Origin: Thermotogaceae bacterium
GTDB taxonomy: Bacteria > Thermotogota > Thermotogae > Thermotogales > Thermotogaceae
Length of the DNA: 64,000 nucleotides
Assembly: GCA_027077795.1 (NCBI GenBank)
Contig: JALWTT010000009.1
Span: 124,001-188,000 of the forward strand
Direction: 5' to 3'
In this document: positions 1 through 64,000 of the stretch, piece by piece
How the letters are laid out: each line of letters begins with the position of its first letter
How positions within the stretch are numbered: position 1 is the stretch's first letter
Position numbers and translations under genes: made by a program
The notes under the pieces: model-generated
What the model saw: the letters and a program-made list of their open reading frames with translations, nothing else
Databases searched by the model: none
What the model was told of the DNA's origin: nothing

Positions 1-702
1 AGCATACCGAATGCAAAATCTGTGGAAAATCTCGTTGAGCTTCTCAAGAGCCGAAAAAATGCCTTGATGATTCCAGTGTATGGAAAATACTACTTTCAGG
101 TTTTCCAGAGGGCGTTTGGCCAGAGCACAGACCTTTATCTGAAAGATCAGTCCACACTGGAAACCCTTGAATATCTAATCTGGATGAAGAAGGAGATCCC
201 ATATCTCCCCAAAGATGGAAGAAGCGCAATAGGGTTTTTCATGAGAGGAACTGCAAAAGTTCTGATGTTCGGAAGCTTTTTGATACCAAAGTTCCTCGAA
301 AAAGGCTTTGAATTTGGAATCATGAAACCTCCATTCGTTGAAAGAGCTGGGAAAAGAATTTCCCCGAATCTGGATTACAAAGGATTTTCAGTTGTTAAAG
401 GTCGCTTGAGCAGGGAAGTTAAGGAGTTCTTAAATTACGTATCATCGAAAAAATTTCAAACGAGCTTTTGCAAGCCGCTTTACAAGATCCCTTCAAACAC
501 AAAAGCTATGGCTACTTTATCAAGCAAGCCACTGTTCAAGGAGCTCCTGGAATATGAAAATTACGGGCAACCTACTCCAACGAATCCAGATAGCCGGAAG
601 TACTACGAAGCGATTAACACCATGCTGAGACTCATGATGCGTGGTGTAGAGGATCCAGAAGCTTTAATTGAGGCTGGAAAGAAAGTGTTAAGTGGTAAAT
701 GA
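1..702 (+). CDS. ABC transporter substrate-binding protein, sugar type (5'-partial)
   Basis: The frame is open from the first bases of the window, so the gene starts upstream; the GTG at 22 is simply the first start-like codon inside it. The visible 230 or so residues look like the C-terminal lobe of a family 1 (MalE-like) solute-binding protein: a G-F-F-M-R-G-T-A-K-V-L-M-F-G-S strand-turn-strand, then K-G-F-S-V-V and a helical C-terminal tail of the kind that closes these proteins. It ends four bases into the fused permease gene (ATGA overlap), which supports the role. It should be exported and capture a sugar or oligosaccharide outside the membrane. The substrate cannot be told, and no ATPase gene is visible. 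Confidence 0.75.
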   Translation, partial: SIPNAKSVENLVELLKSRKNALMIPVYGKYYFQVFQRAFGQSTDLYLKDQSTLETLEYLIWMKKEIPYLPKDGRSAIGFFMRGTAKVLMFGSFLIPKFLEKGFEFGIMKPPFVERAGKRISPNLDYKGFSVVKGRLSREVKEFLNYVSSKKFQTSFCKPLYKIPSNTKAMATLSSKPLFKELLEYENYGQPTPTNPDSRKYYEAINTMLRLMMRGVEDPEALIEAGKKVLSGK

Positions 703-2504
703 TTTGGCCACTTCTTTCAGCTATATCTATCTCTCTGATACTGTTTTACAAACTGTTCCCGTTCATTTTCTCGCTGGCTCTCAGCGGGCATTTTTTGTTT
801 TCCGCCGTATCAAGTCGCGCGTTTGAGATATCAGCCCATATAAGTATGTTCTGGGCACTACTGAACACTTCGCTACTCATCCTGATCTCTTCTTTTCTCG
901 CGTGGAGTTTGAGGAAAGAAAGAAAGCTCCTGTACTTTCTGATCTTCATACCTTGGGCAATTCCTGTTTATCTCACAACCATGATATGGAGATTTGCGAT
1001 ATACGGCTTAAATGGAAGCTCTATAATCTCATCCTTAGGACTTCCATCTGACATAGTTTCAAGTCCATTTGCAGCTTTCTTCTGGGCATCCGTTCTGAGT
1101 ATATGGCTTGATCTCCCAATGGTCACGTTATCGATCCTGGGAGCGATCGACGACATTCCATCTGAAACTATAGAAGCTGCCAGACTTGATGGGGCTTCGG
1201 AAATGGAGGTCTTTTTTGATGTAACACTCCCGAGCATTAGGAGTGTCCTTGAGAGTTGGTTCTTGCTATACATGGTCAGGTATGCTCATTCCTTCACCAT
1301 CCCGTTTCTTTTGGTCGATGGAGGTGTTACCAAATTGAATTGGGTAACCCCTTTTGGAGCCATAGGGAACGTAACGACACTCGGAGTTTTGAACTACAGA
1401 ATATTCAAAGAATACGATATAAACCAGATCCTTGGCTTTTCGTCAGCAACCTACATATTTCTGGGAGCCATGATAGCCATCTGGATCTTTCGAAACAGGG
1501 AAATTTTTCAAAAGGTATCACTTTCCATCTTTTCACTCCTGTGGTTTGCGATATCCGGAGACTACTTTTCGATCATTGCCGCAGTCATTTCCCTTCTGCC
1601 AAGGAAATGCATCGCCGTTTTGTCATTATTTTTCCTGCTGATCTCGGGTTTTAAATCTCTTCCGTTTTACATCCTGCTGGTCATATGGGCCTTTTCTGGG
1701 GAGTGGAGACCCGCTCGCTTTGGAAAAGCATCCAAACTCTTGAAACCCATTGGAGCTCTGCTGATCTCACTCTTAGCTTTGGGAAGTGTTATAACCCTCT
1801 TGTCAGTGCTACTGGTAGCTTTTACAGATTATCCAGACACTCTAAACGTAACAAATATGAATTTCGGTTCGCTGAGGGATGTTCTGGTGGATGGATATGG
1901 AAAAAACATGCTGAACTCCTTGATTTTATCAGTCCCAGTTTTGATTTTGTCTCCGATTTTTGCCCTTCCTTTAGCATATTCAATATCCAGGAAAGGACTT
2001 GACTGGATGCTCCAGATGTTCTTGGTTTTGAGGACCGTGGCTGGAATACACATCCTCTCGATGATATTTGTCATTTACGCGAAGATGAACCTCATAAACT
2101 CCCTTCTCCCCATCTCTGCGGTAGTGATCTCAAATGTGGTGCCCCAGGTAGTCGTGTTCATGAAAGGGTACTTTGACTCAACCCCTAGGGAACTAGAGGA
2201 AGCCGCGCTCCTTGAAGGTGGAAAGTCAGCCGCCAGAAAGATAGTCTTCACCATGGCAACTCCTCAGATATCAGTAGGTGCTCTGATGGGATTCATGGCC
2301 GGGTGGAACGCTTTCTTGGCTCCTCTCATGTTCCTCTTCGATGATTCTTTGTATCCTACTTCTGTGAAGCTCTATAGCTATGTTGGAGATTTGATGAACC
2401 TCTATCCACACTGGAATCTGTTCGGAGCTGGAGCTATCCTCAACCTCGCAGTCGCTCTTTTAGTCTTCGTATCGATAAAGCTTCTAACCGGTGTGCTAAA
2501 ATAA
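699..2504 (+). CDS. ABC transporter permease, MalF-MalG type domains fused in one chain
   Basis: 601 residues, twice the usual size of a sugar ABC permease. Two binding-protein-dependent transport domains lie in tandem. The first EAA loop (E-A-A-R-L-D-G-A-S near residue 160) and the second (E-E-A-A-L-L-E-G-G near residue 500) are the ATPase-docking motifs of a MalF-like and a MalG-like subunit. Several hydrophobic spans between residues 265 and 365 connect the halves. The start ATG overlaps the stop of the binding-protein gene. Binding protein plus permease is the MalEFG arrangement with F and G merged. The ATPase is not in the window and is presumably shared or upstream. Confidence 0.85.
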   Translation: MIWPLLSAISISLILFYKLFPFIFSLALSGHFLFSAVSSRAFEISAHISMFWALLNTSLLILISSFLAWSLRKERKLLYFLIFIPWAIPVYLTTMIWRFAIYGLNGSSIISSLGLPSDIVSSPFAAFFWASVLSIWLDLPMVTLSILGAIDDIPSETIEAARLDGASEMEVFFDVTLPSIRSVLESWFLLYMVRYAHSFTIPFLLVDGGVTKLNWVTPFGAIGNVTTLGVLNYRIFKEYDINQILGFSSATYIFLGAMIAIWIFRNREIFQKVSLSIFSLLWFAISGDYFSIIAAVISLLPRKCIAVLSLFFLLISGFKSLPFYILLVIWAFSGEWRPARFGKASKLLKPIGALLISLLALGSVITLLSVLLVAFTDYPDTLNVTNMNFGSLRDVLVDGYGKNMLNSLILSVPVLILSPIFALPLAYSISRKGLDWMLQMFLVLRTVAGIHILSMIFVIYAKMNLINSLLPISAVVISNVVPQVVVFMKGYFDSTPRELEEAALLEGGKSAARKIVFTMATPQISVGALMGFMAGWNAFLAPLMFLFDDSLYPTSVKLYSYVGDLMNLYPHWNLFGAGAILNLAVALLVFVSIKLLTGVLK

Positions 2505-2520
2505 ATTCTGAGGTGGTTTC

Positions 2521-3555
2521 GTGGAGGAGTATAGAAGGCTCCTAAAAAAGTTCCTCCTTACGATCTTTCTCATTTTGGCTGTGTTTCTAACTGGAGCCAT
2601 TGGTTATCGTGTCCTAGAAGGATGGCCTTTTGTGGATTCGCTTTTTGAAAGTGCCGTTACCATCTCCACGGTTGGATACGAGATGGTTGGAGGAATGACA
2701 CGTGTAAAACCCATAACAAAGGTTTTCACCATGGGGTTGATATTCGCCGGCGTCACCGTAGTCCTATACGGGGTATCCGTCCTCACTCAATTTATAATCG
2801 AAGGTGAGATGAACAAATATGTTCAGGTTAGGAGGAGGTTGAAGATGATCGAGAAGATGAGAGATCATCACATAGTTGTTGGTTCTGGAAAGACTGGAAA
2901 ACACATAATATCAGAATTCATGAGGAGAAGATCAGAGTTTGTGGTAATAGACAGAACGGAAGAGGAGATAAAAAGGTTGATGGAGTTTTTTGGAAAAGAG
3001 TTTCCTTACGTGGTGGGTGACGCCACGGAGGAAGAGATACTCTTTCAAGCTGGAATAGATAGGGCAAGGTCCCTCATAACCACTCTTCCCGATGATACGA
3101 AGAATGTCTTTGTCGTTCTAAGCGCCAGGACTCTAAATCCCTCGTTGAATATAATATCGAGAGCTTCAGATGTTGAGAGCATGAGGAAGCTTCTCTATGC
3201 TGGTGCCACGAGTGTGGTTGCCACAGCGGAGCTTACAGGAGTGAGAATGGCGATGATGGCCACAAAACCTGGCCTGATATCGTTTCTAGACGTTGTGACA
3301 TTCTCCGGAAGAGAGAACCTCAGGTTGGAGGAGATACACGTCGGGGAGGATAGCCCCTTAACTGGGAAAACTTTGGCTGAAATCAGATTGCCCCAAAAGT
3401 ACAACTTGATCGTGATTTCCATGAGAAAGGGAGGAGAGTACATATTCAACCCCAGGGGTGACACAAATGTTGAATCGAACGATAAGCTCATCGTCTTGGG
3501 AAAGGAGGAGGATATCTTGAAACTCCAGGAAAATCTGAGAGGATCTCAAGTCTGA
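2521..3555 (+). CDS. Potassium channel with RCK (TrkA-N/TrkA-C) domains
   Basis: Two-transmembrane ion channel fused to a cytoplasmic regulatory domain. Hydrophobic helix at residues 11-28, pore loop with selectivity filter T-V-G-Y at 50-53, second helix at about 70-95. The TrkA-N Rossmann domain follows, with nucleotide-binding motif G-S-G-K-T-G near residue 122, and a TrkA-C domain makes up the last 80 residues. The same order is seen in MthK-type channels. GTG start with GAGGTGG six bases upstream. Its 3' end overlaps the convergent prepilin-like gene by 68 bases. Confidence 0.88.
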   Translation: MEEYRRLLKKFLLTIFLILAVFLTGAIGYRVLEGWPFVDSLFESAVTISTVGYEMVGGMTRVKPITKVFTMGLIFAGVTVVLYGVSVLTQFIIEGEMNKYVQVRRRLKMIEKMRDHHIVVGSGKTGKHIISEFMRRRSEFVVIDRTEEEIKRLMEFFGKEFPYVVGDATEEEILFQAGIDRARSLITTLPDDTKNVFVVLSARTLNPSLNIISRASDVESMRKLLYAGATSVVATAELTGVRMAMMATKPGLISFLDVVTFSGRENLRLEEIHVGEDSPLTGKTLAEIRLPQKYNLIVISMRKGGEYIFNPRGDTNVESNDKLIVLGKEEDILKLQENLRGSQV

Positions 3556-3988
3556 GAGGTTCGTGTATGAAAAACTCGTACCCTTCTATGTGGAGCACCA
3601 CAAGCCTTCCTTTTTCTTCAAACCATATTGGCTTCGAGGATTCGTAAATTACGTTGTTACCTTCCCATTCAGCTTTTCTATAAATCCTGTATTTGCCTCC
3701 AACCTTTTTCACAAGGTAGGTTATTCTTTTTTCTCTTCCGTTTGAAAACCCGCGGTACGATATGAAACTCGTTGAACTTGCCACAAAACCTGGGCGGGTT
3801 ATTCTAGAACCCATCTCATCTCTGATGAAAGATACAGCCATGGACATATCTATGAACCTGTTCATCCTGCTTGAAAGCTTCCTGATGAACAGCGTTCCAG
3901 ATCCAAATGTGGGGAAGAATGAGGTGAAGGCCAGCGAAACGGCCAAAAGCTCTATCAGCACCTCTACGAGTGTGTAAGAAAAGCGCAC
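3488..3988 (-). CDS. Type IV prepilin-like protein, start within the SRP RNA gene
   Basis: About 166 residues. The N-terminus reads M-R-F-S followed by Y-T-L-V-E-V-L-I and a hydrophobic stretch, which fits a class III (prepilin) signal: cleavage after Ser, N-methylated Tyr, and the conserved Glu at +5, although Gly before the cut and Phe after it are usual. The remainder is a hydrophilic pseudopilin-like domain. The GTG at 3988 is the only start that keeps the motif with a short leader, and it lies inside the closing stem of the SRP RNA. The frame stays open through the SRP RNA, but that part is RNA coding by chance. The 3' end overlaps the K+ channel gene. No other pilus gene is nearby. Confidence 0.6.
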   Translation of the reverse strand: MRFSYTLVEVLIELLAVSLAFTSFFPTFGSGTLFIRKLSSRMNRFIDMSMAVSFIRDEMGSRITRPGFVASSTSFISYRGFSNGREKRITYLVKKVGGKYRIYRKAEWEGNNVIYESSKPIWFEEKGRLVVLHIEGYEFFIHEPLRLEILSDFPGVSRYPPPFPRR

Positions 3989-4257
3989 CGTGCGCCCACC
4001 GTCGACCTTCCCGAACCGGGGCGTACCCCCTCGTAGGGCTCCAGCTGGGCTACCCCACGGCACACGGGTATTCCCGCTTATGGCTGCTCCCTCCCGGGCC
4101 TGACCAGGTTCACGGGTTCCCGTTGCGTAGGACCCAACCTTCATCACCCCTTGAAAAGGCCGTTTCCCGACTCGAGAGGCCTCGGGTAAGCCTCGGCCCC
4201 GCGTATGGCGGATTTCGGGTTCAGGGGACCGCCAACCCCCCACCTAGCACGGTGCGC
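3983..4257 (-). ncRNA. ffs: Signal recognition particle RNA, large bacterial type
   Basis: About 275 nt. The S-domain apical hairpin is unmistakable: GGTCAGGCCCGGGAGGGAGC, with the Ffh-binding asymmetric and symmetric loops, at about 4095-4118 on the minus strand. Upstream is an Alu-domain-like 5' part containing G-T-G-C-T-A-G-G-T-G-G-G-G-G-G-T. The ends were set by a perfect 11-bp closing stem: 4257-4247 pairs with 3993-3983, followed by a TTTT run. The 5' end lies only three bases after the tRNA-Gln gene, so both are probably cut from one transcript. It binds Ffh to target membrane proteins. Confidence 0.93.
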
Positions 4258-4260
4258 AAG

Positions 4261-4332
4261 CTGGGGCGGGAGGACTCGAACCTCCACCACTGGAGCCAAA
4301 GTCCAGTGTGCTACCCACTACACTACGCCCCA
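4261..4332 (-). tRNA. tRNA-Gln (anticodon TTG)
   Basis: Cloverleaf on the minus strand. The acceptor stem TGGGGCG pairs with CGCCCCA, and the discriminator is G. The anticodon arm is CTGGA-CTTTGGC-TCCAG, giving anticodon TTG. The T arm carries the standard GGTTCGAGTCC. CCA is not encoded. It sits between the response regulator/HD-GYP gene and the SRP RNA. Confidence 0.95.
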
Positions 4333-4349
4333 GTGCGAATGGGATTATA

Positions 4350-5807
4350 TCAGAATTTCTCCCTAACTGAACGGAGTATTTCATAAGAGTTGAAGAATTC
4401 CTCCACGATCTTCGGATCAAACTTTATCCCACTCATTTTCTTCAGATATTCCAGGGTTTCTTCTTCACTCCAAGCCTTTCTGTATACCCTATCGGATCTC
4501 AGGGCATCGTATGTATCCACGATCGATACTATGCGAGCTTCAATCGGAATCTCTTCCCCTTTCAATCCATCCGGATAGCCACTCCCATCCCAGTTCTCGT
4601 GATGCCACCTCGCTATAGTAGCCGCAATTTTGAATATCTCGTTATCGTACTTCGAGAGTATCTCATAGCCTATTGTCGTATGCTTCTTCATTATCTCAAA
4701 TTCACTTTCAGTCAGTCTGTCAGGTTTGTTCAGAACATTGTCTGGTATCCCTATCTTTCCAACATCGTGAAGCATCGATGCAAGCTCTATCATCCTGATT
4801 CTATCCTCATCGTTTATGAACTTTCTAGCCAGAACTTTCGTCATCTCAGACACTCTTTTAACATGCTCTCCCGTTTCCTCAGACCTATGTTCTATCAGAT
4901 CCGCCAAAGTCTGTATCATTTTGTACATCGTGCTCTCGAAGAGCTTCTTTAGCTCCTCGTTTTCAACGGCCGATAGGAGCTGAAGAAACGATACCCTCAA
5001 CGAGTCCCTAAGCCTCTCCCCTAAGCTTTCGGAAAACCTTATCATTATCGTAGCGACTGGCTTTCCCATGGCAGTAGTGCTTATCCTCAAAGTGTTGCTA
5101 TCAACCCACTCAACCCCTTTTTCGCCGGAGATTTCGATTCCTTCAGGTGGATTCTCTCCAAACTCTGTTACCCTTCCATCAACCGATTTTATAGATCCGC
5201 TCACACCTACTCCCCATCTTTTGAAGAGTTCCACAAAAGGGCTTAAAGCTATCATCATGTTGTCTCTTATGAGACCTTTTCGCGAATGCTCGAGTGCGAA
5301 CTCATAAAGTATCCTGTTTATCTCTTTTTCCCTTTCAAAAAAGCTTATATCTCTGTACGACCTTATAGCTGCGAGTATAACTCCAACCATCATCTCGGAT
5401 GAGAGCTCAGTTTTCTCCCTGTAGTCGTTTATGTCGTAGTTCATTATCACATCTTTTCTGGGGGCATATCCGGGTTGACCCGTTCTTATTATCAACCTGA
5501 TCTTGTGGTTCTTAAGCTCCTCCCTTATGTACTTGACAAGATCCAGACCAGCTGACTTATCCTCCATGACCACATCTATAACGGCAACCGCTATGTCCTG
5601 ATTCTCCTTGAGGATTTTCATGGCTTCCTTTTTGGAATAAGCGGATATTATCTCCAGGCCTTTTCCATCGAGTTTTATATCCTTGAGGATTATCTTCGTT
5701 ATCTTGTGCACATCTTCTTCGTCGTCCACTATCAGTATTTTCCATTTATCCTGACTCTTCAAATTATCGCTCTCAGGTTCCTGTGAGAACTTCAGAAATC
5801 TCTCCAA
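4350..5807 (-). CDS. Response regulator with DUF3369 linker and HD-GYP phosphodiesterase domain
   Basis: 485 residues. Receiver domain at about 20-140, with acidic pair V-D-D-E-E-D and phosphoacceptor Asp in V-I-D-V-V-M. A DUF3369-like middle follows at 150-300. The complete HD-GYP domain is at about 305-480: H-V-K-R-V, L-H-D-V-G-K-I-G-I-P, K-K-H-T, H-H-E-N-W-D-G-S-G-Y-P and V-D-T-Y-D-A-L. HD-GYP proteins hydrolyse cyclic di-GMP. TTG start with GGAGGGAG just upstream. It lies 12 bases after the histidine kinase gene, so the two are very likely a cognate pair. Confidence 0.9.
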   Translation of the reverse strand: MERFLKFSQEPESDNLKSQDKWKILIVDDEEDVHKITKIILKDIKLDGKGLEIISAYSKKEAMKILKENQDIAVAVIDVVMEDKSAGLDLVKYIREELKNHKIRLIIRTGQPGYAPRKDVIMNYDINDYREKTELSSEMMVGVILAAIRSYRDISFFEREKEINRILYEFALEHSRKGLIRDNMMIALSPFVELFKRWGVGVSGSIKSVDGRVTEFGENPPEGIEISGEKGVEWVDSNTLRISTTAMGKPVATIMIRFSESLGERLRDSLRVSFLQLLSAVENEELKKLFESTMYKMIQTLADLIEHRSEETGEHVKRVSEMTKVLARKFINDEDRIRMIELASMLHDVGKIGIPDNVLNKPDRLTESEFEIMKKHTTIGYEILSKYDNEIFKIAATIARWHHENWDGSGYPDGLKGEEIPIEARIVSIVDTYDALRSDRVYRKAWSEEETLEYLKKMSGIKFDPKIVEEFFNSYEILRSVREKF

Positions 5808-5819
5808 CTGTCTCCCTCC

Positions 5820-7178
5820 TCAAAGGACCTTAGGTATCATTATCACAAAACGTGTTCCTTGTCCAGGTTCACTTTCGAGGATGATATCACCTCCCAGCTT
5901 TTCCACAACGAGTGAATAGACTATAGCAAGCCCTAAGCCGGTTCCACCTTTACCGATTTTCGTGGAGTAGAATGGTTCAAAAGCTTTCTTCCTGGTCTCC
6001 TCGTCCATCCCCTTTCCATCATCCTTGAAATCTATCTCCACGTAGGACCCTGCATCTTTCACATCTATGTAGATATTTCCGGGACTCTCCCCGTTGTCGA
6101 AAGCATGGATTATGGAATTTTCCAGGAGGTTAGACAAGATCTGCGAAATCGCACTTGGGAAGGATCTCACCTCTATATCCCTAGGGCAGTTCACGTGGAC
6201 ACTAACCCGTGTTTTCCTTATCTTTGGATGAAGAGCCGTTAGGACATCTTTGACAACATCACTTAGGTTGAACTCTATGGGTTTCCCCTCAACCTCATAC
6301 ATGGCCATGGTTTTCAAGCTTCTAACGAGGTCCACTATCTTTTTAACATTTCTCTCTATCAAATCTGCCAAATCCTCGGAGTTCCTGAGAAACTCCTCGA
6401 AAAATTCCTTGGTAATCTTTTCTTCCTCATAAGACTTCCTCAAATTTTCAAGGTATTTTTTCAGCTCCGATGTGGATGTATAGATTATCCCAGCAGGTGT
6501 GTTTATATCGTGGGATATGTTGGCAACTATTTTTCCAATCGACGCCATCTTTTCAGCTTGAACCAGCTGATCCTGTGTTTTCTCAAGGTCCTCTATCGTG
6601 TTTTCAAGCTCTTCTACCGTTGCATTCAGATCCTCGTTAGTCCTTTGAAGCTCTTTCTTCGTCTCGGCAAGTCTTGTGTTGGATAAAAGGAGCAAATATA
6701 TCACGAGAGCCAGCGAGAAGGCGTAAGAGTAAAAGTAAAAATATCTGTGGATAACATAGAACCGAATGAAACCGATCTTACGAACCTTTCCAAAGCTTTC
6801 GTAATACAGATTGAGTGCCGGCAAGTTGTTCTCACCATATCTTTTGATCGTGAAAAGGCCCAACCTCAACATCACCTTCTCGTAATTGCTCAGATTTCTC
6901 TTTCTAGCGTCCAGGAACTTCTCTATTTTCTCGATTCCGCCTTCTCCGAAAACCTGGTAAACCTCCACTCTCATGATGGATTCGGAGCTCAATATCAGGT
7001 TGGCAAGTTTTAAGGTTTCATCGTAGTTGAGTTGCCAAACGTGAGGTTTCATAAACTCTGCATATCTTACCAAAACACTCTTTTCCCTTTCCGCGTTGAA
7101 AAGGATATAAAAAAATACGCTTGCCGCATAAGACCCAAATATTATCAACCCTAACCAAAATGACCTTGGTCTCTTCAT
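5820..7178 (-). CDS. Membrane sensor histidine kinase
   Basis: 452 residues. Two membrane spans (about 7-28 and 145-167) flank an extracytoplasmic sensor of about 115 residues. A long coiled coil (about 168-212) follows, then the dimerisation box with phosphoacceptor His in N-I-S-H-D-I-N-T-P, and a HATPase domain with N box, D-D-G-K-G-M and G-T-G-L-G-L-A-I-V. It should phosphorylate the adjacent HD-GYP response regulator. There is no ribosome site before the ATG. Instead an extended -10 box ends nine bases upstream, which suggests a leaderless message. Confidence 0.9.
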   Translation of the reverse strand: MKRPRSFWLGLIIFGSYAASVFFYILFNAEREKSVLVRYAEFMKPHVWQLNYDETLKLANLILSSESIMRVEVYQVFGEGGIEKIEKFLDARKRNLSNYEKVMLRLGLFTIKRYGENNLPALNLYYESFGKVRKIGFIRFYVIHRYFYFYSYAFSLALVIYLLLLSNTRLAETKKELQRTNEDLNATVEELENTIEDLEKTQDQLVQAEKMASIGKIVANISHDINTPAGIIYTSTSELKKYLENLRKSYEEEKITKEFFEEFLRNSEDLADLIERNVKKIVDLVRSLKTMAMYEVEGKPIEFNLSDVVKDVLTALHPKIRKTRVSVHVNCPRDIEVRSFPSAISQILSNLLENSIIHAFDNGESPGNIYIDVKDAGSYVEIDFKDDGKGMDEETRKKAFEPFYSTKIGKGGTGLGLAIVYSLVVEKLGGDIILESEPGQGTRFVIMIPKVL

Positions 7179-7187
7179 AGCAGTGGA

Positions 7188-7196
7188 ATTATACCA
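7188..7196 (-). promoter_or_regulatory. Extended -10 promoter for the histidine kinase gene
   Basis: On the minus strand TGGTATAAT (TGn plus a perfect TATAAT) ends nine bases before the kinase ATG, at the very end of the chromate-transporter gene. No convincing -35 box is seen at 17 bases, which is normal for extended -10 promoters. Transcription would begin at or next to the ATG. Confidence 0.5.
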
Positions 7197-7727
7197 TCAG
7201 ATGATTCCGATCTTTCCCAAAATGAAACCTGCAGCAGCGAACAGCAAAATGGTCAAAAAAGGGTTCATTCCGAGAAAAACCATTGTAAAGCTCGAAGCCG
7301 CCAGTGCTATAACGATCTTTTTCGGAACATCTATTGCGCTGTAAAGGGAATAGACTGCCATGAGAAGAAGTCCTATTATGGCGGCTTTCATGCCGCTCAA
7401 TACCCAGAAGGCTTCTTTCGTTTTCAAAAGTCCCTTGAGCCCTATAGCTATAACCAATATGACGAAAAATGCCGGGACAACCGCACCTGTCGTGGCCAAA
7501 ACCGCACCTGGAACACCCGCTATTCTGTAACCAGCAAATGTCGCGACATTCACCGCGATTGGTCCGGGGGTGGAGGAGGCTATCGCCACGAGATCCCAAA
7601 ACTCACTCTTTGTGAGCCAACCCCTTCCGACCACCTCACTCTCTATCAAAGGGAGCATCCCATAACCCCCACCGAACCCTATGAAGCCTATCTTGAGAAA
7701 CACCAAGAAAAGCATCAGTAGCTTCAT
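7197..7727 (-). CDS. Chromate transporter family (CHR) single-domain protein
   Basis: 176 residues, nearly all membrane helices. The N-terminal motif [12 protein letters not shown] and the [11 protein letters not shown] segment are diagnostic of the CHR family. Short CHR proteins usually come as adjacent pairs that make one transporter; here only one is present. The start overlaps the mnmG stop (ATGA). The substrate could be chromate or sulfate, or something else; members of this family in anaerobes are mostly untested. Confidence 0.85.
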
Positions 7728-9607
7728 TTTTTCACCCTCTCCAGATATTCGACCAGGTTAGCTATATCGGCGGGACTTACTCCAGGTATTCTCATAGCCC
7801 TTCCTATGGATTCCGGTTTTATCTTGGAGAGCTTTTCTCTGGCTTCCGTTGAAAGATTTGGAACTTTGGAGTAGTCAACGCTCCCTGGTATTCCCATAGA
7901 TTCATACCTTTCGAAGATCCTTATATCATCCATCATCTTCTTTATGTACCCCTCGTACTTTATCTCTACATCCACCTCCTCGGCTATATCCCTTCTCTCT
8001 ATCGGATTTGGATCGAAGATCTTTATCATCTCGTAAGGAACCTGAGGACGTTTTAAGATTCTGTACATACTCGTTGTTTCCTTTATAGGTGATGTTCCAA
8101 GCCTTGCTAAGAGGCTGTTCAGCTTCTCAGATGGCCTAACCTTAACACTTTTAAGCCTCTCCATCTCTTCTCTCACTTTTTCCTGATCCCTTAAAACCTT
8201 CTCGTAAAACCACTTCGGAACTAGAGAAACTCTGTAGCCATATTTTGCTAATCGAAAATGAGCGTTGTCATGCCTGAGAACGAGTCGATATTCAGCCCGT
8301 GAGGTCAACAGCCTGTATGGTTCATCCACACCTTTGGTGGTGAGGTCGTCCACCAGGACTCCTATATACGATTCTGACCTTTTCAAAATCAGAGGCTTTT
8401 CACCTCGAAGCTTCAAAGCGGCGTTTATTCCCGCTAGTAATCCCTGACCGGCCGCCTCCTCGTATCCACTCGTGCCGTTTATTTGACCAGCGAAGTAGAG
8501 TCCTTCGACTATCTTCGACTCAAGGGTCGGGTAGACCTGAGTTGGATCTATGTAGTCGTATTCTATGGCGTAAGCCGGCCTCGTTATGACAGCTCTTTCG
8601 AGTCCTGGTATGGTTCTTACCATCTTTATCTGGGCTTCAAATGGAAGAGAGGTTGAGACACCATTGAGGTAGTACTCATCCGTACCGATCCCCTCAGGCT
8701 CAACGAAAACCTGATGCGAGTCCTTGTTCGGAAACTTGACCACTTTGTCCTCTATCGACGGGCAGTACCTTGGTCCTATTCCCTCTATGAGTTTCACCGA
8801 TCCGTAGAGTGGCGAGAAGTCCAAAAACATCCTTATTATCTCATGAGTCTTGTTGTTCGTTCTCGTGAGCCAGCATGGATGATCCTTTGAAAGAACTCGA
8901 GGATCGTCAAAATAGGAGAACGCCAAAGGCTCATCGGATGTATCCTGGCGTTCCATTTTGGAAAAGTCTATGGACCTTCCCAAAACTCGCGGAGGGGTTC
9001 CGGTTTTAAACCTTCCAACTTTAAATCCAAGCTCTATCAGAGAACTCGTAAGTCCTTTAGCCGGAAATTCCCCCATCCTGCCAGCTTCCATCGTGGATCT
9101 CCCTATGAATATCTTTCCCCTCAAAAATGTTCCGGTTGTTAAAATAACAGCCTTTGCGAAATACCTGTTTCCAAAGTTGTCCACAATCCCTCTGATCTTT
9201 CCCCTATCAGCTAGGAGCTTCTCGGCTATTCCAAACCTTGGAGTGATGTTTTCCTCTTTTTCAACCCTTCTTTTCATCGAGCCGGAGTATCCGCGCCGAT
9301 CCACCTGAGCCCTCAACGCTCTCACTGCGGGGCCCTTTGACGTGTTGAGCATTCTTATGTTTATCATAGTCTCGTCGGTGTTTTTGGCCATTTCACCACC
9401 GAGAACATCGATTTCTCGAACAATCACGCCCTTTGCTGGTCCTCCGATTGCAGGGTTACACGGAGGCCATGCTATCGTGTCGAGATTCCCTGTTATCAGA
9501 AGGACTCTAAATCCTATCCTAGCCGGAGCGAGTGCGGCCTCAACTCCAGCATGCCCCGCTCCAACAACTATCACGTCGTACTCAAAATCCTTCCTTATAA
9601 AAACCAC
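7724..9607 (-). CDS. mnmG: tRNA uridine-5-carboxymethylaminomethyl modification enzyme MnmG (GidA)
   Basis: 627 residues, full length for the family. The FAD-binding Rossmann motif [10 protein letters not shown] is at about 16-25, followed by the GidA signatures [17 protein letters not shown] and [12 protein letters not shown]. Works with MnmE to modify the wobble uridine of several tRNAs. The start is uncertain: GTG at 9607 overlaps its own Shine-Dalgarno (GGGAGG), and the codon eight bases after it is ATA. It heads a tight minus-strand gene string. Confidence 0.96.
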
Positions 9608-9660
9608 CTCCCACTCGCACTGGATTTTAACACCTGGTATACTTTCGTGGGGGCGGTATT

Positions 9661-10302
9661 GTGGCGAAGATTTTGGTTGTTGACGCCGAGAGGAACGCCA
9701 GAACTCTGGTGAAGAGAATACTAGAAGGGGAAGGGCATAAGGTCATGACCTTTGCAAGTGCAGATGAGGCCAGGGAGGAGATCTGGGCGACGTCCTCTGG
9801 AGGGAAGAAAAGTGGTTTTGATCTAGTCATAACGGATATAAAAATCTCTGGAGGGTCCGGGATAGATCTGATAAGGGAGATAAACACATCGGGAATAAAC
9901 ATTCCCGTACTCGTGACAGGAGGGGCCGTTCCACCGGAGGCTGTGGCTAGTGCTATGAAGGCTGGGGCTGTTGATTTCCTCTCAAAACCGTTCTCAGAGA
10001 GCGACCTCCTTGAAAAGGTGAACACGATCCTGAACATGGAAAAGGATACATTTGGGAAACTTGAAAGGAGAGCTAAAGAGCTTCTTGAAATGGGAAACTT
10101 AGTTTTAGCGGACAAAGTGGTGAAACAGATGTTTTCCATAAATCCGTCTTCCCCAGTTCCTCACTACCTTTACTACCGACTGCTGAGGGTAAGGGGAAAT
10201 GAAAACTTAGCCGTTAAACATTTAAAGTGTGCACTCGAATTTGATCCTAAGTACCAACCGGCACTTGAGGAGATGAAGAGATTGGGGGAGGAGAAAAGGT
10301 GA
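9661..10302 (+). CDS. Response regulator receiver protein with TPR-like C-terminus
   Basis: 213 residues, GTG start. Receiver domain at 1-130: I-L-V-V-D at the first strand (only one of the usual two acidic residues there, followed by A-E), phosphoacceptor Asp in V-I-T-D-I-K, a Thr in L-V-T-G-G, and the invariant Lys in L-S-K-P-F. The C-terminal 80 residues form helices resembling two tetratricopeptide repeats rather than a DNA-binding domain, so a protein-contact output is likely. The stop overlaps the start of the next gene, an unknown protein that may be its partner. No kinase is adjacent on this strand. Confidence 0.8.
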
Positions 10303-11063
10303 AAGTGTTTGTTGAGGTTTTCTCAGAAGACAGAAATTTTGGAATGTTTCAGTACGATGCAAGCCAAAGGAAAAAGATCAGAGATCTGGAAAGATTCATA
10401 ACGAAGGACATAGCTGGGGACGAGTTCAGAAGGATAACACTCGTTGAAGATTTCATGAGATCGATCTTCTCAAATCCTCTGACAATTCCTCTGAAAATTT
10501 GTGATGAAGCAAAGATCCTCCCGGCCTTGCAGGAAAACGGGAAGATCCGGCTAAACTTTCTATTTGAAAGATCTCCTCTCGTTTTCAGAGTATCCTTCGA
10601 GAATCCAGAAAAAGAAGAAGCGGATTTTGAAGAGATCAGAAGAAGGATGTACTCTTCAGGCCACTATGTTGGGATGTACGCAACTCCAGATATCGATATA
10701 AGCGAACTAACAGAGTTCGTGAATAAGAGGAAAAGACTCATCGACACATCAGATGTTCCAGAAAACTTGTTCCTCGTATTCAGGATGAAGAAGAAAAACT
10801 CTTCAAAATCATACTCCAGGGATTCACACTTTTTGGATGTGGTGCTTGACATCTTCAAATCCCTCGGGCTTGAGGAGGATGCGTTTTTCAAAGTCTTCAA
10901 GGGCAAGAAGGACGAATGTTTGCTTGTTATGGAGTACCCTCCTTATGCGGTTTTCGATGGGTTCTCTTACACACTTTTGGGGGAGGTTGTGAAAGCTTTC
11001 AAAGGGGAATTCATCCTGGATTACAACGACGAGAAGGAAATAATCGTAACTTTGGCAAAGTGA
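10299..11063 (+). CDS. Protein of unknown function
   Basis: 254 residues, GTG start overlapping the response regulator stop. No signal peptide, membrane helix or catalytic motif is recognised. The sequence alternates charged helices with strands: an early region rich in R, K and D, then a run of E and K near residue 107. The C-terminal third, from about residue 170, has a compact alpha/beta look. Translational coupling to the TPR-type response regulator suggests it is that protein's partner or target, but nothing in the sequence shows what it does. Confidence 0.7.
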   Translation: MKVFVEVFSEDRNFGMFQYDASQRKKIRDLERFITKDIAGDEFRRITLVEDFMRSIFSNPLTIPLKICDEAKILPALQENGKIRLNFLFERSPLVFRVSFENPEKEEADFEEIRRRMYSSGHYVGMYATPDIDISELTEFVNKRKRLIDTSDVPENLFLVFRMKKKNSSKSYSRDSHFLDVVLDIFKSLGLEEDAFFKVFKGKKDECLLVMEYPPYAVFDGFSYTLLGEVVKAFKGEFILDYNDEKEIIVTLAK

Positions 11064-11185
11064 ATTTAAAAGGCTTTGCATCTTTTATAAAGATCTCCTT
11101 TGCCAAGCAGCGTGTGGTAAAAATTCATCGGCACGCAGATTAGGGAAAGCAAGCTGCTCGAAGGAGAAGGTCCTTTTTAAGGCCC

Positions 11186-12343
11186 TTAAGCTGTTTCCAT
11201 CATTTCGTTAATCTTCTTGATCTGCTCTATCGTGTAAACTGGTGGTGAGGGTATCCCGTTGAAATTCGTTCCGTACTCCACCGTGTAAGCTCCGGAGTTT
11301 ATGAACAAAGCCTTATCCCCGATCGTCGTATTCTCCGGAAGCTCGATCTCATCGTATATCACATCGACGCTGTCACACGTCGGGCCAGCTAAAGTGAAAA
11401 TCTTCTTCGGGAATTCTTCCTTTCCGTAAACGACTACTTCGTAGCGGAAATTCTCTATAGTTTCCATAAGACCATGGAAAACTCCAGCATCTATGTAAAT
11501 CCAATCTTTCCCGAGTCTTCTGGATCTGAGAACGACGCTGCTGACCAAAATCCCGGCATCTCCGACCATGTACCTTCCAGGCTCTGTTGCTATCAAAACG
11601 CCGCTACCTATGTATTTTCTCGTTGATTCCACGATCACAGAAGCGATCTCTTCGACGCTTGGTATCGGTTTTGTGTGCCTTACGGGCCATCCTCCACCCG
11701 TGTTGAGAAAATCCAAAATTATGTGATGCTCTTTCGCAGCCTTTATGAAAACTTTCGAAGCGTCTTTTATCGCTATCTCCCAGTTCTTCGGATTGTAGTT
11801 CTGAGATCCAACGTGAAAGCTAACACCTATCGGTTTGAGACCGCGAAAACGTGCCCAATCGACGAGTTCGACCGCGTGATCTACATCGGTTCCGAACTTT
11901 CCAGATAGCGGCCAGTCGCTCTCAAGACCGCTCGTGTGTATCCTCACAAAGACTCTCGATCTTGGAGCAACTCTGGCAATTTTATCTATCTCCATCTCGC
12001 TGTCGACCGCAAAGAGATCTATTCCCATCGTATAAGCCGTGTCTATGTCCTCAATCCTTTTTATGGTGTTTCCAAAACTCATCTTGTCCGGTCTGACTCC
12101 AAGCTTTATTAGCTTCATTATCTCCCCTATCGACGCGACATCAAAAGAAGATCCTTCTCTTTTAAGGTGTTTCAGAATTTCTACGTGCGAATTGGCTTTA
12201 ACTGCGTAGTATACGACGACATCACCAGAGAAGGCCTGAACGAGCCTTTTGTAGTTCTTTGCAGCTTTTTTTGGATCTACCACAAGATAAGGCGTCTTGA
12301 GTATATCCAGACTATCCTCCAAAAGTGGAGGGAGACTCATCAC
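11186..12343 (-). CDS. PLP-dependent ornithine/lysine decarboxylase, fold type III
   Basis: 385 residues. PLP Lys in Y-Y-A-V-K-A-N-S near residue 48; S-F-H-V-G-S-Q around 180; glycine loop G-G-G-W-P; T-E-P-G-R-Y-M near 260; substrate-binding G-P-T-C-D-S with catalytic Cys at about 332; and N-S-G-A-Y-T near the end. The C-D-S-x-D pattern fits ornithine/lysine decarboxylases rather than diaminopimelate decarboxylase. Product would be putrescine or cadaverine for polyamine synthesis. The start overlaps the tsf stop, so it is translated from the EF-Ts message. The choice between ornithine and lysine cannot be made here. Confidence 0.85.
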
Positions 12344-12936
12344 TCAACACCTACCTCCAGCCTTACGAACCTCGATACCCTTATGTTCTCTCCTATCTTT
12401 CCTATCGCTTCCGTTATTATATCATTGACCTTTTTCTTATCGTCGAAAATGTAATCCTGCTCAAGGAGGCAGTTCTCCTGGAAGAATTTCTCAAGTTTTC
12501 CTTCGATTATCTTCTCAATGACGTTCTCAGGCTTTCCACTGTTCTTGAGCTGCTCTCTGTAGATCTCCTTCTCTTTCTCTATGACTTCCTGGGGAACATC
12601 TTCTCTTGAGACCCATCTCGGACTCATAGCTGCGACCTGCTTCGCCAGGTTGTAAGCGAGCTCTTTGAACTCATCGGTTCTCGCAACAAAATCGGTCTCG
12701 CAGTTAAGCTCAAGAAGAACTCCTATTCTCCCGTTGAAGTGAACGTAGGAAGTTATGATACCTTCACCCGTCGCTCTTCCAGCCTTCTTAGCGGCTTTAG
12801 CGGCTCCCCTCTTTCTGAGTATCTCTATAGCCTTGTCGAAATCCCCATCAGCCTCCTGGAGCGCCTTCTTGCAGTCCATCATCCCTGCGCCAGTCATATC
12901 TCTGAGCTTTTTCACCATCTGAGCGGTGATCTTCAT
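12340..12936 (-). CDS. tsf: Translation elongation factor Ts
   Basis: 198 residues. The N-terminal UBA-like module [20 protein letters not shown] is diagnostic, with D-C-K-K-A-L after it. The core [10 protein letters not shown] contacts EF-Tu. An AAGGAGGG site precedes the ATG at 12936; a longer frame upstream runs through the promoter and is not used. rpsB, the usual partner, is absent; the decarboxylase gene follows instead. Confidence 0.96.
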
Positions 12937-12974
12937 CCGTTCATCCCTCCTTGAGATTTTTCTCGATCCGCTGT

Positions 12975-13003
12975 AATATAGCATAACCAAAAGGATTTGG
13001 CAA
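12975..13003 (-). promoter_or_regulatory. Sigma-70-type promoter of tsf
   Basis: On the minus strand: TTGCCA, 17 bases, TATATT, about 38 bases before the tsf start codon. Both boxes and the spacing fit the housekeeping consensus. Confidence 0.65.
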
Positions 13004-13035
13004 AGGGAGAAATTGCCCCGTTCGGAGGGATTTCC

Positions 13036-14028
13036 TTGAAGGAATTACCAAAAGTTTCCGTAGTCATTCCAGTTCGAAACGAAGAAAATTTCGTAGGGAA
13101 AGTCTTGGATTCCATTCTAAATAACGATTACCCAAAAGAAAATCTTGAAATTCTCGTAGTGGATGGAATGAGTGAAGATAAAACGCGCGAAATCGTGAAA
13201 AGCTATTCAGAGAAATATTCTTTCATCAAACTTATTGACAATCCTCACAGATACACTCCCCATGCCTTGAATATAGGAATTGACAACATGAGTGGAGAAA
13301 TCATGATGATTGCAGGAGCGCATACCACATACTCAGAGAATTACATATCAGAGTGCGTTAAGACAATTCAGAATGGATATGATGTAGCTGGTGGTGTCAT
13401 GGTAACTCTGCCAAGATCAAACAATCCAAAAGCCATCGCAATAGCAAGAGTTTTATCACATCCTTTTGGAACAGGCGCTAAATACAGAACAAGAGAAGTG
13501 AAGAGAGTAGAAGAAGTCGACACGGTAGCGTATGCGCTTTACAAGAAAGAAATTTTTGACAAGGTAGGAAAATTCAACGAAAATCTCATAAGGAATCAAG
13601 ACATAGAGATGAACTTGAGAATAAGAAGAAACGGCGGGAAAATAGCCTTAGTTCCAAATGCAAAAAGCTACTACTACGCAAGGGATACTTTTAAAGCGTT
13701 GTGGAAGAACAACTTTGAAAACGGATATTGGGTTATAAAATCCACCAAATACGCAGAAATGCCGTTTTCTGTAAGGCATCTTGTTCCGCTGATGTTTGTG
13801 ATGTTTTTGATACTCGGATCAATTTTGTCCTTGTTTTCAATGATGGCAAGATTCATATTTCTTTCCATCTTGGCGTTGTATTTTCTTATAATATTGATAT
13901 CATCAGCAGGAATAGGGATCAAGGAAAAATCGTTTGAGGTATTTCTATACTCACTTGTGGTTTTCGTAGTCCTTCATATGGCGTATGGGGTGGGATCGAT
14001 AAAAGGCTTGATATTTTACAGGAGGTAG
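13036..14028 (+). CDS. Family 2 glycosyltransferase, membrane-anchored
   Basis: About 330 residues. GT2 nucleotide-sugar fold: [10 protein letters not shown] at the start and V-V-D-G-M-S-E-D at residues 40-50. The segment that usually holds the DxD/DAH metal motif reads A-G-A-H-T-T. The base motif is N-Q-D-I-E-M-N. Three C-terminal membrane helices (about 240-325) resemble ExoA-type polymer enzymes. The start is TTG at 13036, six bases after GGAGGG; the longer frame from 12997 overlaps the tsf promoter. First gene of the polysaccharide island. Confidence 0.85.
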
Positions 14029-14032
14029 TCAA

Positions 14033-15127
14033 ATGAAAATATGTGTAGCCACAGATGTACACCCGCCAGATGATCAGAGAATAGTAAAGGAGATCAGAAG
14101 TCTTTTAAAATTGGGAAAGATCTGTTACATACATCCGGAAAAAGGCATAGAGAACCTGAAAGTAGAGCATTATGAAATACCAAAATACTACCCCAGATTT
14201 AAAAGAATTCTCAGAGGTCCAAAAGACATTTACAAAGTTGCAAAAGAAATTTCACCTGATTTCTTTCACTTCCACGATCCAGAGCTTATTCCAACCGGTG
14301 TAAAACTTGCAAAGCAAGGAATCAAAGTTATATACGATGTCCATGAGAATTATCCTGCTGTGATCTTGACAAAGAATTGGATTCCGAAATGGATAAGAAA
14401 AGTCGTTTCCAAACTGTTTGAAATGTACGAAAACTGGGCTGTGAAACATTTCTACGGAGTTGTAGTAGTGACAGAAAATATGTGTGAAAGATTTTCAAAG
14501 TACACAAGGTGTGCACTTGTTCCAAACTATCCTGATTTGAAGGATTTTGAGGGGCTGAAAAAGATTGACAGAAATGATAGCAGGGTTCGGTTCATATACG
14601 TTGGTTCGATAGATGAGGACAGGGCCATTGTTGAAATGATGGAAGCATTTAGGAAGGTTAGAGAAAAACTAGACTATGTTGAGTTTTATATGGTAGGACC
14701 CATATTTTCTCAGAAACTTGAAAGTTTCATAAGAAGTTTTAATGTTCCGGGATTTGTCTATCATCCGCGTGTTCCGCATAGGAGAGCTCTTGAAATGGTC
14801 GCTCAAAGTGATGTTGGAATGATTATAATTCATAGAAATCCCAGCAAAGAGATATCATCGCCTGTAAAACTTTTTGAGTACACTTACTTTGGATTACCAG
14901 TGATAGCGTCGGATTTTGAATATTGGAGGAAAACATTGCTAAACTATGAATGTGTTTATTATGTTGATCCAGAGAGCGTAGAGCAAATAGCGAATGTTAT
15001 GGTACATGCTGCCGAATCATTTAAGAAAAGGGAAGAGCATGATTGCGGAATGCTAAAGTATACATGGAGTGTAGCAGAAGAAGGCTTAATAAGCCTTTAC
15101 TTTGAAAAGGAGACGAAAGGTCTATGA
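14033..15127 (+). CDS. Family 4-like glycosyltransferase
   Basis: 364 residues, GT-B fold. N-terminal domain with F-H-F-H-D-P-E-L near residue 80 and Y-D-V-H-E-N-Y near 100. C-terminal nucleotide-sugar domain with R-F-I-Y-V-G-S near 187 and the family signature S-P-V-K-L-F-E-Y-T-Y-F-G-L-P-V-I-A-S at about 280. AGGAGG lies just before the ATG, and the stop overlaps the next glycosyltransferase. Adds one sugar during assembly of a surface polysaccharide; donor and acceptor unknown. Confidence 0.88.
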   Translation: MKICVATDVHPPDDQRIVKEIRSLLKLGKICYIHPEKGIENLKVEHYEIPKYYPRFKRILRGPKDIYKVAKEISPDFFHFHDPELIPTGVKLAKQGIKVIYDVHENYPAVILTKNWIPKWIRKVVSKLFEMYENWAVKHFYGVVVVTENMCERFSKYTRCALVPNYPDLKDFEGLKKIDRNDSRVRFIYVGSIDEDRAIVEMMEAFRKVREKLDYVEFYMVGPIFSQKLESFIRSFNVPGFVYHPRVPHRRALEMVAQSDVGMIIIHRNPSKEISSPVKLFEYTYFGLPVIASDFEYWRKTLLNYECVYYVDPESVEQIANVMVHAAESFKKREEHDCGMLKYTWSVAEEGLISLYFEKETKGL

Positions 15128-16251
15128 AAATACTTGTAGTCGGTTACGAACATCCGATGTGTGATAAAAGAACTAAAAGAAGTGTAAAAGCACTTTCGAA
15201 AGTCTTTTCTGAGGTTTATTATCAGTTTATGGTTAGAAGGCAAGACAGTTTTTCCTGCTCGAAGGAGTTTGGGGATAATGTCAGACTTATTTCTACATAT
15301 CATCCAGGTAAGAGTAAGGATCCTATTAGATGGCTCATAAAATGGAAGAAATTTGACAGAAAATTATGGAATATGATAGATAAAATATCTCCTGATTACG
15401 TTTATTTTCATAATATCCCATTTACTATTGAGAAATTATTCAAACTTTCTAAAAGTAGAGGGATAGGTTTAATCCACGAAGCGCATGAAATAATTCCAGA
15501 TGTTTTCTTCAGAGGGATACTTCCAGATTTTCTTGAGAAGAAGATCAAATCTTTTGTATGGAACAGATATAAAGTAGTCCTGTCACTTTCTGACAAGCTA
15601 ATCTTCGTTTCCCGAGAGTCTGCTGAATATGTTTTAAGGAAGGAAAATTTAGAGAAGGAGTACTTTATACTGCCAAATTTGGCTGAGTATATTACAGATC
15701 CGAAGCCTATTGGTGAACGGAAGAAAAGAGTAGTAATAGTTGGAGGTACAGAGAGGAGAGTACCTTGTGAATATTTGGAAGCTTTAAAGAATGCTGGATA
15801 TTGCATAGTAACAATAGGTAAAATTAAAACCTCTGAAAACTGTTATGAAGGAATTGTCAATAAGGATTTTTTGCCCTATAGCAAAATGATGACTGAGATA
15901 TCTCAGTCCTTATTTAGCTTAATTTCTTTTCTTTCGTCAAGAGATAAGAGTTTTAAGTTTTTCTCAAATCATGTATATTCTCTTCCAAATAAACTTTATG
16001 ATTCCCTAGCAGCAGGTACTCCTGTTTTAGTGCATTCGTACTTTAAGTCTATTTCTAAACTGGTTAGGGAAGATCAGGTTGGGATAATCTTTGATAATCC
16101 AGAAGATCTTTACAGAAAAATTTCAGAGGTGGATGAGATATATTACAATAAAATGTTAGAGAACATTAAGGGGAATTCCGAGAAATACTACTGGAATAAG
16201 AAGTGGGAAGAAGACTACCTAGAATTTCTTTTTCCATTTGAGGGGCGATAA
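15124..16251 (+). CDS. Glycosyltransferase, GT4-like
   Basis: 375 residues, ATG start overlapping the previous stop. The N-terminal half has Y-V-Y-F-H-N-I-P and H-E-A-H-E, as in GT-B enzymes. The C-terminal half carries L-P-N-K-L-Y-D-S-L-A-A-G-T-P-V-L, the nucleotide-sugar site of GT4 enzymes. The coding strand is richer in A and T than the housekeeping genes around the island, which hints at horizontal gain. Specificity unknown. Confidence 0.82.
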   Translation: MKILVVGYEHPMCDKRTKRSVKALSKVFSEVYYQFMVRRQDSFSCSKEFGDNVRLISTYHPGKSKDPIRWLIKWKKFDRKLWNMIDKISPDYVYFHNIPFTIEKLFKLSKSRGIGLIHEAHEIIPDVFFRGILPDFLEKKIKSFVWNRYKVVLSLSDKLIFVSRESAEYVLRKENLEKEYFILPNLAEYITDPKPIGERKKRVVIVGGTERRVPCEYLEALKNAGYCIVTIGKIKTSENCYEGIVNKDFLPYSKMMTEISQSLFSLISFLSSRDKSFKFFSNHVYSLPNKLYDSLAAGTPVLVHSYFKSISKLVREDQVGIIFDNPEDLYRKISEVDEIYYNKMLENIKGNSEKYYWNKKWEEDYLEFLFPFEGR

Positions 16252-16252
16252 G

Positions 16253-17653
16253 ATGAATTCAATAAAAAGAGCAGTGGATTTATTCAATATTGGTAGTTAT
16301 AACAAAGCTTTATCCTTATTCAAAGAAGTAATAAGCACTCAACCATCTGAAGAAAAGATCGCTCTCTACTATATTTGCTTGATATACAGGAAGTTAAAAA
16401 AATGGAGTTTAGCCAAGAGTAGCTCCCTTATCTATATCAAAAAATATGGTTTTAACTGGAAGGTAGCAGAGATATTGGGTGATGTGTTTCACTTTGAGGG
16501 AGATTACAAGATAGCTAAAAGATGGTACAGATCAGCTTTAGGAGGCCAAGAGATGAGTTCGAGCGATAAGAGAAGAATATCTGAAAAACTAGAAGTAGCA
16601 AACCTGGAGGAAAAGCAAAAAAAGCATCAACTGAAGTTATCTCTTGTAGTTGTTGAAGGAACAGACAATTTCACGGATGATTTAGTAGAGAGATTGAGTC
16701 AAGGTAATCTATGGGTGAGAAAGTTTGTAATCCCAAGAAATAAGGCGGTAATGCTTTCTAGAACTTTTAAACTGTTTTCCTCTAGTAGCATTAAAAAAAT
16801 GGTTTACGAAATGGTGGGACGTTTGTCGTCTCTCAGGAAGGCTCTGAAATGGGGAGATGTCATTTGGGTAGAATGGGCAAATTACCTCGCGGTTGTTGCG
16901 AGTCACATAAAGCCGAAGAAAAAAAAGATGTTTATAAGACTTCATAGCTACGAAATATTCACGGATTATCCTATGGATATAGATTGGAGAGGTATTGATA
17001 AGCTTATATTCGTAGCACCGCATATAGAGGAGATATTTTTTGAGAGATTCCCAGGTTTAAAGGAGGTCATTAGAGATACTGAAGTAGTATTCAATGGACT
17101 TAATTTAAATGAGATACCATTCGATGATAGAAAACCAGGATATGACATAGCTTGGGTGGCGCACATCAACTACAAAAAAGCTCCTGAATTATCTTTGCAG
17201 GTGATAAAAAAGCTTGTAGAGAAGAATGCCGAATACAAGTTACATATAGCAGGAGATTTTCAAGATCCGAGATACGATGTTTACATGAGGCATTTAGTGA
17301 GATACATGGATTTGGAAAAAAACGTTTTGTTTTACGGATGGGTGGATGATATGGAGGAATTTTGGAGGAATAAGAATTATCTGCTCTCTACAAGCCTTCA
17401 TGAAGGGCATCCGTACAACATAATGGAGGCCATGGCTCGTGGTATAAAGCCTGTTATTCATTGGTTCAGGGGAGCAGATGAACTTTACAGCAGAGATTGG
17501 TTGTTTGCAACTGTTGATGATGCTGTAAAGATAATTACATCGGGCAGTTATGATTCTCGTAAATATAGAGACCATGTTATTCATAGAGGATGGACGTTGG
17601 AAGATCAGGTTAGAAGTTTTAAAGATTTAATATATAACTTGATTAATCATTGA
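16253..17653 (+). CDS. TPR-glycosyltransferase fusion protein
   Basis: About 466 residues. Residues 1-130 are helical pairs typical of tetratricopeptide repeats (A-L-S-L-F-K-E-V and similar). The rest is a GT-B transferase with W-V-A-H-I-N near residue 300, H-I-A-G-D-F, and S-L-H-E-G-H-P-Y-N-I-M-E-A-M-A-R-G, the GT4 donor site. Start ATG at 16253 preceded by GAGGGG; a TTG 15 bases earlier would swallow that site. Last of four glycosyltransferases in a row; ends 20 bases from a convergent methyltransferase gene. Confidence 0.82.
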   Translation: MNSIKRAVDLFNIGSYNKALSLFKEVISTQPSEEKIALYYICLIYRKLKKWSLAKSSSLIYIKKYGFNWKVAEILGDVFHFEGDYKIAKRWYRSALGGQEMSSSDKRRISEKLEVANLEEKQKKHQLKLSLVVVEGTDNFTDDLVERLSQGNLWVRKFVIPRNKAVMLSRTFKLFSSSSIKKMVYEMVGRLSSLRKALKWGDVIWVEWANYLAVVASHIKPKKKKMFIRLHSYEIFTDYPMDIDWRGIDKLIFVAPHIEEIFFERFPGLKEVIRDTEVVFNGLNLNEIPFDDRKPGYDIAWVAHINYKKAPELSLQVIKKLVEKNAEYKLHIAGDFQDPRYDVYMRHLVRYMDLEKNVLFYGWVDDMEEFWRNKNYLLSTSLHEGHPYNIMEAMARGIKPVIHWFRGADELYSRDWLFATVDDAVKIITSGSYDSRKYRDHVIHRGWTLEDQVRSFKDLIYNLINH

Positions 17654-17673
17654 TAAAGCGTGATTATCGCTGC

Positions 17674-18489
17674 TTACTTAGCTATTATTATAACAGTATC
17701 TCTGAACAGAGGATTTTTACATTTCCTAAAGCTTCTCTTCCTATATCTGTCGATCATCAAGATTCCTCTAATATTGAATCCGGATATTGTTATTATTTTC
17801 GATAGTGTATAGGGAGAAAACCAATACCTGTGATCAGTGTTGTTTACTTCCAGATTTTTCTTGGCATTGACAAAATTTTCAATTCTTAAGGCGTTTGGAG
17901 CGGATACTATTAACTCTTTGAACCTAAGATTATCTTTCACGGATTTTAGAAATGATATTGGATTGTCGACATGCTCGATTACATCAAGAATTAACACAGC
18001 ATCCCATACTTTATCAATCTCTTTAGGTATTTCATCAACATTTTCAATATTTCCACAATACACATTTGGAATGTTATAAGTTCGTTTTACGTATTCAACT
18101 GCCATGCAATTCAAATCTACGCCGAATGCTTCCTTTGCTGAATTCATGATGTGGAGGTGAAACCACCCATCATTTTTAATTTTTTTGTCGATAATTTCAG
18201 GATGATCTGCAAATCCTATGTGAAGAACTTTTTTATTTCTAACATAGTCACTTATGAATTCCTTCAAGTCAAGATAATCATTTGAGGGTATCTTTAATGC
18301 AAGTCCACTGCTGAATTTTTTCCCTGACAGATATTCGGAGGCTTTTGTAATTTCTACGGGATTTAGTTTGCTCGATCCAGGACGTCGTAGAGCAACATAT
18401 ATTTTGTATAATTTAGAGATTAAGAGGGTTGCGAGCTCACACTCATGATGATTCAAGTAGTTTTTAACATGTTTCTTTATCTTAGCCAA
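17674..18489 (-). CDS. SAM-dependent methyltransferase, class I
   Basis: About 271 residues. Motif I region V-L-H-I-G-F-A-D-H-P (a variant of the glycine loop), acidic G-V-D-L-N for SAM ribose, and motif post-I L-I-L-D-V-I-E-H-V-D-N-P, which is typical of UbiG/Methyltransf_23-like enzymes that methylate small molecules or sugars. The ATG at 18489 follows GGAGG by eight bases. A longer frame to 18558 would begin in the promoter. Transcribed against the rest of the cluster. Confidence 0.8.
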   Translation of the reverse strand: MAKIKKHVKNYLNHHECELATLLISKLYKIYVALRRPGSSKLNPVEITKASEYLSGKKFSSGLALKIPSNDYLDLKEFISDYVRNKKVLHIGFADHPEIIDKKIKNDGWFHLHIMNSAKEAFGVDLNCMAVEYVKRTYNIPNVYCGNIENVDEIPKEIDKVWDAVLILDVIEHVDNPISFLKSVKDNLRFKELIVSAPNALRIENFVNAKKNLEVNNTDHRYWFSPYTLSKIITISGFNIRGILMIDRYRKRSFRKCKNPLFRDTVIIIAK

Positions 18490-18529
18490 CATATCCATTT
18501 CCTCCACATAATCTGGCTTTACAGGTGAG

Positions 18530-18558
18530 AGTATACCATCCTGAAATCCCTCAGCCAA
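18530..18558 (-). promoter_or_regulatory. Promoter of the methyltransferase gene
   Basis: On the minus strand: TTGGCT, exactly 17 bases, TATACT, about 40 bases before the chosen ATG. The match to consensus settles the start choice, because the longer reading frame begins at the -35 box. It lies next to the left end of the IS3 remnant. Confidence 0.6.
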
Positions 18559-18567
18559 TCATTAAGA

Positions 18568-19245
18568 TGGCCCCCAAATGTTGGACCAGGTATAAAATTC
18601 ATCCAAATGGGGATCACCATGAGGAAGAGGAAACACTCAGCTAAGTTCAAAGCAAGAGTGGCCATCGAAGCTCTCAAAGAAGATAAAACCATCAGCGAGA
18701 TAGTATCCAGATATGGTCTGCATCCGCAGCTGGAAAAGAGTGGGAGAAAGAGTTCACAAAAACGTATCTAAAACTCTGTATGAGACAAAAAACTAAAGTC
18801 AGAGCTTGAGAAAGCATACAAAAGGATAGGACAGCTGGAGGTGGAGAATGATTTTTCATCAGATGTGCTAAGGAGAGCATAGATAAGAAGACGAGACAAA
18901 ACATGGTGCTCTTATCAGAGCATAGCATAAGTCTCAGAAGGGCTGCAAAATTGCTAAGCATCTCATGATCGAGCCTTTACTACAAGCCAAAGGGTGAAAA
19001 AGAAGAAAACATAGAGCTTATGGAGCTGATAGACCATAAGATCACACAAGACCCAACTCATGAAAGCAGAGGGATGAGGGAATACCTTCAAAGGGAACTG
19101 GGGAAGAAGATATCTTTAAAGAGGGTTAGAAGGTTCATGAGGAAGATGAATCTGAAGGCTGTGTATCCAAAGCCAAAGGCAGCATCAAGTGCTGAAGTAC
19201 AAAACTCCGGATGGGGTGTACTATGGGGAAAGAAGGTCAGATGCT
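18568..19245 (+). mobile_element. Decayed IS3-family insertion sequence
   Basis: A left end beginning TGGCCCCCAAATGTTGGACC resembles IS3-family terminal repeats. An OrfA-like frame starts at 18619 (K-H-S-A-K-F-K-A-R-V-A-I-E-A-L and S-R-Y-G-L-H-P) and is broken after about 42 codons. OrfB pieces follow: L-S-E-H-S-I-S-L-R-R-A-A-K-L-L, an in-frame stop near 18966, then S-S-L-Y-Y-K-P and G-M-R-E-Y-L-Q-R. After P-K-P-K-A near 19190 the DDE core is missing and the sequence jumps to the OrfB tail (T-P-D-G-V-Y-Y-G-E, frameshifted, to about 19250). No right terminal repeat is seen. The element cannot move by itself. Confidence 0.8.
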
Positions 19246-19250
19246 GCGTG

Positions 19251-19913
19251 AATCAAATAGGAACCAAGTATAAGGGCAAATATGTTGGTCAATTTGGCAT
19301 AGCCGGGTCATTTAGTTTTTTTGGAAACAAAACAGTTACAACAGGTGAGGGTGGAATGGTTGTGACGAATAATGATGAGCTTGCAAAAAGAATAAGAAAG
19401 TTAAAAAATCAAGGTAATTCAGAAACAAAACGATATTGGCATGATATTTTAGGTTACAATTATAGAATGACGAATCTTCAAGCTGCTATTGGATATGCGC
19501 AAATGTTGAGAATAGAAAAACTAATTGAAAAGAAAAGATTAATAGCCTCATGGTATAGAAAACTTTTGAAACATCCGCTTGTTGTACATCCTATTGAAAA
19601 AACGTACTGTACTCACTCGTATTGGATGTATTCAATACTTTTGGACAGTTCCATAGGTCGATTTCGTGATGAAATAATGCAAAAGCTTTATCATGAATAT
19701 GGGATTGAAACTCGCCCATTCTTCTACCCTATAACTTTAATGCCTATGTATCAAGGATCGACTAACGAAGCTTTTCCAGTTCTAATGGACTTCTACTGGC
19801 GAGGAATTAATCTTCCAAGCTCCACTAGACTAATATATGATGATGTGAAATATGTGAGTTTATCTTTGACGAAAATGCTTGATAAATATGCCCGATTAAG
19901 TAAAGTGAGGTGA
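19251..19913 (+). pseudogene. DegT/DnrJ/EryC1 sugar aminotransferase, N-terminal half missing
   Basis: From about G-T-K-Y-K-G-K this is a PLP sugar aminotransferase, with the Schiff-base Lys in F-F-G-N-K-T-V-T-T-G-E-G-G-M and later N-Y-R-M-T-N-L-Q-A-A. Roughly the first 170 residues of the family are absent; in their place is IS3 OrfB-derived sequence in the same frame, giving a 297-codon chimera from 19020. Without the N-terminal substrate site the product is very unlikely to work. Its neighbour Gmd makes GDP-4-keto-6-deoxymannose, so the intact enzyme was probably a perosamine synthase. Confidence 0.85.
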
Positions 19914-19919
19914 ATGTAT

Positions 19920-20960
19920 ATGAGAAGAAAGAAAGCATTCATAACTGGTGTAACAGGACAAGATGGATCTTACCTAGCCGAATTTCTTTTAAATAAAGGC
20001 TATGAAGTTCATGGGCTTGTGCGACGTGCAAGCACCTTTAATCGTCAGAGGATAGACCATCTTCACATGAGAAGCAAAAATCCCCTTATACTGCATTACG
20101 GGGATATGACAGATCAATCAAGTATAATTTACGCATTATCTCAAGTTGAACCAGATGAAATATACAATTTGGCAGCGCAGAGTCATGTAAAAGTTTCATT
20201 CGAAGAACCAGAGTATACGGCAAATTCAGATGCTTTGGGTACGCTTCGGTTGCTTGAAGCAATAAGAATACTGGGACTTGAAAAGAAAACAAAATTTTAT
20301 CAGGCTTCAACTTCAGAACTATTTGGAGGAACAGGAGAGGTTCCACAATCTGAAAAAACACCATTCTATCCTCGAAGCCCCTACGCTGTTGCGAAGTTAT
20401 ATGCGTATTGGATAACGGTCAATTATAGGGAAGCCTACGGTATATTTGCATGTAATGGCATTCTCTTTAATCATGAATCTCCACGGAGAGGGGAAAACTT
20501 TGTTACAAGAAAAATCACATTGGGAGTTTCTAGAATCTATTATGGTATCCAAGATTGCCTGGTTTTAGGGAACCTTGACGCTAAAAGAGATTGGGGTTAC
20601 GCACCTGAGTACGTAGAAGCAATGTGGTTAATGCTTCAGCAGGATGAACCAGATGATTATGTTATTGCAACAGGTGAAACACATAGTGTGCGGGAGTTTG
20701 CTGAAAAAGCGTTCGAATATGTGGGTATAAATATAGCTTGGAAAGGTAAGGGTGTAGACGAGGTAGGAATAGATAAAAAAACAGGTAGAATCCTTGTTAT
20801 AGTTGATCAAAAGTATTTCCGGCCCACTGAAGTTCATGTACTACAAGGTGATTACTCCAAAGCCAAAGGGAAACTTGGGTGGGAACCAAAAGTGAGGTTT
20901 GAGCAGCTGGTGGAGATAATGATGAAGCGTGATTTGGAAATTGTAAAGGGAAAGCTATAA
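19920..20960 (+). CDS. gmd: GDP-mannose 4,6-dehydratase
   Basis: 346 residues. Extended SDR fold: NADP motif [11 protein letters not shown] near the N-terminus, R-R-A-S-T-F-N, active-site Thr/Ser in A-S-T-S-E-L-F-G, and Y-x3-K in [20 protein letters not shown] is a hallmark of Gmd. Converts GDP-mannose to GDP-4-keto-6-deoxymannose. ATG at 19920 chosen over 19914 because GAGGTGA sits at the right distance. It feeds the aminotransferase that is broken just upstream, so the product may now be unused or diverted. Confidence 0.94.
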
Positions 20961-21162
20961 CTAATAAAGTGAATGTCCATTTGAAAGAAAGAGTAGCATT
21001 GCAGCTATTAAACTACTTAATTACATTTCTCAAAGTTCTGAGTAGTATGGACTTTATTTGAAGTTTAAAGAAGTGATCATAGGATATCCTATACTGACGT
21101 CGATGATCTAAAACACTGAAGTATTTTTGATTAAAGCAAATAAGTGGGAGGTAAAATAAGAT

Positions 21163-21783
21163 ATGAAGATTCTCTTGTTGACTAAGGAGAATTTTTGGTG
21201 CGATAAAGCTCGAGAATTTTTAATGGTTCACTTCGGAGAGCAAAATGTGAGAGTATACAGTTCGAATGAAAAATATAAAAAGATCCCAAAGGAGATTTTG
21301 GGAGAAGAGGGTGATATGCTTATCAGCTTTCTTTCTCCATGGATCATACCTACCTCTCTTCTTAACAAATTTGCTGTTGCTATAAATTTCCATCCTGGTC
21401 CTCCTGAATATCCTGGCAATGGTTGCTATAACTTCGCCCTTTATGAAGGAGCAATGGAATATGGAGTAACGTGCCATTTTATTACGAAAAAGGTGGATGC
21501 TGGACCTATAATAAAAGTTATAAGATTTCCTATTTTGCCGAATGAAAGCGTCCAAAGCCTGCGAGATAAATCACTTAGTTATCTCCTTGTTCTGTTTTTT
21601 GACATAATGGGTATGATTATCAAAGGGAAAGCCCTAAAACCAATCAAAGAATCTTGGAAGAGAAAAGCGTTCACACGAAAAGATCTTGAAGAACTTTGCA
21701 GAATTACACCTGATATGCCTGCTGAGGAGGTTCAAAAAAGAGTCAAAGTACTTATTATCCAGGGATGCCTGGAGCCTACATAG
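21163..21783 (+). CDS. Sugar N-formyltransferase (formyl-THF dependent), frameshifted near its end
   Basis: 206 residues in the main frame. The formyltransferase signature H-P-G-P-P-E-Y-P-G-N-G-C-Y-N is intact, with Asn-His before it and D-A-G-P-I after it, as in methionyl-tRNA formyltransferase relatives that act on amino sugars. After about R-V-K (21755) the frame gives an odd tail and stops at 21783. The -1 frame continues with Y-Y-P-G-M-P-G-A-Y-I-E-L-F-G-I-K-F-Y to a stop at 21822-21824, which looks like the genuine C-terminus. Beside Gmd and a perosamine-synthase-like gene it fits GDP-perosamine N-formyltransferase (WbkC-like). Confidence 0.78.
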   Translation: MKILLLTKENFWCDKAREFLMVHFGEQNVRVYSSNEKYKKIPKEILGEEGDMLISFLSPWIIPTSLLNKFAVAINFHPGPPEYPGNGCYNFALYEGAMEYGVTCHFITKKVDAGPIIKVIRFPILPNESVQSLRDKSLSYLLVLFFDIMGMIIKGKALKPIKESWKRKAFTRKDLEELCRITPDMPAEEVQKRVKVLIIQGCLEPT

Positions 21784-21824
21784 AGCTCTTCGGGATAAAA
21801 TTTTACTACGATGGTAGGGGGTAA

Positions 21825-22345
21825 ACTTCAAGGGATCGAAAATAAATAGTCGGTAATGTGTAAGAGTCAAGCAGCCAAATTGAGTATACGAATGAACATG
21901 AACATACTTATGTTCAAGTGATGAGGTAATGAAATGTGACAACCAAGATAGGAGCTTGAAAAAATCTTGAAATGCTTCTAGTTTAAGGGTGGGAAGCCGT
22001 CATAAAGTGCCAGAGGACAATAAATCTTTTCCTTTAGGAAGGAGAATTTCTTGTTTGAAAATTCTTGATCAGAGCAATGAGAATACATTGGGAACAGCAA
22101 AATTTTTGGCATATCTTGTCATATTATTAGGAAGAGCAGGAAACATGGTTTTTTAATGTACATTGCAAGGTAACCCCAATCTTTTAGAAACCTTTAGAGC
22201 AAGGAATACTAGTTCAAAATAACCTGGAATCTAGTAAAAGCTAAAAGAACTGATCATTGTCTTTTCACAAAGGTACTGTCTTTTTTAATATCTTGCTTTC
22301 TTTTATACTCATATGCTCTTATCAAATGATTTTTTCCAATCTTTT
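21825..22345. other. Gap without a convincing gene
   Basis: About 520 bases between convergent genes. Stop codons are frequent in all frames. One short plus-strand stretch (22055-22156, 33 codons from TTG, with GGAAGGAG upstream) reads like protein: L-G-T-A-K-F-L-A-Y-L-V-I-L-L-G-R. It could be a gene scrap or chance. No RNA or repeat was recognised. Confidence 0.4.
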
Positions 22346-23503
22346 TTATCCCTGAAGGTAAAACCTCCAAGCAGCCAGCAGTGTTAAAACTTGGGTTTTC
22401 TCGATTGTATTGCCTTTTTCAAAAAGATGAACCAACATGCGTTTTACTTTCTCGTTTTTTATCAAGCCTATATTTTGATGATAATATTCGTGAAAAAACT
22501 TTCTCAAGTCCTCATTTGTTTCGTACCAATAATCTATAGGATTCATGTGCCACTTGCTTTTAAGTGGATCTTTATTTATTATTCTATTGATTATTTTCCT
22601 ATGTAAAGCTTTCAAAGTAAGCTCCCTACCTTTAATTTTGATAGTGGTGGCAGTTATCGGTGCTTGCATTTTTTCCCAAACGTACTTAGCAGCCTCCGAA
22701 TGTTTTTTCAAGATCCACTTCTTGTATATCACATGGTTGAAACGATACTTGAAAGGAATCTTTAGACAATATGTGAAGAAATCTACATCTAAAAATGGTG
22801 AGGAAACCTCCGTGTATTTCTGGACAGGTAAATTACCTGAAAGTATTCCGTTAAAGCCCCGATTGTAAAACTTAAACACTTCTTCATTGGGATAACTCCA
22901 TTTCAAATACCTGGTTTCATCTTTCCTAATAAGTTTAGTGGAATAAGCCCCCGCACCGGGGTAATAAGGTGTTTCTGGATCGCCCCTACTGTAATAGGTA
23001 CCCAAAACTACATCCCCTAATTGACCGGTATGGTACAGTCCATATCGCTCGAAATTTATCCTACTAACAGCGTGATTCACATGAGCAGCTCCAGAATAAA
23101 GAGTATTCCCATAAGTTATACCTATCATTTCTTCCAAGTTTTTAAGATATATCCCGTTGTCCAGGGAGAAGAAAACCCATTCGTGCTTCAAATCGCTCGT
23201 TATTTGCTTTGCCACGGTTTCATCGATGTATCCAGACTGGGAGAATGTCAGGTTAAGCTGTTGAGTGTAACCAAGCTCATGAGCTACCCAAACAGTCATC
23301 CTAGAATCAAGTCCACCACTAAGTGACGCAATGTGTTTATAACCATATTCCCTATCCTTTTCAAACTCCTGCTTTACAGCTTCTCTAAATAATCTGTCAA
23401 CATTTTCTATTATTTCATCTTCTGTTTGCGTATTATCTGGCGTGTTGTCTACCCTAAAATATCTCAAAACTTGAAAATCACCATTTTCAATCTTAATATA
23501 CAT
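22346..23503 (-). pseudogene. Asparagine synthase-like protein, C-terminal synthetase part (frameshifted)
   Basis: 385 codons. ATP-pyrophosphatase loop S-L-S-G-G-L-D-S-R (residues 64-72) places it in the asparagine synthetase B superfamily; P-L-K-S-K-W-H and L-L-A-A-W-R-F belong to the C-terminal region. The first 12 codons overlap the N-terminal gene in another frame: M-Y-I-K-I-E-N-G-D continues the glutaminase-side domain after its R-L-P-A-G-C. One gene has thus been split by a single-base shift near 23490. In polysaccharide islands such proteins amidate sugar carboxyl groups. Confidence 0.82.
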
Positions 23504-24078
23504 CCTGCAGGAAGCCTCTTGATCTTCTTGATTAAAGTGTAATCTTCCAGCATATAAGCGTATGTAAGAAGAAAATACGTTCCCACCTCATCAAGAGTAA
23601 AAGGTATCCCATTACCTTGCATATAATCGACCAGCCATGGAAACTCGGAACCAAAAACCAGCCTATCTGGCAGTTTCATATAAAAAATCTGCTTATCCCC
23701 AAAGTGGTTCGTGTAGATTATCCACCTGTTGTTCCTTCTATCATAAAGCAGTCCAGAAAAACTCCCTCGGAATTCCTCGAAAAATCTTTCACCATTTTTT
23801 TCATACATTTTCAAAATAGCATCCTTGAAATCTCTTGCCTTGTACTTGTTTATCAGCATTAAGGAATTCAAAACAACTCCTTCGGTTATAACGATATAAT
23901 TTTCATCTTCATGGAAAATCTTATCATTTTCAAACTTCTTAATCGTTCTCCTTTCCAAATGGTAGTTTGTGCCTTCTATAGATTCAACCGTAAGCTTTTC
24001 GGGGTTAAACTTGACAAATATCCCCTTAGTGCTGCCCTTTCCTATCTCCCCAAGAAATCCTGGCATGAGCTTCTTCAC
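23464..24078 (-). pseudogene. Asparagine synthase-like protein, N-terminal domain (frameshifted)
   Basis: 204 codons from GTG 24078 (or ATG 24066, M-P-G-F-L-G). Glutamine-amidotransferase-like fold: F-R-G-S-F-S-G-L-L-Y-D, H-F-G-D-K-Q-I-F-Y and L-P-A-G-C-I-L. The catalytic Cys at position 2 of true class II amidotransferases is absent, so ammonia would have to come from elsewhere or the domain is structural. The last few residues are out of frame compared with the family, and the synthetase half continues in the other frame from 23503. Confidence 0.8.
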
Positions 24079-24125
24079 CCCCTAATGTTTCGAAAGCCTT
24101 CACTCTCACATTTTAGAAACAGGTC

Positions 24126-24317
24126 TTATATCCTTTTCTCTTTTCTCAACCACTCAGTAGGTATTCTAAATTTCTTATTTACTTTTGTGAATCCCACCAT
24201 ATGCACATTGTAAAGCTTCTGCACCTCCATAACCGATTGTTCATAATCTGGGTAAAGTGAAGTGGTATAACGGGAAATCTTTTCGTGATGTGTCCTCTTA
24301 CAGATTAAGTCGGTTTG
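24126..24317 (-). pseudogene. C-terminal remnant of an unidentified protein
   Basis: A 63-codon frame on the minus strand without a good start, bounded upstream by a stop, reads T-H-H-E-K-I-S-R-Y, Y-P-D-Y-E-Q-S-V and I-P-T-E-W-L-R-K-E. Its composition is protein-like rather than random. It lies just upstream of the split asparagine-synthase gene and may be the tail of a lost gene of the same cluster. No family is recognised. Confidence 0.3.
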
Positions 24318-24640
24318 TCAGTCAATTTCTTTACTGTATTTTTTCTAGTTTTTCCTTCAAAACATGTGTAAAATGCTCAAGAGTTGTTTGTAGAGGACCG
24401 CATCCTATGTAAAATGCTATCCTTGTACAGATGAGGATCCCAAAAATTATGGCATGTGGATTAAATTCGGGTGGTAAAGTTCAGGGCAACAAAAAAGTTA
24501 CCAGTAGTTTTTCACAAATCATCAACGATCTTTCAGCGCGCTAAATTGATCCGACATTTGTTTAACTTGTTGACGGTGTCAATATGATATAATCTTAGCC
24601 AACTGGGAGACCTTTATATATCGTCTTTCTCTTACTTTGC
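24318..24640. other. Gap without a gene
   Basis: AT-rich, stops in every frame on both strands. Nothing recognisable apart from isolated promoter-like hexamers. Confidence 0.5.
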
Positions 24641-25375
24641 CGCGGTGAATTTATCTATGGCAGTGCCCTTTATCGACTAGAACACGTCTTCCTTTTTCTT
24701 ATCGAGCTTGTTCCACTGCAGTTATGATCTTGAAATCGCTCTTGCCTTTGCAGGCGTCGAAAACTATGAAGTGATGAAGCTCGGTGATGATTTTTTTCAG
24801 TTCCTGGTAAAAACTTCAGCCTGACTTTCGTGTATAGTGATGTCCTTCACCACCGGTGGTTATATGGCTTTTCTTGAACATCGGCTTTCGTTAGTCAACC
24901 GTTGAGATCTCCTCTTCACCTTCGCATTCTGTAGTGCTGAATCCGTATGCGACTCCGTCTCCCTGAGTCCGAGAAGGAGCGTATCAGCCTTGTTTATGGA
25001 GAATCCCCTTCCCCAGAGGAACGGCCTCGCGTATCCGAAGAACGCCGCGTCACCGAGTGTGGAGTTCTTGTAGTCCTTTCCGGAGTTGTTCGTGAGTTTC
25101 GTGACTATCTTCAGGTAGTTAGCATCGGGATCGAGTATGCATCAGGAAGTAACGGAGATTCCCTTTATGTGTGAATGATGCCCGCTCACCTTTATGATGG
25201 CCGCTTTTCCGTTGGATCCGTCGTTGACTATCTCGATCTTATCGACGATGAGCTGCTTTGGCCATCCGAGTAAGTATGGAACTCATCGAGAAGGTCGTTG
25301 TGCGTTCCAGCAAGAGCCGCATCGAGCACGTTTCCACCGGACCTCATATATCCATTGATGTATTCTCAGGAAATA
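24640..25375 (-). pseudogene. Multiply frameshifted remnant of a protein gene
   Basis: The minus strand still shows protein-like blocks in alternating frames: S-G-G-N-V-L-D-A-A-L-A-G-T-H-N-D (about 25350-25290), Q-L-I-V-D-K-I-E-I-V-N-D-G-S-N-G (about 25250), Y-L-K-I-V-T-K-L-T-N-N-S-G-K-D-Y and D-A-A-F-F-G-Y-A-R-P-F (about 25110-25020), and L-H-H-F-I-V-F-D-A (about 24760). At least four frame changes or stops separate them. The base composition is higher in G+C than the island to the left, so this looks like a native gene in decay. Family not recognised. Confidence 0.5.
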
Positions 25376-25430
25376 CTATGATATCACTTGAATGTTCCTC
25401 TAAAAATTTCTTGAAAAGGAGGGAATTTCC

Positions 25431-26339
25431 TTGAAATTTGCGGATGGGCACAGTGATTTTTTGAGCAAGGCAATAGATTCAAAAAGCTGGGATAGTTTGG
25501 CTTCTTCTCCTGATAAGCTCAAGAAGGGGAACGTCATATTGCAAGTTTACGCAGTCTACGTATCGAGCGATCACCAGGCTGCAAAAAGAGCACTGCGGCA
25601 GATCGAGCTCTTTCACAGGCTCGATGTAAAGAGAGTTTTAAAAAAGAGCGATATTCCAGATGATTTTTCAGAAGAGCCACGCGTTTTGCTAGCGCTTGAA
25701 GGGCTTCTTCCTATCGATGGATACCCGGAGCTTTTGAGAGTGTTCCACAAATTAGGGGTTAGAATGGCGTCTTTGGTCTGGAGCAGGATAAATTCTTTCG
25801 CAGATGGGAGCTTGTTTGACAGAGAGCCAACCGGAAGAGGGCTGACCCCGCACGGAAAAGAAGCCCTCAAGATCATGGAGGAATTGAGCTGGATTTTGGA
25901 TATAAGTCACTTGAACGATGAGGGAGTGAAAGACGCTTTTGAAAATTTCAGCGGCACGATAGTGGCCACGCACTCGTGCGCGAGGGCTCTTTGCGACATA
26001 GAAAGAAACTTGCCAGATGAGTTCATTCAGGAGATAGCGAAAAGAGGCGGAATAATCGGTCTTAACTACTCGCCAAAATTTTTGACATGCGAAAATAGCG
26101 CTAATATCGACGATGTCTTGAATCATCTTGAATACTTGGTGAAAGTCGCTGGGGAAGATCACGTTGGCCTTGGCTCTGATTTTGACGGGCTTCCCGGTTA
26201 TCCAGAGGGGCTTGAGAGTGCCGAGGAGCTTCCAGAGTTTGGAGAGAAGCTCATCGAGAGGTTTGGAAAAGACTTAGCGGAGAAGATAGCTTATAAAAAC
26301 TGGCTGAAAGTCTTTGAAAGAGCTCTTCCAAAGGATTGA
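25431..26339 (+). CDS. Membrane dipeptidase family (peptidase M19)
   Basis: 302 residues. TTG start seven bases after GGAGGG. Metal-site motifs of renal-dipeptidase-like enzymes: D-G-H-S-D near residue 6, the bridging Glu in A-L-E-G-L near 90, D-I-S-H-L, A-T-H-S-C-A-R near 180, and G-S-D-F-D-G near 245. No signal peptide, so probably cytoplasmic. It should cleave dipeptides or D-amino-acid dipeptides. Its end overlaps the upstream region of urocanate hydratase, suggesting co-transcription. Confidence 0.88.
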
Positions 26340-26410
26340 AGATTTCTTCTGAGGAGCCTTTGAATGATAAAATGAGTTTGAAAGAACTCTCAAGAAGAGG
26401 AGGGAGAGTT

Positions 26411-28069
26411 ATGTCAGAAGCTCCTGTCATAAGGGCTCCGAGGGGAACTCAGATCACGGCGAAGAGCTGGCAGACTGAGGCGGCAATGAGGATGCTTATG
26501 AACAATCTGGATCCGGAGGTCGCTAAAGATCCGGCTCACCTGATAGTTTACGGGGGAACTGGAAGGGCTGCGAGGAATTGGGAGTCGTTCTGGAAGATAG
26601 TCGAGACTCTCAAAGAATTAGAGATGGACGAGACTCTCCTTGTTCAGAGCGGAAAGCCGGTCGCTGTTTTCAAGACGCACGAGTGGGCACCGAGGGTTTT
26701 GATAGCCAACTCAAATCTGGTCCCGAAATGGGCTGATTGGAAGTATTTCAGAGAGCTTGAAGAGAGAGGACTGATAATGTACGGCCAGATGACAGCCGGA
26801 AGCTGGATATACATAGGAACTCAGGGGATACTCCAGGGAACTTACGAAACTTTCTACGCAGTCGCAAAGAAGTACTTTGGCGGAACGCTCAAGGGAAAAT
26901 GGGTGCTGACGGCTGGACTCGGTGAGATGGGAGGAGCGCAGCCTTTGGCGGCGACGATGAACGGCGCCTCCATACTGGCAGTTGAAGTTGACAAGAGGAT
27001 GATAGATAGAAGAATCAAGACTGGGTATTTGGATACCTGGACCGACGATCTTGACAAAGCGATAGATATGATAAAAGAAGCCGTCAAGAAGGGAGAAGCT
27101 ATCTCGGTTGGGCTTCTTGGAAACGCAGCGGAGGTTCACCCAGAACTTGTAAGGCGCGGAATAATTCCAGATATCGTCACCGATCAGACCGCCGCTCACG
27201 ATCCGCTAAACGGGTACATACCAAAAGGTCTATCCGTGGAGGAAGCTGAGGAATTGAGGAAAAAGAATCCAGATGATTATTTAAAGAGAGTCTACGAATC
27301 GGTCGCGGAGCACATAAGCGCTATACTCGAGATGCAAAGGCAGGGAGCGAAGGCTTTCGAATACGGAAACAACATAAGGAGGCTCGCAAAAGAGGAGGGT
27401 GGTGTCAAGGATGCTTTCGATATTCCAGGATATGTTCCCGAGTACATAAGACCGCTCTTCTCAGAGGGGAGCGGGCCCTTCAGATGGGTGGCTCTCTCAG
27501 GGGACCCCGAGGATATATACAAGACCGATAGGAAAGTTTTGGAGCTTTTCCCATATGATGATCATCTGAGAACCTGGATAGAGATGGCGCAAAAGAGAGT
27601 TAAGTGGCAGGGACTTCCGGCGAGGATCTGCTGGCTCAGATATGGCGAGAGAGCTGAGTTTGGCTTGGCGATAAACGAGATGGTCAAGAAGGGTGAGCTC
27701 AAAGCTCCGATAGTCATAGGAAGGGATCACCACGATACTGGATCTGTCGCATCCCCATACAGGGAGACCGAGGCTATGAAGGATGGATCCGATGCGATAG
27801 CCGATTGGCCAATACTCAACGCGCTTCTTAACACGGCGTCCGGTGCGACCTGGATTTCTTTCCACCACGGCGGAGGAGTCGGAATAGGGTACTCGCTTCA
27901 CGCTGGTATGGTCGTTGTGGCGGATGGAACAGACCTTGCTCACAAGAAATTGGAAAGAGTCTTGACTAACGATCCAGGTCTTGGAGTCGTCAGGCACGCG
28001 GATGCCGGATACGAAATAGCTATAAACACGGTAAAGGAGAAGGGGATAAGAGCACCGATGATAAAGTGA
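26411..28069 (+). CDS. hutU: Urocanate hydratase
   Basis: 552 residues, the usual length. Family blocks: [11 protein letters not shown] near residue 45, NAD motif [10 protein letters not shown] near 175, [21 protein letters not shown] near 440, and F-H-H-G-G-G-V-G near 487. Converts urocanate to imidazolonepropionate in histidine breakdown. ATG 26411 follows GAGGAGGGAG; the in-frame TTG at 26336 is too long for the family. The next enzyme, hutI, is 12 kb away; histidine ammonia-lyase is not in the window. Confidence 0.96.
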
Positions 28070-28096
28070 AGGCGGCACGTGCCGCCTCCTTTTTTA
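28069..28096 (+). terminator. Intrinsic terminator after hutU
   Basis: AGGCGGCAC pairs perfectly with GTGCCGCCT (nine base pairs, no loop bases to spare), followed by CCTTTTTT. It also lies at the end of the convergent DUF1858 gene. Confidence 0.85.
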
Positions 28097-28339
28097 GAAA
28101 TTCAGATCGAGTTTTATGCTCTTCTGAGGTCCTCCGTTCTCCTCGACTATTTTGTTTAGCTTCTCAAGAACTTCTTTCTCGTCAAGCTCGAGCTCCTTTA
28201 TCTTCTCTCCAAGCGTTCCCCACTGAACATCTCCGCAGACTATGACCTTTATTCCCATATCAAGGAGCGGAGCTATTAGATATGGATAGCTCTCGGCGAT
28301 CTCCTCAAAAGTCGTTTCTGGTGTTATCCATCTTCTCAT
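28094..28339 (-). CDS. DUF1858-like small protein
   Basis: 81 residues from ATG 28339, seven bases after GGAGGTG. I-T-P-E-T-T-F-E-E-I and P-L-L-D-M-G-I followed by C-G-D match the DUF1858 (hybrid-cluster-protein-associated) fold, with one Cys in the usual place. These small proteins are common in anaerobes and may bind a ligand or metal, but no function is proven. The tail is a charged helix. Confidence 0.72.
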   Translation of the reverse strand: MRRWITPETTFEEIAESYPYLIAPLLDMGIKVIVCGDVQWGTLGEKIKELELDEKEVLEKLNKIVEENGGPQKSIKLDLNF

Positions 28340-28457
28340 CAGCTTCACCTCCGTTTTGTGCTGTGCCTTTCAATCCCGCTTGAATTTTACATGATAGAAT
28401 TCACCTGTATCCACAATTGAATTTATGCTGGGCTGCATCTGTATTGGGGTGATGCAT

Positions 28458-28985
28458 ATGTTCAGGGGGCAGAAATGTGTTTTAAGGCCACTTTCTTTGA
28501 AAGATGCCGAGATTCTCGCGAAGATGGGAAATGATATAGAAGTCAGGGATTACCTGTCAAATGTGTTTCCCTACACGGAGCTTGGCGAGGAAGAGTTCGT
28601 GAAAAGCTTGAGCCTTCAGAAGGTACCAACTGACATAGTTTTTGGGATAGAAGTTGAAGGGAAATTAGTGGGGACAGCTGGAATTCACAGGATAAATTGG
28701 GCCAGTAGAAACTGCTACTTCGGAATAGCCATATACGACAAGAGGTTTTGGAACCGTGGAATTGGAACAGAAGCAACAAGACTAGTTCTGAGGTATGCTT
28801 TTGAATACTTGAACCTTCACAAAGTCCTTCTGGAGGTCTACGAGTACAACGAACGTGCTGTAAAAGTTTACGAAAAAGTTGGGTTCAGAGTTGAAGGACG
28901 TTTGAGAAAAAACCACTACTGGAAAGGCGAGTACCACGATGTGATAGTTATGGGCATACTGCAGGAGGAGTACTTCGGTAGATGA
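28458..28985 (+). CDS. GNAT acetyltransferase, RimJ/RimL type
   Basis: 175 residues from ATG 28458 (GGGGTGA seven bases upstream). Domain order matches RimJ/L-like N-acetyltransferases: L-R-P-L-S-L-K-D-A, I-A-I-Y-D-K-R-F-W-N-R-G-I-G-T-E-A for acetyl-CoA binding, then V-Y-E-Y-N-E-R-A-V-K-V-Y-E-K-V-G-F-R and E-G-R-L-R. Could acetylate protein N-termini, amino sugars or small amines. Its stop overlaps the sigma factor start. Confidence 0.87.
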   Translation: MFRGQKCVLRPLSLKDAEILAKMGNDIEVRDYLSNVFPYTELGEEEFVKSLSLQKVPTDIVFGIEVEGKLVGTAGIHRINWASRNCYFGIAIYDKRFWNRGIGTEATRLVLRYAFEYLNLHKVLLEVYEYNERAVKVYEKVGFRVEGRLRKNHYWKGEYHDVIVMGILQEEYFGR

Positions 28986-29614
28986 AACCCATAAAGTACA
29001 GCCTTCGTGGAAAGAGGACGGAGGTTCTCGTGGAACTGGCTCAAGCTGGGCTCAAGGAGGCGCTCGATCTGGTAATCGAGCGTTATTACCCTATGGTTAT
29101 CAAGATATCCTCCAATTATTTTGCTCCTTGGGCGGAATTCGACGATATAGTTCAGAGCGGCCTGGTCGGACTCATGAAAGCCGTTTATTACTATTCTCCC
29201 GGGAAGAGCAAGTTCTCCACATTTGCCTGGAGGAGCATAGATTCGGAGATAAAATCCTTCTTGACATATTTAAACCGTCGAAAGAATCAGGTTCTTTCCG
29301 ACGCCATAAGCATAGATTCATTCTCTGAAGGTGAAGAAGACGAGGATACGGGATATGCATTTGGTGGGGAGAGTGGAGAGGTGTCTAGGAGTGCCATCAT
29401 CTGGTATATAATGGACTCGGTTATGGAAGAGCTCACAGAACTGGAGAAGGAGATATTCTCGATGTGGTACAACGGATATTCGTACTCCGAGATATCCGAA
29501 AATTTGGATATAAACCAGAAGAAGGTTGACAACACAGTCCAGAAGGTCAAAAGACTCCTTAAAAGGAAATTTGGAGATCTGGCTGAAGCTGTGATGGAGG
29601 AGTTGAGAAGGTGA
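28982..29614 (+). CDS. RNA polymerase sigma factor, sigma-70 family (SigH-like)
   Basis: 210 residues. Region 2 at about 30-95, with F-D-D-I-V-Q-S-G-L-V-G-L-M-K-A, then F-S-T-F-A-W-R, the core-binding and -10 recognising part. Region 4 at about 150-205 is a helix-turn-helix (Y-N-G-Y-S-Y-S-E-I-S-E). Region 3 is absent or minimal, and a spacer of acidic residues (E-G-E-E-D-E-D) joins the two. This resembles SigH-like or stress sigma factors. No anti-sigma gene is recognisable, though the next gene is membrane-anchored. Confidence 0.87.
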   Translation: MKPIKYSLRGKRTEVLVELAQAGLKEALDLVIERYYPMVIKISSNYFAPWAEFDDIVQSGLVGLMKAVYYYSPGKSKFSTFAWRSIDSEIKSFLTYLNRRKNQVLSDAISIDSFSEGEEDEDTGYAFGGESGEVSRSAIIWYIMDSVMEELTELEKEIFSMWYNGYSYSEISENLDINQKKVDNTVQKVKRLLKRKFGDLAEAVMEELRR

Positions 29615-30246
29615 AAAAAACCGAGAGCTCTAGAAATCTTTTGCTTGCTGGAGCTTTTACGGCTGTTGTTTTAGCCGCGGTGATATCGCTCTTTGCGTTT
29701 AAAGAGCTGGTTGACGTTAGGCGGGAGCTTTTGTCTCTACGTAGTGCTATTTCGAAGGTGAAGTCCGAGCTGTCAACGAGGATAAGCAGAGTGGAAGATT
29801 TGATAGGTCCAAACTCACCGATAGACAAGTACATAAGTGACATGAGCTATGTAAAGGGGGTTCTCTCAGATCTCGATAACATCAAAAGAATTCTATCTGA
29901 GATGCCGGATGACCCAACATCTGGGTATTTCAGGGTGCTCGTTATTGGAAGTGAAAAGGTGTGGTTTGAGGTGGGAAAGGGAAACAAGAAATATTTTGCC
30001 GAAGAGCTCTTCCCTGGATTGTCCCCCGAGAGGTTTTACTATTTCAAGTCTCCAAACGTGGATCTAGATTACATCGTTTCCGTGCCGAGCGACAGTTACA
30101 TATCCATTGGAAAGCCCGGAAGGGTGTTCCTGATATTCTTCGGGGTGGGGGTCCCTGGAAAGAGACCTGTGAAGATCGTAGAGCTTGAGGAAAAATACTA
30201 CCCATCTCTGAGAAGTTCGTTCCATTTGTACATACCTGGAAAATAA
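29611..30246 (+). CDS. Membrane-anchored protein of unknown function
   Basis: 211 residues, GTG start overlapping the sigma factor stop. One N-terminal membrane helix (about 10-28), then a coiled coil to about residue 60, then a compact domain with no known motif. The bulk should lie outside the membrane. Translational coupling to a sigma factor is the usual place for a regulator of that sigma factor, but it shows no zinc anti-sigma or other known fold. Function unknown. Confidence 0.65.
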   Translation: MKKTESSRNLLLAGAFTAVVLAAVISLFAFKELVDVRRELLSLRSAISKVKSELSTRISRVEDLIGPNSPIDKYISDMSYVKGVLSDLDNIKRILSEMPDDPTSGYFRVLVIGSEKVWFEVGKGNKKYFAEELFPGLSPERFYYFKSPNVDLDYIVSVPSDSYISIGKPGRVFLIFFGVGVPGKRPVKIVELEEKYYPSLRSSFHLYIPGK

Positions 30247-30268
30247 AAAAAGCCCCTTCTCGGGGCTT
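30244..30268 (-). terminator. Hairpin with T-run on the minus strand
   Basis: AAGCCCC and GGGGCTT form a seven-base stem around TTCTC. Read on the minus strand it is followed by seven T residues, a good intrinsic terminator, yet no minus-strand gene precedes it. On the plus strand the nearest T-run (30283-30288) is 14 bases away, so it may serve the plus operon only weakly. Confidence 0.5.
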
Positions 30269-30426
30269 AAAGCTGGGGGTGGTTTTTTAACTTTATCGGG
30301 TCACTTGGGGGGTGGGGGTGATCTTTATATCTCTATATCCATCAGCTCACCGGCGAGAATTGTATTTATAAAAATGTTAACATTCAAGTGCTAAAATGTT
30401 ACAAAAAACTTACGAGGTGGTGGAGG

Positions 30427-31647
30427 ATGGTATTGAAAAACGCCTTTCTGTTGAAAGACGCAGATTCTGGCATACAGAAGTTGGATTTGAAGATTGAAAA
30501 CGGGAAAATCTCTGAGATTGGAAAGATCGAGGAAGATGGAATAGATCTCTCTGGGAAACTTGTCATGCCGGCCTTTTACAACACGCATACACACGCCGCG
30601 ATGAGCATGATGAGGGGGATTTCCGATGACGACACGTTTGACGTGTGGCTCTTCAAAAAGGTCCTCCCTTTGGAGGAGAAACTGGACGAGGAAATGGTCT
30701 ATTACGGAACGATGTTGTCCATGATGGAGATGGCTTCTAAAGGAATAGCCGGATTTATAGACATGTACTTTTTTCTAGACGAAGTCGCAAAAGCCGCTGA
30801 GGAATTCGGGATGAGAGCTCTGATAACAAGGGGGCTCGTGGACGAGAATGGCGACGATAACGGGAGACTCCAGAAAAACCTCGATTTCGCAAAGAGATGG
30901 AATGGAAAGGGTTTGATAAAAGCCGGTTTTGGACCACATGCTCCGTACAGCTGTTCCATGGGTTATCTTAGAAAAATAGCGGACATCGCAAAAGTTGAGA
31001 ATCTCCCCGTTCACCTCCATCTTTACGAGGCCGAATGGGAGAGGGATGAATATGACTTTAGGGAAATTCTGGATGTATTCAAATATGTAAAGCTCATAGC
31101 CGCGCATGCGGTTCAATTCAAGGAGGATGAGATAAGAGAGCTCGCGAGGGAGAATATATTCGTTTCTCACAACCCATCGAGCAACTTAAAGCTTGGGAAT
31201 GGTGTGGCAAGGGTAGCTGAGATGATTGAAAAAGGGGTGAACGTGGCACTTGGGACAGACGGTGCCGCAAGTAACAACTCGCTGGATATTTGGCATGAGA
31301 TGAGGCTCGCAGCGCTTCTGCAAAAGATGAGAAATCCGGCTAATCTCAAAGTTTCGCAGGCTATAAAGATGGCCACTGAGATGGGGGCAAAGGCCATGGG
31401 GATAAACGCGGGAAAGATCGAGGCTGGAATGGAGGCTGATCTGATAGTGGTGAACATAGACAAGCCACACTACCTTCCAATTGAAGATCTGAAATCTCAC
31501 ATAGTTCACGCCGGATCTTCTGGAGATGTCTTTGCAACGATGGTAGCTGGAAAATGGATTTACCACGATGGGAAGTTCCCAACGATAGACGAAAGAGAGG
31601 TTTTAAAAGGTTTCAAGAGAGCGCATACTCGTTTGATGGGGAGCTAG
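30427..31647 (+). CDS. mtaD: 5-methylthioadenosine/S-adenosylhomocysteine deaminase
   Basis: 406 residues, the size of Thermotoga TM0936. Amidohydrolase metal site: N-T-H-T-H-A-A-M near residue 56, H-L-H-L-Y-E near 200, A-A-H-A-V near 228, G-T-D-G-A-A-S-N-N near 278. R-G-L-V-D and G-F-G-P-H-A-P-Y are shared with TM0936-type enzymes. Deaminates MTA and SAH to their inosine analogues in SAM recycling. ATG 30427 chosen on GAGGTGG; the frame from 30388 is too long. First gene of a six-gene operon. Confidence 0.93.
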   Translation: MVLKNAFLLKDADSGIQKLDLKIENGKISEIGKIEEDGIDLSGKLVMPAFYNTHTHAAMSMMRGISDDDTFDVWLFKKVLPLEEKLDEEMVYYGTMLSMMEMASKGIAGFIDMYFFLDEVAKAAEEFGMRALITRGLVDENGDDNGRLQKNLDFAKRWNGKGLIKAGFGPHAPYSCSMGYLRKIADIAKVENLPVHLHLYEAEWERDEYDFREILDVFKYVKLIAAHAVQFKEDEIRELARENIFVSHNPSSNLKLGNGVARVAEMIEKGVNVALGTDGAASNNSLDIWHEMRLAALLQKMRNPANLKVSQAIKMATEMGAKAMGINAGKIEAGMEADLIVVNIDKPHYLPIEDLKSHIVHAGSSGDVFATMVAGKWIYHDGKFPTIDEREVLKGFKRAHTRLMGS

Positions 31648-31657
31648 GAGGGGTTCA

Positions 31658-33649
31658 ATGAAAGTTCAGCTTATGATAATCGGATCGCTTCTGATATTTC
31701 TTCTGTTTATGTCCTATGAACTGAAGCTTCCATGGATAGAATTCTTCGAGCTCAAGAGTATGGATGTGATGTACTCCATGCGTGGGGAGATTAGACCAAA
31801 GAAGCTCCACACGGTTGTAGTTGGAATAGACGAGAAATCCTTGGCTTCTTTCGAAGAAGGAGTTTACTCCCCTGTGAGAAAAAAAGTGGTTCAGGACTAT
31901 TGGCCTTGGTCCAGGGAGAAATTCGCTTGGGTTTTGATGAATCTGATAAAAGCGGGGGCTAAAACGGTTCTCATAGATGTGTCTTTCACGACCCCAAGTG
32001 AGGAGGATCCAAAAGGTGATATGATGCTCATGAGTGTTCTGAATCTGGCCATACATAAAAAAGTTGGAGTGGTAATAGGAACATACCTTATAAACAGGAA
32101 GAAAACTTTCATGCTGTACGGCGAGAAGATGAGAAAGCAGCTTGAGAAAAACACTTACTATCTGAAATATGCGTATCTCATGAAGCATTACAGGGAGTTG
32201 GCTCTGCTAAGGCCCATTAAGGTTTATAAACTCAGACCACCCATAGAGAAGTTTTCCATGGTTGCGCCATCTGCCAGTTACGAGGTTGGTGCACCAGATA
32301 TAGACGGAACCATCAGAACACTGCCGCTCTTCATAGAGGAAGTTTGGGCGAACGAAACCGAAAGACTCTCTGGATTCTTGCCACACATGGATGTTCTTGG
32401 AACTGCCTTTGCCCTTGGAGAAGATCCGGCGAGGCCAATCTTAGCGGTTGATTTCAAGGAAAAGGTTGTTGAGGTTGGCAAGGACATATCCCACCGAATC
32501 CCGTTTGACAGCTACGGCCTTTTCCACATCTTGTATTACGGAAAGGGAGAGGACATCTTTCCGACAGCTTCCTTTGTGGATCTGTATAAAGGAAACGTGG
32601 ATTGGAAGAAATTCAAGGACAAGGTTGTTCTGATAGGCTACACGGCAACGGCTAAAGGGCTATACGACCTCAGAAAAACTCCCTTTTCCACCAACGAACC
32701 AGGCATATACATACATGCAACGGCAGTTGAGAACATGATAGACGGTGATACAATTGTTAGGTTTCCCCTCATCTTTAAGCTTCTCCTCACCACGATCGCT
32801 CTGATATTCTCTGGGGTGTTTTTCAAGAGCAGGAACATATCTGCAAACGCTTTTTCACTTCTAACAGTTCCAATTCTTCTGACGATTGGATATGCGGCAT
32901 TTCTGAGGGGATATTACCTCGACATCTTTTACCCGATGTTTTCCTCGGTCATTCTCTCAGCTTACGGGCTTGGAATAAACATACGAAGGAGCGTTCAGGA
33001 GAGAAAGAAATTCAGAGAATACCTTTACAGGTATCTGGACGAGAGCGTAGCGGATCAGATAGTGAAAAGTGGTAGAAGGGAGCTGGAAAACGAGAAGAGA
33101 AATGTCGTGGTTCTTTTCTCAGACATAAGGGGTTTTACATCCCTCTCCGAGAAGATGCGTCCGGAGGAGATAGTGAGCATGCTGAACGCGTATTTCGATA
33201 GAATGAGTATGGTCATAAAGGAAAACCGGGGGATGATAGACAAGTTCATAGGTGACGCGATAATGGCGATATTCGGTGTTCCATTTGAAGGGGAAGACGA
33301 TGTTCACAGGGCTCTGAGAGCAGCTCTGGAGATGAGGAGAGAACTTGATAGATTCAACGAGGAGACAGGGTATTCCATAGATAACGGGATAGGACTCCAC
33401 TACGGAGAAGTGGTCGTTGGAAACATAGGAGCAAGTTTCAGATGGGATTACACATGTATAGGGGATACGGTGAACACCGCCTCCAGGGTTGAGTCTTTAA
33501 CAAGGAAGGTGAACGCCGGAATACTGGTAACGGAAGAGGTCTACAGAAGGGGAAGAGATGCTTTCAAGTTTGAATATGTCGGGGATTTTCATGTCAAAGG
33601 AAAGGAAGAGAAGATATCCGTTTACAGGCTGGTGGGTGAAAATGGTTAA
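31658..33649 (+). CDS. CHASE2-domain class III adenylate cyclase
   Basis: 663 residues. N-terminal membrane helix (5-18), extracytoplasmic CHASE2 sensor (about 30-345; V-V-G-I-D-E-K-S and W-P-W-S-R are typical), three membrane helices (about 365-440), then a class III cyclase domain (about 485-655). Catalytic residues are present: metal Asp in F-S-D-I-R-G-F and G-D-A-I-M-A, substrate Lys in I-D-K-F-I-G-D, C-I-G-D-T-V-N and Asn/Arg in N-T-A-S-R-V. It should make cAMP in response to an envelope signal. It overlaps the next gene, a degenerate HD-GYP protein, by eight bases. Confidence 0.93.
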   Translation: MKVQLMIIGSLLIFLLFMSYELKLPWIEFFELKSMDVMYSMRGEIRPKKLHTVVVGIDEKSLASFEEGVYSPVRKKVVQDYWPWSREKFAWVLMNLIKAGAKTVLIDVSFTTPSEEDPKGDMMLMSVLNLAIHKKVGVVIGTYLINRKKTFMLYGEKMRKQLEKNTYYLKYAYLMKHYRELALLRPIKVYKLRPPIEKFSMVAPSASYEVGAPDIDGTIRTLPLFIEEVWANETERLSGFLPHMDVLGTAFALGEDPARPILAVDFKEKVVEVGKDISHRIPFDSYGLFHILYYGKGEDIFPTASFVDLYKGNVDWKKFKDKVVLIGYTATAKGLYDLRKTPFSTNEPGIYIHATAVENMIDGDTIVRFPLIFKLLLTTIALIFSGVFFKSRNISANAFSLLTVPILLTIGYAAFLRGYYLDIFYPMFSSVILSAYGLGINIRRSVQERKKFREYLYRYLDESVADQIVKSGRRELENEKRNVVVLFSDIRGFTSLSEKMRPEEIVSMLNAYFDRMSMVIKENRGMIDKFIGDAIMAIFGVPFEGEDDVHRALRAALEMRRELDRFNEETGYSIDNGIGLHYGEVVVGNIGASFRWDYTCIGDTVNTASRVESLTRKVNAGILVTEEVYRRGRDAFKFEYVGDFHVKGKEEKISVYRLVGENG

Positions 33650-34619
33650 AGACGCTCTGTTTTTAAGAACGGGAAAATCGGTCTTGGGGAATTACCCGGA
33701 AGATCCAAAGGTGACACTGAAAAAGTCCGGAACAGAGCTGGCTCTAAGGGGCTTTCCAAAGATGGATGAGTTGGAGAAAGCGGCTGAAGTTTTGAACGTG
33801 GAAAGTCCTGTCAAGCTGTTGTCAAAGCTTCTTGAAGCTGAAAGCCTGGAGGAGATGCTCAAAGTTTTCGAAGAATCGTTGAAAGAATACGGGGTGAGGT
33901 CTGTCACGTATACGGGAGACCTTGAGAGACTTTCAGGGAGAAATGATGAGATTCGGATTCCGCTTGAAAGCGCCGTGAGCGGATATTTGGGCGCTCTGAT
34001 AATCAGAGGTGATATAAGCCCGAAATTCCTGATCCAATTCCTGCTGATCCTAGATGCGTTTGTTTCACTCTCAGAGGGATTCATACTCGAGAGGAGAAGC
34101 AGAGAACTTCTTGAAAGCTCGCTGGATGTTCTAGCAACGGCCCTTGAGAAGAGGGTTAAAGGTGGGGAGAAAGCCAAGAGAATCAGAAACGAGCTGTTTG
34201 AAAGATTTGGAAAGATGCTCTGCAAGTCCCCTGAAACCTTGAAACTCGCTTTGAACGTATACGATGTTGGAAAAATAGGAGTGAGGGATTCCATACTGGC
34301 AAAATCGAATTTTGAGATGACACCGGAGGAGTTGGCTGAATACAAAAAGCACACGATTTATGGATACGAGATACTCAAAAACATCGATGAGATACCGCAG
34401 GATATCTTGGACGCCGTTTTGTATCACCACGAAAGAATGGATGGAAGCGGCTACCCTTTCAAGTTGAAAGGAAGCGAAATCCCGAGGATAGCAATGGTCG
34501 TTGGATTATTCGATGAATATTCATCGCGACTTGCGTCTGGGAAGAGCAAAGCTGATGTGCTCAAGGATCTGAAAGGAAGATTTCCCAGTGACATACTGAA
34601 GGTTATAGAGGGAGGATAG
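33642..34619 (+). CDS. Degenerate HD-GYP domain protein
   Basis: 325 residues, ATG overlapping the cyclase stop; a longer frame from 33558 is a shadow within the cyclase gene. The N-terminal 180 residues are a helical region with a GAF-like look (residues 90-150). The C-terminal part keeps G-K-I-G-V-R-D, K-K-H-T-I-Y-G-Y-E-I-L and the full H-H-E-R-M-D-G-S-G-Y-P, but the signature His-Asp has become Tyr-Asp (V-Y-D-V-G-K) and the earlier H-x3-R-V helix is gone. Cyclic di-GMP hydrolysis is therefore doubtful; binding or a scaffold role is more likely. Confidence 0.85.
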   Translation: MVKDALFLRTGKSVLGNYPEDPKVTLKKSGTELALRGFPKMDELEKAAEVLNVESPVKLLSKLLEAESLEEMLKVFEESLKEYGVRSVTYTGDLERLSGRNDEIRIPLESAVSGYLGALIIRGDISPKFLIQFLLILDAFVSLSEGFILERRSRELLESSLDVLATALEKRVKGGEKAKRIRNELFERFGKMLCKSPETLKLALNVYDVGKIGVRDSILAKSNFEMTPEELAEYKKHTIYGYEILKNIDEIPQDILDAVLYHHERMDGSGYPFKLKGSEIPRIAMVVGLFDEYSSRLASGKSKADVLKDLKGRFPSDILKVIEGG

Positions 34620-34623
34620 TTTC

Positions 34624-35238
34624 ATGGATGCGTTTGTACATCTGTACCTTGGTCATCTCTTTGGAGACTACGTCTTACAAAACGGTTGGATCGCCACGAA
34701 AAAATCCAAAAGCAAGATTGTTCTGCTGATCCATGTGCTCCTTGTTGTACTCAGCCATGTGGTTTTCGCTTTTGGAGTGAATTTCAGGCTTTATCAATTT
34801 CTCGCTGTATTGGGAATAGGGGCTCTTCATTACATAACCGACATGATCAAGATAGAGGCTGGCCCAAGAGGATGGATCGGATATATAATCGATCAGACGA
34901 TACATGTACTCATAATAATCATATTTCTTGGAGCTTTTAAGGATATCTCTTTTTGGCTTCCAACATGGGTTTCGATTCGATTTGCTTTTTCCATATTCAA
35001 CGCATATTTGATCGGAATCCTGTTTCACATAGTCTTTAACGATGAGGGATACAAAAGGGATATCATCGGCTACATATTCAGAGCAGTGCTTCCCTGGATA
35101 GGGAGCGTTTGGGCGGAGCTTGCAGTCTTTGCGGTGGGACTTTGGGCGTGCGGAAGCGCCTACGGGTGGAAGAGGGACATGATTTATTCGATGGTAACAA
35201 GCGCAGCTCTAACTACAATTTGGGGGGTGTTTCTATGA
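34624..35238 (+). CDS. DUF3307-family membrane protein
   Basis: 204 residues with about six membrane helices. The N-terminal L-Y-L-G-H-L-F-G-D-Y-V-L-Q motif and H-Y-I-T-D-M near residue 72 are the conserved polar positions of DUF3307, whose function is unknown. His and Asp inside helices could bind a metal. The stop overlaps the start of the FecR-domain protein (ATGA), so it belongs to the cyclase operon. Confidence 0.8.
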   Translation: MDAFVHLYLGHLFGDYVLQNGWIATKKSKSKIVLLIHVLLVVLSHVVFAFGVNFRLYQFLAVLGIGALHYITDMIKIEAGPRGWIGYIIDQTIHVLIIIIFLGAFKDISFWLPTWVSIRFAFSIFNAYLIGILFHIVFNDEGYKRDIIGYIFRAVLPWIGSVWAELAVFAVGLWACGSAYGWKRDMIYSMVTSAALTTIWGVFL

Positions 35239-37277
35239 GATATCTTGTTCTTGTGATTTTGATGTTGGTTGCCCTGTCTTTCGCTGGAATAACGGCTGTT
35301 CCGACGGCAGTATCCATAGACGAAGGAGGAGTAGTTCCCATAAAGCTGTCGCTGACCGGTAAAGATGGCAATCCGACTTCTGGAACTGTGTCTGCTGAAT
35401 TTGACGCTGGAGGATTCGAGGAACTCGATTTGATCTTTGGAATGAAAATAAACAAAGAAGCGACGGTGCATTACATAGCTCCGATGATAGATGGTCAGTA
35501 TACGATAAATTTTCTTTATAACGATGAGGCTGCCACAACGATCGTCACGGTTCAAAAACAGGAGATAACGGGACAAGAAGCAACAGCACAAGTTGTCCAA
35601 TTTAAAGGAAGTGTCGCTTACAAGGCCCCGGATTCAGAAGTTTGGGAGCCCGTTGCTAATGGTCTGGTTTTGAAAGAGGGATACTCACTTTTGACAGTTG
35701 GGAAATCCTACGCGGTGATAGAGTTTCCAAACAAATCTCAGACTAAGATCTTGGAGGATACGCAGTTGAAGATAGAGAAGCTCAGAAAAGTTTCCAAAGG
35801 CTATGCGATTGTTCTGAAGCAGTACAAGGGAAAGACGTATAATACCGTCGCGAAACTCCTATCCAGCGGTGAGAAGTTCCTGATAAAGACGGATTCCGTT
35901 ACAGCTGGTGTCAGGGGAACGAGATTCGCGGTGATCGAGGAGAAAAACGGCTTCAGGATAGAGACATTTGAAGGAGTGGTATTTGCCTACTTCAGAAGTG
36001 GAAAAGTTGTGCCAGTTCCAGCTGGAAAGGAAGTCTCACCTGAAGGAAAGCTCGGGCCTCTCACACACGAAGAAGAGGAATTCTATCCTGAAAAGCGCGA
36101 GGAAAAAATCCCAGGAACTACGGGTGGATCCGCTACGGCTCCTGAAAAGAAGGGAGTGCCAGAATCCGGTGTTACCAAAGCGAACTTGAATTCAATGTAC
36201 ATAGGTACGATGAACAAGGAAGGAGAAGATTACCTGGTCTACTCCTTTGGCTTGAACCTGGATTTTGGGCCCGTTGGGTTTGAGGTCGGGATAACCGCAT
36301 ATTCCACTGAGATAGGTGGAAATCTGTACTACGGCCTTCCATCCTCAGAGCCTAGCACCAATCTTATAGATGCGATAACGCTTAACGCCTTCAGGCTCAA
36401 GCTAGATGGATTCAGTTTGAGATACGGCAAAGGAGGATCGTACACGCTTGGGATGGGATACACAATGAGAAGGTACACCATTCCGTATGGGAACACTTTG
36501 GATGTTTCATATTCAACCGGGAAGTTCTGGATCAGCGCGCACTTTCCGTACGAGATAAGAAAAATCAGCGATTTTGACATCGAGCAGTCAGATCCCCTGT
36601 ATTTTGGGGAGATCGGTGTGAACATCGGAGGGATAGATCTCTCGCTGGCGGGAGTTTACGACAGCTCAGCATCAACATCTTCTCTGGCTTCCGTGGAACC
36701 TGTCAGGTACGCTGCTATACTCTCAGCGAAGAGAGAGCTATTCGGTGACTTTGCGCTGGGTGCAGAACTTTCAGGTCTTGTGGGAGCGTCAGGAACAATT
36801 GCCTGGGGAGGTTTCGCAGGGCTATACGGTAGCATCTGGATACTGGATGTAGTCGCAGGTCCCTATGCGAACGGTGCGGGGTTCGCCCCACTGATATTCA
36901 CCCAGGGCTATTCATCCGATAGATTTGGAATATCGGTGGGAAAGGGTTTGGAAATGGGATACATGGCTGGGATGGAGTTCAAGCAAACATGGGGTGAAGG
37001 GAGGATTTATCTAAACGGGAGCTTTGGGTCCTCAGAACCTACGCTTGATGGGTACCTGAGGGGAATACTGCCGAGGTTTGCAACCTTCCCCGCTGTTGAG
37101 GTGTCTGGGTACATACATGACCCCACTCCGCTTCAAGGCGTGATGGACTCGGATACGAGTGCCTGGTTCTCGATAGCCACTTTGGTGGGAGGAGGCTATC
37201 TCAAAGCCGGCACCAGGTTCATATGGGATGGAAGTGAATGGAAGAGCGAAGTCTTTGTAACGGGAGTGAGTATGTGA
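35235..37277 (+). CDS. Exported FecR-domain protein with probable beta-barrel
   Basis: 680 residues. Signal peptide M-R-Y-L-V-L-V-I-L-M-L-V-A-L-S-F-A. An immunoglobulin-like strand region comes next (20-110), then a FecR domain (about 120-260) with A-V-I-E-F-P-N-K-S and S-V-T-A-G-V-R-G-T-R-F-A-V, followed by a Glu/Lys/Thr/Gly linker. Residues 310-680 are alternating glycine/aromatic strands that look like an outer-membrane beta-barrel. It should sit in the outer envelope (toga). Between the cyclase and a GAF-HD-GYP gene, it could be the envelope partner of CHASE2. Start ATG 35235 is set by the signal peptide. Confidence 0.82.
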   Translation: MRYLVLVILMLVALSFAGITAVPTAVSIDEGGVVPIKLSLTGKDGNPTSGTVSAEFDAGGFEELDLIFGMKINKEATVHYIAPMIDGQYTINFLYNDEAATTIVTVQKQEITGQEATAQVVQFKGSVAYKAPDSEVWEPVANGLVLKEGYSLLTVGKSYAVIEFPNKSQTKILEDTQLKIEKLRKVSKGYAIVLKQYKGKTYNTVAKLLSSGEKFLIKTDSVTAGVRGTRFAVIEEKNGFRIETFEGVVFAYFRSGKVVPVPAGKEVSPEGKLGPLTHEEEEFYPEKREEKIPGTTGGSATAPEKKGVPESGVTKANLNSMYIGTMNKEGEDYLVYSFGLNLDFGPVGFEVGITAYSTEIGGNLYYGLPSSEPSTNLIDAITLNAFRLKLDGFSLRYGKGGSYTLGMGYTMRRYTIPYGNTLDVSYSTGKFWISAHFPYEIRKISDFDIEQSDPLYFGEIGVNIGGIDLSLAGVYDSSASTSSLASVEPVRYAAILSAKRELFGDFALGAELSGLVGASGTIAWGGFAGLYGSIWILDVVAGPYANGAGFAPLIFTQGYSSDRFGISVGKGLEMGYMAGMEFKQTWGEGRIYLNGSFGSSEPTLDGYLRGILPRFATFPAVEVSGYIHDPTPLQGVMDSDTSAWFSIATLVGGGYLKAGTRFIWDGSEWKSEVFVTGVSM

Positions 37278-38506
37278 AAGCACCATACTGGATTTTAGGG
37301 TATGAAGTATCCGGAAAACTTGTTGGAAGGAAAACAAGGGATAAATTCAGAGTGAGCGATGTCGCGTTCTACACGATATCTGAGAGTGCTGATTTGGATG
37401 TTTTGGAAAAGTTGAAGGATGCTGCAAGGGGCAAAAAACTATCGCTGATGGAACCAGCTGAAGTCATACCTTACATAGCGGCGGAGCTCAATACATCACT
37501 CAGCCTCACAACACTTTTGAAAAGGATTCAACATTCAATATGCTCGCTTCTTTCGGCGGAGGCTGCGTCCATACTGGTTCACTCTGAAGATCACCTGGAA
37601 TTTTTGGTGACTGAGGGGGGAGCAAGCGGGAGGATCGAATCCATACCGGTTCCGATGGAATCGATAGCCGGAACGATCTTTTTGAAGGAAAAGACGATGA
37701 TTTTCAACGATCTTTCTAAGGACAAAAGGCATTTCAAAGGTGTGGACAAAGCCGCTAAGTTCGTGACGAAGAACATAGTTGGTTCCCCGATATGGACTGG
37801 TGAAAATAAGTTCGGAGTTATAGAGGTTTTGAACAAAGAAAGGGGATTCGGAAAAGAGGATGCGGAAACTCTGGAAAAATTCGCCAGGCTTATAGGCAGG
37901 AAGCTCTACAGCACTATAGCAAATGAAAGGATGAAGAAGCTAATGAAAGAGATCGTGTTGGCGGTGACATCCGTTATAGATAAAAGGGATAGATACACGC
38001 AGGAGCATTCCAGAAATGTGGCTAGAATATCCGTGATGCTAGGGAGAAAGCTCGGTTTGTCCGATAAGGATTTGGAAGATCTCGAAGTATCGGCGATATT
38101 TCACGACATAGGGAAGATAGGGATACCCGATTCCGTTCTTTTAAAGCCTGGGAGACTCACCCCGGATGAGTACAATCTCATAAAAAATCACACGGTTTTT
38201 GGAGCAGAGATACTCTCAAAACTCAAACACGTGACGGAAAATATAATCTCCGGAGCACTTGAGCACCACGAAAGGTTGGATGGAAGTGGCTATCCAAATG
38301 GAAAAAAGGATGGCGATATCTCGCTCTTTGGTAGGATAATAGCCGTTGCTGACGTTTACGATGCCCTCACAGCGAAAAGGGTGTACAAGGAAGAGTGGAG
38401 CAAAGAAAAAGTGTTGGAAATCCTGAGAGGTGATGCCGAGAAGGGAAAATTCGATATGAAGATTGTGGAAAAGCTGGAGGAGCTAGTGAAAGAAGGGGCC
38501 CTATGA
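37274..38506 (+). CDS. GAF-HD-GYP cyclic di-GMP phosphodiesterase
   Basis: 410 residues; GTG start overlapping the FecR gene stop. A GAF domain spans about 75-225 (L-L-S-A-E-A-A-S-I-L-V, F-G-V-I-E-V-L-N-K). HD-GYP at 235-405 is complete: H-S-R-N-V-A-R, I-F-H-D-I-G-K-I-G-I-P, K-N-H-T, L-E-H-H-E-R-L-D-G-S-G-Y-P, V-A-D-V-Y-D-A-L. It should be an active enzyme that links cyclic di-GMP, through a ligand bound to GAF, to the cAMP-producing gene of the same operon. The last codons form the 5' arm of the terminator. Confidence 0.92.
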   Translation: MKAPYWILGYEVSGKLVGRKTRDKFRVSDVAFYTISESADLDVLEKLKDAARGKKLSLMEPAEVIPYIAAELNTSLSLTTLLKRIQHSICSLLSAEAASILVHSEDHLEFLVTEGGASGRIESIPVPMESIAGTIFLKEKTMIFNDLSKDKRHFKGVDKAAKFVTKNIVGSPIWTGENKFGVIEVLNKERGFGKEDAETLEKFARLIGRKLYSTIANERMKKLMKEIVLAVTSVIDKRDRYTQEHSRNVARISVMLGRKLGLSDKDLEDLEVSAIFHDIGKIGIPDSVLLKPGRLTPDEYNLIKNHTVFGAEILSKLKHVTENIISGALEHHERLDGSGYPNGKKDGDISLFGRIIAVADVYDALTAKRVYKEEWSKEKVLEILRGDAEKGKFDMKIVEKLEELVKEGAL

Positions 38507-38518
38507 CGGGCCCCTTTT
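38495..38518 (+). terminator. Terminator of the cyclase/FecR/HD-GYP operon
   Basis: GGGGCCC, loop TATGAC, GGGCCCC, then TTTT. The stem starts inside the last codons of the HD-GYP gene and includes its stop. The minus-strand tRNA-Leu gene ends three bases beyond. Confidence 0.8.
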
Positions 38519-38520
38519 GG

Positions 38521-38606
38521 TGCCGAGGGCGGGACTCGAACCCGCACAGCCTTTAAGGGCCAGCTGATTTTGAGTCAGCCGCGTCTGCCAGTTCCGCCAC
38601 CTCGGC
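38521..38606 (-). tRNA. tRNA-Leu (anticodon CAA)
   Basis: 86-nt class II tRNA on the minus strand. Acceptor GCCGAGG pairs with CCTCGGC, discriminator A. Anticodon arm GCTGA-CTCAAAA-TCAGC gives CAA (reads UUG). A variable arm of the leucine type follows (CTGGCCCTTAAAGGCTG), then GGTTCGAGTCC. No encoded CCA. Confidence 0.95.
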
Positions 38607-38639
38607 TCAGGTGGTATTTTAATACAGGAGGTGATGTCA

Positions 38640-38972
38640 GTGAAGGTGGGTTATTGGGAGGATATCGAGCCTATCGTTTACGATGATGAGAACACCAAGG
38701 CTCTAAAGAGGGTTCTGGTAAAAACGGAGAATTACGTGATGAGGCTCTTCACACTCCCTGTGGGTGGATTTACGCCGTATCATTCACACGATTGGGAGCA
38801 CGGTGTCTTCGTGCTTGAAGGGAAGATAAAGCTCAAAGGTGAAAGTGAAGAGCATATCCTCGAGGAGGGAAACTTCGCTTTTGTTTTTCCAAACGAAATG
38901 CACGGGTTTGAGAACGTGGGGAATTCCGAGGCGAGGTTCATCTGCGTAATACCGTCAAAGGGTGGAGAGTGA
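38640..38972 (+). CDS. Small cupin-domain protein
   Basis: 110 residues, one cupin barrel. Motif 1: P-Y-H-S-H-D-W-E-H-G-V-F-V-L-E-G-K; motif 2: N-F-A-F-V-F-P-N-E-M-H-G-F-E-N. His and Glu residues for one metal are present. GTG 38640 sits six bases after GGAGGTG; the GTG at 38631 and ATG at 38634 overlap that site. Could be a small metal-binding sensor or isomerase; substrate unknown. Confidence 0.82.
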   Translation: MKVGYWEDIEPIVYDDENTKALKRVLVKTENYVMRLFTLPVGGFTPYHSHDWEHGVFVLEGKIKLKGESEEHILEEGNFAFVFPNEMHGFENVGNSEARFICVIPSKGGE

Positions 38973-39010
38973 AAGATGAAATGAAGAGGTGAAAAGTTCT
39001 GAAACATCTC

Positions 39011-39967
39011 ATGCTCGTTTTGCTCACGGTCTCACATTTGGTTTTCAGCCTGTACATATCATTTCAAAATGTTGGGGGTCATCCACTTAGAATGAGGATG
39101 ACCCCTTATGGGTTAGTTGTTATCGATTCTGTGAATGGAGTGGTGAAGCTCCTAGAAAATGGGGTTGTCATATCTCAAATTGATGACTTGCAGTTTCCCG
39201 TGTGGGCAGATGTGTGTTGTGGCGGGATATACATAAGCGAATTGAAAAAAAGTAGAGTTCTTCTTTGGAAAGCCGGGAAGATCGAGAAATGGGTCAGAGT
39301 CCCAAGACCTGAAATGCTTCTGGCAAAAGATGAAAGGATATATGTCTCCAGCGATAACGATGTTTACATATTCGATAAGAACCTGAATCTGTTAAAAAAG
39401 CTGTCTTTTCCGGCTAAATCCGTTTACTTTTCTGTCGATAATAATAGGATAATTCACCTTGAGTACTGGGGAGATCATCCAGACATAACGATAGCGAGTC
39501 TGAAGGGTTCTTACAGAGAATCCATAGATCTCGGTCTCTCAAAACCATTTCAATACGCCAACGTTGACGGGAAGACCTTTGTACTGGATTTTCTTGGAAA
39601 ACTCGCCACTATGGTAGGTGGAGAGAAGAGGATTTTAAGGGTCGGGAGATTCTCATACGGGATGACTTTCAACAGGAAAAACGTGTATGTTTCATCATTG
39701 GTTGAAAGTTTTTTGAGAGAGATAAATGTAAAGACACTCAGGCAGAGATTCATTCGAATTCCTTCACCTGCTGGTGCGATAGAATCCTGCTGTGGATACC
39801 TAGTGGCATGTGGTGTTTTCAAAAATGAGGTGTACATCCTAAAGGATGGCTTGATAAAGACAATAAAAGGGTGTGATTACCCCTTGATGACCGTGAGCGA
39901 TCCACCTTTTGTCTATGTCCTGTGCTCCGACTCCGGAAAGGTTCTCAAGATAGATTTTTCCAGATAG
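39011..39967 (+). CDS. Exported beta-propeller-like protein, function unknown
   Basis: 318 residues from ATG 39011. A signal peptide (L-V-L-L-T-V-S-H-L-V-F-S) begins the protein. An in-frame CTG at 38999 would add M-K-H-L and give a better positive n-region; GAGGTG lies at a normal distance from CTG but too far from the ATG. The rest has repeated strands with G-V-V, V-Y-I-F-D-K-N-L-N-L and F-V-Y-V-L-C-S-D-S patterns, as in six- or seven-bladed propellers. A perfect 10-bp hairpin lies inside at 39075-39105. The end overlaps hutI by 23 bases. Confidence 0.65.
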   Translation: MLVLLTVSHLVFSLYISFQNVGGHPLRMRMTPYGLVVIDSVNGVVKLLENGVVISQIDDLQFPVWADVCCGGIYISELKKSRVLLWKAGKIEKWVRVPRPEMLLAKDERIYVSSDNDVYIFDKNLNLLKKLSFPAKSVYFSVDNNRIIHLEYWGDHPDITIASLKGSYRESIDLGLSKPFQYANVDGKTFVLDFLGKLATMVGGEKRILRVGRFSYGMTFNRKNVYVSSLVESFLREINVKTLRQRFIRIPSPAGAIESCCGYLVACGVFKNEVYILKDGLIKTIKGCDYPLMTVSDPPFVYVLCSDSGKVLKIDFSR

Positions 39968-41141
39968 AGCCCTTCTTTACAACCAAACTTACAATATCAT
40001 GTGACGGAAGATATGGCACAGCTTCAAGATCCGGAACGTTCCATCCGATCATATCGGCGTGCTTTCCCTCTTCCAAGGTTCCAGTTGCTCCCAAGATGCC
40101 GAGAACATACGAACTGTTCAGCGTGAAAGCCGTTAGGGCTTCTTCTGGCGTCATTCTGAGCCTTGAAACGGCTAGGTGCATAACAAACGTTGGATCGTTC
40201 ATCGCATTTGATCCGGGGTTGAAATCCGATGCGAGAGCCACTATAGCACCAGAGTCTATGAGCTTTCTAGCTGGGGCGTACTCTTCACCAAGGTAAAAGC
40301 TCGTTCCAGGCATCATAACGGCTGCGGTATTTGATTTTGCTATGACTTCTATGTCCTCATCGTTTATCTTTAGAAGGTGATCCACGCTCATGGCGCCGAG
40401 TTCTACCCCAAGGACTGTGGCTCCAGTCCTTTTTATCTCGTCAGCATGAATCCTTATTCTGAATCCATTCTCTTTGGCTTTTGATAGGTACCACTTCGCT
40501 TGATCAATCGAATACGCTCCATCATCCACAAAGATGTCAACGACATTCGTGTATTCTTTCACCCTGTCAAAATTCCCCACGAGGTCTTCCAAATACTCCC
40601 AAGGATCCCTTTCTTTTGGGAGAGCGTGTGCTCCGAGGAAAGTCGGATGAACATCAATAGAATGTTTTTCATCCAGCATTTTGAGAGCTTCAAGTTGTTT
40701 CAGCTCTGTTTCAACTTCGAGCCCATAGCCACTTTTCCCTTCAATTGAGGTTGCCCCTCTTCTCATCATCTCGTCCAAAAAGTGGCGGTTGAAATCGATG
40801 AGTTCTTCAAGGCTTGCATCCCTAACCATTTTCACAGTGCTGTGTATTCCACCACCGGTTTTGAGTATGTCCACATATTTTGCACCTTGAGACCTCATGA
40901 CGAACTCCTTTGCCCTGTATCCGTAAAACGGTATGTGGGTGTGACAGTCCACAAAGCCTGGTGTCAACAGGTCGACTTCAGCGACCGTTTCAACGCCAGG
41001 TCTTTCTCTCGATATGTCAAGTATCTTCTCATCGAATATGACGTACACGTTCTCCATGATTTTTACATCTCTCATGCTTTTTCCTCTGAGAGGCTTTTCC
41101 CCAACCGGGGTGACTATTTTTTTGGCGAATACCGCCTTCAT
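39945..41141 (-). CDS. hutI: Imidazolonepropionase
   Basis: 398 residues. Metal site D-C-H-T-H-I-P-F near residue 64, R-x4-F then G-A-K-Y-V-D-I, substrate Glu in K-S-G-Y-G-L, H-A-D-E-I near 240, V-D-H-L near 265, and S-D-F-N-P-G-S near 310, all as in HutI. Hydrolyses imidazolonepropionate to formiminoglutamate. Its start overlaps the stop of the next step's gene, glutamate formimidoyltransferase, so both make one operon. Confidence 0.95.
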   Translation of the reverse strand: MKAVFAKKIVTPVGEKPLRGKSMRDVKIMENVYVIFDEKILDISRERPGVETVAEVDLLTPGFVDCHTHIPFYGYRAKEFVMRSQGAKYVDILKTGGGIHSTVKMVRDASLEELIDFNRHFLDEMMRRGATSIEGKSGYGLEVETELKQLEALKMLDEKHSIDVHPTFLGAHALPKERDPWEYLEDLVGNFDRVKEYTNVVDIFVDDGAYSIDQAKWYLSKAKENGFRIRIHADEIKRTGATVLGVELGAMSVDHLLKINDEDIEVIAKSNTAAVMMPGTSFYLGEEYAPARKLIDSGAIVALASDFNPGSNAMNDPTFVMHLAVSRLRMTPEEALTAFTLNSSYVLGILGATGTLEEGKHADMIGWNVPDLEAVPYLPSHDIVSLVVKKGSIWKNLS

Positions 41142-42061
41142 TCTTTTCCCTCCAAATCCTTGGCAAAGATGTTAAGGACTTTCTGCTCTATAACCCTGTT
41201 TGTATCAAAGTCGTTAACCTGCAGGTACCACATGAAGGAATCGAGAACTGCCTGAAGCGGCACCATTCCTATTATTTCGGATTCAAGGACATTCACTCCG
41301 TATCTCGCGGCTTCCCTTTTTATCGTTTCGAAGACTCTGAAAATCGGGCTTTTCTTGTAGTTCGTGAGGTTCATAGACACCTGGACTACACCCTTCTCCT
41401 TGAGTTCGAGCCCTATGGCTTTCACATACCTGAAACCTCCACTTATGTGCCTGACAGCCCGCGCTATCTTTTTGGCTATGCTCAGATCGCTTGTAGCCAA
41501 ATTCACGTTGTAAGCTATGAGGTATTCCCGTGCTCCAACTGCCACAACACCTGCGGTTGGATGAACCTCATCAGGCCCGAAATCTGGCTTCCAGCTTGGA
41601 TTTTTAATCTTTTCGAAGAAACCTTCAAATTCACCTTTTCTTATGTTTGCAAGGTTCTCCCTCTCTGGTTTCGTTGCGCTTCTTTCATACAGGTAAACTG
41701 GTATCTTCAGCTCTTCTCCTATTCTCTTTCCGAGCTTTTTGGACAGCTCTATACATTCCTCCATAGTGGTGCCCATGACTGGAATGAACGGTACAACATC
41801 TGTCGCGCCCATTCTCGGGTGCTCGCCTTCATGGTGCCTGAGATCTATGAGCTCGGAAGCTTTCTTCACCATATCAAACAAAGCGTCCACTATCTTTTCC
41901 GGAGTTCCTATGAGAGTCACGACCGATCTGTTGTGATCGGCATCCATTGACCAGTCCAGGACCCAAATCCCGTTGTATTTCTCAGCTTCCGCAACGATTG
42001 CTCTAACCACACTTTCTCTTCTTCCCTCACTGAAGTTTGGAACGGACTCGACGAGTTTCAT
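41138..42061 (-). CDS. Glutamate formimidoyltransferase
   Basis: 307 residues, equal to the N-terminal transferase domain of FtcD without the cyclodeaminase part. V-P-N-F-S-E-G-R-R near the start, catalytic His in R-H-H-E-G-E-H-P-R-M-G-A-T-D, and V-G-A-R-E-Y-L-I-A-Y-N-V-N-L match the family. Transfers the formimino group of formiminoglutamate to tetrahydrofolate. A separate cyclodeaminase is not seen here. Co-transcribed with hutI. Confidence 0.95.
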   Translation of the reverse strand: MKLVESVPNFSEGRRESVVRAIVAEAEKYNGIWVLDWSMDADHNRSVVTLIGTPEKIVDALFDMVKKASELIDLRHHEGEHPRMGATDVVPFIPVMGTTMEECIELSKKLGKRIGEELKIPVYLYERSATKPERENLANIRKGEFEGFFEKIKNPSWKPDFGPDEVHPTAGVVAVGAREYLIAYNVNLATSDLSIAKKIARAVRHISGGFRYVKAIGLELKEKGVVQVSMNLTNYKKSPIFRVFETIKREAARYGVNVLESEIIGMVPLQAVLDSFMWYLQVNDFDTNRVIEQKVLNIFAKDLEGKE

Positions 42062-42065
42062 AGAG

Positions 42066-43532
42066 TCACCTCCTTTTGATTCTGAATCGAGCCTTTTTCA
42101 ATATGGTTCTGAATTCGTCTCTGGCTGACCATAAGAGGAAAATGAAAAACAAAGTGCTACCAACGATGATCTTACCAAATCCAGACATATTCCATACAAC
42201 CAGCAAAAGCGCTGTACCGACAACAGTTCTTGAAAGTAGAATCCCCCAAGGGATAAATTCACCAAGTGCCCTTTTGGTGTATAGATATCTTATCACCGTT
42301 GACACGATCGCAACTAGCGATGAGCTGAGGGCTATTCCAGCATGTGCCAGGGGTTTCATCAAGATCCAGTCGAAAAACGCATTTAAAAATATCCCGGTGG
42401 ATGATATATAGAGGATTATTCGCAACCTGTTAGTGGCTATCAGGAATTGATTGATACTGGATGAAATCGGTGCTATGACGGTTAAGAGAGAGTACCCGAT
42501 TATAGCACTTGAGACTAAATGGGTTGACTGAATGGTGAAATTTCCCCTCTCAAGCAGAATCCCTATGAAGAACTCCGGCATGGCTATGAGCCAGAGTACC
42601 AAAGGTAGAATGATCTTCGAAGAAGACTCCGCGGTCTTTCTCATTCTCTCCCTTGCGAGATCCGCTTTCTTGGTTGAAGTGTGTTCTGCGAGTTCTGTAT
42701 AAGCATTTGCAACGAATATTCCAACAAAAGCCTGGAACTGTCCTAAGAGCAACAATGCATAGTTCAAAGACGATATCCTTCCAGATGGGAGCATGGATGC
42801 GAAGGCGTTGTCCACTATTGGATTTATAGATGCTATAGCACTACTTGTGGTTAGAAGCGAAGATCTTTTGAGAGTTTCCGAAACGGTGGAAAATGAGGGT
42901 TTTGATATCTTCATGTGTCTGACAAACAAAACTGCCATCATGAGAACCACGATGAACTGTCCAGTTATGGTTGAGAGTATATACGCTGCTTCACCGAAAT
43001 TCTTGGCAGTCATGACGAGAACTGGGATCGCCACCACGTTGTAAAAGATCATCGAAAAACCATACTGGAAAAAATTTCTAGCTGACCTCATCAGAGACCC
43101 TAAAACTGTCTGAACGGCCATTATTATCATCAACAGCGCGACGTACTTAAGTTTTCTTGCAGCGTACTCGAGGACTTCTTTGGAAAAACCAGGAGCGAAG
43201 AGTTTAACTGTTTGGGATGGAAAGATGAAAAAAATGATCGATATCACGGCGTATATCACCGCTGTCCAGAAAATAGTGTTCCATGCAAGCTCTTTTGCCC
43301 CTTCTTCATCGTGAAGCCTTTTGTCAACATATACTGGAACGAGCGCGCTCGCCAAGGCTCCGGCGAAGAGTGAAACTGCCAGGCTAGCAGGTTTCATCGC
43401 TATGAATACCGCATCGAGCCTCCATGATGTTCCAAAAAGCGATGCTGTGAGAATATTTCTCACAAGGCCGAGTAGCTTCGATATGAGTGTGAAGAGGGAA
43501 ATGTATATGGTTCCAGCTGCGATGCTCTGCAA
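42066..43532 (-). CDS. murJ: MurJ-like lipid II flippase (MviN family)
   Basis: 488 residues, about 14 membrane helices. Start region S-K-L-L-G-L-V-R-N-I-L-T-A, then A-F-V-G-I-F-V-A-N-A (periplasmic mouth) and further MurJ-family helices. Exports lipid II for peptidoglycan synthesis, or an O-antigen unit if it is a Wzx relative. TTG 43532 follows GAGGGGG by eight bases and puts the start where family members begin; ATG 43571 is also in frame but is preceded by no site. Divergent from the S58 peptidase gene. Confidence 0.87.
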   Translation of the reverse strand: MQSIAAGTIYISLFTLISKLLGLVRNILTASLFGTSWRLDAVFIAMKPASLAVSLFAGALASALVPVYVDKRLHDEEGAKELAWNTIFWTAVIYAVISIIFFIFPSQTVKLFAPGFSKEVLEYAARKLKYVALLMIIMAVQTVLGSLMRSARNFFQYGFSMIFYNVVAIPVLVMTAKNFGEAAYILSTITGQFIVVLMMAVLFVRHMKISKPSFSTVSETLKRSSLLTTSSAIASINPIVDNAFASMLPSGRISSLNYALLLLGQFQAFVGIFVANAYTELAEHTSTKKADLARERMRKTAESSSKIILPLVLWLIAMPEFFIGILLERGNFTIQSTHLVSSAIIGYSLLTVIAPISSSINQFLIATNRLRIILYISSTGIFLNAFFDWILMKPLAHAGIALSSSLVAIVSTVIRYLYTKRALGEFIPWGILLSRTVVGTALLLVVWNMSGFGKIIVGSTLFFIFLLWSARDEFRTILKKARFRIKRR

Positions 43533-43584
43533 TCTTTTATCCCCCTCTCTAAAGCCGTAGTATATCAGCATAGGAGGTGATCTT

Positions 43585-44538
43585 GTGAGAGGGGCAGATG
43601 TTCTAGATGATGTAAAGTTCAAGAGGGGGAAATTCAACAAGATAACGGATGTGTCAGGTGTTAGGGTTGGACATTCCACAGTTGTATCGGAGAATCCGCA
43701 CATAAGAACGGGAATCACGGTTGTTATCCCACACGGAGGGTGTGTTTATAGGGATAGAGTTTTCGCGGCTAGGTTCGTTTTGAACGGCTACGGGAAAGCC
43801 ACCGGGTTTGTACAGATAGACGAAACAGGCCTTCTCGAAACGCCGATAGTTCTAACCGGAACGATGAACGTTGGAAAGATGTGGGACTGTACGCTGGAGT
43901 ACATCCTGGAAAGATCCGAAGGTGCTAGGAGTGTAAATCCAGTAGTTCTTGAATGTAATGACACAAGGATGGGCGAGAGTGAGAAAAGGATTATAAATTG
44001 CGAAAATTTCAAGGAGGCTGTTAAAGACGCCAAAGAGGATTTCAAACTCGGGTGTATTGGAGCTGGAGTTGGGATGGTTACATTTGGATACAAAAGTGGA
44101 ATAGGTAGCTCATCCAGAGTAGTCAAAGATCACATCGTAGGAGTTCTGGCAATGCCCAATTTTGGGAACAGGGAAGATCTTGGATCGGTCATTCTGGTCT
44201 TGGCTACAGATGCCCCTCTGATACCAAATCAACTCAGAAGGTTGGCGGTAAGAGCTTCTTTAGCAATTCCCAAAATAGGCGGAAAGGTTAGGCACAGAAG
44301 TGGTGATATGATTTTCGCATTTTCAACAGCCCTTAAAATCCCGAGGAGCGGAAAAGTTCAAGCCGTATACATTCCGGATGACTCAGAGGATTTCCAAGAG
44401 CTCTTAGATGCATCCATAGAAGCGGCTTACGAATCGATAGTGGATTCTCTGGTAAACGGCTGTAACATGACAGGAAGAGATGGGAAGCTCTACAAAAAGA
44501 TAGATGCAGAAGAGCTCTCGAAGAAGCTGAACTTTTAG
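43585..44538 (+). CDS. Peptidase S58 family (DmpA-like aminopeptidase)
   Basis: 317 residues, GTG start after AGGAGGTGAT. Diagnostic blocks: I-T-D-V-S-G-V-R-V-G-H, then F-V-L-N-G-Y-G-K, G-C-I-G-A-G-V-G-M-V-T-F-G-Y-K-S-G-I-G-S-S, V-G-V-L-A-M-P-N-F-G and T-D-A-P-L-I-P-N-Q-L-R-R-L. Family members mature by self-cleavage and act as L-aminopeptidase/D-esterase or beta-aminopeptidase. Confidence 0.87.
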   Translation: MRGADVLDDVKFKRGKFNKITDVSGVRVGHSTVVSENPHIRTGITVVIPHGGCVYRDRVFAARFVLNGYGKATGFVQIDETGLLETPIVLTGTMNVGKMWDCTLEYILERSEGARSVNPVVLECNDTRMGESEKRIINCENFKEAVKDAKEDFKLGCIGAGVGMVTFGYKSGIGSSSRVVKDHIVGVLAMPNFGNREDLGSVILVLATDAPLIPNQLRRLAVRASLAIPKIGGKVRHRSGDMIFAFSTALKIPRSGKVQAVYIPDDSEDFQELLDASIEAAYESIVDSLVNGCNMTGRDGKLYKKIDAEELSKKLNF

Positions 44539-44571
44539 TGTGAAATTTCGGTCTAAATCGCAAAAAAGAGT

Positions 44572-44577
44572 TATAAT
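44572..44577 (+). promoter_or_regulatory. Candidate -10 box of the flagellin gene
   Basis: A perfect TATAAT, 32 bases before the flagellin ATG, with GGGGGG six bases before that ATG. No good -35 is found at 16-18 bases, and no clear sigma-28 pair either, apart from a TAAA at 44554. Weak call. Confidence 0.35.
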
Positions 44578-44609
44578 GATGATAGCTCCCACGGAAGGGG
44601 GGATGAAAT

Positions 44610-45440
44610 ATGAGGATAAACAACCTAAACGGGATGTGGGCCTGGACGAATTTGAGCCATGTGAACAACTCCATGATGAATGTTATGGAGCAGCTTTCCA
44701 CAGCTAGAAGGATTCCAAGAGCAGCTCACGATGCTGCAGGTCTTGCCATAGCAAGCAGATTGAGATCTCAAGTTGAGGGATATACACGAGCGCTTGACAA
44801 CGCTCAATACGGGATCAATCTTCTCAGCACAGCTGAAGGTGGGATGAACGCCATCCAAGAGAACTTGCAAAGGATGAGGGAGCTAGCCGTTCGAGCTGCA
44901 AGCGGAACTCTCACAGACGCGGACAGAGCAGCCCTTCAGGAGGAATTCAACCAGCTCCGCCAGGGGATCGCGGAAACGGTTAGGAACACGCAGTACAACG
45001 GTCAGAACCCGCTAGAAGGCTTCAGAGGAGAGTTCCAAACTGGTGCGAATGAAGGTCAAACCGAGAATGTCGAGATTCCCAACCTCAATCCAGAAAACCT
45101 GGAAGCTAATGTCAACGAAAATCGGATGAATTTGAACAATCTAAACATAGGAACAGCTGAGGGTGCAAATCAAGCCGTTCAAGCACTCAATCAGATGATC
45201 AATCAGGTTTCCCGGGCTAGGGCAAATGTCGGAGCCCATGTCAACAGATTGGAAGCCGGGGTTAGGAACATGGCGAGCGCCATGATCAATCTCACCAGAG
45301 CCCAGAACAACATAGAGAGCCTGGATATGGCAAGAGGGGTTATGGAGCAAACTAGGTTGATGCTCCTTTCCAGATTCACGACAGGCGTTCTAGCTCAGTC
45401 AAACGCCAACGCAACACAAGTTCTAAGACTACTTGGATGA
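44610..45440 (+). CDS. fliC: Flagellin
   Basis: 276 residues, small for the family: the conserved D0/D1 ends are present and the surface-exposed D2/D3 part is nearly absent. N-terminal R-I-N-N-L, H-D-A-A-G-L-A-I-A-S-R-L-R-S-Q and G-I-N-L-L-S-T-A-E-G-G; C-terminal R-A-N-V-G-A-H-V-N-R-L and S-N-A-N-A-T-Q-V-L-R-L-L. The usual leucine-rich tail is kept. It polymerises into the filament. Followed without a gap by an exported PLD-like gene. Confidence 0.93.
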   Translation: MRINNLNGMWAWTNLSHVNNSMMNVMEQLSTARRIPRAAHDAAGLAIASRLRSQVEGYTRALDNAQYGINLLSTAEGGMNAIQENLQRMRELAVRAASGTLTDADRAALQEEFNQLRQGIAETVRNTQYNGQNPLEGFRGEFQTGANEGQTENVEIPNLNPENLEANVNENRMNLNNLNIGTAEGANQAVQALNQMINQVSRARANVGAHVNRLEAGVRNMASAMINLTRAQNNIESLDMARGVMEQTRLMLLSRFTTGVLAQSNANATQVLRLLG

Positions 45441-46282
45441 GAGCTTTCTTGTTCATATTGATAAGCACCATCTCTTTCTCGCTTGGTGTGATATCAAGTG
45501 AATTTGGGGATCTTGAGGAAGCGATTTTAAGTCATTTGAGGGAATCAAAAAGGGCTTCTATTGTGGCCCTATCTGTTGGTGATTCGCAGGTTATAAACAT
45601 CATCAAGGACAAACCTCACTGGGTCTTATCGGAGTTTCCCTCCCCCATTCCGGGAAAAATCGACAACTCTCCAGGGCTTCTTCACGCGAAATTCGCCGTT
45701 CTTGACAACATTGCCCTATTTGGATCGATGAACTTCACAACTTCTTCCCTTCACAGGGACTTGAACGACGCCGTGGTTTTCACAGAACCCTGTGCCATAT
45801 CATATTTTTCGAGCTTGATGGATTCCCTCTGGGAAGGCTCACCTCCTGAGAGTTCGAAAAAGTGTGATGGCATTGGAACCTTTTACGCGTCACCTTACAT
45901 CGATCTTGAGCCAGTTTTCATGAAGGTTTTAGATAAAGCGAAAAGGTATGTTCTGATATCCGTTTATGCTTTCACGGATATGAACATATTCGGAGCCTTG
46001 AAATATCTCTCATCGAAAGGTGTTGAGATAAAGATGGCTCTAGATGATTGGAATAGGAATTGGATTCTCAAAGAAAACCTGCAGAACTTCGAAGTGAAGG
46101 TTTTCAAGAAGACCACCCTCCATCATAAATTTCTGATAGTGGATGGAAGATACCTCATAACTGGATCCGCCAACTTCACCGAGAGCGCTTTCAGAAAGAA
46201 TCTTGAAGTGATAATGCTTACAGAAAGAAGAGATATAATCCGTGAATATGAGGAAATGTTTGAGTTACTCTGGAGGTGGTGA
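45437..46282 (+). CDS. Exported phospholipase D-superfamily protein
   Basis: 281 residues; signal peptide M-R-A-F-L-F-I-L-I-S-T-I-S-F-S-L-G. Two HKD motifs: H-A-K-F-A-V-L-D then G-S-M-N-F near residue 75, and H-H-K-F-L-I-V-D then G-S-A-N-F near 231. Proteins of this size are Nuc/EndA-like nucleases or phosphodiesterases; with a signal peptide, the target should be extracellular nucleic acid or lipid. The ATG overlaps the flagellin stop, so it is translated from the same message. Confidence 0.85.
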   Translation: MRAFLFILISTISFSLGVISSEFGDLEEAILSHLRESKRASIVALSVGDSQVINIIKDKPHWVLSEFPSPIPGKIDNSPGLLHAKFAVLDNIALFGSMNFTTSSLHRDLNDAVVFTEPCAISYFSSLMDSLWEGSPPESSKKCDGIGTFYASPYIDLEPVFMKVLDKAKRYVLISVYAFTDMNIFGALKYLSSKGVEIKMALDDWNRNWILKENLQNFEVKVFKKTTLHHKFLIVDGRYLITGSANFTESAFRKNLEVIMLTERRDIIREYEEMFELLWRW

Positions 46283-46283
46283 G

Positions 46284-47102
46284 GTGGTTTTTGTCTTTGA
46301 TCTGGACGGGACTCTACTCGATGATAACGAATTGCTCAGTGAGCGAAATAGAGAGGCAGTTCTAGCCCTAGATAAAGATCACACGGTGATCTTTGCAAGT
46401 GGTAGGATGCTCAAATCGGTTTTGAGATTCTCAAGAGAGCAGTTTGACAGGGAATTCATAACGATAGCATACAACGGAGCAGTGATCTACATGCCAGGAG
46501 AGGGGATGGTATTCAAGAGGGATATAGATCCACGAACCTCTGCTGAGGTTGTAAAAGAGCTCAGGAAAAGGTCTGTTCACAGACAAGCTTATGTGAACGA
46601 CGAGCTTTTATCAGAAGAGGATAACGAAGAGGTGAGAGGCTATGCAAGGCACTCCGGTGTGGAATACAAAGTTGTACCTGATTTGGCAGAAATCGTATCA
46701 AAGAATGGATCCACCAAGATTCTCTCCATAGCAGACCCGGAGCTTCTCAACAAGATAAGGGATGAACTCAGAAAGGTTTTCAATAATTTGAAGATATTCA
46801 AATCATTTCCAAATTATCTTGATTTCGTTCCGAAGGATATCAGCAAAGCTCGTGCCTTGGAGTTTTTATCCGAAAAAATAGGGTTTGACATGAAAGATGT
46901 GATAGCTTTCGGAGACAACGACAACGATGCTGAGATGATAAAGGAGGTGGGCTTTGGTGTCGCGGTTAAAAATGCCACTCCGTCCGTTCTTGAAGTCGCA
47001 GATTACATTGCACCTAGTAACAACGAAAATGGTGTTGCTGAGGTTGTTTTTGGTATCCTTTCTGGGGATATCGATCCTTTCTCTGGGATGGACCGTTCTT
47101 GA
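46284..47102 (+). CDS. HAD-superfamily phosphatase, Cof type
   Basis: 272 residues, GTG start after GGAGGTGG; the longer frame from 46242 lies in the previous gene. Motif I F-D-L-D-G-T-L-L-D, motif II F-A-S-G-R, Lys in K-D-I-S-K, and motif IV G-D-N-D-N-D, with a type IIB cap between. Cytosolic sugar-phosphate or cofactor phosphatase; substrate unknown. Confidence 0.9.
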   Translation: MVFVFDLDGTLLDDNELLSERNREAVLALDKDHTVIFASGRMLKSVLRFSREQFDREFITIAYNGAVIYMPGEGMVFKRDIDPRTSAEVVKELRKRSVHRQAYVNDELLSEEDNEEVRGYARHSGVEYKVVPDLAEIVSKNGSTKILSIADPELLNKIRDELRKVFNNLKIFKSFPNYLDFVPKDISKARALEFLSEKIGFDMKDVIAFGDNDNDAEMIKEVGFGVAVKNATPSVLEVADYIAPSNNENGVAEVVFGILSGDIDPFSGMDRS

Positions 47103-47802
47103 CTACAAGCCAATCCTTTACAAAGAAGGGTATGTGATCTTGGATGTTCCACTTCAAAGGCTCATGAGGGATGTATCGGATCTTTGCCTTGGCGTCAACG
47201 GGAACATGAGCGTAGCCAGGGATGTTGCGGAAGCCGTTGGAATTGAAATGAAAGACCTAGGAGTTGATGCCATAATTTTCGGAACGCTCGACACACTTAG
47301 TAGAGATGATAAAGACCCTTTGAAGCGTTTTTCCACATCGCCGTACATAACGGCAAGACTCATTCAGTTTATGGCTGAAGGGTTCTCAAACGCCGGGATT
47401 TTACCTGTTTTGGATGGAAGGGGAAAGATAGATGAAAGTGTGGTTAAAGCGCTCCTCGAAGCCAAGGCCACTTATCCTGTCTTCGTTGAAAACAGCTCGA
47501 AAATGGATATCCTCAGGTCTCTCGGATACGATGGGATGTTCTATACGAAAGAAGGACCGCTCAATGGAAGAGAGATAGCTCTAGGTTGGAAAAGCTTCAG
47601 AAACATCGATGTAGAAAAACTGAGAAAAGAGGTGCTGGAAAAGTCCGTCGTCATTCTCAATCCGTTTGGAAGGGGTATATCCGTCAATGATCCGAAAGCG
47701 GACTCCAAAGTCCTGATATTCTCAGCAGATGATTGGCTGTTTGAGATCGCAAGAAAGGTGGAAAAGGGTGAGATGCCTCCAACCGGTAGGAAGGTGTGGT
47801 AG
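47050..47802 (+). CDS. Glycoside hydrolase family 3-like domain protein
   Basis: About 250 residues. It resembles the N-terminal barrel of GH3 enzymes: V-P-L-Q-R-L-M-R-D-V, P-L-K-R-F-S-T-S-P-Y-I-T-A-R-L, and A-G-I-L-P-V-L-D-G-R-G where true enzymes have the substrate Lys-His (K-H-F-P-G). That pair is missing, so activity is doubtful. An N-terminal hydrophobic stretch may be a signal or anchor. Start uncertain: TTG 47050 has GAGG six bases upstream, ATG 47029 lacks a site. Overlaps the HAD gene. Confidence 0.6.
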   Translation: MVSFLGISILSLGWTVLDYKPILYKEGYVILDVPLQRLMRDVSDLCLGVNGNMSVARDVAEAVGIEMKDLGVDAIIFGTLDTLSRDDKDPLKRFSTSPYITARLIQFMAEGFSNAGILPVLDGRGKIDESVVKALLEAKATYPVFVENSSKMDILRSLGYDGMFYTKEGPLNGREIALGWKSFRNIDVEKLRKEVLEKSVVILNPFGRGISVNDPKADSKVLIFSADDWLFEIARKVEKGEMPPTGRKVW

Positions 47803-47828
47803 AATAAAAAGCTGAAAGTTTATATGGA

Positions 47829-47962
47829 AGCCGCGGGGGAGTCCCTAATCCGGGGCTGAGAGGAGGGCGGAAGTCCTCGACCCCTCGAACCTGATCCGGG
47901 TAATGCCGGCGAAGGGAAGCGGAAAAATTCTTTCCCCGCCGGCGATGGCGGGGAAATTTTTC
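47829..47962 (+). promoter_or_regulatory. TPP (thiamine pyrophosphate) riboswitch
   Basis: The thi-box is clear: CTGAGAGGAGG, then CGACCCCTCGAACCTGATCC and GGGTAATGCCGGCGAAGGGA. The aptamer ends near 47921. The expression platform is the terminator at 47931-47962. The palindrome GCCGGC occurs in the aptamer (47905-47910) and again in the terminator arm, so pairing between them could be the antiterminator. Thiamine pyrophosphate should shut off thiB-thiP. Confidence 0.95.
47931..47962 (+). terminator. Riboswitch-controlled intrinsic terminator
   Basis: TTTCCCCGCC pairs perfectly with GGCGGGGAAA around loop GGCGAT and is followed by TTTTTCT. Located between the TPP aptamer and the thiB ribosome site. 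Confidence 0.85.
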
Positions 47963-47978
47963 TAGGGAGGGGATGATG

Positions 47979-48953
47979 ATGAGAAAACTGGTCGTCGCTC
48001 TTCTGATACTAGCAGTTTTTTCTTTTTCAGAGTTGGTAGTTTATACGTATGACAGCATGGTTTCAGGCCTTGCAAAAGACATAGAGGCTACATTTGAAAA
48101 GCTGTATGGTGAGAAGGTGAAATTCATGTCATTCGGGGACGCTGGAAAAACGCTTTCAAGGTTGATACTAGAGGGAAAAGATACGAAGGCAGATGTCATA
48201 CTGGGGCTCGATCAAACCTTGCTTTTAAAGGCGAAGAAATACGGAATTTTGGAGGAATACAAGCCTTTGAATTACAAGATGATGAAGAAGGATCTCCAAC
48301 CTTCTGAGTATTACGCCACGCCTTTTGACTATGGGTCGATAGCCGTGGTTTACGATACGAAAACAGTCAAAGATCCTCCAAAGAGTCTTGAGGATCTTCT
48401 AAAGCCGGAGTACAGGAGAAAGATCGTCGTGGAAGACCCAAGAACATCCAGTACAGGACTTTCCTTTCTTTTGTGGACGGTAGCTGTCTATGGAGATAAA
48501 TTTACAAGTTATTGGAAGAGGTTAAAAGAAAACATACTAACCATTACATCCGGATGGGATGAAGCCTTCGAAATGCTCGAACGGGGAGAAGTTGAGATGA
48601 TGATCAGCTATCTCACGGATGGGGCTTACAGCTATTATTACTACAAACAAGCGCAATTTCTTCCGGTGGTGATGAAAGAGGGGATGTTTGTTCAGAAGGA
48701 ATACGTTGGAATAGTGAAATACACAAAAAATCTGGAGCTGGCGAAGAGGTTTGTCGAGCTCATGCTCTCTGACTTTGTTCAGAAGAAGATTCCACTGAAG
48801 CAATGGATGTTTCCAGTGACAAACGTGGAGCTTCCAGAGGTGTACAAGAAGTACGTACCGAAGGTTGAAAAAATTCTCACCCTCGATCCCGGATATGTCT
48901 CCGAGAACCTGGAGAAGTGGATAGAGGAGTGGGAAGAGGCGGTTGGAATGTGA
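47979..48953 (+). CDS. thiB: Thiamine ABC transporter substrate-binding protein
   Basis: 324 residues. Signal peptide M-R-K-L-V-V-A-L-L-I-L-A-V-F-S-F-S. The mature part is a periplasmic-binding fold of the ThiB/iron type: V-V-Y-T-Y-D-S-M-V, A-D-V-I-L-G-L-D-Q, P-F-D-Y-G-S-I-A-V-V and S-T-G-L-S-F-L-L-W. The third of three ATG codons lies at the best distance from GGAGGGG. A TPP riboswitch just upstream supports thiamine as ligand. Confidence 0.92.
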   Translation: MRKLVVALLILAVFSFSELVVYTYDSMVSGLAKDIEATFEKLYGEKVKFMSFGDAGKTLSRLILEGKDTKADVILGLDQTLLLKAKKYGILEEYKPLNYKMMKKDLQPSEYYATPFDYGSIAVVYDTKTVKDPPKSLEDLLKPEYRRKIVVEDPRTSSTGLSFLLWTVAVYGDKFTSYWKRLKENILTITSGWDEAFEMLERGEVEMMISYLTDGAYSYYYYKQAQFLPVVMKEGMFVQKEYVGIVKYTKNLELAKRFVELMLSDFVQKKIPLKQWMFPVTNVELPEVYKKYVPKVEKILTLDPGYVSENLEKWIEEWEEAVGM

Positions 48954-50455
48954 CATCAGCCTTTTTCGTTATCTTCTTGGTTTTCTTGCCGATTCTCAAC
49001 CTGTTTTTAATCTTTCCCCCAAGTGGGAACATGTGTAGGTATTTTCCCATACTAAAGGTGAGCTTGATCCAAGCCAGCGTTTCCGGGGTTATCGCTCTTG
49101 CGGGAGGGTTGACCATATCTTATTTTCTGGCCCATAGAAAGATGCCAAAAACCATGAGAGATTTCATTCACGCTGTTTCGAAGGTCTCATTCGTCTTTCC
49201 AGGAGTTTCCATGGCACTCGGGTTCCTGCTGATTTTTGGAAAAAACGGCGTTTTAAACGCTTTTTTAAGAGTTTTTGGGATGCAAATTGATGTCCTTTAC
49301 ACATTCGCAGCGGTCGTTATGGGACATGCGTTTTACAACATTCCGGTTGTTGTTTACATAACTGGGACGCTTTGGGAGAGACTATCAGGAGAGCTGATAG
49401 AAGCCGCACAAGTTGATGGGGCATCACCACTAAAAGTTCTATCATCTGTGGAAATTCCCATTCTCCTGCCATCGATAGTTTCCTCGTACCTGATGGCCTT
49501 TCTTTACTCTTTCACATCTTTTGCCGTCGTGATGACCATCGGTGGATTCAGATACAGAACACTCGAAGTGGAGATATACTCTCAAATTTCCAGACTGAAC
49601 TTCTCTGGTGCAACCACATTAACGCTTCTTCAAATAGCCGTGGTCTCTTCAGCCGCTCTCATGACCTCCACGTTGAAGCCCAGGGACTTTCCATACGGCT
49701 ACCCAAAACGATGGAAAAGGGGTTCTTTATCAACATCTCTCACCATCATTTCACTCTCTTTGATAGTTTTCCCAATGGTTGCATCCCTAATGTACGGTGT
49801 GTTTAGTCATAACGCTTTCAACCTCCTATCGGAGAGAGGCTGGAGCTTTCTCGGAGAAAGTTTCAGAAGAATTCTTCTTTGGAGCTTTTCCATAGCGATT
49901 TCAGCGGGACTAATCACGACCTCGGTGTCAACGATCGCCGGGAGATCCGGAAAAGTGGGGAAAAGATCGGCTGGAGTGTTTGCCACCATTCCATCTGCAT
50001 TTTCATCTGCTACACTGGCATTTGCATATTTGGCGATTCTTCTCAAAGTATCCCTTGAGGGATTCTCTTTAGCAGCACTTATCATTCTTCACTCGGTCAT
50101 ATCCTTGCCCATGGCTTACAGAATAATGGAAAGTGGCTGGAGGGCTATTCCAAGTGAGGTGGGAGAAGCTGCCAGCGTTGATGGAGCAAAAAGGCTTTCT
50201 ATCTTCATGTTCATAGATTTTCCTTTACTTCTTCCATCGATATTGCGAGCTTTCACACTGTCTGTTGCCATGTCCTTAAGCGAGCTCGCTGGGGTCCTGA
50301 TACTCTCCGGTGGAAGGTTTATGACGTTCTCCTCTGCTGTATACAGACTCATGAGCTCGAGGCATTTTCCCGAGGCCACGGCGTTAAACTCTATTCTCGT
50401 TCTCATAATCTTGCTCATTTTCTTTCTAGGTGAGGCGTTGTCTTGGGAAAAGTGA
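48950..50455 (+). CDS. thiP: Thiamine ABC transporter permease, two-domain
   Basis: 501 residues, about 12 membrane helices in two homologous halves, as in ThiP. EAA loops: E-A-A-Q-V-D-G-A-S near residue 162 and E-A-A-S-V-D-G-A-K near 405. GTG start overlapping the thiB stop. The ATPase ThiQ is not here, so the pair must use an ATPase coded elsewhere. Confidence 0.92.
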   Translation: MTSAFFVIFLVFLPILNLFLIFPPSGNMCRYFPILKVSLIQASVSGVIALAGGLTISYFLAHRKMPKTMRDFIHAVSKVSFVFPGVSMALGFLLIFGKNGVLNAFLRVFGMQIDVLYTFAAVVMGHAFYNIPVVVYITGTLWERLSGELIEAAQVDGASPLKVLSSVEIPILLPSIVSSYLMAFLYSFTSFAVVMTIGGFRYRTLEVEIYSQISRLNFSGATTLTLLQIAVVSSAALMTSTLKPRDFPYGYPKRWKRGSLSTSLTIISLSLIVFPMVASLMYGVFSHNAFNLLSERGWSFLGESFRRILLWSFSIAISAGLITTSVSTIAGRSGKVGKRSAGVFATIPSAFSSATLAFAYLAILLKVSLEGFSLAALIILHSVISLPMAYRIMESGWRAIPSEVGEAASVDGAKRLSIFMFIDFPLLLPSILRAFTLSVAMSLSELAGVLILSGGRFMTFSSAVYRLMSSRHFPEATALNSILVLIILLIFFLGEALSWEK

Positions 50456-50494
50456 GGTATACTACTTAGGATAAAAATATTCGAGGTGATGAGT

Positions 50495-51604
50495 TTGAAC
50501 TGGAAAGAGAGAACCCTCAAGACCGTTGCAGAATTCGTGTACGCCGTGGTCGCCGCGGTGATAATAAGACTCTATGTCTTTGAAACGATGCTCGTTCCGA
50601 CACCTTCTATGGTCCCAACTATACAGATAGGAGACAGGCTTTTCGTAGAGAAGGTAACTTACACCACGCGCCTTCCAAGGATAGGGGAGATAGTTGTCTT
50701 TTGGTCCCCCACTCCTGATGAAAGAGCTCAGAAGATGCTCAGACTATTTGATAAATTCATGGACATGTTCTCACCGAGGAAATTCAAGGGGCATGTGAAG
50801 CTGGTTAAAAGACTCGTCGGAGAAGCTGGAGATACCCTGGAGATTAAAAAGGCTTCAGATGGGAAGTATCACCTGTTCGTCAATGGCAAAATCCCAGATC
50901 CTTTGAAAAACATAGAGTACCTTCCTGAAGGTATATTCCATTATCCTTCACTTCTAAATTGGCTTTACAGAGCAAGCAAAGTTAGGAACGATCCAAAGGA
51001 ATACACCGACACCCTGATAGAAATCGCTAAAGAATCCGGGGAAGAGGAAAAGTTCCTGAGGGACTTATTTGTACCAACGTTGAGATATGTAGAATCGAAA
51101 TACGGAAGCGCCAGTATAGACAAATTCATAAGAGAAACGATAGCCTTTCCGTCCAGTGAGTTGGTTGTACTCATGAGAAAGCTGGGTGTGAAGGTTGACA
51201 GGCTCTCTTCTATTCTCGAGAGCGCGAAAAGGCTCTCAGAGATGAGTAGCGAGTATTCTGTTGAAGATGTATCCGCTCCATTTCTGGTTTTCAGTATAGT
51301 CGGGGGAAAGAGCGACCTCACCGGAGGAAAGTTCTATCCAGGTGAGCCCTACGATAAGTACTACGAGGAGTACCTCTCAAAATTGAACCTTTCAAAGTAT
51401 ATAAGAAGGGCGAAAGACGGCCATGTGATAGTCACCGTGCCAAAGGGCTTTTTGTTCTTCATGGGAGACAACACGAGAGAGAGCTTGGATAGCAGATTCT
51501 TTGGTTTCGTCCCGAAGGAAAATGTCATAGGCTGGCCAATTCTTAGAATATGGCCAATGGATAGATTCGGGCCTGTTCAAATAAGGAAAAAGAAAGGAGA
51601 GTGA
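50495..51604 (+). CDS. lepB: Signal peptidase I with a large helical insertion
   Basis: 370 residues from TTG 50495 (GAGGTG six bases before; ATG 50489 directly abuts that site). N-terminal membrane anchor (8-26). Catalytic Ser in P-T-P-S-M-V-P-T near residue 38 and Lys in K-L-V-K-R-L-V-G near 105. Conserved D-N-T-R-E-S-L-D-S-R-F-F-G near 325. Between residues 140 and 290 is an insertion, mostly charged helices, not found in ordinary SPase I of 180-250 residues. Cleaves signal peptides on the outer face of the membrane. Confidence 0.92.
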   Translation: MNWKERTLKTVAEFVYAVVAAVIIRLYVFETMLVPTPSMVPTIQIGDRLFVEKVTYTTRLPRIGEIVVFWSPTPDERAQKMLRLFDKFMDMFSPRKFKGHVKLVKRLVGEAGDTLEIKKASDGKYHLFVNGKIPDPLKNIEYLPEGIFHYPSLLNWLYRASKVRNDPKEYTDTLIEIAKESGEEEKFLRDLFVPTLRYVESKYGSASIDKFIRETIAFPSSELVVLMRKLGVKVDRLSSILESAKRLSEMSSEYSVEDVSAPFLVFSIVGGKSDLTGGKFYPGEPYDKYYEEYLSKLNLSKYIRRAKDGHVIVTVPKGFLFFMGDNTRESLDSRFFGFVPKENVIGWPILRIWPMDRFGPVQIRKKKGE

Positions 51605-51607
51605 ATC

Positions 51608-51630
51608 AGTCCGGGAGTCGGGGCTTTTTT
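51608..51630 (+). terminator. Probable terminator after lepB
   Basis: AGTCC can pair with GGGCT (one G-T pair) around an eight-base loop, followed by TTTTTT. A second GGGG/CCCC pairing overlaps it. Confidence 0.45.
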
Positions 51631-51686
51631 CCCCGTGGGGCTGGCAGAATTACGCACACTAATCCAAAAATTTCGGGACAGATTTG

Positions 51687-53036
51687 CTAATCCATGTCCT
51701 CGGGTGTTATGAGAAACAAGCTTGAATTCCTTACGCCCAAAAGATCCTTCTCAAATCCACTTTTGGAGAATATGGCGTAGATCTTTCTCTTTTTACTGGC
51801 ATCTACATACTCGCCTCTGAGAAGGAGTTTCCGGTAGTAGTTTACCCCGACTTTCTTTTTCGACCATTTACATTCTCCAAACAAAACATTCTCCTCGTCA
51901 TAAGCGATGAGATCTATGTCGTATGACTCGCCTTTTCTGTGCGGGACTTTTCCCCAGTGTTTTCCAACAGCTTTTGGTATGAAACCAAAGAAATCCGGAT
52001 TCTCCAAAAGAAATTTTTTGCATATCTCTTCAAATTGGAAACCCATGTACTGGTTAAAGCCATTCCATATAGTTTCAACAGCCTTTTCTGGGGCGTATTC
52101 CATGATGGAATAATTCTTGTAGATATTTCTGAAAAAGAAATTGTAGTAGTGATCAGCGATTCTATACTTGTAACTTCTCTTTTTCCCGGACAGCAAAGGG
52201 CGATCTTTTAGCAGGAGTTCATATACCTGAGAAAGCTCGTTTAGATATTTGGAGAGCTTTGTCACTTCGATGCCAGAGAGATCCGAGATTTCCGATATCG
52301 ATCTCATCCCACCTGCTACCGCTTCCAGTATAGAAAAGTAAGTTTTGTGCTCTGACCCGAATTCAGATATGAGAAGGTTTTTGGCTTCCTCTCTCAAAGG
52401 CGCAAACTCGTCGATGAAAATATCGTAGATGAGTTTTTTGAACGGCTTTTTATCTTTGAAAAGCCACAGATATTTTGGGACTCCTCCAACCATCGCGTAT
52501 ATCTGAAATGCTTCTTTTGCATCGTATCCAAAATCCTTGAGCATTGAGATCGTTTCTCCCAATGGAAACTCCTCGATTTTGACAATTCTATCAGCTCGAC
52601 CAAAAAGAGGCATCTTTTCGTTTGTGAGGATGTCTTTCATCAATCCAACATAAGAACCAACTGCTACGAGTTTGGTACTGGCTTTGCACTCATCCCACGC
52701 GTGTTGAAACGCATAAAGAATACTGGGACTAACTTTGTAAAAATTCTGAAATTCATCGAACACTATGTATTCGTACTTTTGAAAAAGCTCAGAGAAAAGA
52801 TCATACCAGTTTCTATACACGCTCTTTGAAAAGGAAAGACTCAGATCTCTCAAGAGGGTCTCTTCCTTTTTGACTTCAACGAAGTAGTAGAAAGTCTCGA
52901 CGTCTTCAAAAGCTTTCTTTATCAGCGTGGTTTTTCCAATTCTTCTTCTTCCAAACATCACTATGAAATATTTATTCCTCTCTTTTTTTATTTTCCGGAA
53001 AAATTCGAGCTCTTTTTGCCTATTGTAGAATTTCAC
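51687..53036 (-). CDS. AAA ATPase with DUF234 (nuclease-like) C-terminus
   Basis: 449 residues from GTG 53036, seven bases after AAGGAGG; the frame to 53156 covers the promoter. Walker A in G-R-R-R-I-G-K-T-T near residue 25, Walker B Y-I-V-F-D-E-F-Q near 100, a winged-helix middle (S-E-I-S-D-L-S-G), and a C-terminal DUF234 domain with D-I-D-L-I-A and G-E-C-K-W-S, a PD-(D/E)xK-like core. Such ATPases are abundant in archaea and thermophiles and their role is not established. Divergent from the cas operon. Confidence 0.85.
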   Translation of the reverse strand: MKFYNRQKELEFFRKIKKERNKYFIVMFGRRRIGKTTLIKKAFEDVETFYYFVEVKKEETLLRDLSLSFSKSVYRNWYDLFSELFQKYEYIVFDEFQNFYKVSPSILYAFQHAWDECKASTKLVAVGSYVGLMKDILTNEKMPLFGRADRIVKIEEFPLGETISMLKDFGYDAKEAFQIYAMVGGVPKYLWLFKDKKPFKKLIYDIFIDEFAPLREEAKNLLISEFGSEHKTYFSILEAVAGGMRSISEISDLSGIEVTKLSKYLNELSQVYELLLKDRPLLSGKKRSYKYRIADHYYNFFFRNIYKNYSIMEYAPEKAVETIWNGFNQYMGFQFEEICKKFLLENPDFFGFIPKAVGKHWGKVPHRKGESYDIDLIAYDEENVLFGECKWSKKKVGVNYYRKLLLRGEYVDASKKRKIYAIFSKSGFEKDLLGVRNSSLFLITPEDMD

Positions 53037-53064
53037 GGTTTGAGCCTCCTTTGTACCACAAAGT

Positions 53065-53095
53065 ATTATACCAAATAGTATAAAAATTCCAGCAA
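53065..53095 (-). promoter_or_regulatory. Promoter and possible operator of the AAA/DUF234 gene
   Basis: Minus strand: TTGCTG, 19 bases, TATAAT, about 29 bases before the GTG start. The -10 overlaps the inverted repeat TATAC-TATTTG-GTATA, which could bind a dimeric repressor. The 19-base spacing is long. Confidence 0.4.
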
Positions 53096-53134
53096 AATTT
53101 TTCCGATTTTTATCAGTTTCTTTCATATGTTTGT

Positions 53135-53140
53135 TATAAT
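53135..53140 (+). promoter_or_regulatory. Candidate -10 box of the cas operon
   Basis: TATAAT about 100 bases before the cas6 start, no strong -35. Between it and cas6 the 11-mer ATATAAGATCC occurs twice (53157 and 53199, 42 bases apart), a possible regulator site. Confidence 0.3.
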
Positions 53141-53240
53141 GATCCTGGTAAGTCATATATAAGATCCGAATGTGAGCCGCAGTAATGTCCTGTCCATTAT
53201 ATAAGATCCTACCTTTGCCATATTCTGAGGAGGTGACAAG

Positions 53241-53948
53241 TTGGTTTTAGAAGTCTATCTCAAAATATCCACTCAGGCGGTCAGTTCGGATTACAGACGT
53301 TCTTTCATGCATTTGATTAAAGAGGCTTCCAAAGGCACTGAATATGAAGACATAGTTTTGAGCGAAGAAAGAGTACCGAAACCCTATACATTTTCAGTGG
53401 TTTTCAATGATGTAAAAAGCATCACAAGCGAACGTATAGATTTCTCTGGAGAGATGGCGTTTAGATTCTCAAGTGCCATCTTTCCAATGGTTGGTTACCT
53501 TTACAACTACATGAAGAGTCAGAGCTTTATCTCTATTTTTGGATCTGAAATTTTGGAGAAGAGATTCAATCTCGTTCAAAATAAGAGGATCTCTTCAAGA
53601 AAAGTCGAATTTAAGATTTTAGGAGCGGCCGTGTTTACCAAAAAGAATGGGGATCTGATCAATTCACCTGACGATTTAGAAGAATCGATGAATTATTCCC
53701 TTCAAGCAAAAATGGAATATTTGAGGAAGCTTTCAGAAAATGTACCTGCCTTTTCACCCATCAAAGTTTTAGGAAAAGCCGTCAAATACACAAGAGTTCG
53801 CCATTATGGAGGAATGCTTGATGCATTCAGAGGGCATCTTTTACTTGAAGGGGACCCGAAAGTACTTGAATTTGCTGCTCAAATTGGCATCGGTGTAAGA
53901 ACTGGCCAAGGCTTTGGAATGGTGAAGGTGGTGAGGGAATGGAGCTGA
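53241..53948 (+). CDS. cas6: CRISPR pre-crRNA endonuclease Cas6
   Basis: 235 residues, TTG start after GGAGGTGA. Ferredoxin-like RAMP fold; the C-terminal glycine-rich loop G-I-G-V-R-T-G-Q-G-F-G-M is the family mark. A His in S-F-M-H-L-I near residue 23 is a candidate catalytic residue. Cuts the repeat of the array downstream, leaving an eight-base 5' handle (ATGTGAAC). The 3' end overlaps cas8 by ten bases. Confidence 0.9.
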   Translation: MVLEVYLKISTQAVSSDYRRSFMHLIKEASKGTEYEDIVLSEERVPKPYTFSVVFNDVKSITSERIDFSGEMAFRFSSAIFPMVGYLYNYMKSQSFISIFGSEILEKRFNLVQNKRISSRKVEFKILGAAVFTKKNGDLINSPDDLEESMNYSLQAKMEYLRKLSENVPAFSPIKVLGKAVKYTRVRHYGGMLDAFRGHLLLEGDPKVLEFAAQIGIGVRTGQGFGMVKVVREWS

Positions 53949-55426
53949 GAATTTACTCATCAAACTGGCTTCACAACGCGAATGTTTACGGTTTTCTCCG
54001 TGCTCTTGAATGGGCGAGCACTGAAGCGAAAAATCAGGCGGTGAAGATAGAAGTCGATTTCCATTCGATATTGAAAGACGATGGAACCGTGGTAATAGAC
54101 GATGATTTGGCAGAGCAGCTTTATGAGACATCCACGGGATTTCCAAGGCTCGCGAATATATGGATGGGATATAGCTATTATCTTGGGTTGCTTTACAAAA
54201 AAGACGAAAGAAATCAGGCTGGCGACTCTTTGGAAAATGTGGAGTTCGAAGAAGAGATAGAAAAGCTTCATGAGGAAAGAAAGAATATGCTTTTTGGCAA
54301 AGATAGGGCCTATCAAAACCTTATTAATGTTGCTTCTTCGTTTGAAAAATATAGGAATTACATAAATTACATATTCGGGGATCCACGGGAGAGAGTGTCT
54401 CTCAAAAACGGGGAGAAAGAATGCCTTCTGTGTGGAAGAAGATTCACTCCCTATGAGGATATGGAAGAGTTTCACGAATTTTCAGCAAGGCTTTTTGGCG
54501 AGCTTTCATCCTTTGGCAGTTTTCCAAACGCCTTCTGGAATCTGCAAACTGATAGATATGTCTGCAACGTATGCGTTCAAATGGCACTTTTTAGACACAT
54601 TGTTTTCAATAATGATGGAGACTTTTTCATAAACGCACCATCTTTTAAGGCGATATGGTATTTGAACAAGATTGCGGAGGAGTATAGAGAAATGCTCATT
54701 GATTATGAAAGGGTTTCACCCTCAAAAGTGCTTGCAACGGCCGTTCTTGCAACCTCACCAAAGCTTCTCAGAATCTTAGGAACTTGGGCCCGTCAGAATG
54801 TGGAAATAATTCAGTATAGGAAAATACGCCAGCAGAGAAAAGTTAAGAAGTTTTATCTGGTGGATTCGCTCCCACCCAAAATGCTGGATGTTTTTTTCGA
54901 TTCCCGGGTGGCTTATTTGATAAAGCAATTGAGTAAAGGGGAGGGAAATATTTCAAACCAGGAAAGAAGTGAAGCAGAAGTAGAGGATTTAAACCATAGC
55001 AAAATCTTCTCAATGGTTTTAAACGGAGATATCGCGGGTCTTACCGAAGAAGGATATGAAAGATTAAGAGAAGAAATTGTAGATGAAGAGCAAAAAGACT
55101 CTTCTGCGGTGATTGAACTGGCGATAAGGCTCAAGGAAATTCTCAAGGGGGTGAAGGTTTTGGTAAGCCCAGGCAGGTTGAAAGAATTGGGGAGAATGGT
55201 TAAGGATATGTTTAAAAACACAAAGTACAGGCTTCTTGAGCTCGCAAGACTTGGAAGAAGATCTGAGGTCTACCATCTGCTTTTGAGAACCTATATGGCT
55301 CACGGAAGGGAGTTTCCAGAAGAGCTTAACAAGGTGTTTTCAATCCAAGACGAAGAGAATTTTAAGCTTTACATGATGGCTTATATAAGCGGAATGACAG
55401 AAAGCGCGGGAGGTGAAGAAGAATGA
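53939..55426 (+). CDS. cas8: Cascade large subunit Cas8 (Cst1, CXXC-CXXC type)
   Basis: 495 residues. Two Cys pairs, E-C-L-L-C-G near residue 161 and C-N-V-C near 208, fit the CXXC-CXXC Cst1/Cas8a1 family of Tneap-type systems. The surrounding order (cas6, cas8, cas7 of the DevR type, cas5t, cas3) agrees. It should bind the crRNA handle and recognise the PAM, with the Cys pairs holding zinc. Overlaps both neighbours. Confidence 0.85.
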   Translation: MELRIYSSNWLHNANVYGFLRALEWASTEAKNQAVKIEVDFHSILKDDGTVVIDDDLAEQLYETSTGFPRLANIWMGYSYYLGLLYKKDERNQAGDSLENVEFEEEIEKLHEERKNMLFGKDRAYQNLINVASSFEKYRNYINYIFGDPRERVSLKNGEKECLLCGRRFTPYEDMEEFHEFSARLFGELSSFGSFPNAFWNLQTDRYVCNVCVQMALFRHIVFNNDGDFFINAPSFKAIWYLNKIAEEYREMLIDYERVSPSKVLATAVLATSPKLLRILGTWARQNVEIIQYRKIRQQRKVKKFYLVDSLPPKMLDVFFDSRVAYLIKQLSKGEGNISNQERSEAEVEDLNHSKIFSMVLNGDIAGLTEEGYERLREEIVDEEQKDSSAVIELAIRLKEILKGVKVLVSPGRLKELGRMVKDMFKNTKYRLLELARLGRRSEVYHLLLRTYMAHGREFPEELNKVFSIQDEENFKLYMMAYISGMTESAGGEEE

Positions 55427-56424
55427 GAGCAATAACTGGTACGATCGTGTTTGAAGCGAGTGCAGTCAACAGAGATGAAAACATAGGCGGAAATGTACTC
55501 TCTATAAAAAAGCTCAGAAGAGGGGACAAGGTTTTCTCGTTCTTCTCAAGAGCCTTTATGAGGCATAAGCTTTTTAATGCCCTTCATGAAAAGCACGGCT
55601 GGAAGGAAACAACGGTCACTGCGAAAGGTGGAGTTATCCAGTTTGACATTTCTCAAGAAAGTATCCTGACGAGCGAAGAGATGGATTTCTTCGGGTACAT
55701 GTCAACGGTATCTGAGACGGCTGTAAGAAAAGCTCCTGTTGGGCTCACGAAAGCAGTTTCGCTTGAACCATGGAGCGGCGATGTGGCGTTTTACGCCAAT
55801 CACGATCTGGTTGCGAGGGCAAGAAAACAGGGAGAGAACGCAACGCCGAATCCTTTTCAGAGAGAAGAGCACCTGTCACTTTACAAGTATTCATTCGTAG
55901 TAGATCTCGAGAAGGTGGGGGAAGAAGAGATAGTGATTGGGATAGATGAAAAGAAAGCGAAGATGATTTTTGGGATTGATGTGAAAGAAGTGCTCAATAA
56001 CAAAAAAGGTGTTGTGAACACTGAGAAGGGTGAAATCAAGTACGAGAGTATAAACAACAAACTCTATCGCTTTAAGATAGCGCTGAAAGATGAACTGAAG
56101 CGTGAAAGAATCAAGCAATTCTTGGATGTTGTCCTGAACGGCTTCTCGCTTCATTCGTCTACAGAAGACTGGTCTACCGTTCCCGTTTTCGCGGTTGTGG
56201 GGACATTAAACCTTCCTTTGGTTGCGTTCCATTCTTATGTTGAGCTCAAAAACGGAAATGTGGATGCCGACTTGCTCAAGAAAGCTTTTGAAAACACGAA
56301 TGTCGAAGAGGTTTGGGTTTACCCCGGAAGGTTCTCGGTGGATGTGGAAGGAGCTGCCGTGACTGATAGCCCGAAAAAGCTTTACGAGGAAGTGTTCAAG
56401 AGAGTGAAGGAGGGCCTTTCATGA
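55423..56424 (+). CDS. cas7: Cascade backbone protein Cas7 (Cst2/DevR family)
   Basis: 333 residues. N-terminal I-T-G-T-I-V-F-E-A-S-A-V-N-R-D and later K-A-P-V-G-L-T-K-A are characteristic of Cst2/DevR Cas7 proteins. Forms the helical filament along the crRNA. ATG start overlaps cas8; stop overlaps cas5. Confidence 0.9.
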   Translation: MRAITGTIVFEASAVNRDENIGGNVLSIKKLRRGDKVFSFFSRAFMRHKLFNALHEKHGWKETTVTAKGGVIQFDISQESILTSEEMDFFGYMSTVSETAVRKAPVGLTKAVSLEPWSGDVAFYANHDLVARARKQGENATPNPFQREEHLSLYKYSFVVDLEKVGEEEIVIGIDEKKAKMIFGIDVKEVLNNKKGVVNTEKGEIKYESINNKLYRFKIALKDELKRERIKQFLDVVLNGFSLHSSTEDWSTVPVFAVVGTLNLPLVAFHSYVELKNGNVDADLLKKAFENTNVEEVWVYPGRFSVDVEGAAVTDSPKKLYEEVFKRVKEGLS

Positions 56425-57212
56425 AAGCCCTTGTCATAAAGGCTTTCGCACCGACGGCACATTTTTCGATCCCGCATCTTTTTTCTCAGAGAAAGACATT
56501 CCCCATCCCGATGTACTCGACTGCCATTGGGATAATCTGTAACATGCTCGGCTCTCAGGAAAGAATAGATAGATTCCTGAGCACTCCCTTTGAAATGGCA
56601 ATAGTGGGAAAGTACGGGAGCATGGAAAGGGAGTACACATGGCTCAGAAATATTTCTAAAAAAGCACACCTTGACAGGTTTGGAAGCGAGAGCATAAGAA
56701 ATGTTGCAGGGGAAGTCGAGCATCCAGGTGGGCAACTGCCTGATGTGTTTTACACTCTGAATAACGCCTACTTCAACATTTACATACGCTCTTCCCCGCA
56801 GCTCATGGAGATGGTCTTAGATGCCTTTGAAAACCCAAGCCCGCTGGACATCCCACATGCAGGAAGAGCAGAAGATGTGATAGAGAGCCTTGAGGCCGAA
56901 ATGGTTGAGCTTGAGAAAAAAGGAGCGGCCGCGATTCCTGATCCTTACTACACATGGCTGCCGTCGCCGCGCCATTACGCTGGAGATGATGAAAGATACG
57001 GGGAGTTTTACGAAAAGGTAGGCGGGATACTCTTTTTGATTTCAAGTGTTTATAGGGTCGTTGACGGCCAAAGGCATTTTGAAAAGATCGAGGTCAAGCT
57101 CCACCAAGGCGGACTTCCTATACTCTTTCCTGGAGAGGCTTTAACTGTTCCGCATCATGAAACAGAAGACGGGGATCTCCCTGTGTTCTTTGCGAAGGTG
57201 GTGAAAGAGTGA
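56421..57212 (+). CDS. cas5: Cascade subunit Cas5 (Cas5t)
   Basis: 263 residues. N-terminal A-F-A-P-T-A-H-F-S-I-P followed by F-P-I-P-M-Y-S-T-A-I-G, the strand and turn of Cas5 RAMP proteins; central P-S-P-R-H-Y near residue 185. Caps the 5' handle of the crRNA. Four-base overlaps at both ends. Confidence 0.88.
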   Translation: MKALVIKAFAPTAHFSIPHLFSQRKTFPIPMYSTAIGIICNMLGSQERIDRFLSTPFEMAIVGKYGSMEREYTWLRNISKKAHLDRFGSESIRNVAGEVEHPGGQLPDVFYTLNNAYFNIYIRSSPQLMEMVLDAFENPSPLDIPHAGRAEDVIESLEAEMVELEKKGAAAIPDPYYTWLPSPRHYAGDDERYGEFYEKVGGILFLISSVYRVVDGQRHFEKIEVKLHQGGLPILFPGEALTVPHHETEDGDLPVFFAKVVKE

Positions 57213-59542
57213 TTCTTGCAAAGAGTACAGGAAAGACTTTGAAAGAGCACACAAAGTCTGTTATGAAAGTTGCGCGGATAATCGCAAAGAAGCTGGGACT
57301 TGATGACGAAATGGCAAAGCTTCTTGAGATCGCGGCGCACTATCATGATTCCGGGAAGGTAAACCCGGCATTCCAGAAAAGAGTTAAGAACCCTGAATTT
57401 TCAGATGCCGAGCCTGGATTTGAAAATATTCCACATTCTTTTCTGAGCGTCGCTTTCGTTCCGCGCCAGCTTCTTGAAGAGATTGGCGAGGAAAATTCTG
57501 CTATACTTCTCTCTTCGATTGCTTTCCATCACTGGCGAGATTCTTTTCTTTCGTATATGTTCGGGGAAAGGTCAGATGAGGTTAAGAAGGCCTTCAAATG
57601 GATCGTGAGCAATGAAAAAGAGCTTAGAGAGCTTCTTGAAAAAGAAGGAATATCTGCGCAGGTGAACCTTCCTTTGGCTGAGTACCTGACAAAGGCAAGC
57701 CTTTTTGACTCTTCCATGATACTTCCCCCGCACGTTCTTTACACGCTTCCGTCTTTCTTGATGAAAGAGTCAAAACTCAGTGACGATGCATATAAAAAGT
57801 ATGTAATCTTGAAAGGAAGCCTTATGAGAGCTGACAGGTTCGCGTCGATGGCAGATGAAGATCCAAATATAAGCCATCATGAAGTAATTGTTGAGTATCC
57901 GAAAGATCACAGAGAAAAAGTAAAAACTCATATGGAGAAGATGGGATACGACATATGGCAGGAAAGGTATTTGAAAGATAAAAACACCGTTTTGGTTGCG
58001 CCAACTGGTGCTGGAAAGACGGAATACGCACTTTTGTGGTCCAGGGGAAGACTCATTCTGACTTTGCCGCTTAGAAGCGCGGTGAACATGCTCTTTGAGA
58101 GGCTGAAGGACCATTTTGGAGAGAATTATGTGAGCCTTCTTCATTCGGATGCGGATCTTGTCTTATTTGAGAGTTTGACAGGCAAAGCCGCAAATCCCAC
58201 TGAGCTTGAAGGTGAGCTTGAAAAGATAATGTCCCTTTCAAGGTTTCTCTCTTACCCATTCATAGTTTCAACGGGCGATCAGATATTCCTTGCTGCTTAC
58301 AAATATCCTGGATATGAGCTCATGTACTCTGTTCTTTCGGGCGGTGACCTCGTTGTGGATGAAGTGCAGGCTTATGAACCCTACGCTGCCGCTGCTGTTG
58401 TAAAGCTACTTGAAGATGTGGAGAGCTTGGGCGGTAGATTTCTGCTTATGACCGCCACACTCCCGAAATTCATAAAAGATGAGATTGAAAGACGCACCGA
58501 TGCAGAGTTTGTGGATGTGTACGGCGAAGTTGCGGGCAAGAGGCATGTTGTTGAGATAAGGTTTAATAAGAGCGCCCAAGTCGGAACCATGGAAGATCTT
58601 GCACTGGAAAAATTCAAAGAGGGAAAGAGAGTGCTTTTGGTGAGAAACACGGTAAAAGATGCTATCTCCAGTTTTGAAAGACTAAAAGCCCAGGTAGGAA
58701 AAGACGAAATTTTCTTGCTTCACTCGAGGATGACCTACGATGACAGAGCTGAGAAGGAAGAAAGGCTGGAAAAGTTCAAGCCCGGCTCCTTGCAGGGCGC
58801 TGCAATTTTGGTTGCAACTCAGGTTGTGGAAGCTTCACTTAACATAGACTTCGATGTCCTGATAACCGATATATGCCCGGCAGATTCGCTCGTGCAGAGA
58901 ATGGGAAGGGTTTACAGAAAAAGGGAGTATAAATCAGATGAGCCAAATGTGTATGTCTTCGTCTTCTCCGATAAAAATAGCCTGAGATATTACAAAGGTG
59001 TTTATCACAGGTCATCCATCATCTTGACGCTCGCTCATATGCTCTTTGGCGAGATCACCTTGGAAGGAAAAAAGGCTGTGAACAACGCGGAAGAAAAAGT
59101 GAAAAAAGCTTTGAAAGAGCCCGAGATTCTGATTTTTGACTCCCAGGCAAAAAAGGAGCTTGTCGAGGATGTTTACGAGTCGCTTGCGGCAGTGAACGAT
59201 TCGTATTACAAATCTTTTGTGGAAGCTTTGAGAATACTGGATAGCGGCTATATTGCAGAGAGCAGAAATGATGCCCAGAGGATTTTCAGAAAGATCGCAA
59301 CAGTGGATGTGGTGCCGGAGAATTTCGTGCCAGATCTTGAAAAAGAACTAAAAGATGCAAAAACCCCAGTTGAGATAAAGCTCGCTCTCAGAAAATACAC
59401 GGTGCCGGTATCTGCATATTCTCTGAAAAATCTTGGTCCGGAGCTCTACGAGCCAGAAAGCGAATATGCGCGCAGAAGAATGGGAAAGCTTTTGGTGGTG
59501 AAAGGAGTTTATGAGCGCGGAGTTGGCCTTAAAACCAGCTAA
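57209..59542 (+). CDS. cas3: CRISPR helicase-nuclease Cas3
   Basis: 777 residues, GTG start. N-terminal HD nuclease: H14, H46-D47 in H-Y-H-D-S-G-K. SF2 helicase: Walker A A-P-T-G-A-G-K-T near residue 265, D-E-V-Q-A-Y near 381, M-T-A-T-L-P near 413, V-A-T-Q-V-V-E-A-S-L-N-I-D-F-D near 535 and Q-R-M-G-R-V-Y-R near 565. Unwinds and degrades invader DNA recruited by Cascade. The 3' end overlaps cas4 by 32 bases. Confidence 0.95.
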   Translation: MILAKSTGKTLKEHTKSVMKVARIIAKKLGLDDEMAKLLEIAAHYHDSGKVNPAFQKRVKNPEFSDAEPGFENIPHSFLSVAFVPRQLLEEIGEENSAILLSSIAFHHWRDSFLSYMFGERSDEVKKAFKWIVSNEKELRELLEKEGISAQVNLPLAEYLTKASLFDSSMILPPHVLYTLPSFLMKESKLSDDAYKKYVILKGSLMRADRFASMADEDPNISHHEVIVEYPKDHREKVKTHMEKMGYDIWQERYLKDKNTVLVAPTGAGKTEYALLWSRGRLILTLPLRSAVNMLFERLKDHFGENYVSLLHSDADLVLFESLTGKAANPTELEGELEKIMSLSRFLSYPFIVSTGDQIFLAAYKYPGYELMYSVLSGGDLVVDEVQAYEPYAAAAVVKLLEDVESLGGRFLLMTATLPKFIKDEIERRTDAEFVDVYGEVAGKRHVVEIRFNKSAQVGTMEDLALEKFKEGKRVLLVRNTVKDAISSFERLKAQVGKDEIFLLHSRMTYDDRAEKEERLEKFKPGSLQGAAILVATQVVEASLNIDFDVLITDICPADSLVQRMGRVYRKREYKSDEPNVYVFVFSDKNSLRYYKGVYHRSSIILTLAHMLFGEITLEGKKAVNNAEEKVKKALKEPEILIFDSQAKKELVEDVYESLAAVNDSYYKSFVEALRILDSGYIAESRNDAQRIFRKIATVDVVPENFVPDLEKELKDAKTPVEIKLALRKYTVPVSAYSLKNLGPELYEPESEYARRRMGKLLVVKGVYERGVGLKTS

Positions 59543-60038
59543 GGTAACGGGAACGATGGTGGCGTACTACCACATCTGCAAGAGAAAGCTATGGCTCTTT
59601 GCCAAAGGAATGGATTTTGAGCAAATTGTTCCCAACGACGATATCTTGATAGGAAGGCTCATTTCTCAAAAGAGTTTTAACCGAGAAAGAATGAAGGAGA
59701 TTCAGGTAGGAGATAGCGTCATCGACTTCTTGCGGGTTGGGGACAAAATCGTCGTACATGAAGTCAAGAAAAGTCCGAAATTCGAGGATGCACACATCTG
59801 GCAGGTGAAGTATTACATATACCTTTTGAGAAAAGCTGGAATGGATGCATGCTGCGGAGTTATTCATTACCCCAGGAGCATGAGGAAAGTTGAGGTTGAG
59901 TTTTCAGATGAAGATATCAAGGCAATGGAAAAAGCCATTGAGAAAATCAAAGAGGTGGTGAATTCTCCCACTCCACCACCCGTAAAAAGATCTTCCTTTT
60001 GCAAAAAGTGTGCTTATTACGAGTACTGCTATATATAA
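59511..60038 (+). CDS. cas4: CRISPR exonuclease Cas4
   Basis: 175 residues. RecB-like core: L-I-S-Q-K-S-F, D-F-L then V-H-E-V-K-K-S. Fe-S cysteines: one in Y-H-I-C-K-R-K-L-W near residue 21 and three in F-C-K-K-C-A-Y-Y-E-Y-C near the end. Trims prespacers and checks the PAM with Cas1-Cas2. Confidence 0.93.
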   Translation: MSAELALKPAKVTGTMVAYYHICKRKLWLFAKGMDFEQIVPNDDILIGRLISQKSFNRERMKEIQVGDSVIDFLRVGDKIVVHEVKKSPKFEDAHIWQVKYYIYLLRKAGMDACCGVIHYPRSMRKVEVEFSDEDIKAMEKAIEKIKEVVNSPTPPPVKRSSFCKKCAYYEYCYI

Positions 60039-60052
60039 GAGGGGTAGTATCG

Positions 60053-61033
60053 GTGAGAAGTTATTACATCTTCAAATCAGGAAGACTCAGAAGGAAAGAA
60101 AATACGGTCTTTTTGGAATATGAGGAAGACAACAAAAGAAATAGGAAAGTTATACCGATAGAGGACATAGATCAGATCTTCGTCTTTGGGAGCGTGAATC
60201 TTAACACCAGATTCCTTGAATTCGTTGGAAGGTACGAAATACCCATTCATTTCTTCGGATACGAAGGATATTACATCGGGACATATTACCCGCGCGAAAG
60301 AGCCGTTTCTGGTTATGTACTCGTAAGGCAAGTTGAATACTATAAAGACATTGAAAAGAGACTCAACATAGCCAGGAAGATAGTGGAAGCAGCGCTGCAT
60401 AACATAAGGAGAAACCTTACCAAAAAGGGTTATGAAGATATAGCCGAAAAAGTGAAAGAATACGAAGAAAACCTAAGAGACGCGAAAAGTGTGATCGATA
60501 TCATGAGCCTTGAAGCACATGCAAGAAAGACTTATTACTCTGTTTGGGAAGAGATCACAGGATGGCCGTTTGGTGGAAGGGAAATGCATCCGCCGTCCAA
60601 CCATCTCAACGCATTGATCTCTTTCGGAAACGCCCTGATGTATTCGAATGTATTGAAGGAAATCTACAGAACTCCCTTGAGCCCGGCAATAAGCTATCTT
60701 CACGAACCTTCTGAGAAGCGCTTCTCGCTCGCCCTTGATATCGCGGAGATATTCAAACCAGTTCTTGTGGACAAGCTCATATTTCGACTGGTGGATCTCA
60801 AAATGCTGAGCATGGAAAAGCATTTCGTAAGCGGATCATCTGGAACCTTTTTGAACGAGAACGGAAGGAAGATATTCGTACAGGCCTTCGATGAGAACCT
60901 GGTCAAAACAGTTCTTCACAGAACGCTCAAGAGAAAGGTTAGATACAGGGAGCTTATAAGGCTCGACATTTACAAGCTTTTGAAACACATCGTGGAAGGT
61001 ACAAATTACAAACCGCTGAAAGTGTGGTGGTGA
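60053..61033 (+). CDS. cas1: CRISPR integrase Cas1
   Basis: 326 residues from GTG 60053 (GAGGGG upstream; the longer frame overlaps cas4). Start Y-Y-I-F-K-S-G-R-L-R-R-K, typical of type I-B Cas1. Metal ligands: Glu in M-S-L-E-A-H-A, His in Y-L-H-E-P and Asp in A-L-D-I-A-E. Inserts spacers at the leader end of the array. Confidence 0.95.
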   Translation: MRSYYIFKSGRLRRKENTVFLEYEEDNKRNRKVIPIEDIDQIFVFGSVNLNTRFLEFVGRYEIPIHFFGYEGYYIGTYYPRERAVSGYVLVRQVEYYKDIEKRLNIARKIVEAALHNIRRNLTKKGYEDIAEKVKEYEENLRDAKSVIDIMSLEAHARKTYYSVWEEITGWPFGGREMHPPSNHLNALISFGNALMYSNVLKEIYRTPLSPAISYLHEPSEKRFSLALDIAEIFKPVLVDKLIFRLVDLKMLSMEKHFVSGSSGTFLNENGRKIFVQAFDENLVKTVLHRTLKRKVRYRELIRLDIYKLLKHIVEGTNYKPLKVWW

Positions 61034-61036
61034 AAC

Positions 61037-61321
61037 GTGAAGAAAGTGATACTCGTTTATGACATCAACACGGAAGACAAAAGCGGCCAGAAGAGATTGA
61101 ACATAGTCAGGAAAATAGCCCAGAAGTACCTTCATCATGTCCAGAAATCGGTGTTCGAAGGCGAGCTGACGGACGGAGATATAGCGCGGCTCTCGGAGGA
61201 GATAAAAGATGTCGTCGATGCCGTCAAGGACTTCGTAATACTTTACACCTTTCCACCGTCGCTCAACTTCGAAAGAATCTTTCTAACAGACACTCCCGAT
61301 CCCACATCGAACATCATTTAG
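61037..61321 (+). CDS. cas2: CRISPR protein Cas2
   Basis: 94 residues, GTG start. V-I-L-V-Y-D-I-N-T with the first-strand Asp, then Q-K-S-V-F-E-G-E-L-T, as in all Cas2 proteins. Structural centre of the Cas1-Cas2 integrase. Ends 77 bases before the first repeat. Confidence 0.95.
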   Translation: MKKVILVYDINTEDKSGQKRLNIVRKIAQKYLHHVQKSVFEGELTDGDIARLSEEIKDVVDAVKDFVILYTFPPSLNFERIFLTDTPDPTSNII

Positions 61322-61398
61322 CAAAGCTCGCAGTTTGACGCAAAACGCTTGCCACCGGGTCCTTGAAAATCCTTATAATATCTTTAAAAATAAATGCG
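61322..61398 (+). promoter_or_regulatory. CRISPR leader with promoter
   Basis: 77 bases between cas2 and the first repeat. TATAAT at 61374-61379, with TTGCCA at 61349-61354 (19-base spacing). Transcription would start close to the first repeat. Its place beside cas2, and repeats ending in the ATGTGAAC handle, set the array direction. Confidence 0.65.
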
Positions 61399-63175
61399 GT
61401 CCTTATTGTCCTAAGAGGAATGTGAACCTGTCTTTGTCGTAGAATTCATCAACTATTTGAATCGTCCTTATTGTCCTAAGAGGAATGTGAACCGAGAGCA
61501 TGTTGCATGAAGTTATGGAGAAGATGGAGTCCTTATTGTCCTAAGAGGAATGTGAACATGAAATAGATGTTCTGATTCAATACTGCTCGTTTAGTCCTTA
61601 TTGTCCTAAGAGGAATGTGAACCCCTTACAGGTCTTGGAGCTTCGAACGTGTTCACCGTCCTTATTGTCCTAAGAGGAATGTGAACAAAGATTTAGTTGA
61701 CGATAGCGAGCTCGGCAAGTGGTCCTTATTGTCCTAAGAGGAATGTGAACAAAACTTGACAAACGACAATCTGATATGGTATATTGTGTCCTTATTGTCC
61801 TAAGAGGAATGTGAACGCCCGTCTTCCAGAACGATCGCCTTGTGTGCGTTGGTCCTTATTGTCCTAAGAGGAATGTGAACAAACATTCAAAAAATGTACA
61901 AAGTAGACGAGGGTTTGGTCCTTATTGTCCTAAGAGGAATGTGAACCCCATCCAGTAGCCTTTCTTTGCTGCGTATCTCATGTCCTTATTGTCCTAAGAG
62001 GAATGTGAACCCGTCCTTCGCTGTCGTTGTCCACAATTCCGCTCTGGTCCTTATTGTCCTAAGAGGAATGTGAACAAAAGTGAGGGATGGGTGATAAGTG
62101 AACAGCCCGAGTCCTTATTGTCCTAAGAGGAATGTGAACCTTTGCGTCTGTAGCAGAGAGTACTTGTACGGCAGGTCCTTATTGTCCTAAGAGGAATGTG
62201 AACAAAGGTCTAGTTGATGATAGCGAGCTCGGCAAGTGGTCCTTATTGTCCTAAGAGGAATGTGAACTTGGATCAGAAGCGAGAAGCTTTTCGGAATACT
62301 TAAGTCCTTATTGTCCTAAGAGGAATGTGAACGCGGTGAATTTGTACTGTTTGAAGTAAGTTAAAGTGGTCCTTATTGTCCTAAGAGGAATGTGAACCTG
62401 TATTCCTTCTGTCAATAGGAGTCCTTTCCCTGATCGTCCTTATTGTCCTAAGAGGAATGTGAACAGCGCTGGATCTACGGCAAAGAGAAAGGAAACGGGG
62501 TCCTTATTGTCCTAAGAGGAATGTGAACTAACACGCTGAAAACGAAAATAACATCATAACGGGGTCCTTATTGTCCTAAGAGGAATGTGAACTCTGACCG
62601 GCTATCGGAATAACCCCGCCCATGCTCGGTCCTTATTGTCCTAAGAGGAATGTGAACTTCGATCACCACCTTTAGTCGTGAGGTATAACCTTTGTCCTTA
62701 TTGTCCTAAGAGGAATGTGAACGCTTCTTGCCTCTGGGACAGATTACTCTGTAACCGGTCCTTATTGTCCTAAGAGGAATGTGAACGTTATCTCTTCATC
62801 CTTTATAACACTCACATCCCTCAGTCCTTATTGTCCTAAGAGGAATGTGAACTTATATCCCTACCCCATTAAAAATGCTGAGGTCGAGTCCTTATTGTCC
62901 TAAGAGGAATGTGAACCTATTCACAAGAGTAGGAGTATTAGGCAGGGCTACGTCCTTATTGTCCTAAGAGGAATGTGAACTACTCTACCACCTAGAATTT
63001 CAAGCTGCCTCATAATTGTCCTTATTGTCCTAAGAGGAATGTGAACGCCTTCCCTCATATCGATAGAATTTCTCTCACCATGTCCTTATTGTCCTAAGAG
63101 GAATGTGAACTTTACATTGTTTAATACTTTAACAAATTTGACATAAGTCCTTATTGTCCTAAGAGGAATGTGAAC
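61399..63175 (+). CRISPR. CRISPR array, 28 repeats and 27 spacers
   Basis: The 29-base repeat runs GTCCTTATTGTCC then TAAGAGGAATGTGAAC. All 28 copies appear identical, including the leader-distal one, so no decayed end is visible. Spacers are 35-38 bases. The fifth (61687-61721) and thirteenth (62204-62238) differ at only three positions. The sixth (61751-61787) holds a consensus-like promoter. The identical repeats and intact cas genes suggest an active system. Confidence 0.98.
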
Positions 63176-63223
63176 TAGCATGACAAGTAGGGAAATTGCA
63201 CTTAACAGCAGGTGGATCTGTTT

Positions 63224-63251
63224 TAAAAAAAGGCTCCCTTTCGGGGAGCCT
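63224..63251 (-). terminator. Terminator after rnfB
   Basis: On the minus strand AGGCTCCCC and GGGAGCCT form an eight-base-pair stem around a short GAAA loop, followed by TTTTTTT. It separates the rnf genes from the convergent CRISPR array. Confidence 0.85.
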
Positions 63252-63565
63252 CATTCCTTACCTTCGAGTTTCTTCTCGGCTTCTTCTGGGCTCATCTTGA
63301 GTATCTCTTTTATCTTGGCTTCTACCCCCATTGGCTTTCCGGGAACACACTTATCCGTTCTCTCTCCCTTTTTCACTATGGCTCTAGCGTATGCATCACA
63401 TCCAGGGTATCCACACATTCCACAGTTTATGTTCGGAAGAGCTCTTGCTATGAGCTCTACCCTGGGATCTTCTTTCACGTAAAATTTCTTTGCAAAGTAA
63501 GCGAGGAAAACCCCGAATCCAAACCCGAGTATCGCCATCAGTATGATTGCATCTGCTATGATCAC
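63251..63565 (-). CDS. rnfB: RnfB-like electron transport subunit, short form
   Basis: 104 residues: an N-terminal membrane helix (5-25) and one Fe-S domain with N-C-G-M-C-G-Y-P-G-C and a fourth Cys in D-K-C-V-P. Usual RnfB proteins continue with two ferredoxin-type 4Fe-4S motifs; here the gene ends in a charged helix and terminator, so those are missing. Next to rnfA, it should form part of the Rnf ferredoxin:NAD oxidoreductase ion pump. Confidence 0.87.
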   Translation of the reverse strand: MIIADAIILMAILGFGFGVFLAYFAKKFYVKEDPRVELIARALPNINCGMCGYPGCDAYARAIVKKGERTDKCVPGKPMGVEAKIKEILKMSPEEAEKKLEGKE

Positions 63566-63576
63566 CGCGCATCACC

Positions 63577-64000
63577 TCACTTGACTATTCCCTGGAATCC
63601 GAGAAAAGCCATGGAGAGAAGTCCGGCCGTTATCAAAGCTATAGACAGATCCTGGAACGGCTTTGGTATGTCGTAAAGCTCCAGTTTCTCTCTTATAGCT
63701 GCGAATATAACGAGTGCCATGGCAAAACCTGAGCTGGCGCCGAGCGCGTTGAAGACCGCTCCGAGAAATCCCAGCTTGAGCATGGAGTTCAGAAGAACGA
63801 GCCCTAATATCGCACAGTTTGTTGTTATGAGCGGAAGGTATATTCCGAGAGAGTCGTAAAGCGATGGGTTGTTCTTCTTTATGAAGAGCTCTATGAACTG
63901 AACAAAAGCCGCTATGACGAGTATGAAGACTATCGTCCTCAGAAATCCAAGTCCCAGGGATATGAGGATCTGGTCCAAGAACCAGGCTATGGCCGCCGAT
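63577..64000 (-). CDS. rnfA: RnfA subunit of the Rnf complex (5'-partial)
   Basis: The frame is open to the window edge (A-W-F-L-D-Q-I-L-I-S), so the N-terminus lies outside. Four membrane spans are visible, with L-R-T-I-V-F-I-L-V-I-A-A-F-V-Q and L-P-L-I-T-T-N-C-A-I-L-G, the conserved Cys-bearing helix of RnfA/RnfE that holds iron-sulfur in the membrane. It lies 11 bases before rnfB. Confidence 0.92.
   Translation of the reverse strand, partial: SAAIAWFLDQILISLGLGFLRTIVFILVIAAFVQFIELFIKKNNPSLYDSLGIYLPLITTNCAILGLVLLNSMLKLGFLGAVFNALGASSGFAMALVIFAAIREKLELYDIPKPFQDLSIALITAGLLSMAFLGFQGIVK

Follow-up and report, generated by a model that had tools for sequence, protein, structure and literature searches.

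Pairs of near-identical CRISPR spacers in Sulfolobus islandicus, which match at 88% or more of their bases and differ by up to four SNPs, have been attributed to separate acquisition events, drawing on the same element or on one related to it (Held et al., 2010, PMC2946923). Two similar spacers with others between them can also lie within one array as a result of duplication inside it (PMC11472070, PMC8047081), and a survey of 24,090 spacers found such duplication to be far commoner than reacquisition or independent insertion (PMC11472070). Two further type I-B systems bear on how a site might be captured again. In Haloarcula hispanica, adaptation requires a partly matching spacer (PMC3936756), and in Thermotoga maritima a mismatch at any of positions 1-5 or at 7 abolished or nearly abolished binding of the target, for which the PAM is YYD (PMC13199841). 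The array of a Thermotogaceae bacterium described here holds two near-copies that resemble the S. islandicus pairs, although those are found across strains and are mostly offset, while these share both an array and a register. They were probably captured separately, from two variants of one virus or mobile element that had diverged from each other.

The array occupies positions 61399-63175 (+ strand) of the window, the 64,000-nucleotide stretch of DNA that was analyzed, and consists of a 29-nt repeat, GTCCTTATTGTCCTAAGAGGAATGTGAAC, present in 28 identical copies, together with 27 spacers that measure 35-38 nt. Copies of this repeat with up to two mismatches occur in the 1.72-Mb genome only in this array. 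On the same strand, directly before the array leader, is a complete type I-B cas operon (53241-61321), which was identified by Pfam and NCBIfam matches and contains cas6 (53241-53948), a gene for a cas8-like CXXC protein (53939-55426) whose name is based solely on its position and a weak Pfam Cas_CXXC_CXXC match, cas7 (55423-56424, Cst2/DevR Cas7), cas5b (56421-57212, Cas5b, or Cas5t), cas3 (57209-59542), cas4 (59511-60038), cas1b (60047-61033, Cas1b) and cas2 (61040-61321), where the NCBIfam matches of Cas7, Cas5b and Cas1b are above their cut-offs. The operon is adjoined on the opposite strand (51687-53156) by a gene for an ATPase_2/DUF234 protein. The host genome groups with 13 other genomes of the same family, and T. 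maritima-type repeats are present in related genomes of this family.

Three of the other spacers have recognizable targets in sister species. Spacer 1 (61428-61463, + strand) matches a serine recombinase gene of the distant CcrB/XisF type in genome G098 with six mismatches and a 5' flank of CCG, and spacer 9 (61947-61981, + strand) matches a second target in the same gene with eight mismatches and a 5' flank of CCA; third codon positions account for five of the six mismatches of spacer 1 and for six of the eight of spacer 9. This gene (L020, on contig G098:C97, 152-1681, - strand) lies beside a tRNA-Glu gene (5-79), and the locus is probably an integrated element to which the host lineage has been exposed. 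Spacer 6 (61751-61787, + strand) has an exact 37-nt target, also with a 5' flank of CCA, at 2554-2590 of L019 (contig G099:C69), upstream of a gene of the phage-repressor HTH type; an S24-peptidase repressor and a gene encoding a NYN-domain protein lie on the same contig. The array thus samples mobile elements found in sister species, with one gene family sampled twice. The flanks on the PAM side (CCG, CCA and CCA) fit YYD, in a comparison of only three targets, of which two share a gene. The viral contigs searched contained no relatives of the G098 recombinase or of a Thermotoga-family RecT gene, and the remaining spacers, joined into one query, gave no match in phages. A related genome contains a region of phage-like genes, including those for a repressor and a RecT-like protein (L028, contig G095:C5, about 5649-9182), near a serine recombinase gene (L029, 127-1536), and this region, too, is probably an integrated element.

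The orientation of the array determines the relative age of its spacers, since new spacers enter at the leader end. The 77 bases between cas2 and the first repeat (61322-61398, + strand) end in AAATAAATGCG, which resembles the bases that precede the first repeat in arrays of four related genomes (G089, G092, G093 and G097). Because of this likeness, and because CC lies 5' of the three matched targets, the leader is most likely on the cas2 side of the array. Spacer 1 would therefore be the youngest, and spacer 5 younger than spacer 13.

Spacer 5 (61687-61721, + strand; AAAGATTTAGTTGACGATAGCGAGCTCGGCAAGTG) and spacer 13 (62204-62238, + strand; AAAGGTCTAGTTGATGATAGCGAGCTCGGCAAGTG) are the near-copies. 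A re-reading of the array confirmed the preliminary description in that both are 35 nt in length and that positions 5, 7 and 15 are the only ones at which they are unlike. They are identical at 32 of 35 sites in the same register, and the differences (A/G, T/C and C/T, respectively, in spacers 5 and 13) are all transitions. When all spacer pairs, both strands and a range of registers are taken into account, the chance of such a match is about 1e-11 or less; the pair scores 27.5, the next-best pair in the array scores 10.5, and there are no other alike pairs among the 27 spacers. Frame +1 does read KDLVDDSELGK in one and KGLVDDSELGK in the other, with one replacement and two silent changes, but the silent pattern, which had been put forward as evidence of independent capture, carries no weight. 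In this frame 14 of the 35 possible transitions are silent, so that two or more silent changes out of three have a probability of 0.35, and frames -1 and -2 are also open in both spacers, making frame +1 one possible reading. Hence the clue does not discriminate between the explanations. Frame -3 of both spacers reads LAELAI[V/I]N-stop.

The more telling evidence comes from the repeats. All 28 are identical, whereas 3 of 35 sites (8.6%) are unlike between the two spacers, and a divergence that is not shared by the surrounding repeats favors separate capture over duplication followed by mutation. The main rival is a duplication inside the array, by recombination or replication slippage between repeats, after which the remaining duplicated units would have been lost and three mutations would have arisen in the copies, and this we regard as improbable. 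With neutral mutation at equal rates in spacers and repeats, about 35 substitutions would be expected over the 28 repeats and 11 in the nine nearest, whereas the latter contain none (P ~1e-5). If the lowest plausible divergence is assumed, duplication is still rejected by the full set of 28 repeats (P=8e-4) but not by the nine nearest alone (P=0.10). Selection or gene conversion acting on the repeats could weaken this argument.

Duplication does have the general frequency of the process on its side, as well as the shared register and length of the two spacers and the occurrence of separated duplicates in the family. In one array of genome G093 (L072, G093:C1:1106500-1111500), spacers 13-14 recur exactly as spacers 21-22; six unrelated spacers separate the two blocks, which lie at the same distance, eight, as spacers 5 and 13. 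The absence of duplicated neighbors, the second reason given in the preliminary description, does not exclude duplication, as the recurring G093 spacers illustrate. Nevertheless, the known duplicates in relatives are exact, including a tandem duplicate in an array of G089, unlike the present pair with its three differences amid identical repeats. In 299 spacers from 18 arrays of eight family genomes, in-array duplicates are exact and the spacer 5/13 pair is the sole non-exact near-copy in the same register. Some related arrays hold repeat variants. Nor does the pair have the form of a plain array duplication, in that the neighbors of the two spacers are unlike and three sites distinguish the copies. 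As proposed previously, the best explanation is independent capture from diverged elements, although not for either of the reasons then offered.

The exact register is where the comparison with Sulfolobus counts against separate capture in this array, since 37 of the 41 independent pairs in that genus are offset (PMC2946923). It counts for less because the start of a spacer is anchored by the PAM and because 35 nt is the commonest spacer length in the array, so that two spacers would have the same length by chance with a probability of 0.37. The expected number of same-site pairs is 0.01 to 0.4 by a rough count that varies with the size of the element and the share of spacers that come from one lineage, and by this count one such pair in the array is not far-fetched. 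Within the same array one element family has been sampled more than once: spacers 1 and 9 match one recombinase gene and both targets are CC-flanked. In the related genome G091, the second spacers of two arrays (L082 and L086) represent the same site: their 5' ends coincide, one is 37 nt long and the other 36 nt, and their flanking spacers differ. Spacer 24 of L079 and spacer 22 of L082, also in G091, are offset but read one peptide, MYPDG..KE, with differences that are mostly silent, which suggests that one gene was captured from diverged elements in one genome.

Two other explanations are less likely still. An assembler might have joined spacers of two strains into one array, and the genome is indeed an incomplete assembly of 16 contigs in which repeats would be hard to assemble, but the array is flanked by unique sequence within a contig of 212,798 bases and its repeat units are all regular, making such a mixture very unlikely. 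Alternatively, both captures could have come from one element with two diverged copies of the site rather than from two variants. The same pattern would result from paralogues of this type, but no example of them was seen and the genome outside the array lacks a copy of either sequence with up to three mismatches, and we consider this explanation to be the most remote of all. Two separate captures from two variants are preferred to both.

Protospacers for spacer 5 or 13 were likewise not found in 103 genomes of the phylum, species genomes, IMG/VR, phages and plasmids, in searches that mostly used exact or near-exact patterns and by which diverged sources would be missed. BLAST searches of both spacers against phages and plasmids gave partial matches only, with E of 1 or worse. 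Several candidates were rejected. For the pattern K[DG]LVDDSELGK, a candidate UvsY protein in viral contig L011 matches in the pattern itself alone, at about the level of chance and with the CC flank absent. Matches to DUF1642 phage proteins in L031 and L032 were also discarded, those in six genome contigs are unrelated, and those in the phylum occur at a rate near that of the control, with 13-18 mismatches in the ones that were checked. The reverse-frame pattern LAELAI[VI]N-stop was found in three viral contigs, none of which is within 30% mismatches of a spacer, and in the phylum only in the array itself. An exact 16-nt core of the spacers is present in five viral contigs that have 12-15 mismatches overall.

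The proposed sequence of events begins with spacer 13, which would have been captured first from one variant at a PAM-anchored site. A variant encountered later would have differed at the three positions, two of which, 5 and 7, fall within the T. maritima I-B seed, an enrichment that is not significant (P=0.07). Provided that the T. maritima seed rule holds in the host species, the crRNA of spacer 13 should bind the spacer 5 variant poorly. Cas1-Cas2 would then have retaken the same site to yield spacer 5, and priming from spacer 13 may have assisted in this. By analogy with H. hispanica, a spacer acquired earlier that matches a variant invader in part can promote the capture of new ones from it; however, primed adaptation yields spacers around a site, and retaking the same site is not its signature (PMC3936756). 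What we infer, then, is a source of two variants, the order in which they were captured and a plausible escape followed by recapture. That the array is a record of escape and update, in which a variant altered at seed positions 5 and 7 evaded spacer 13 and the cell then took exactly the same site again, is a tentative reading that we think is somewhat doubtful.

The spacer 5/13 pair serves as a single good example of a site being captured repeatedly, a process that is already known. The general lesson is that diverged spacers beside identical repeats argue against array duplication better than do silent sites in 35 bases. If the reading of escape and update is true, a single array holds both the earlier and the later version of one step in an arms race. 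Should both source variants come to light, the pair would document, in order, the encounters of one host lineage with two versions of a single element, and the seed rule of the T. maritima type I-B system could be checked against a natural case.
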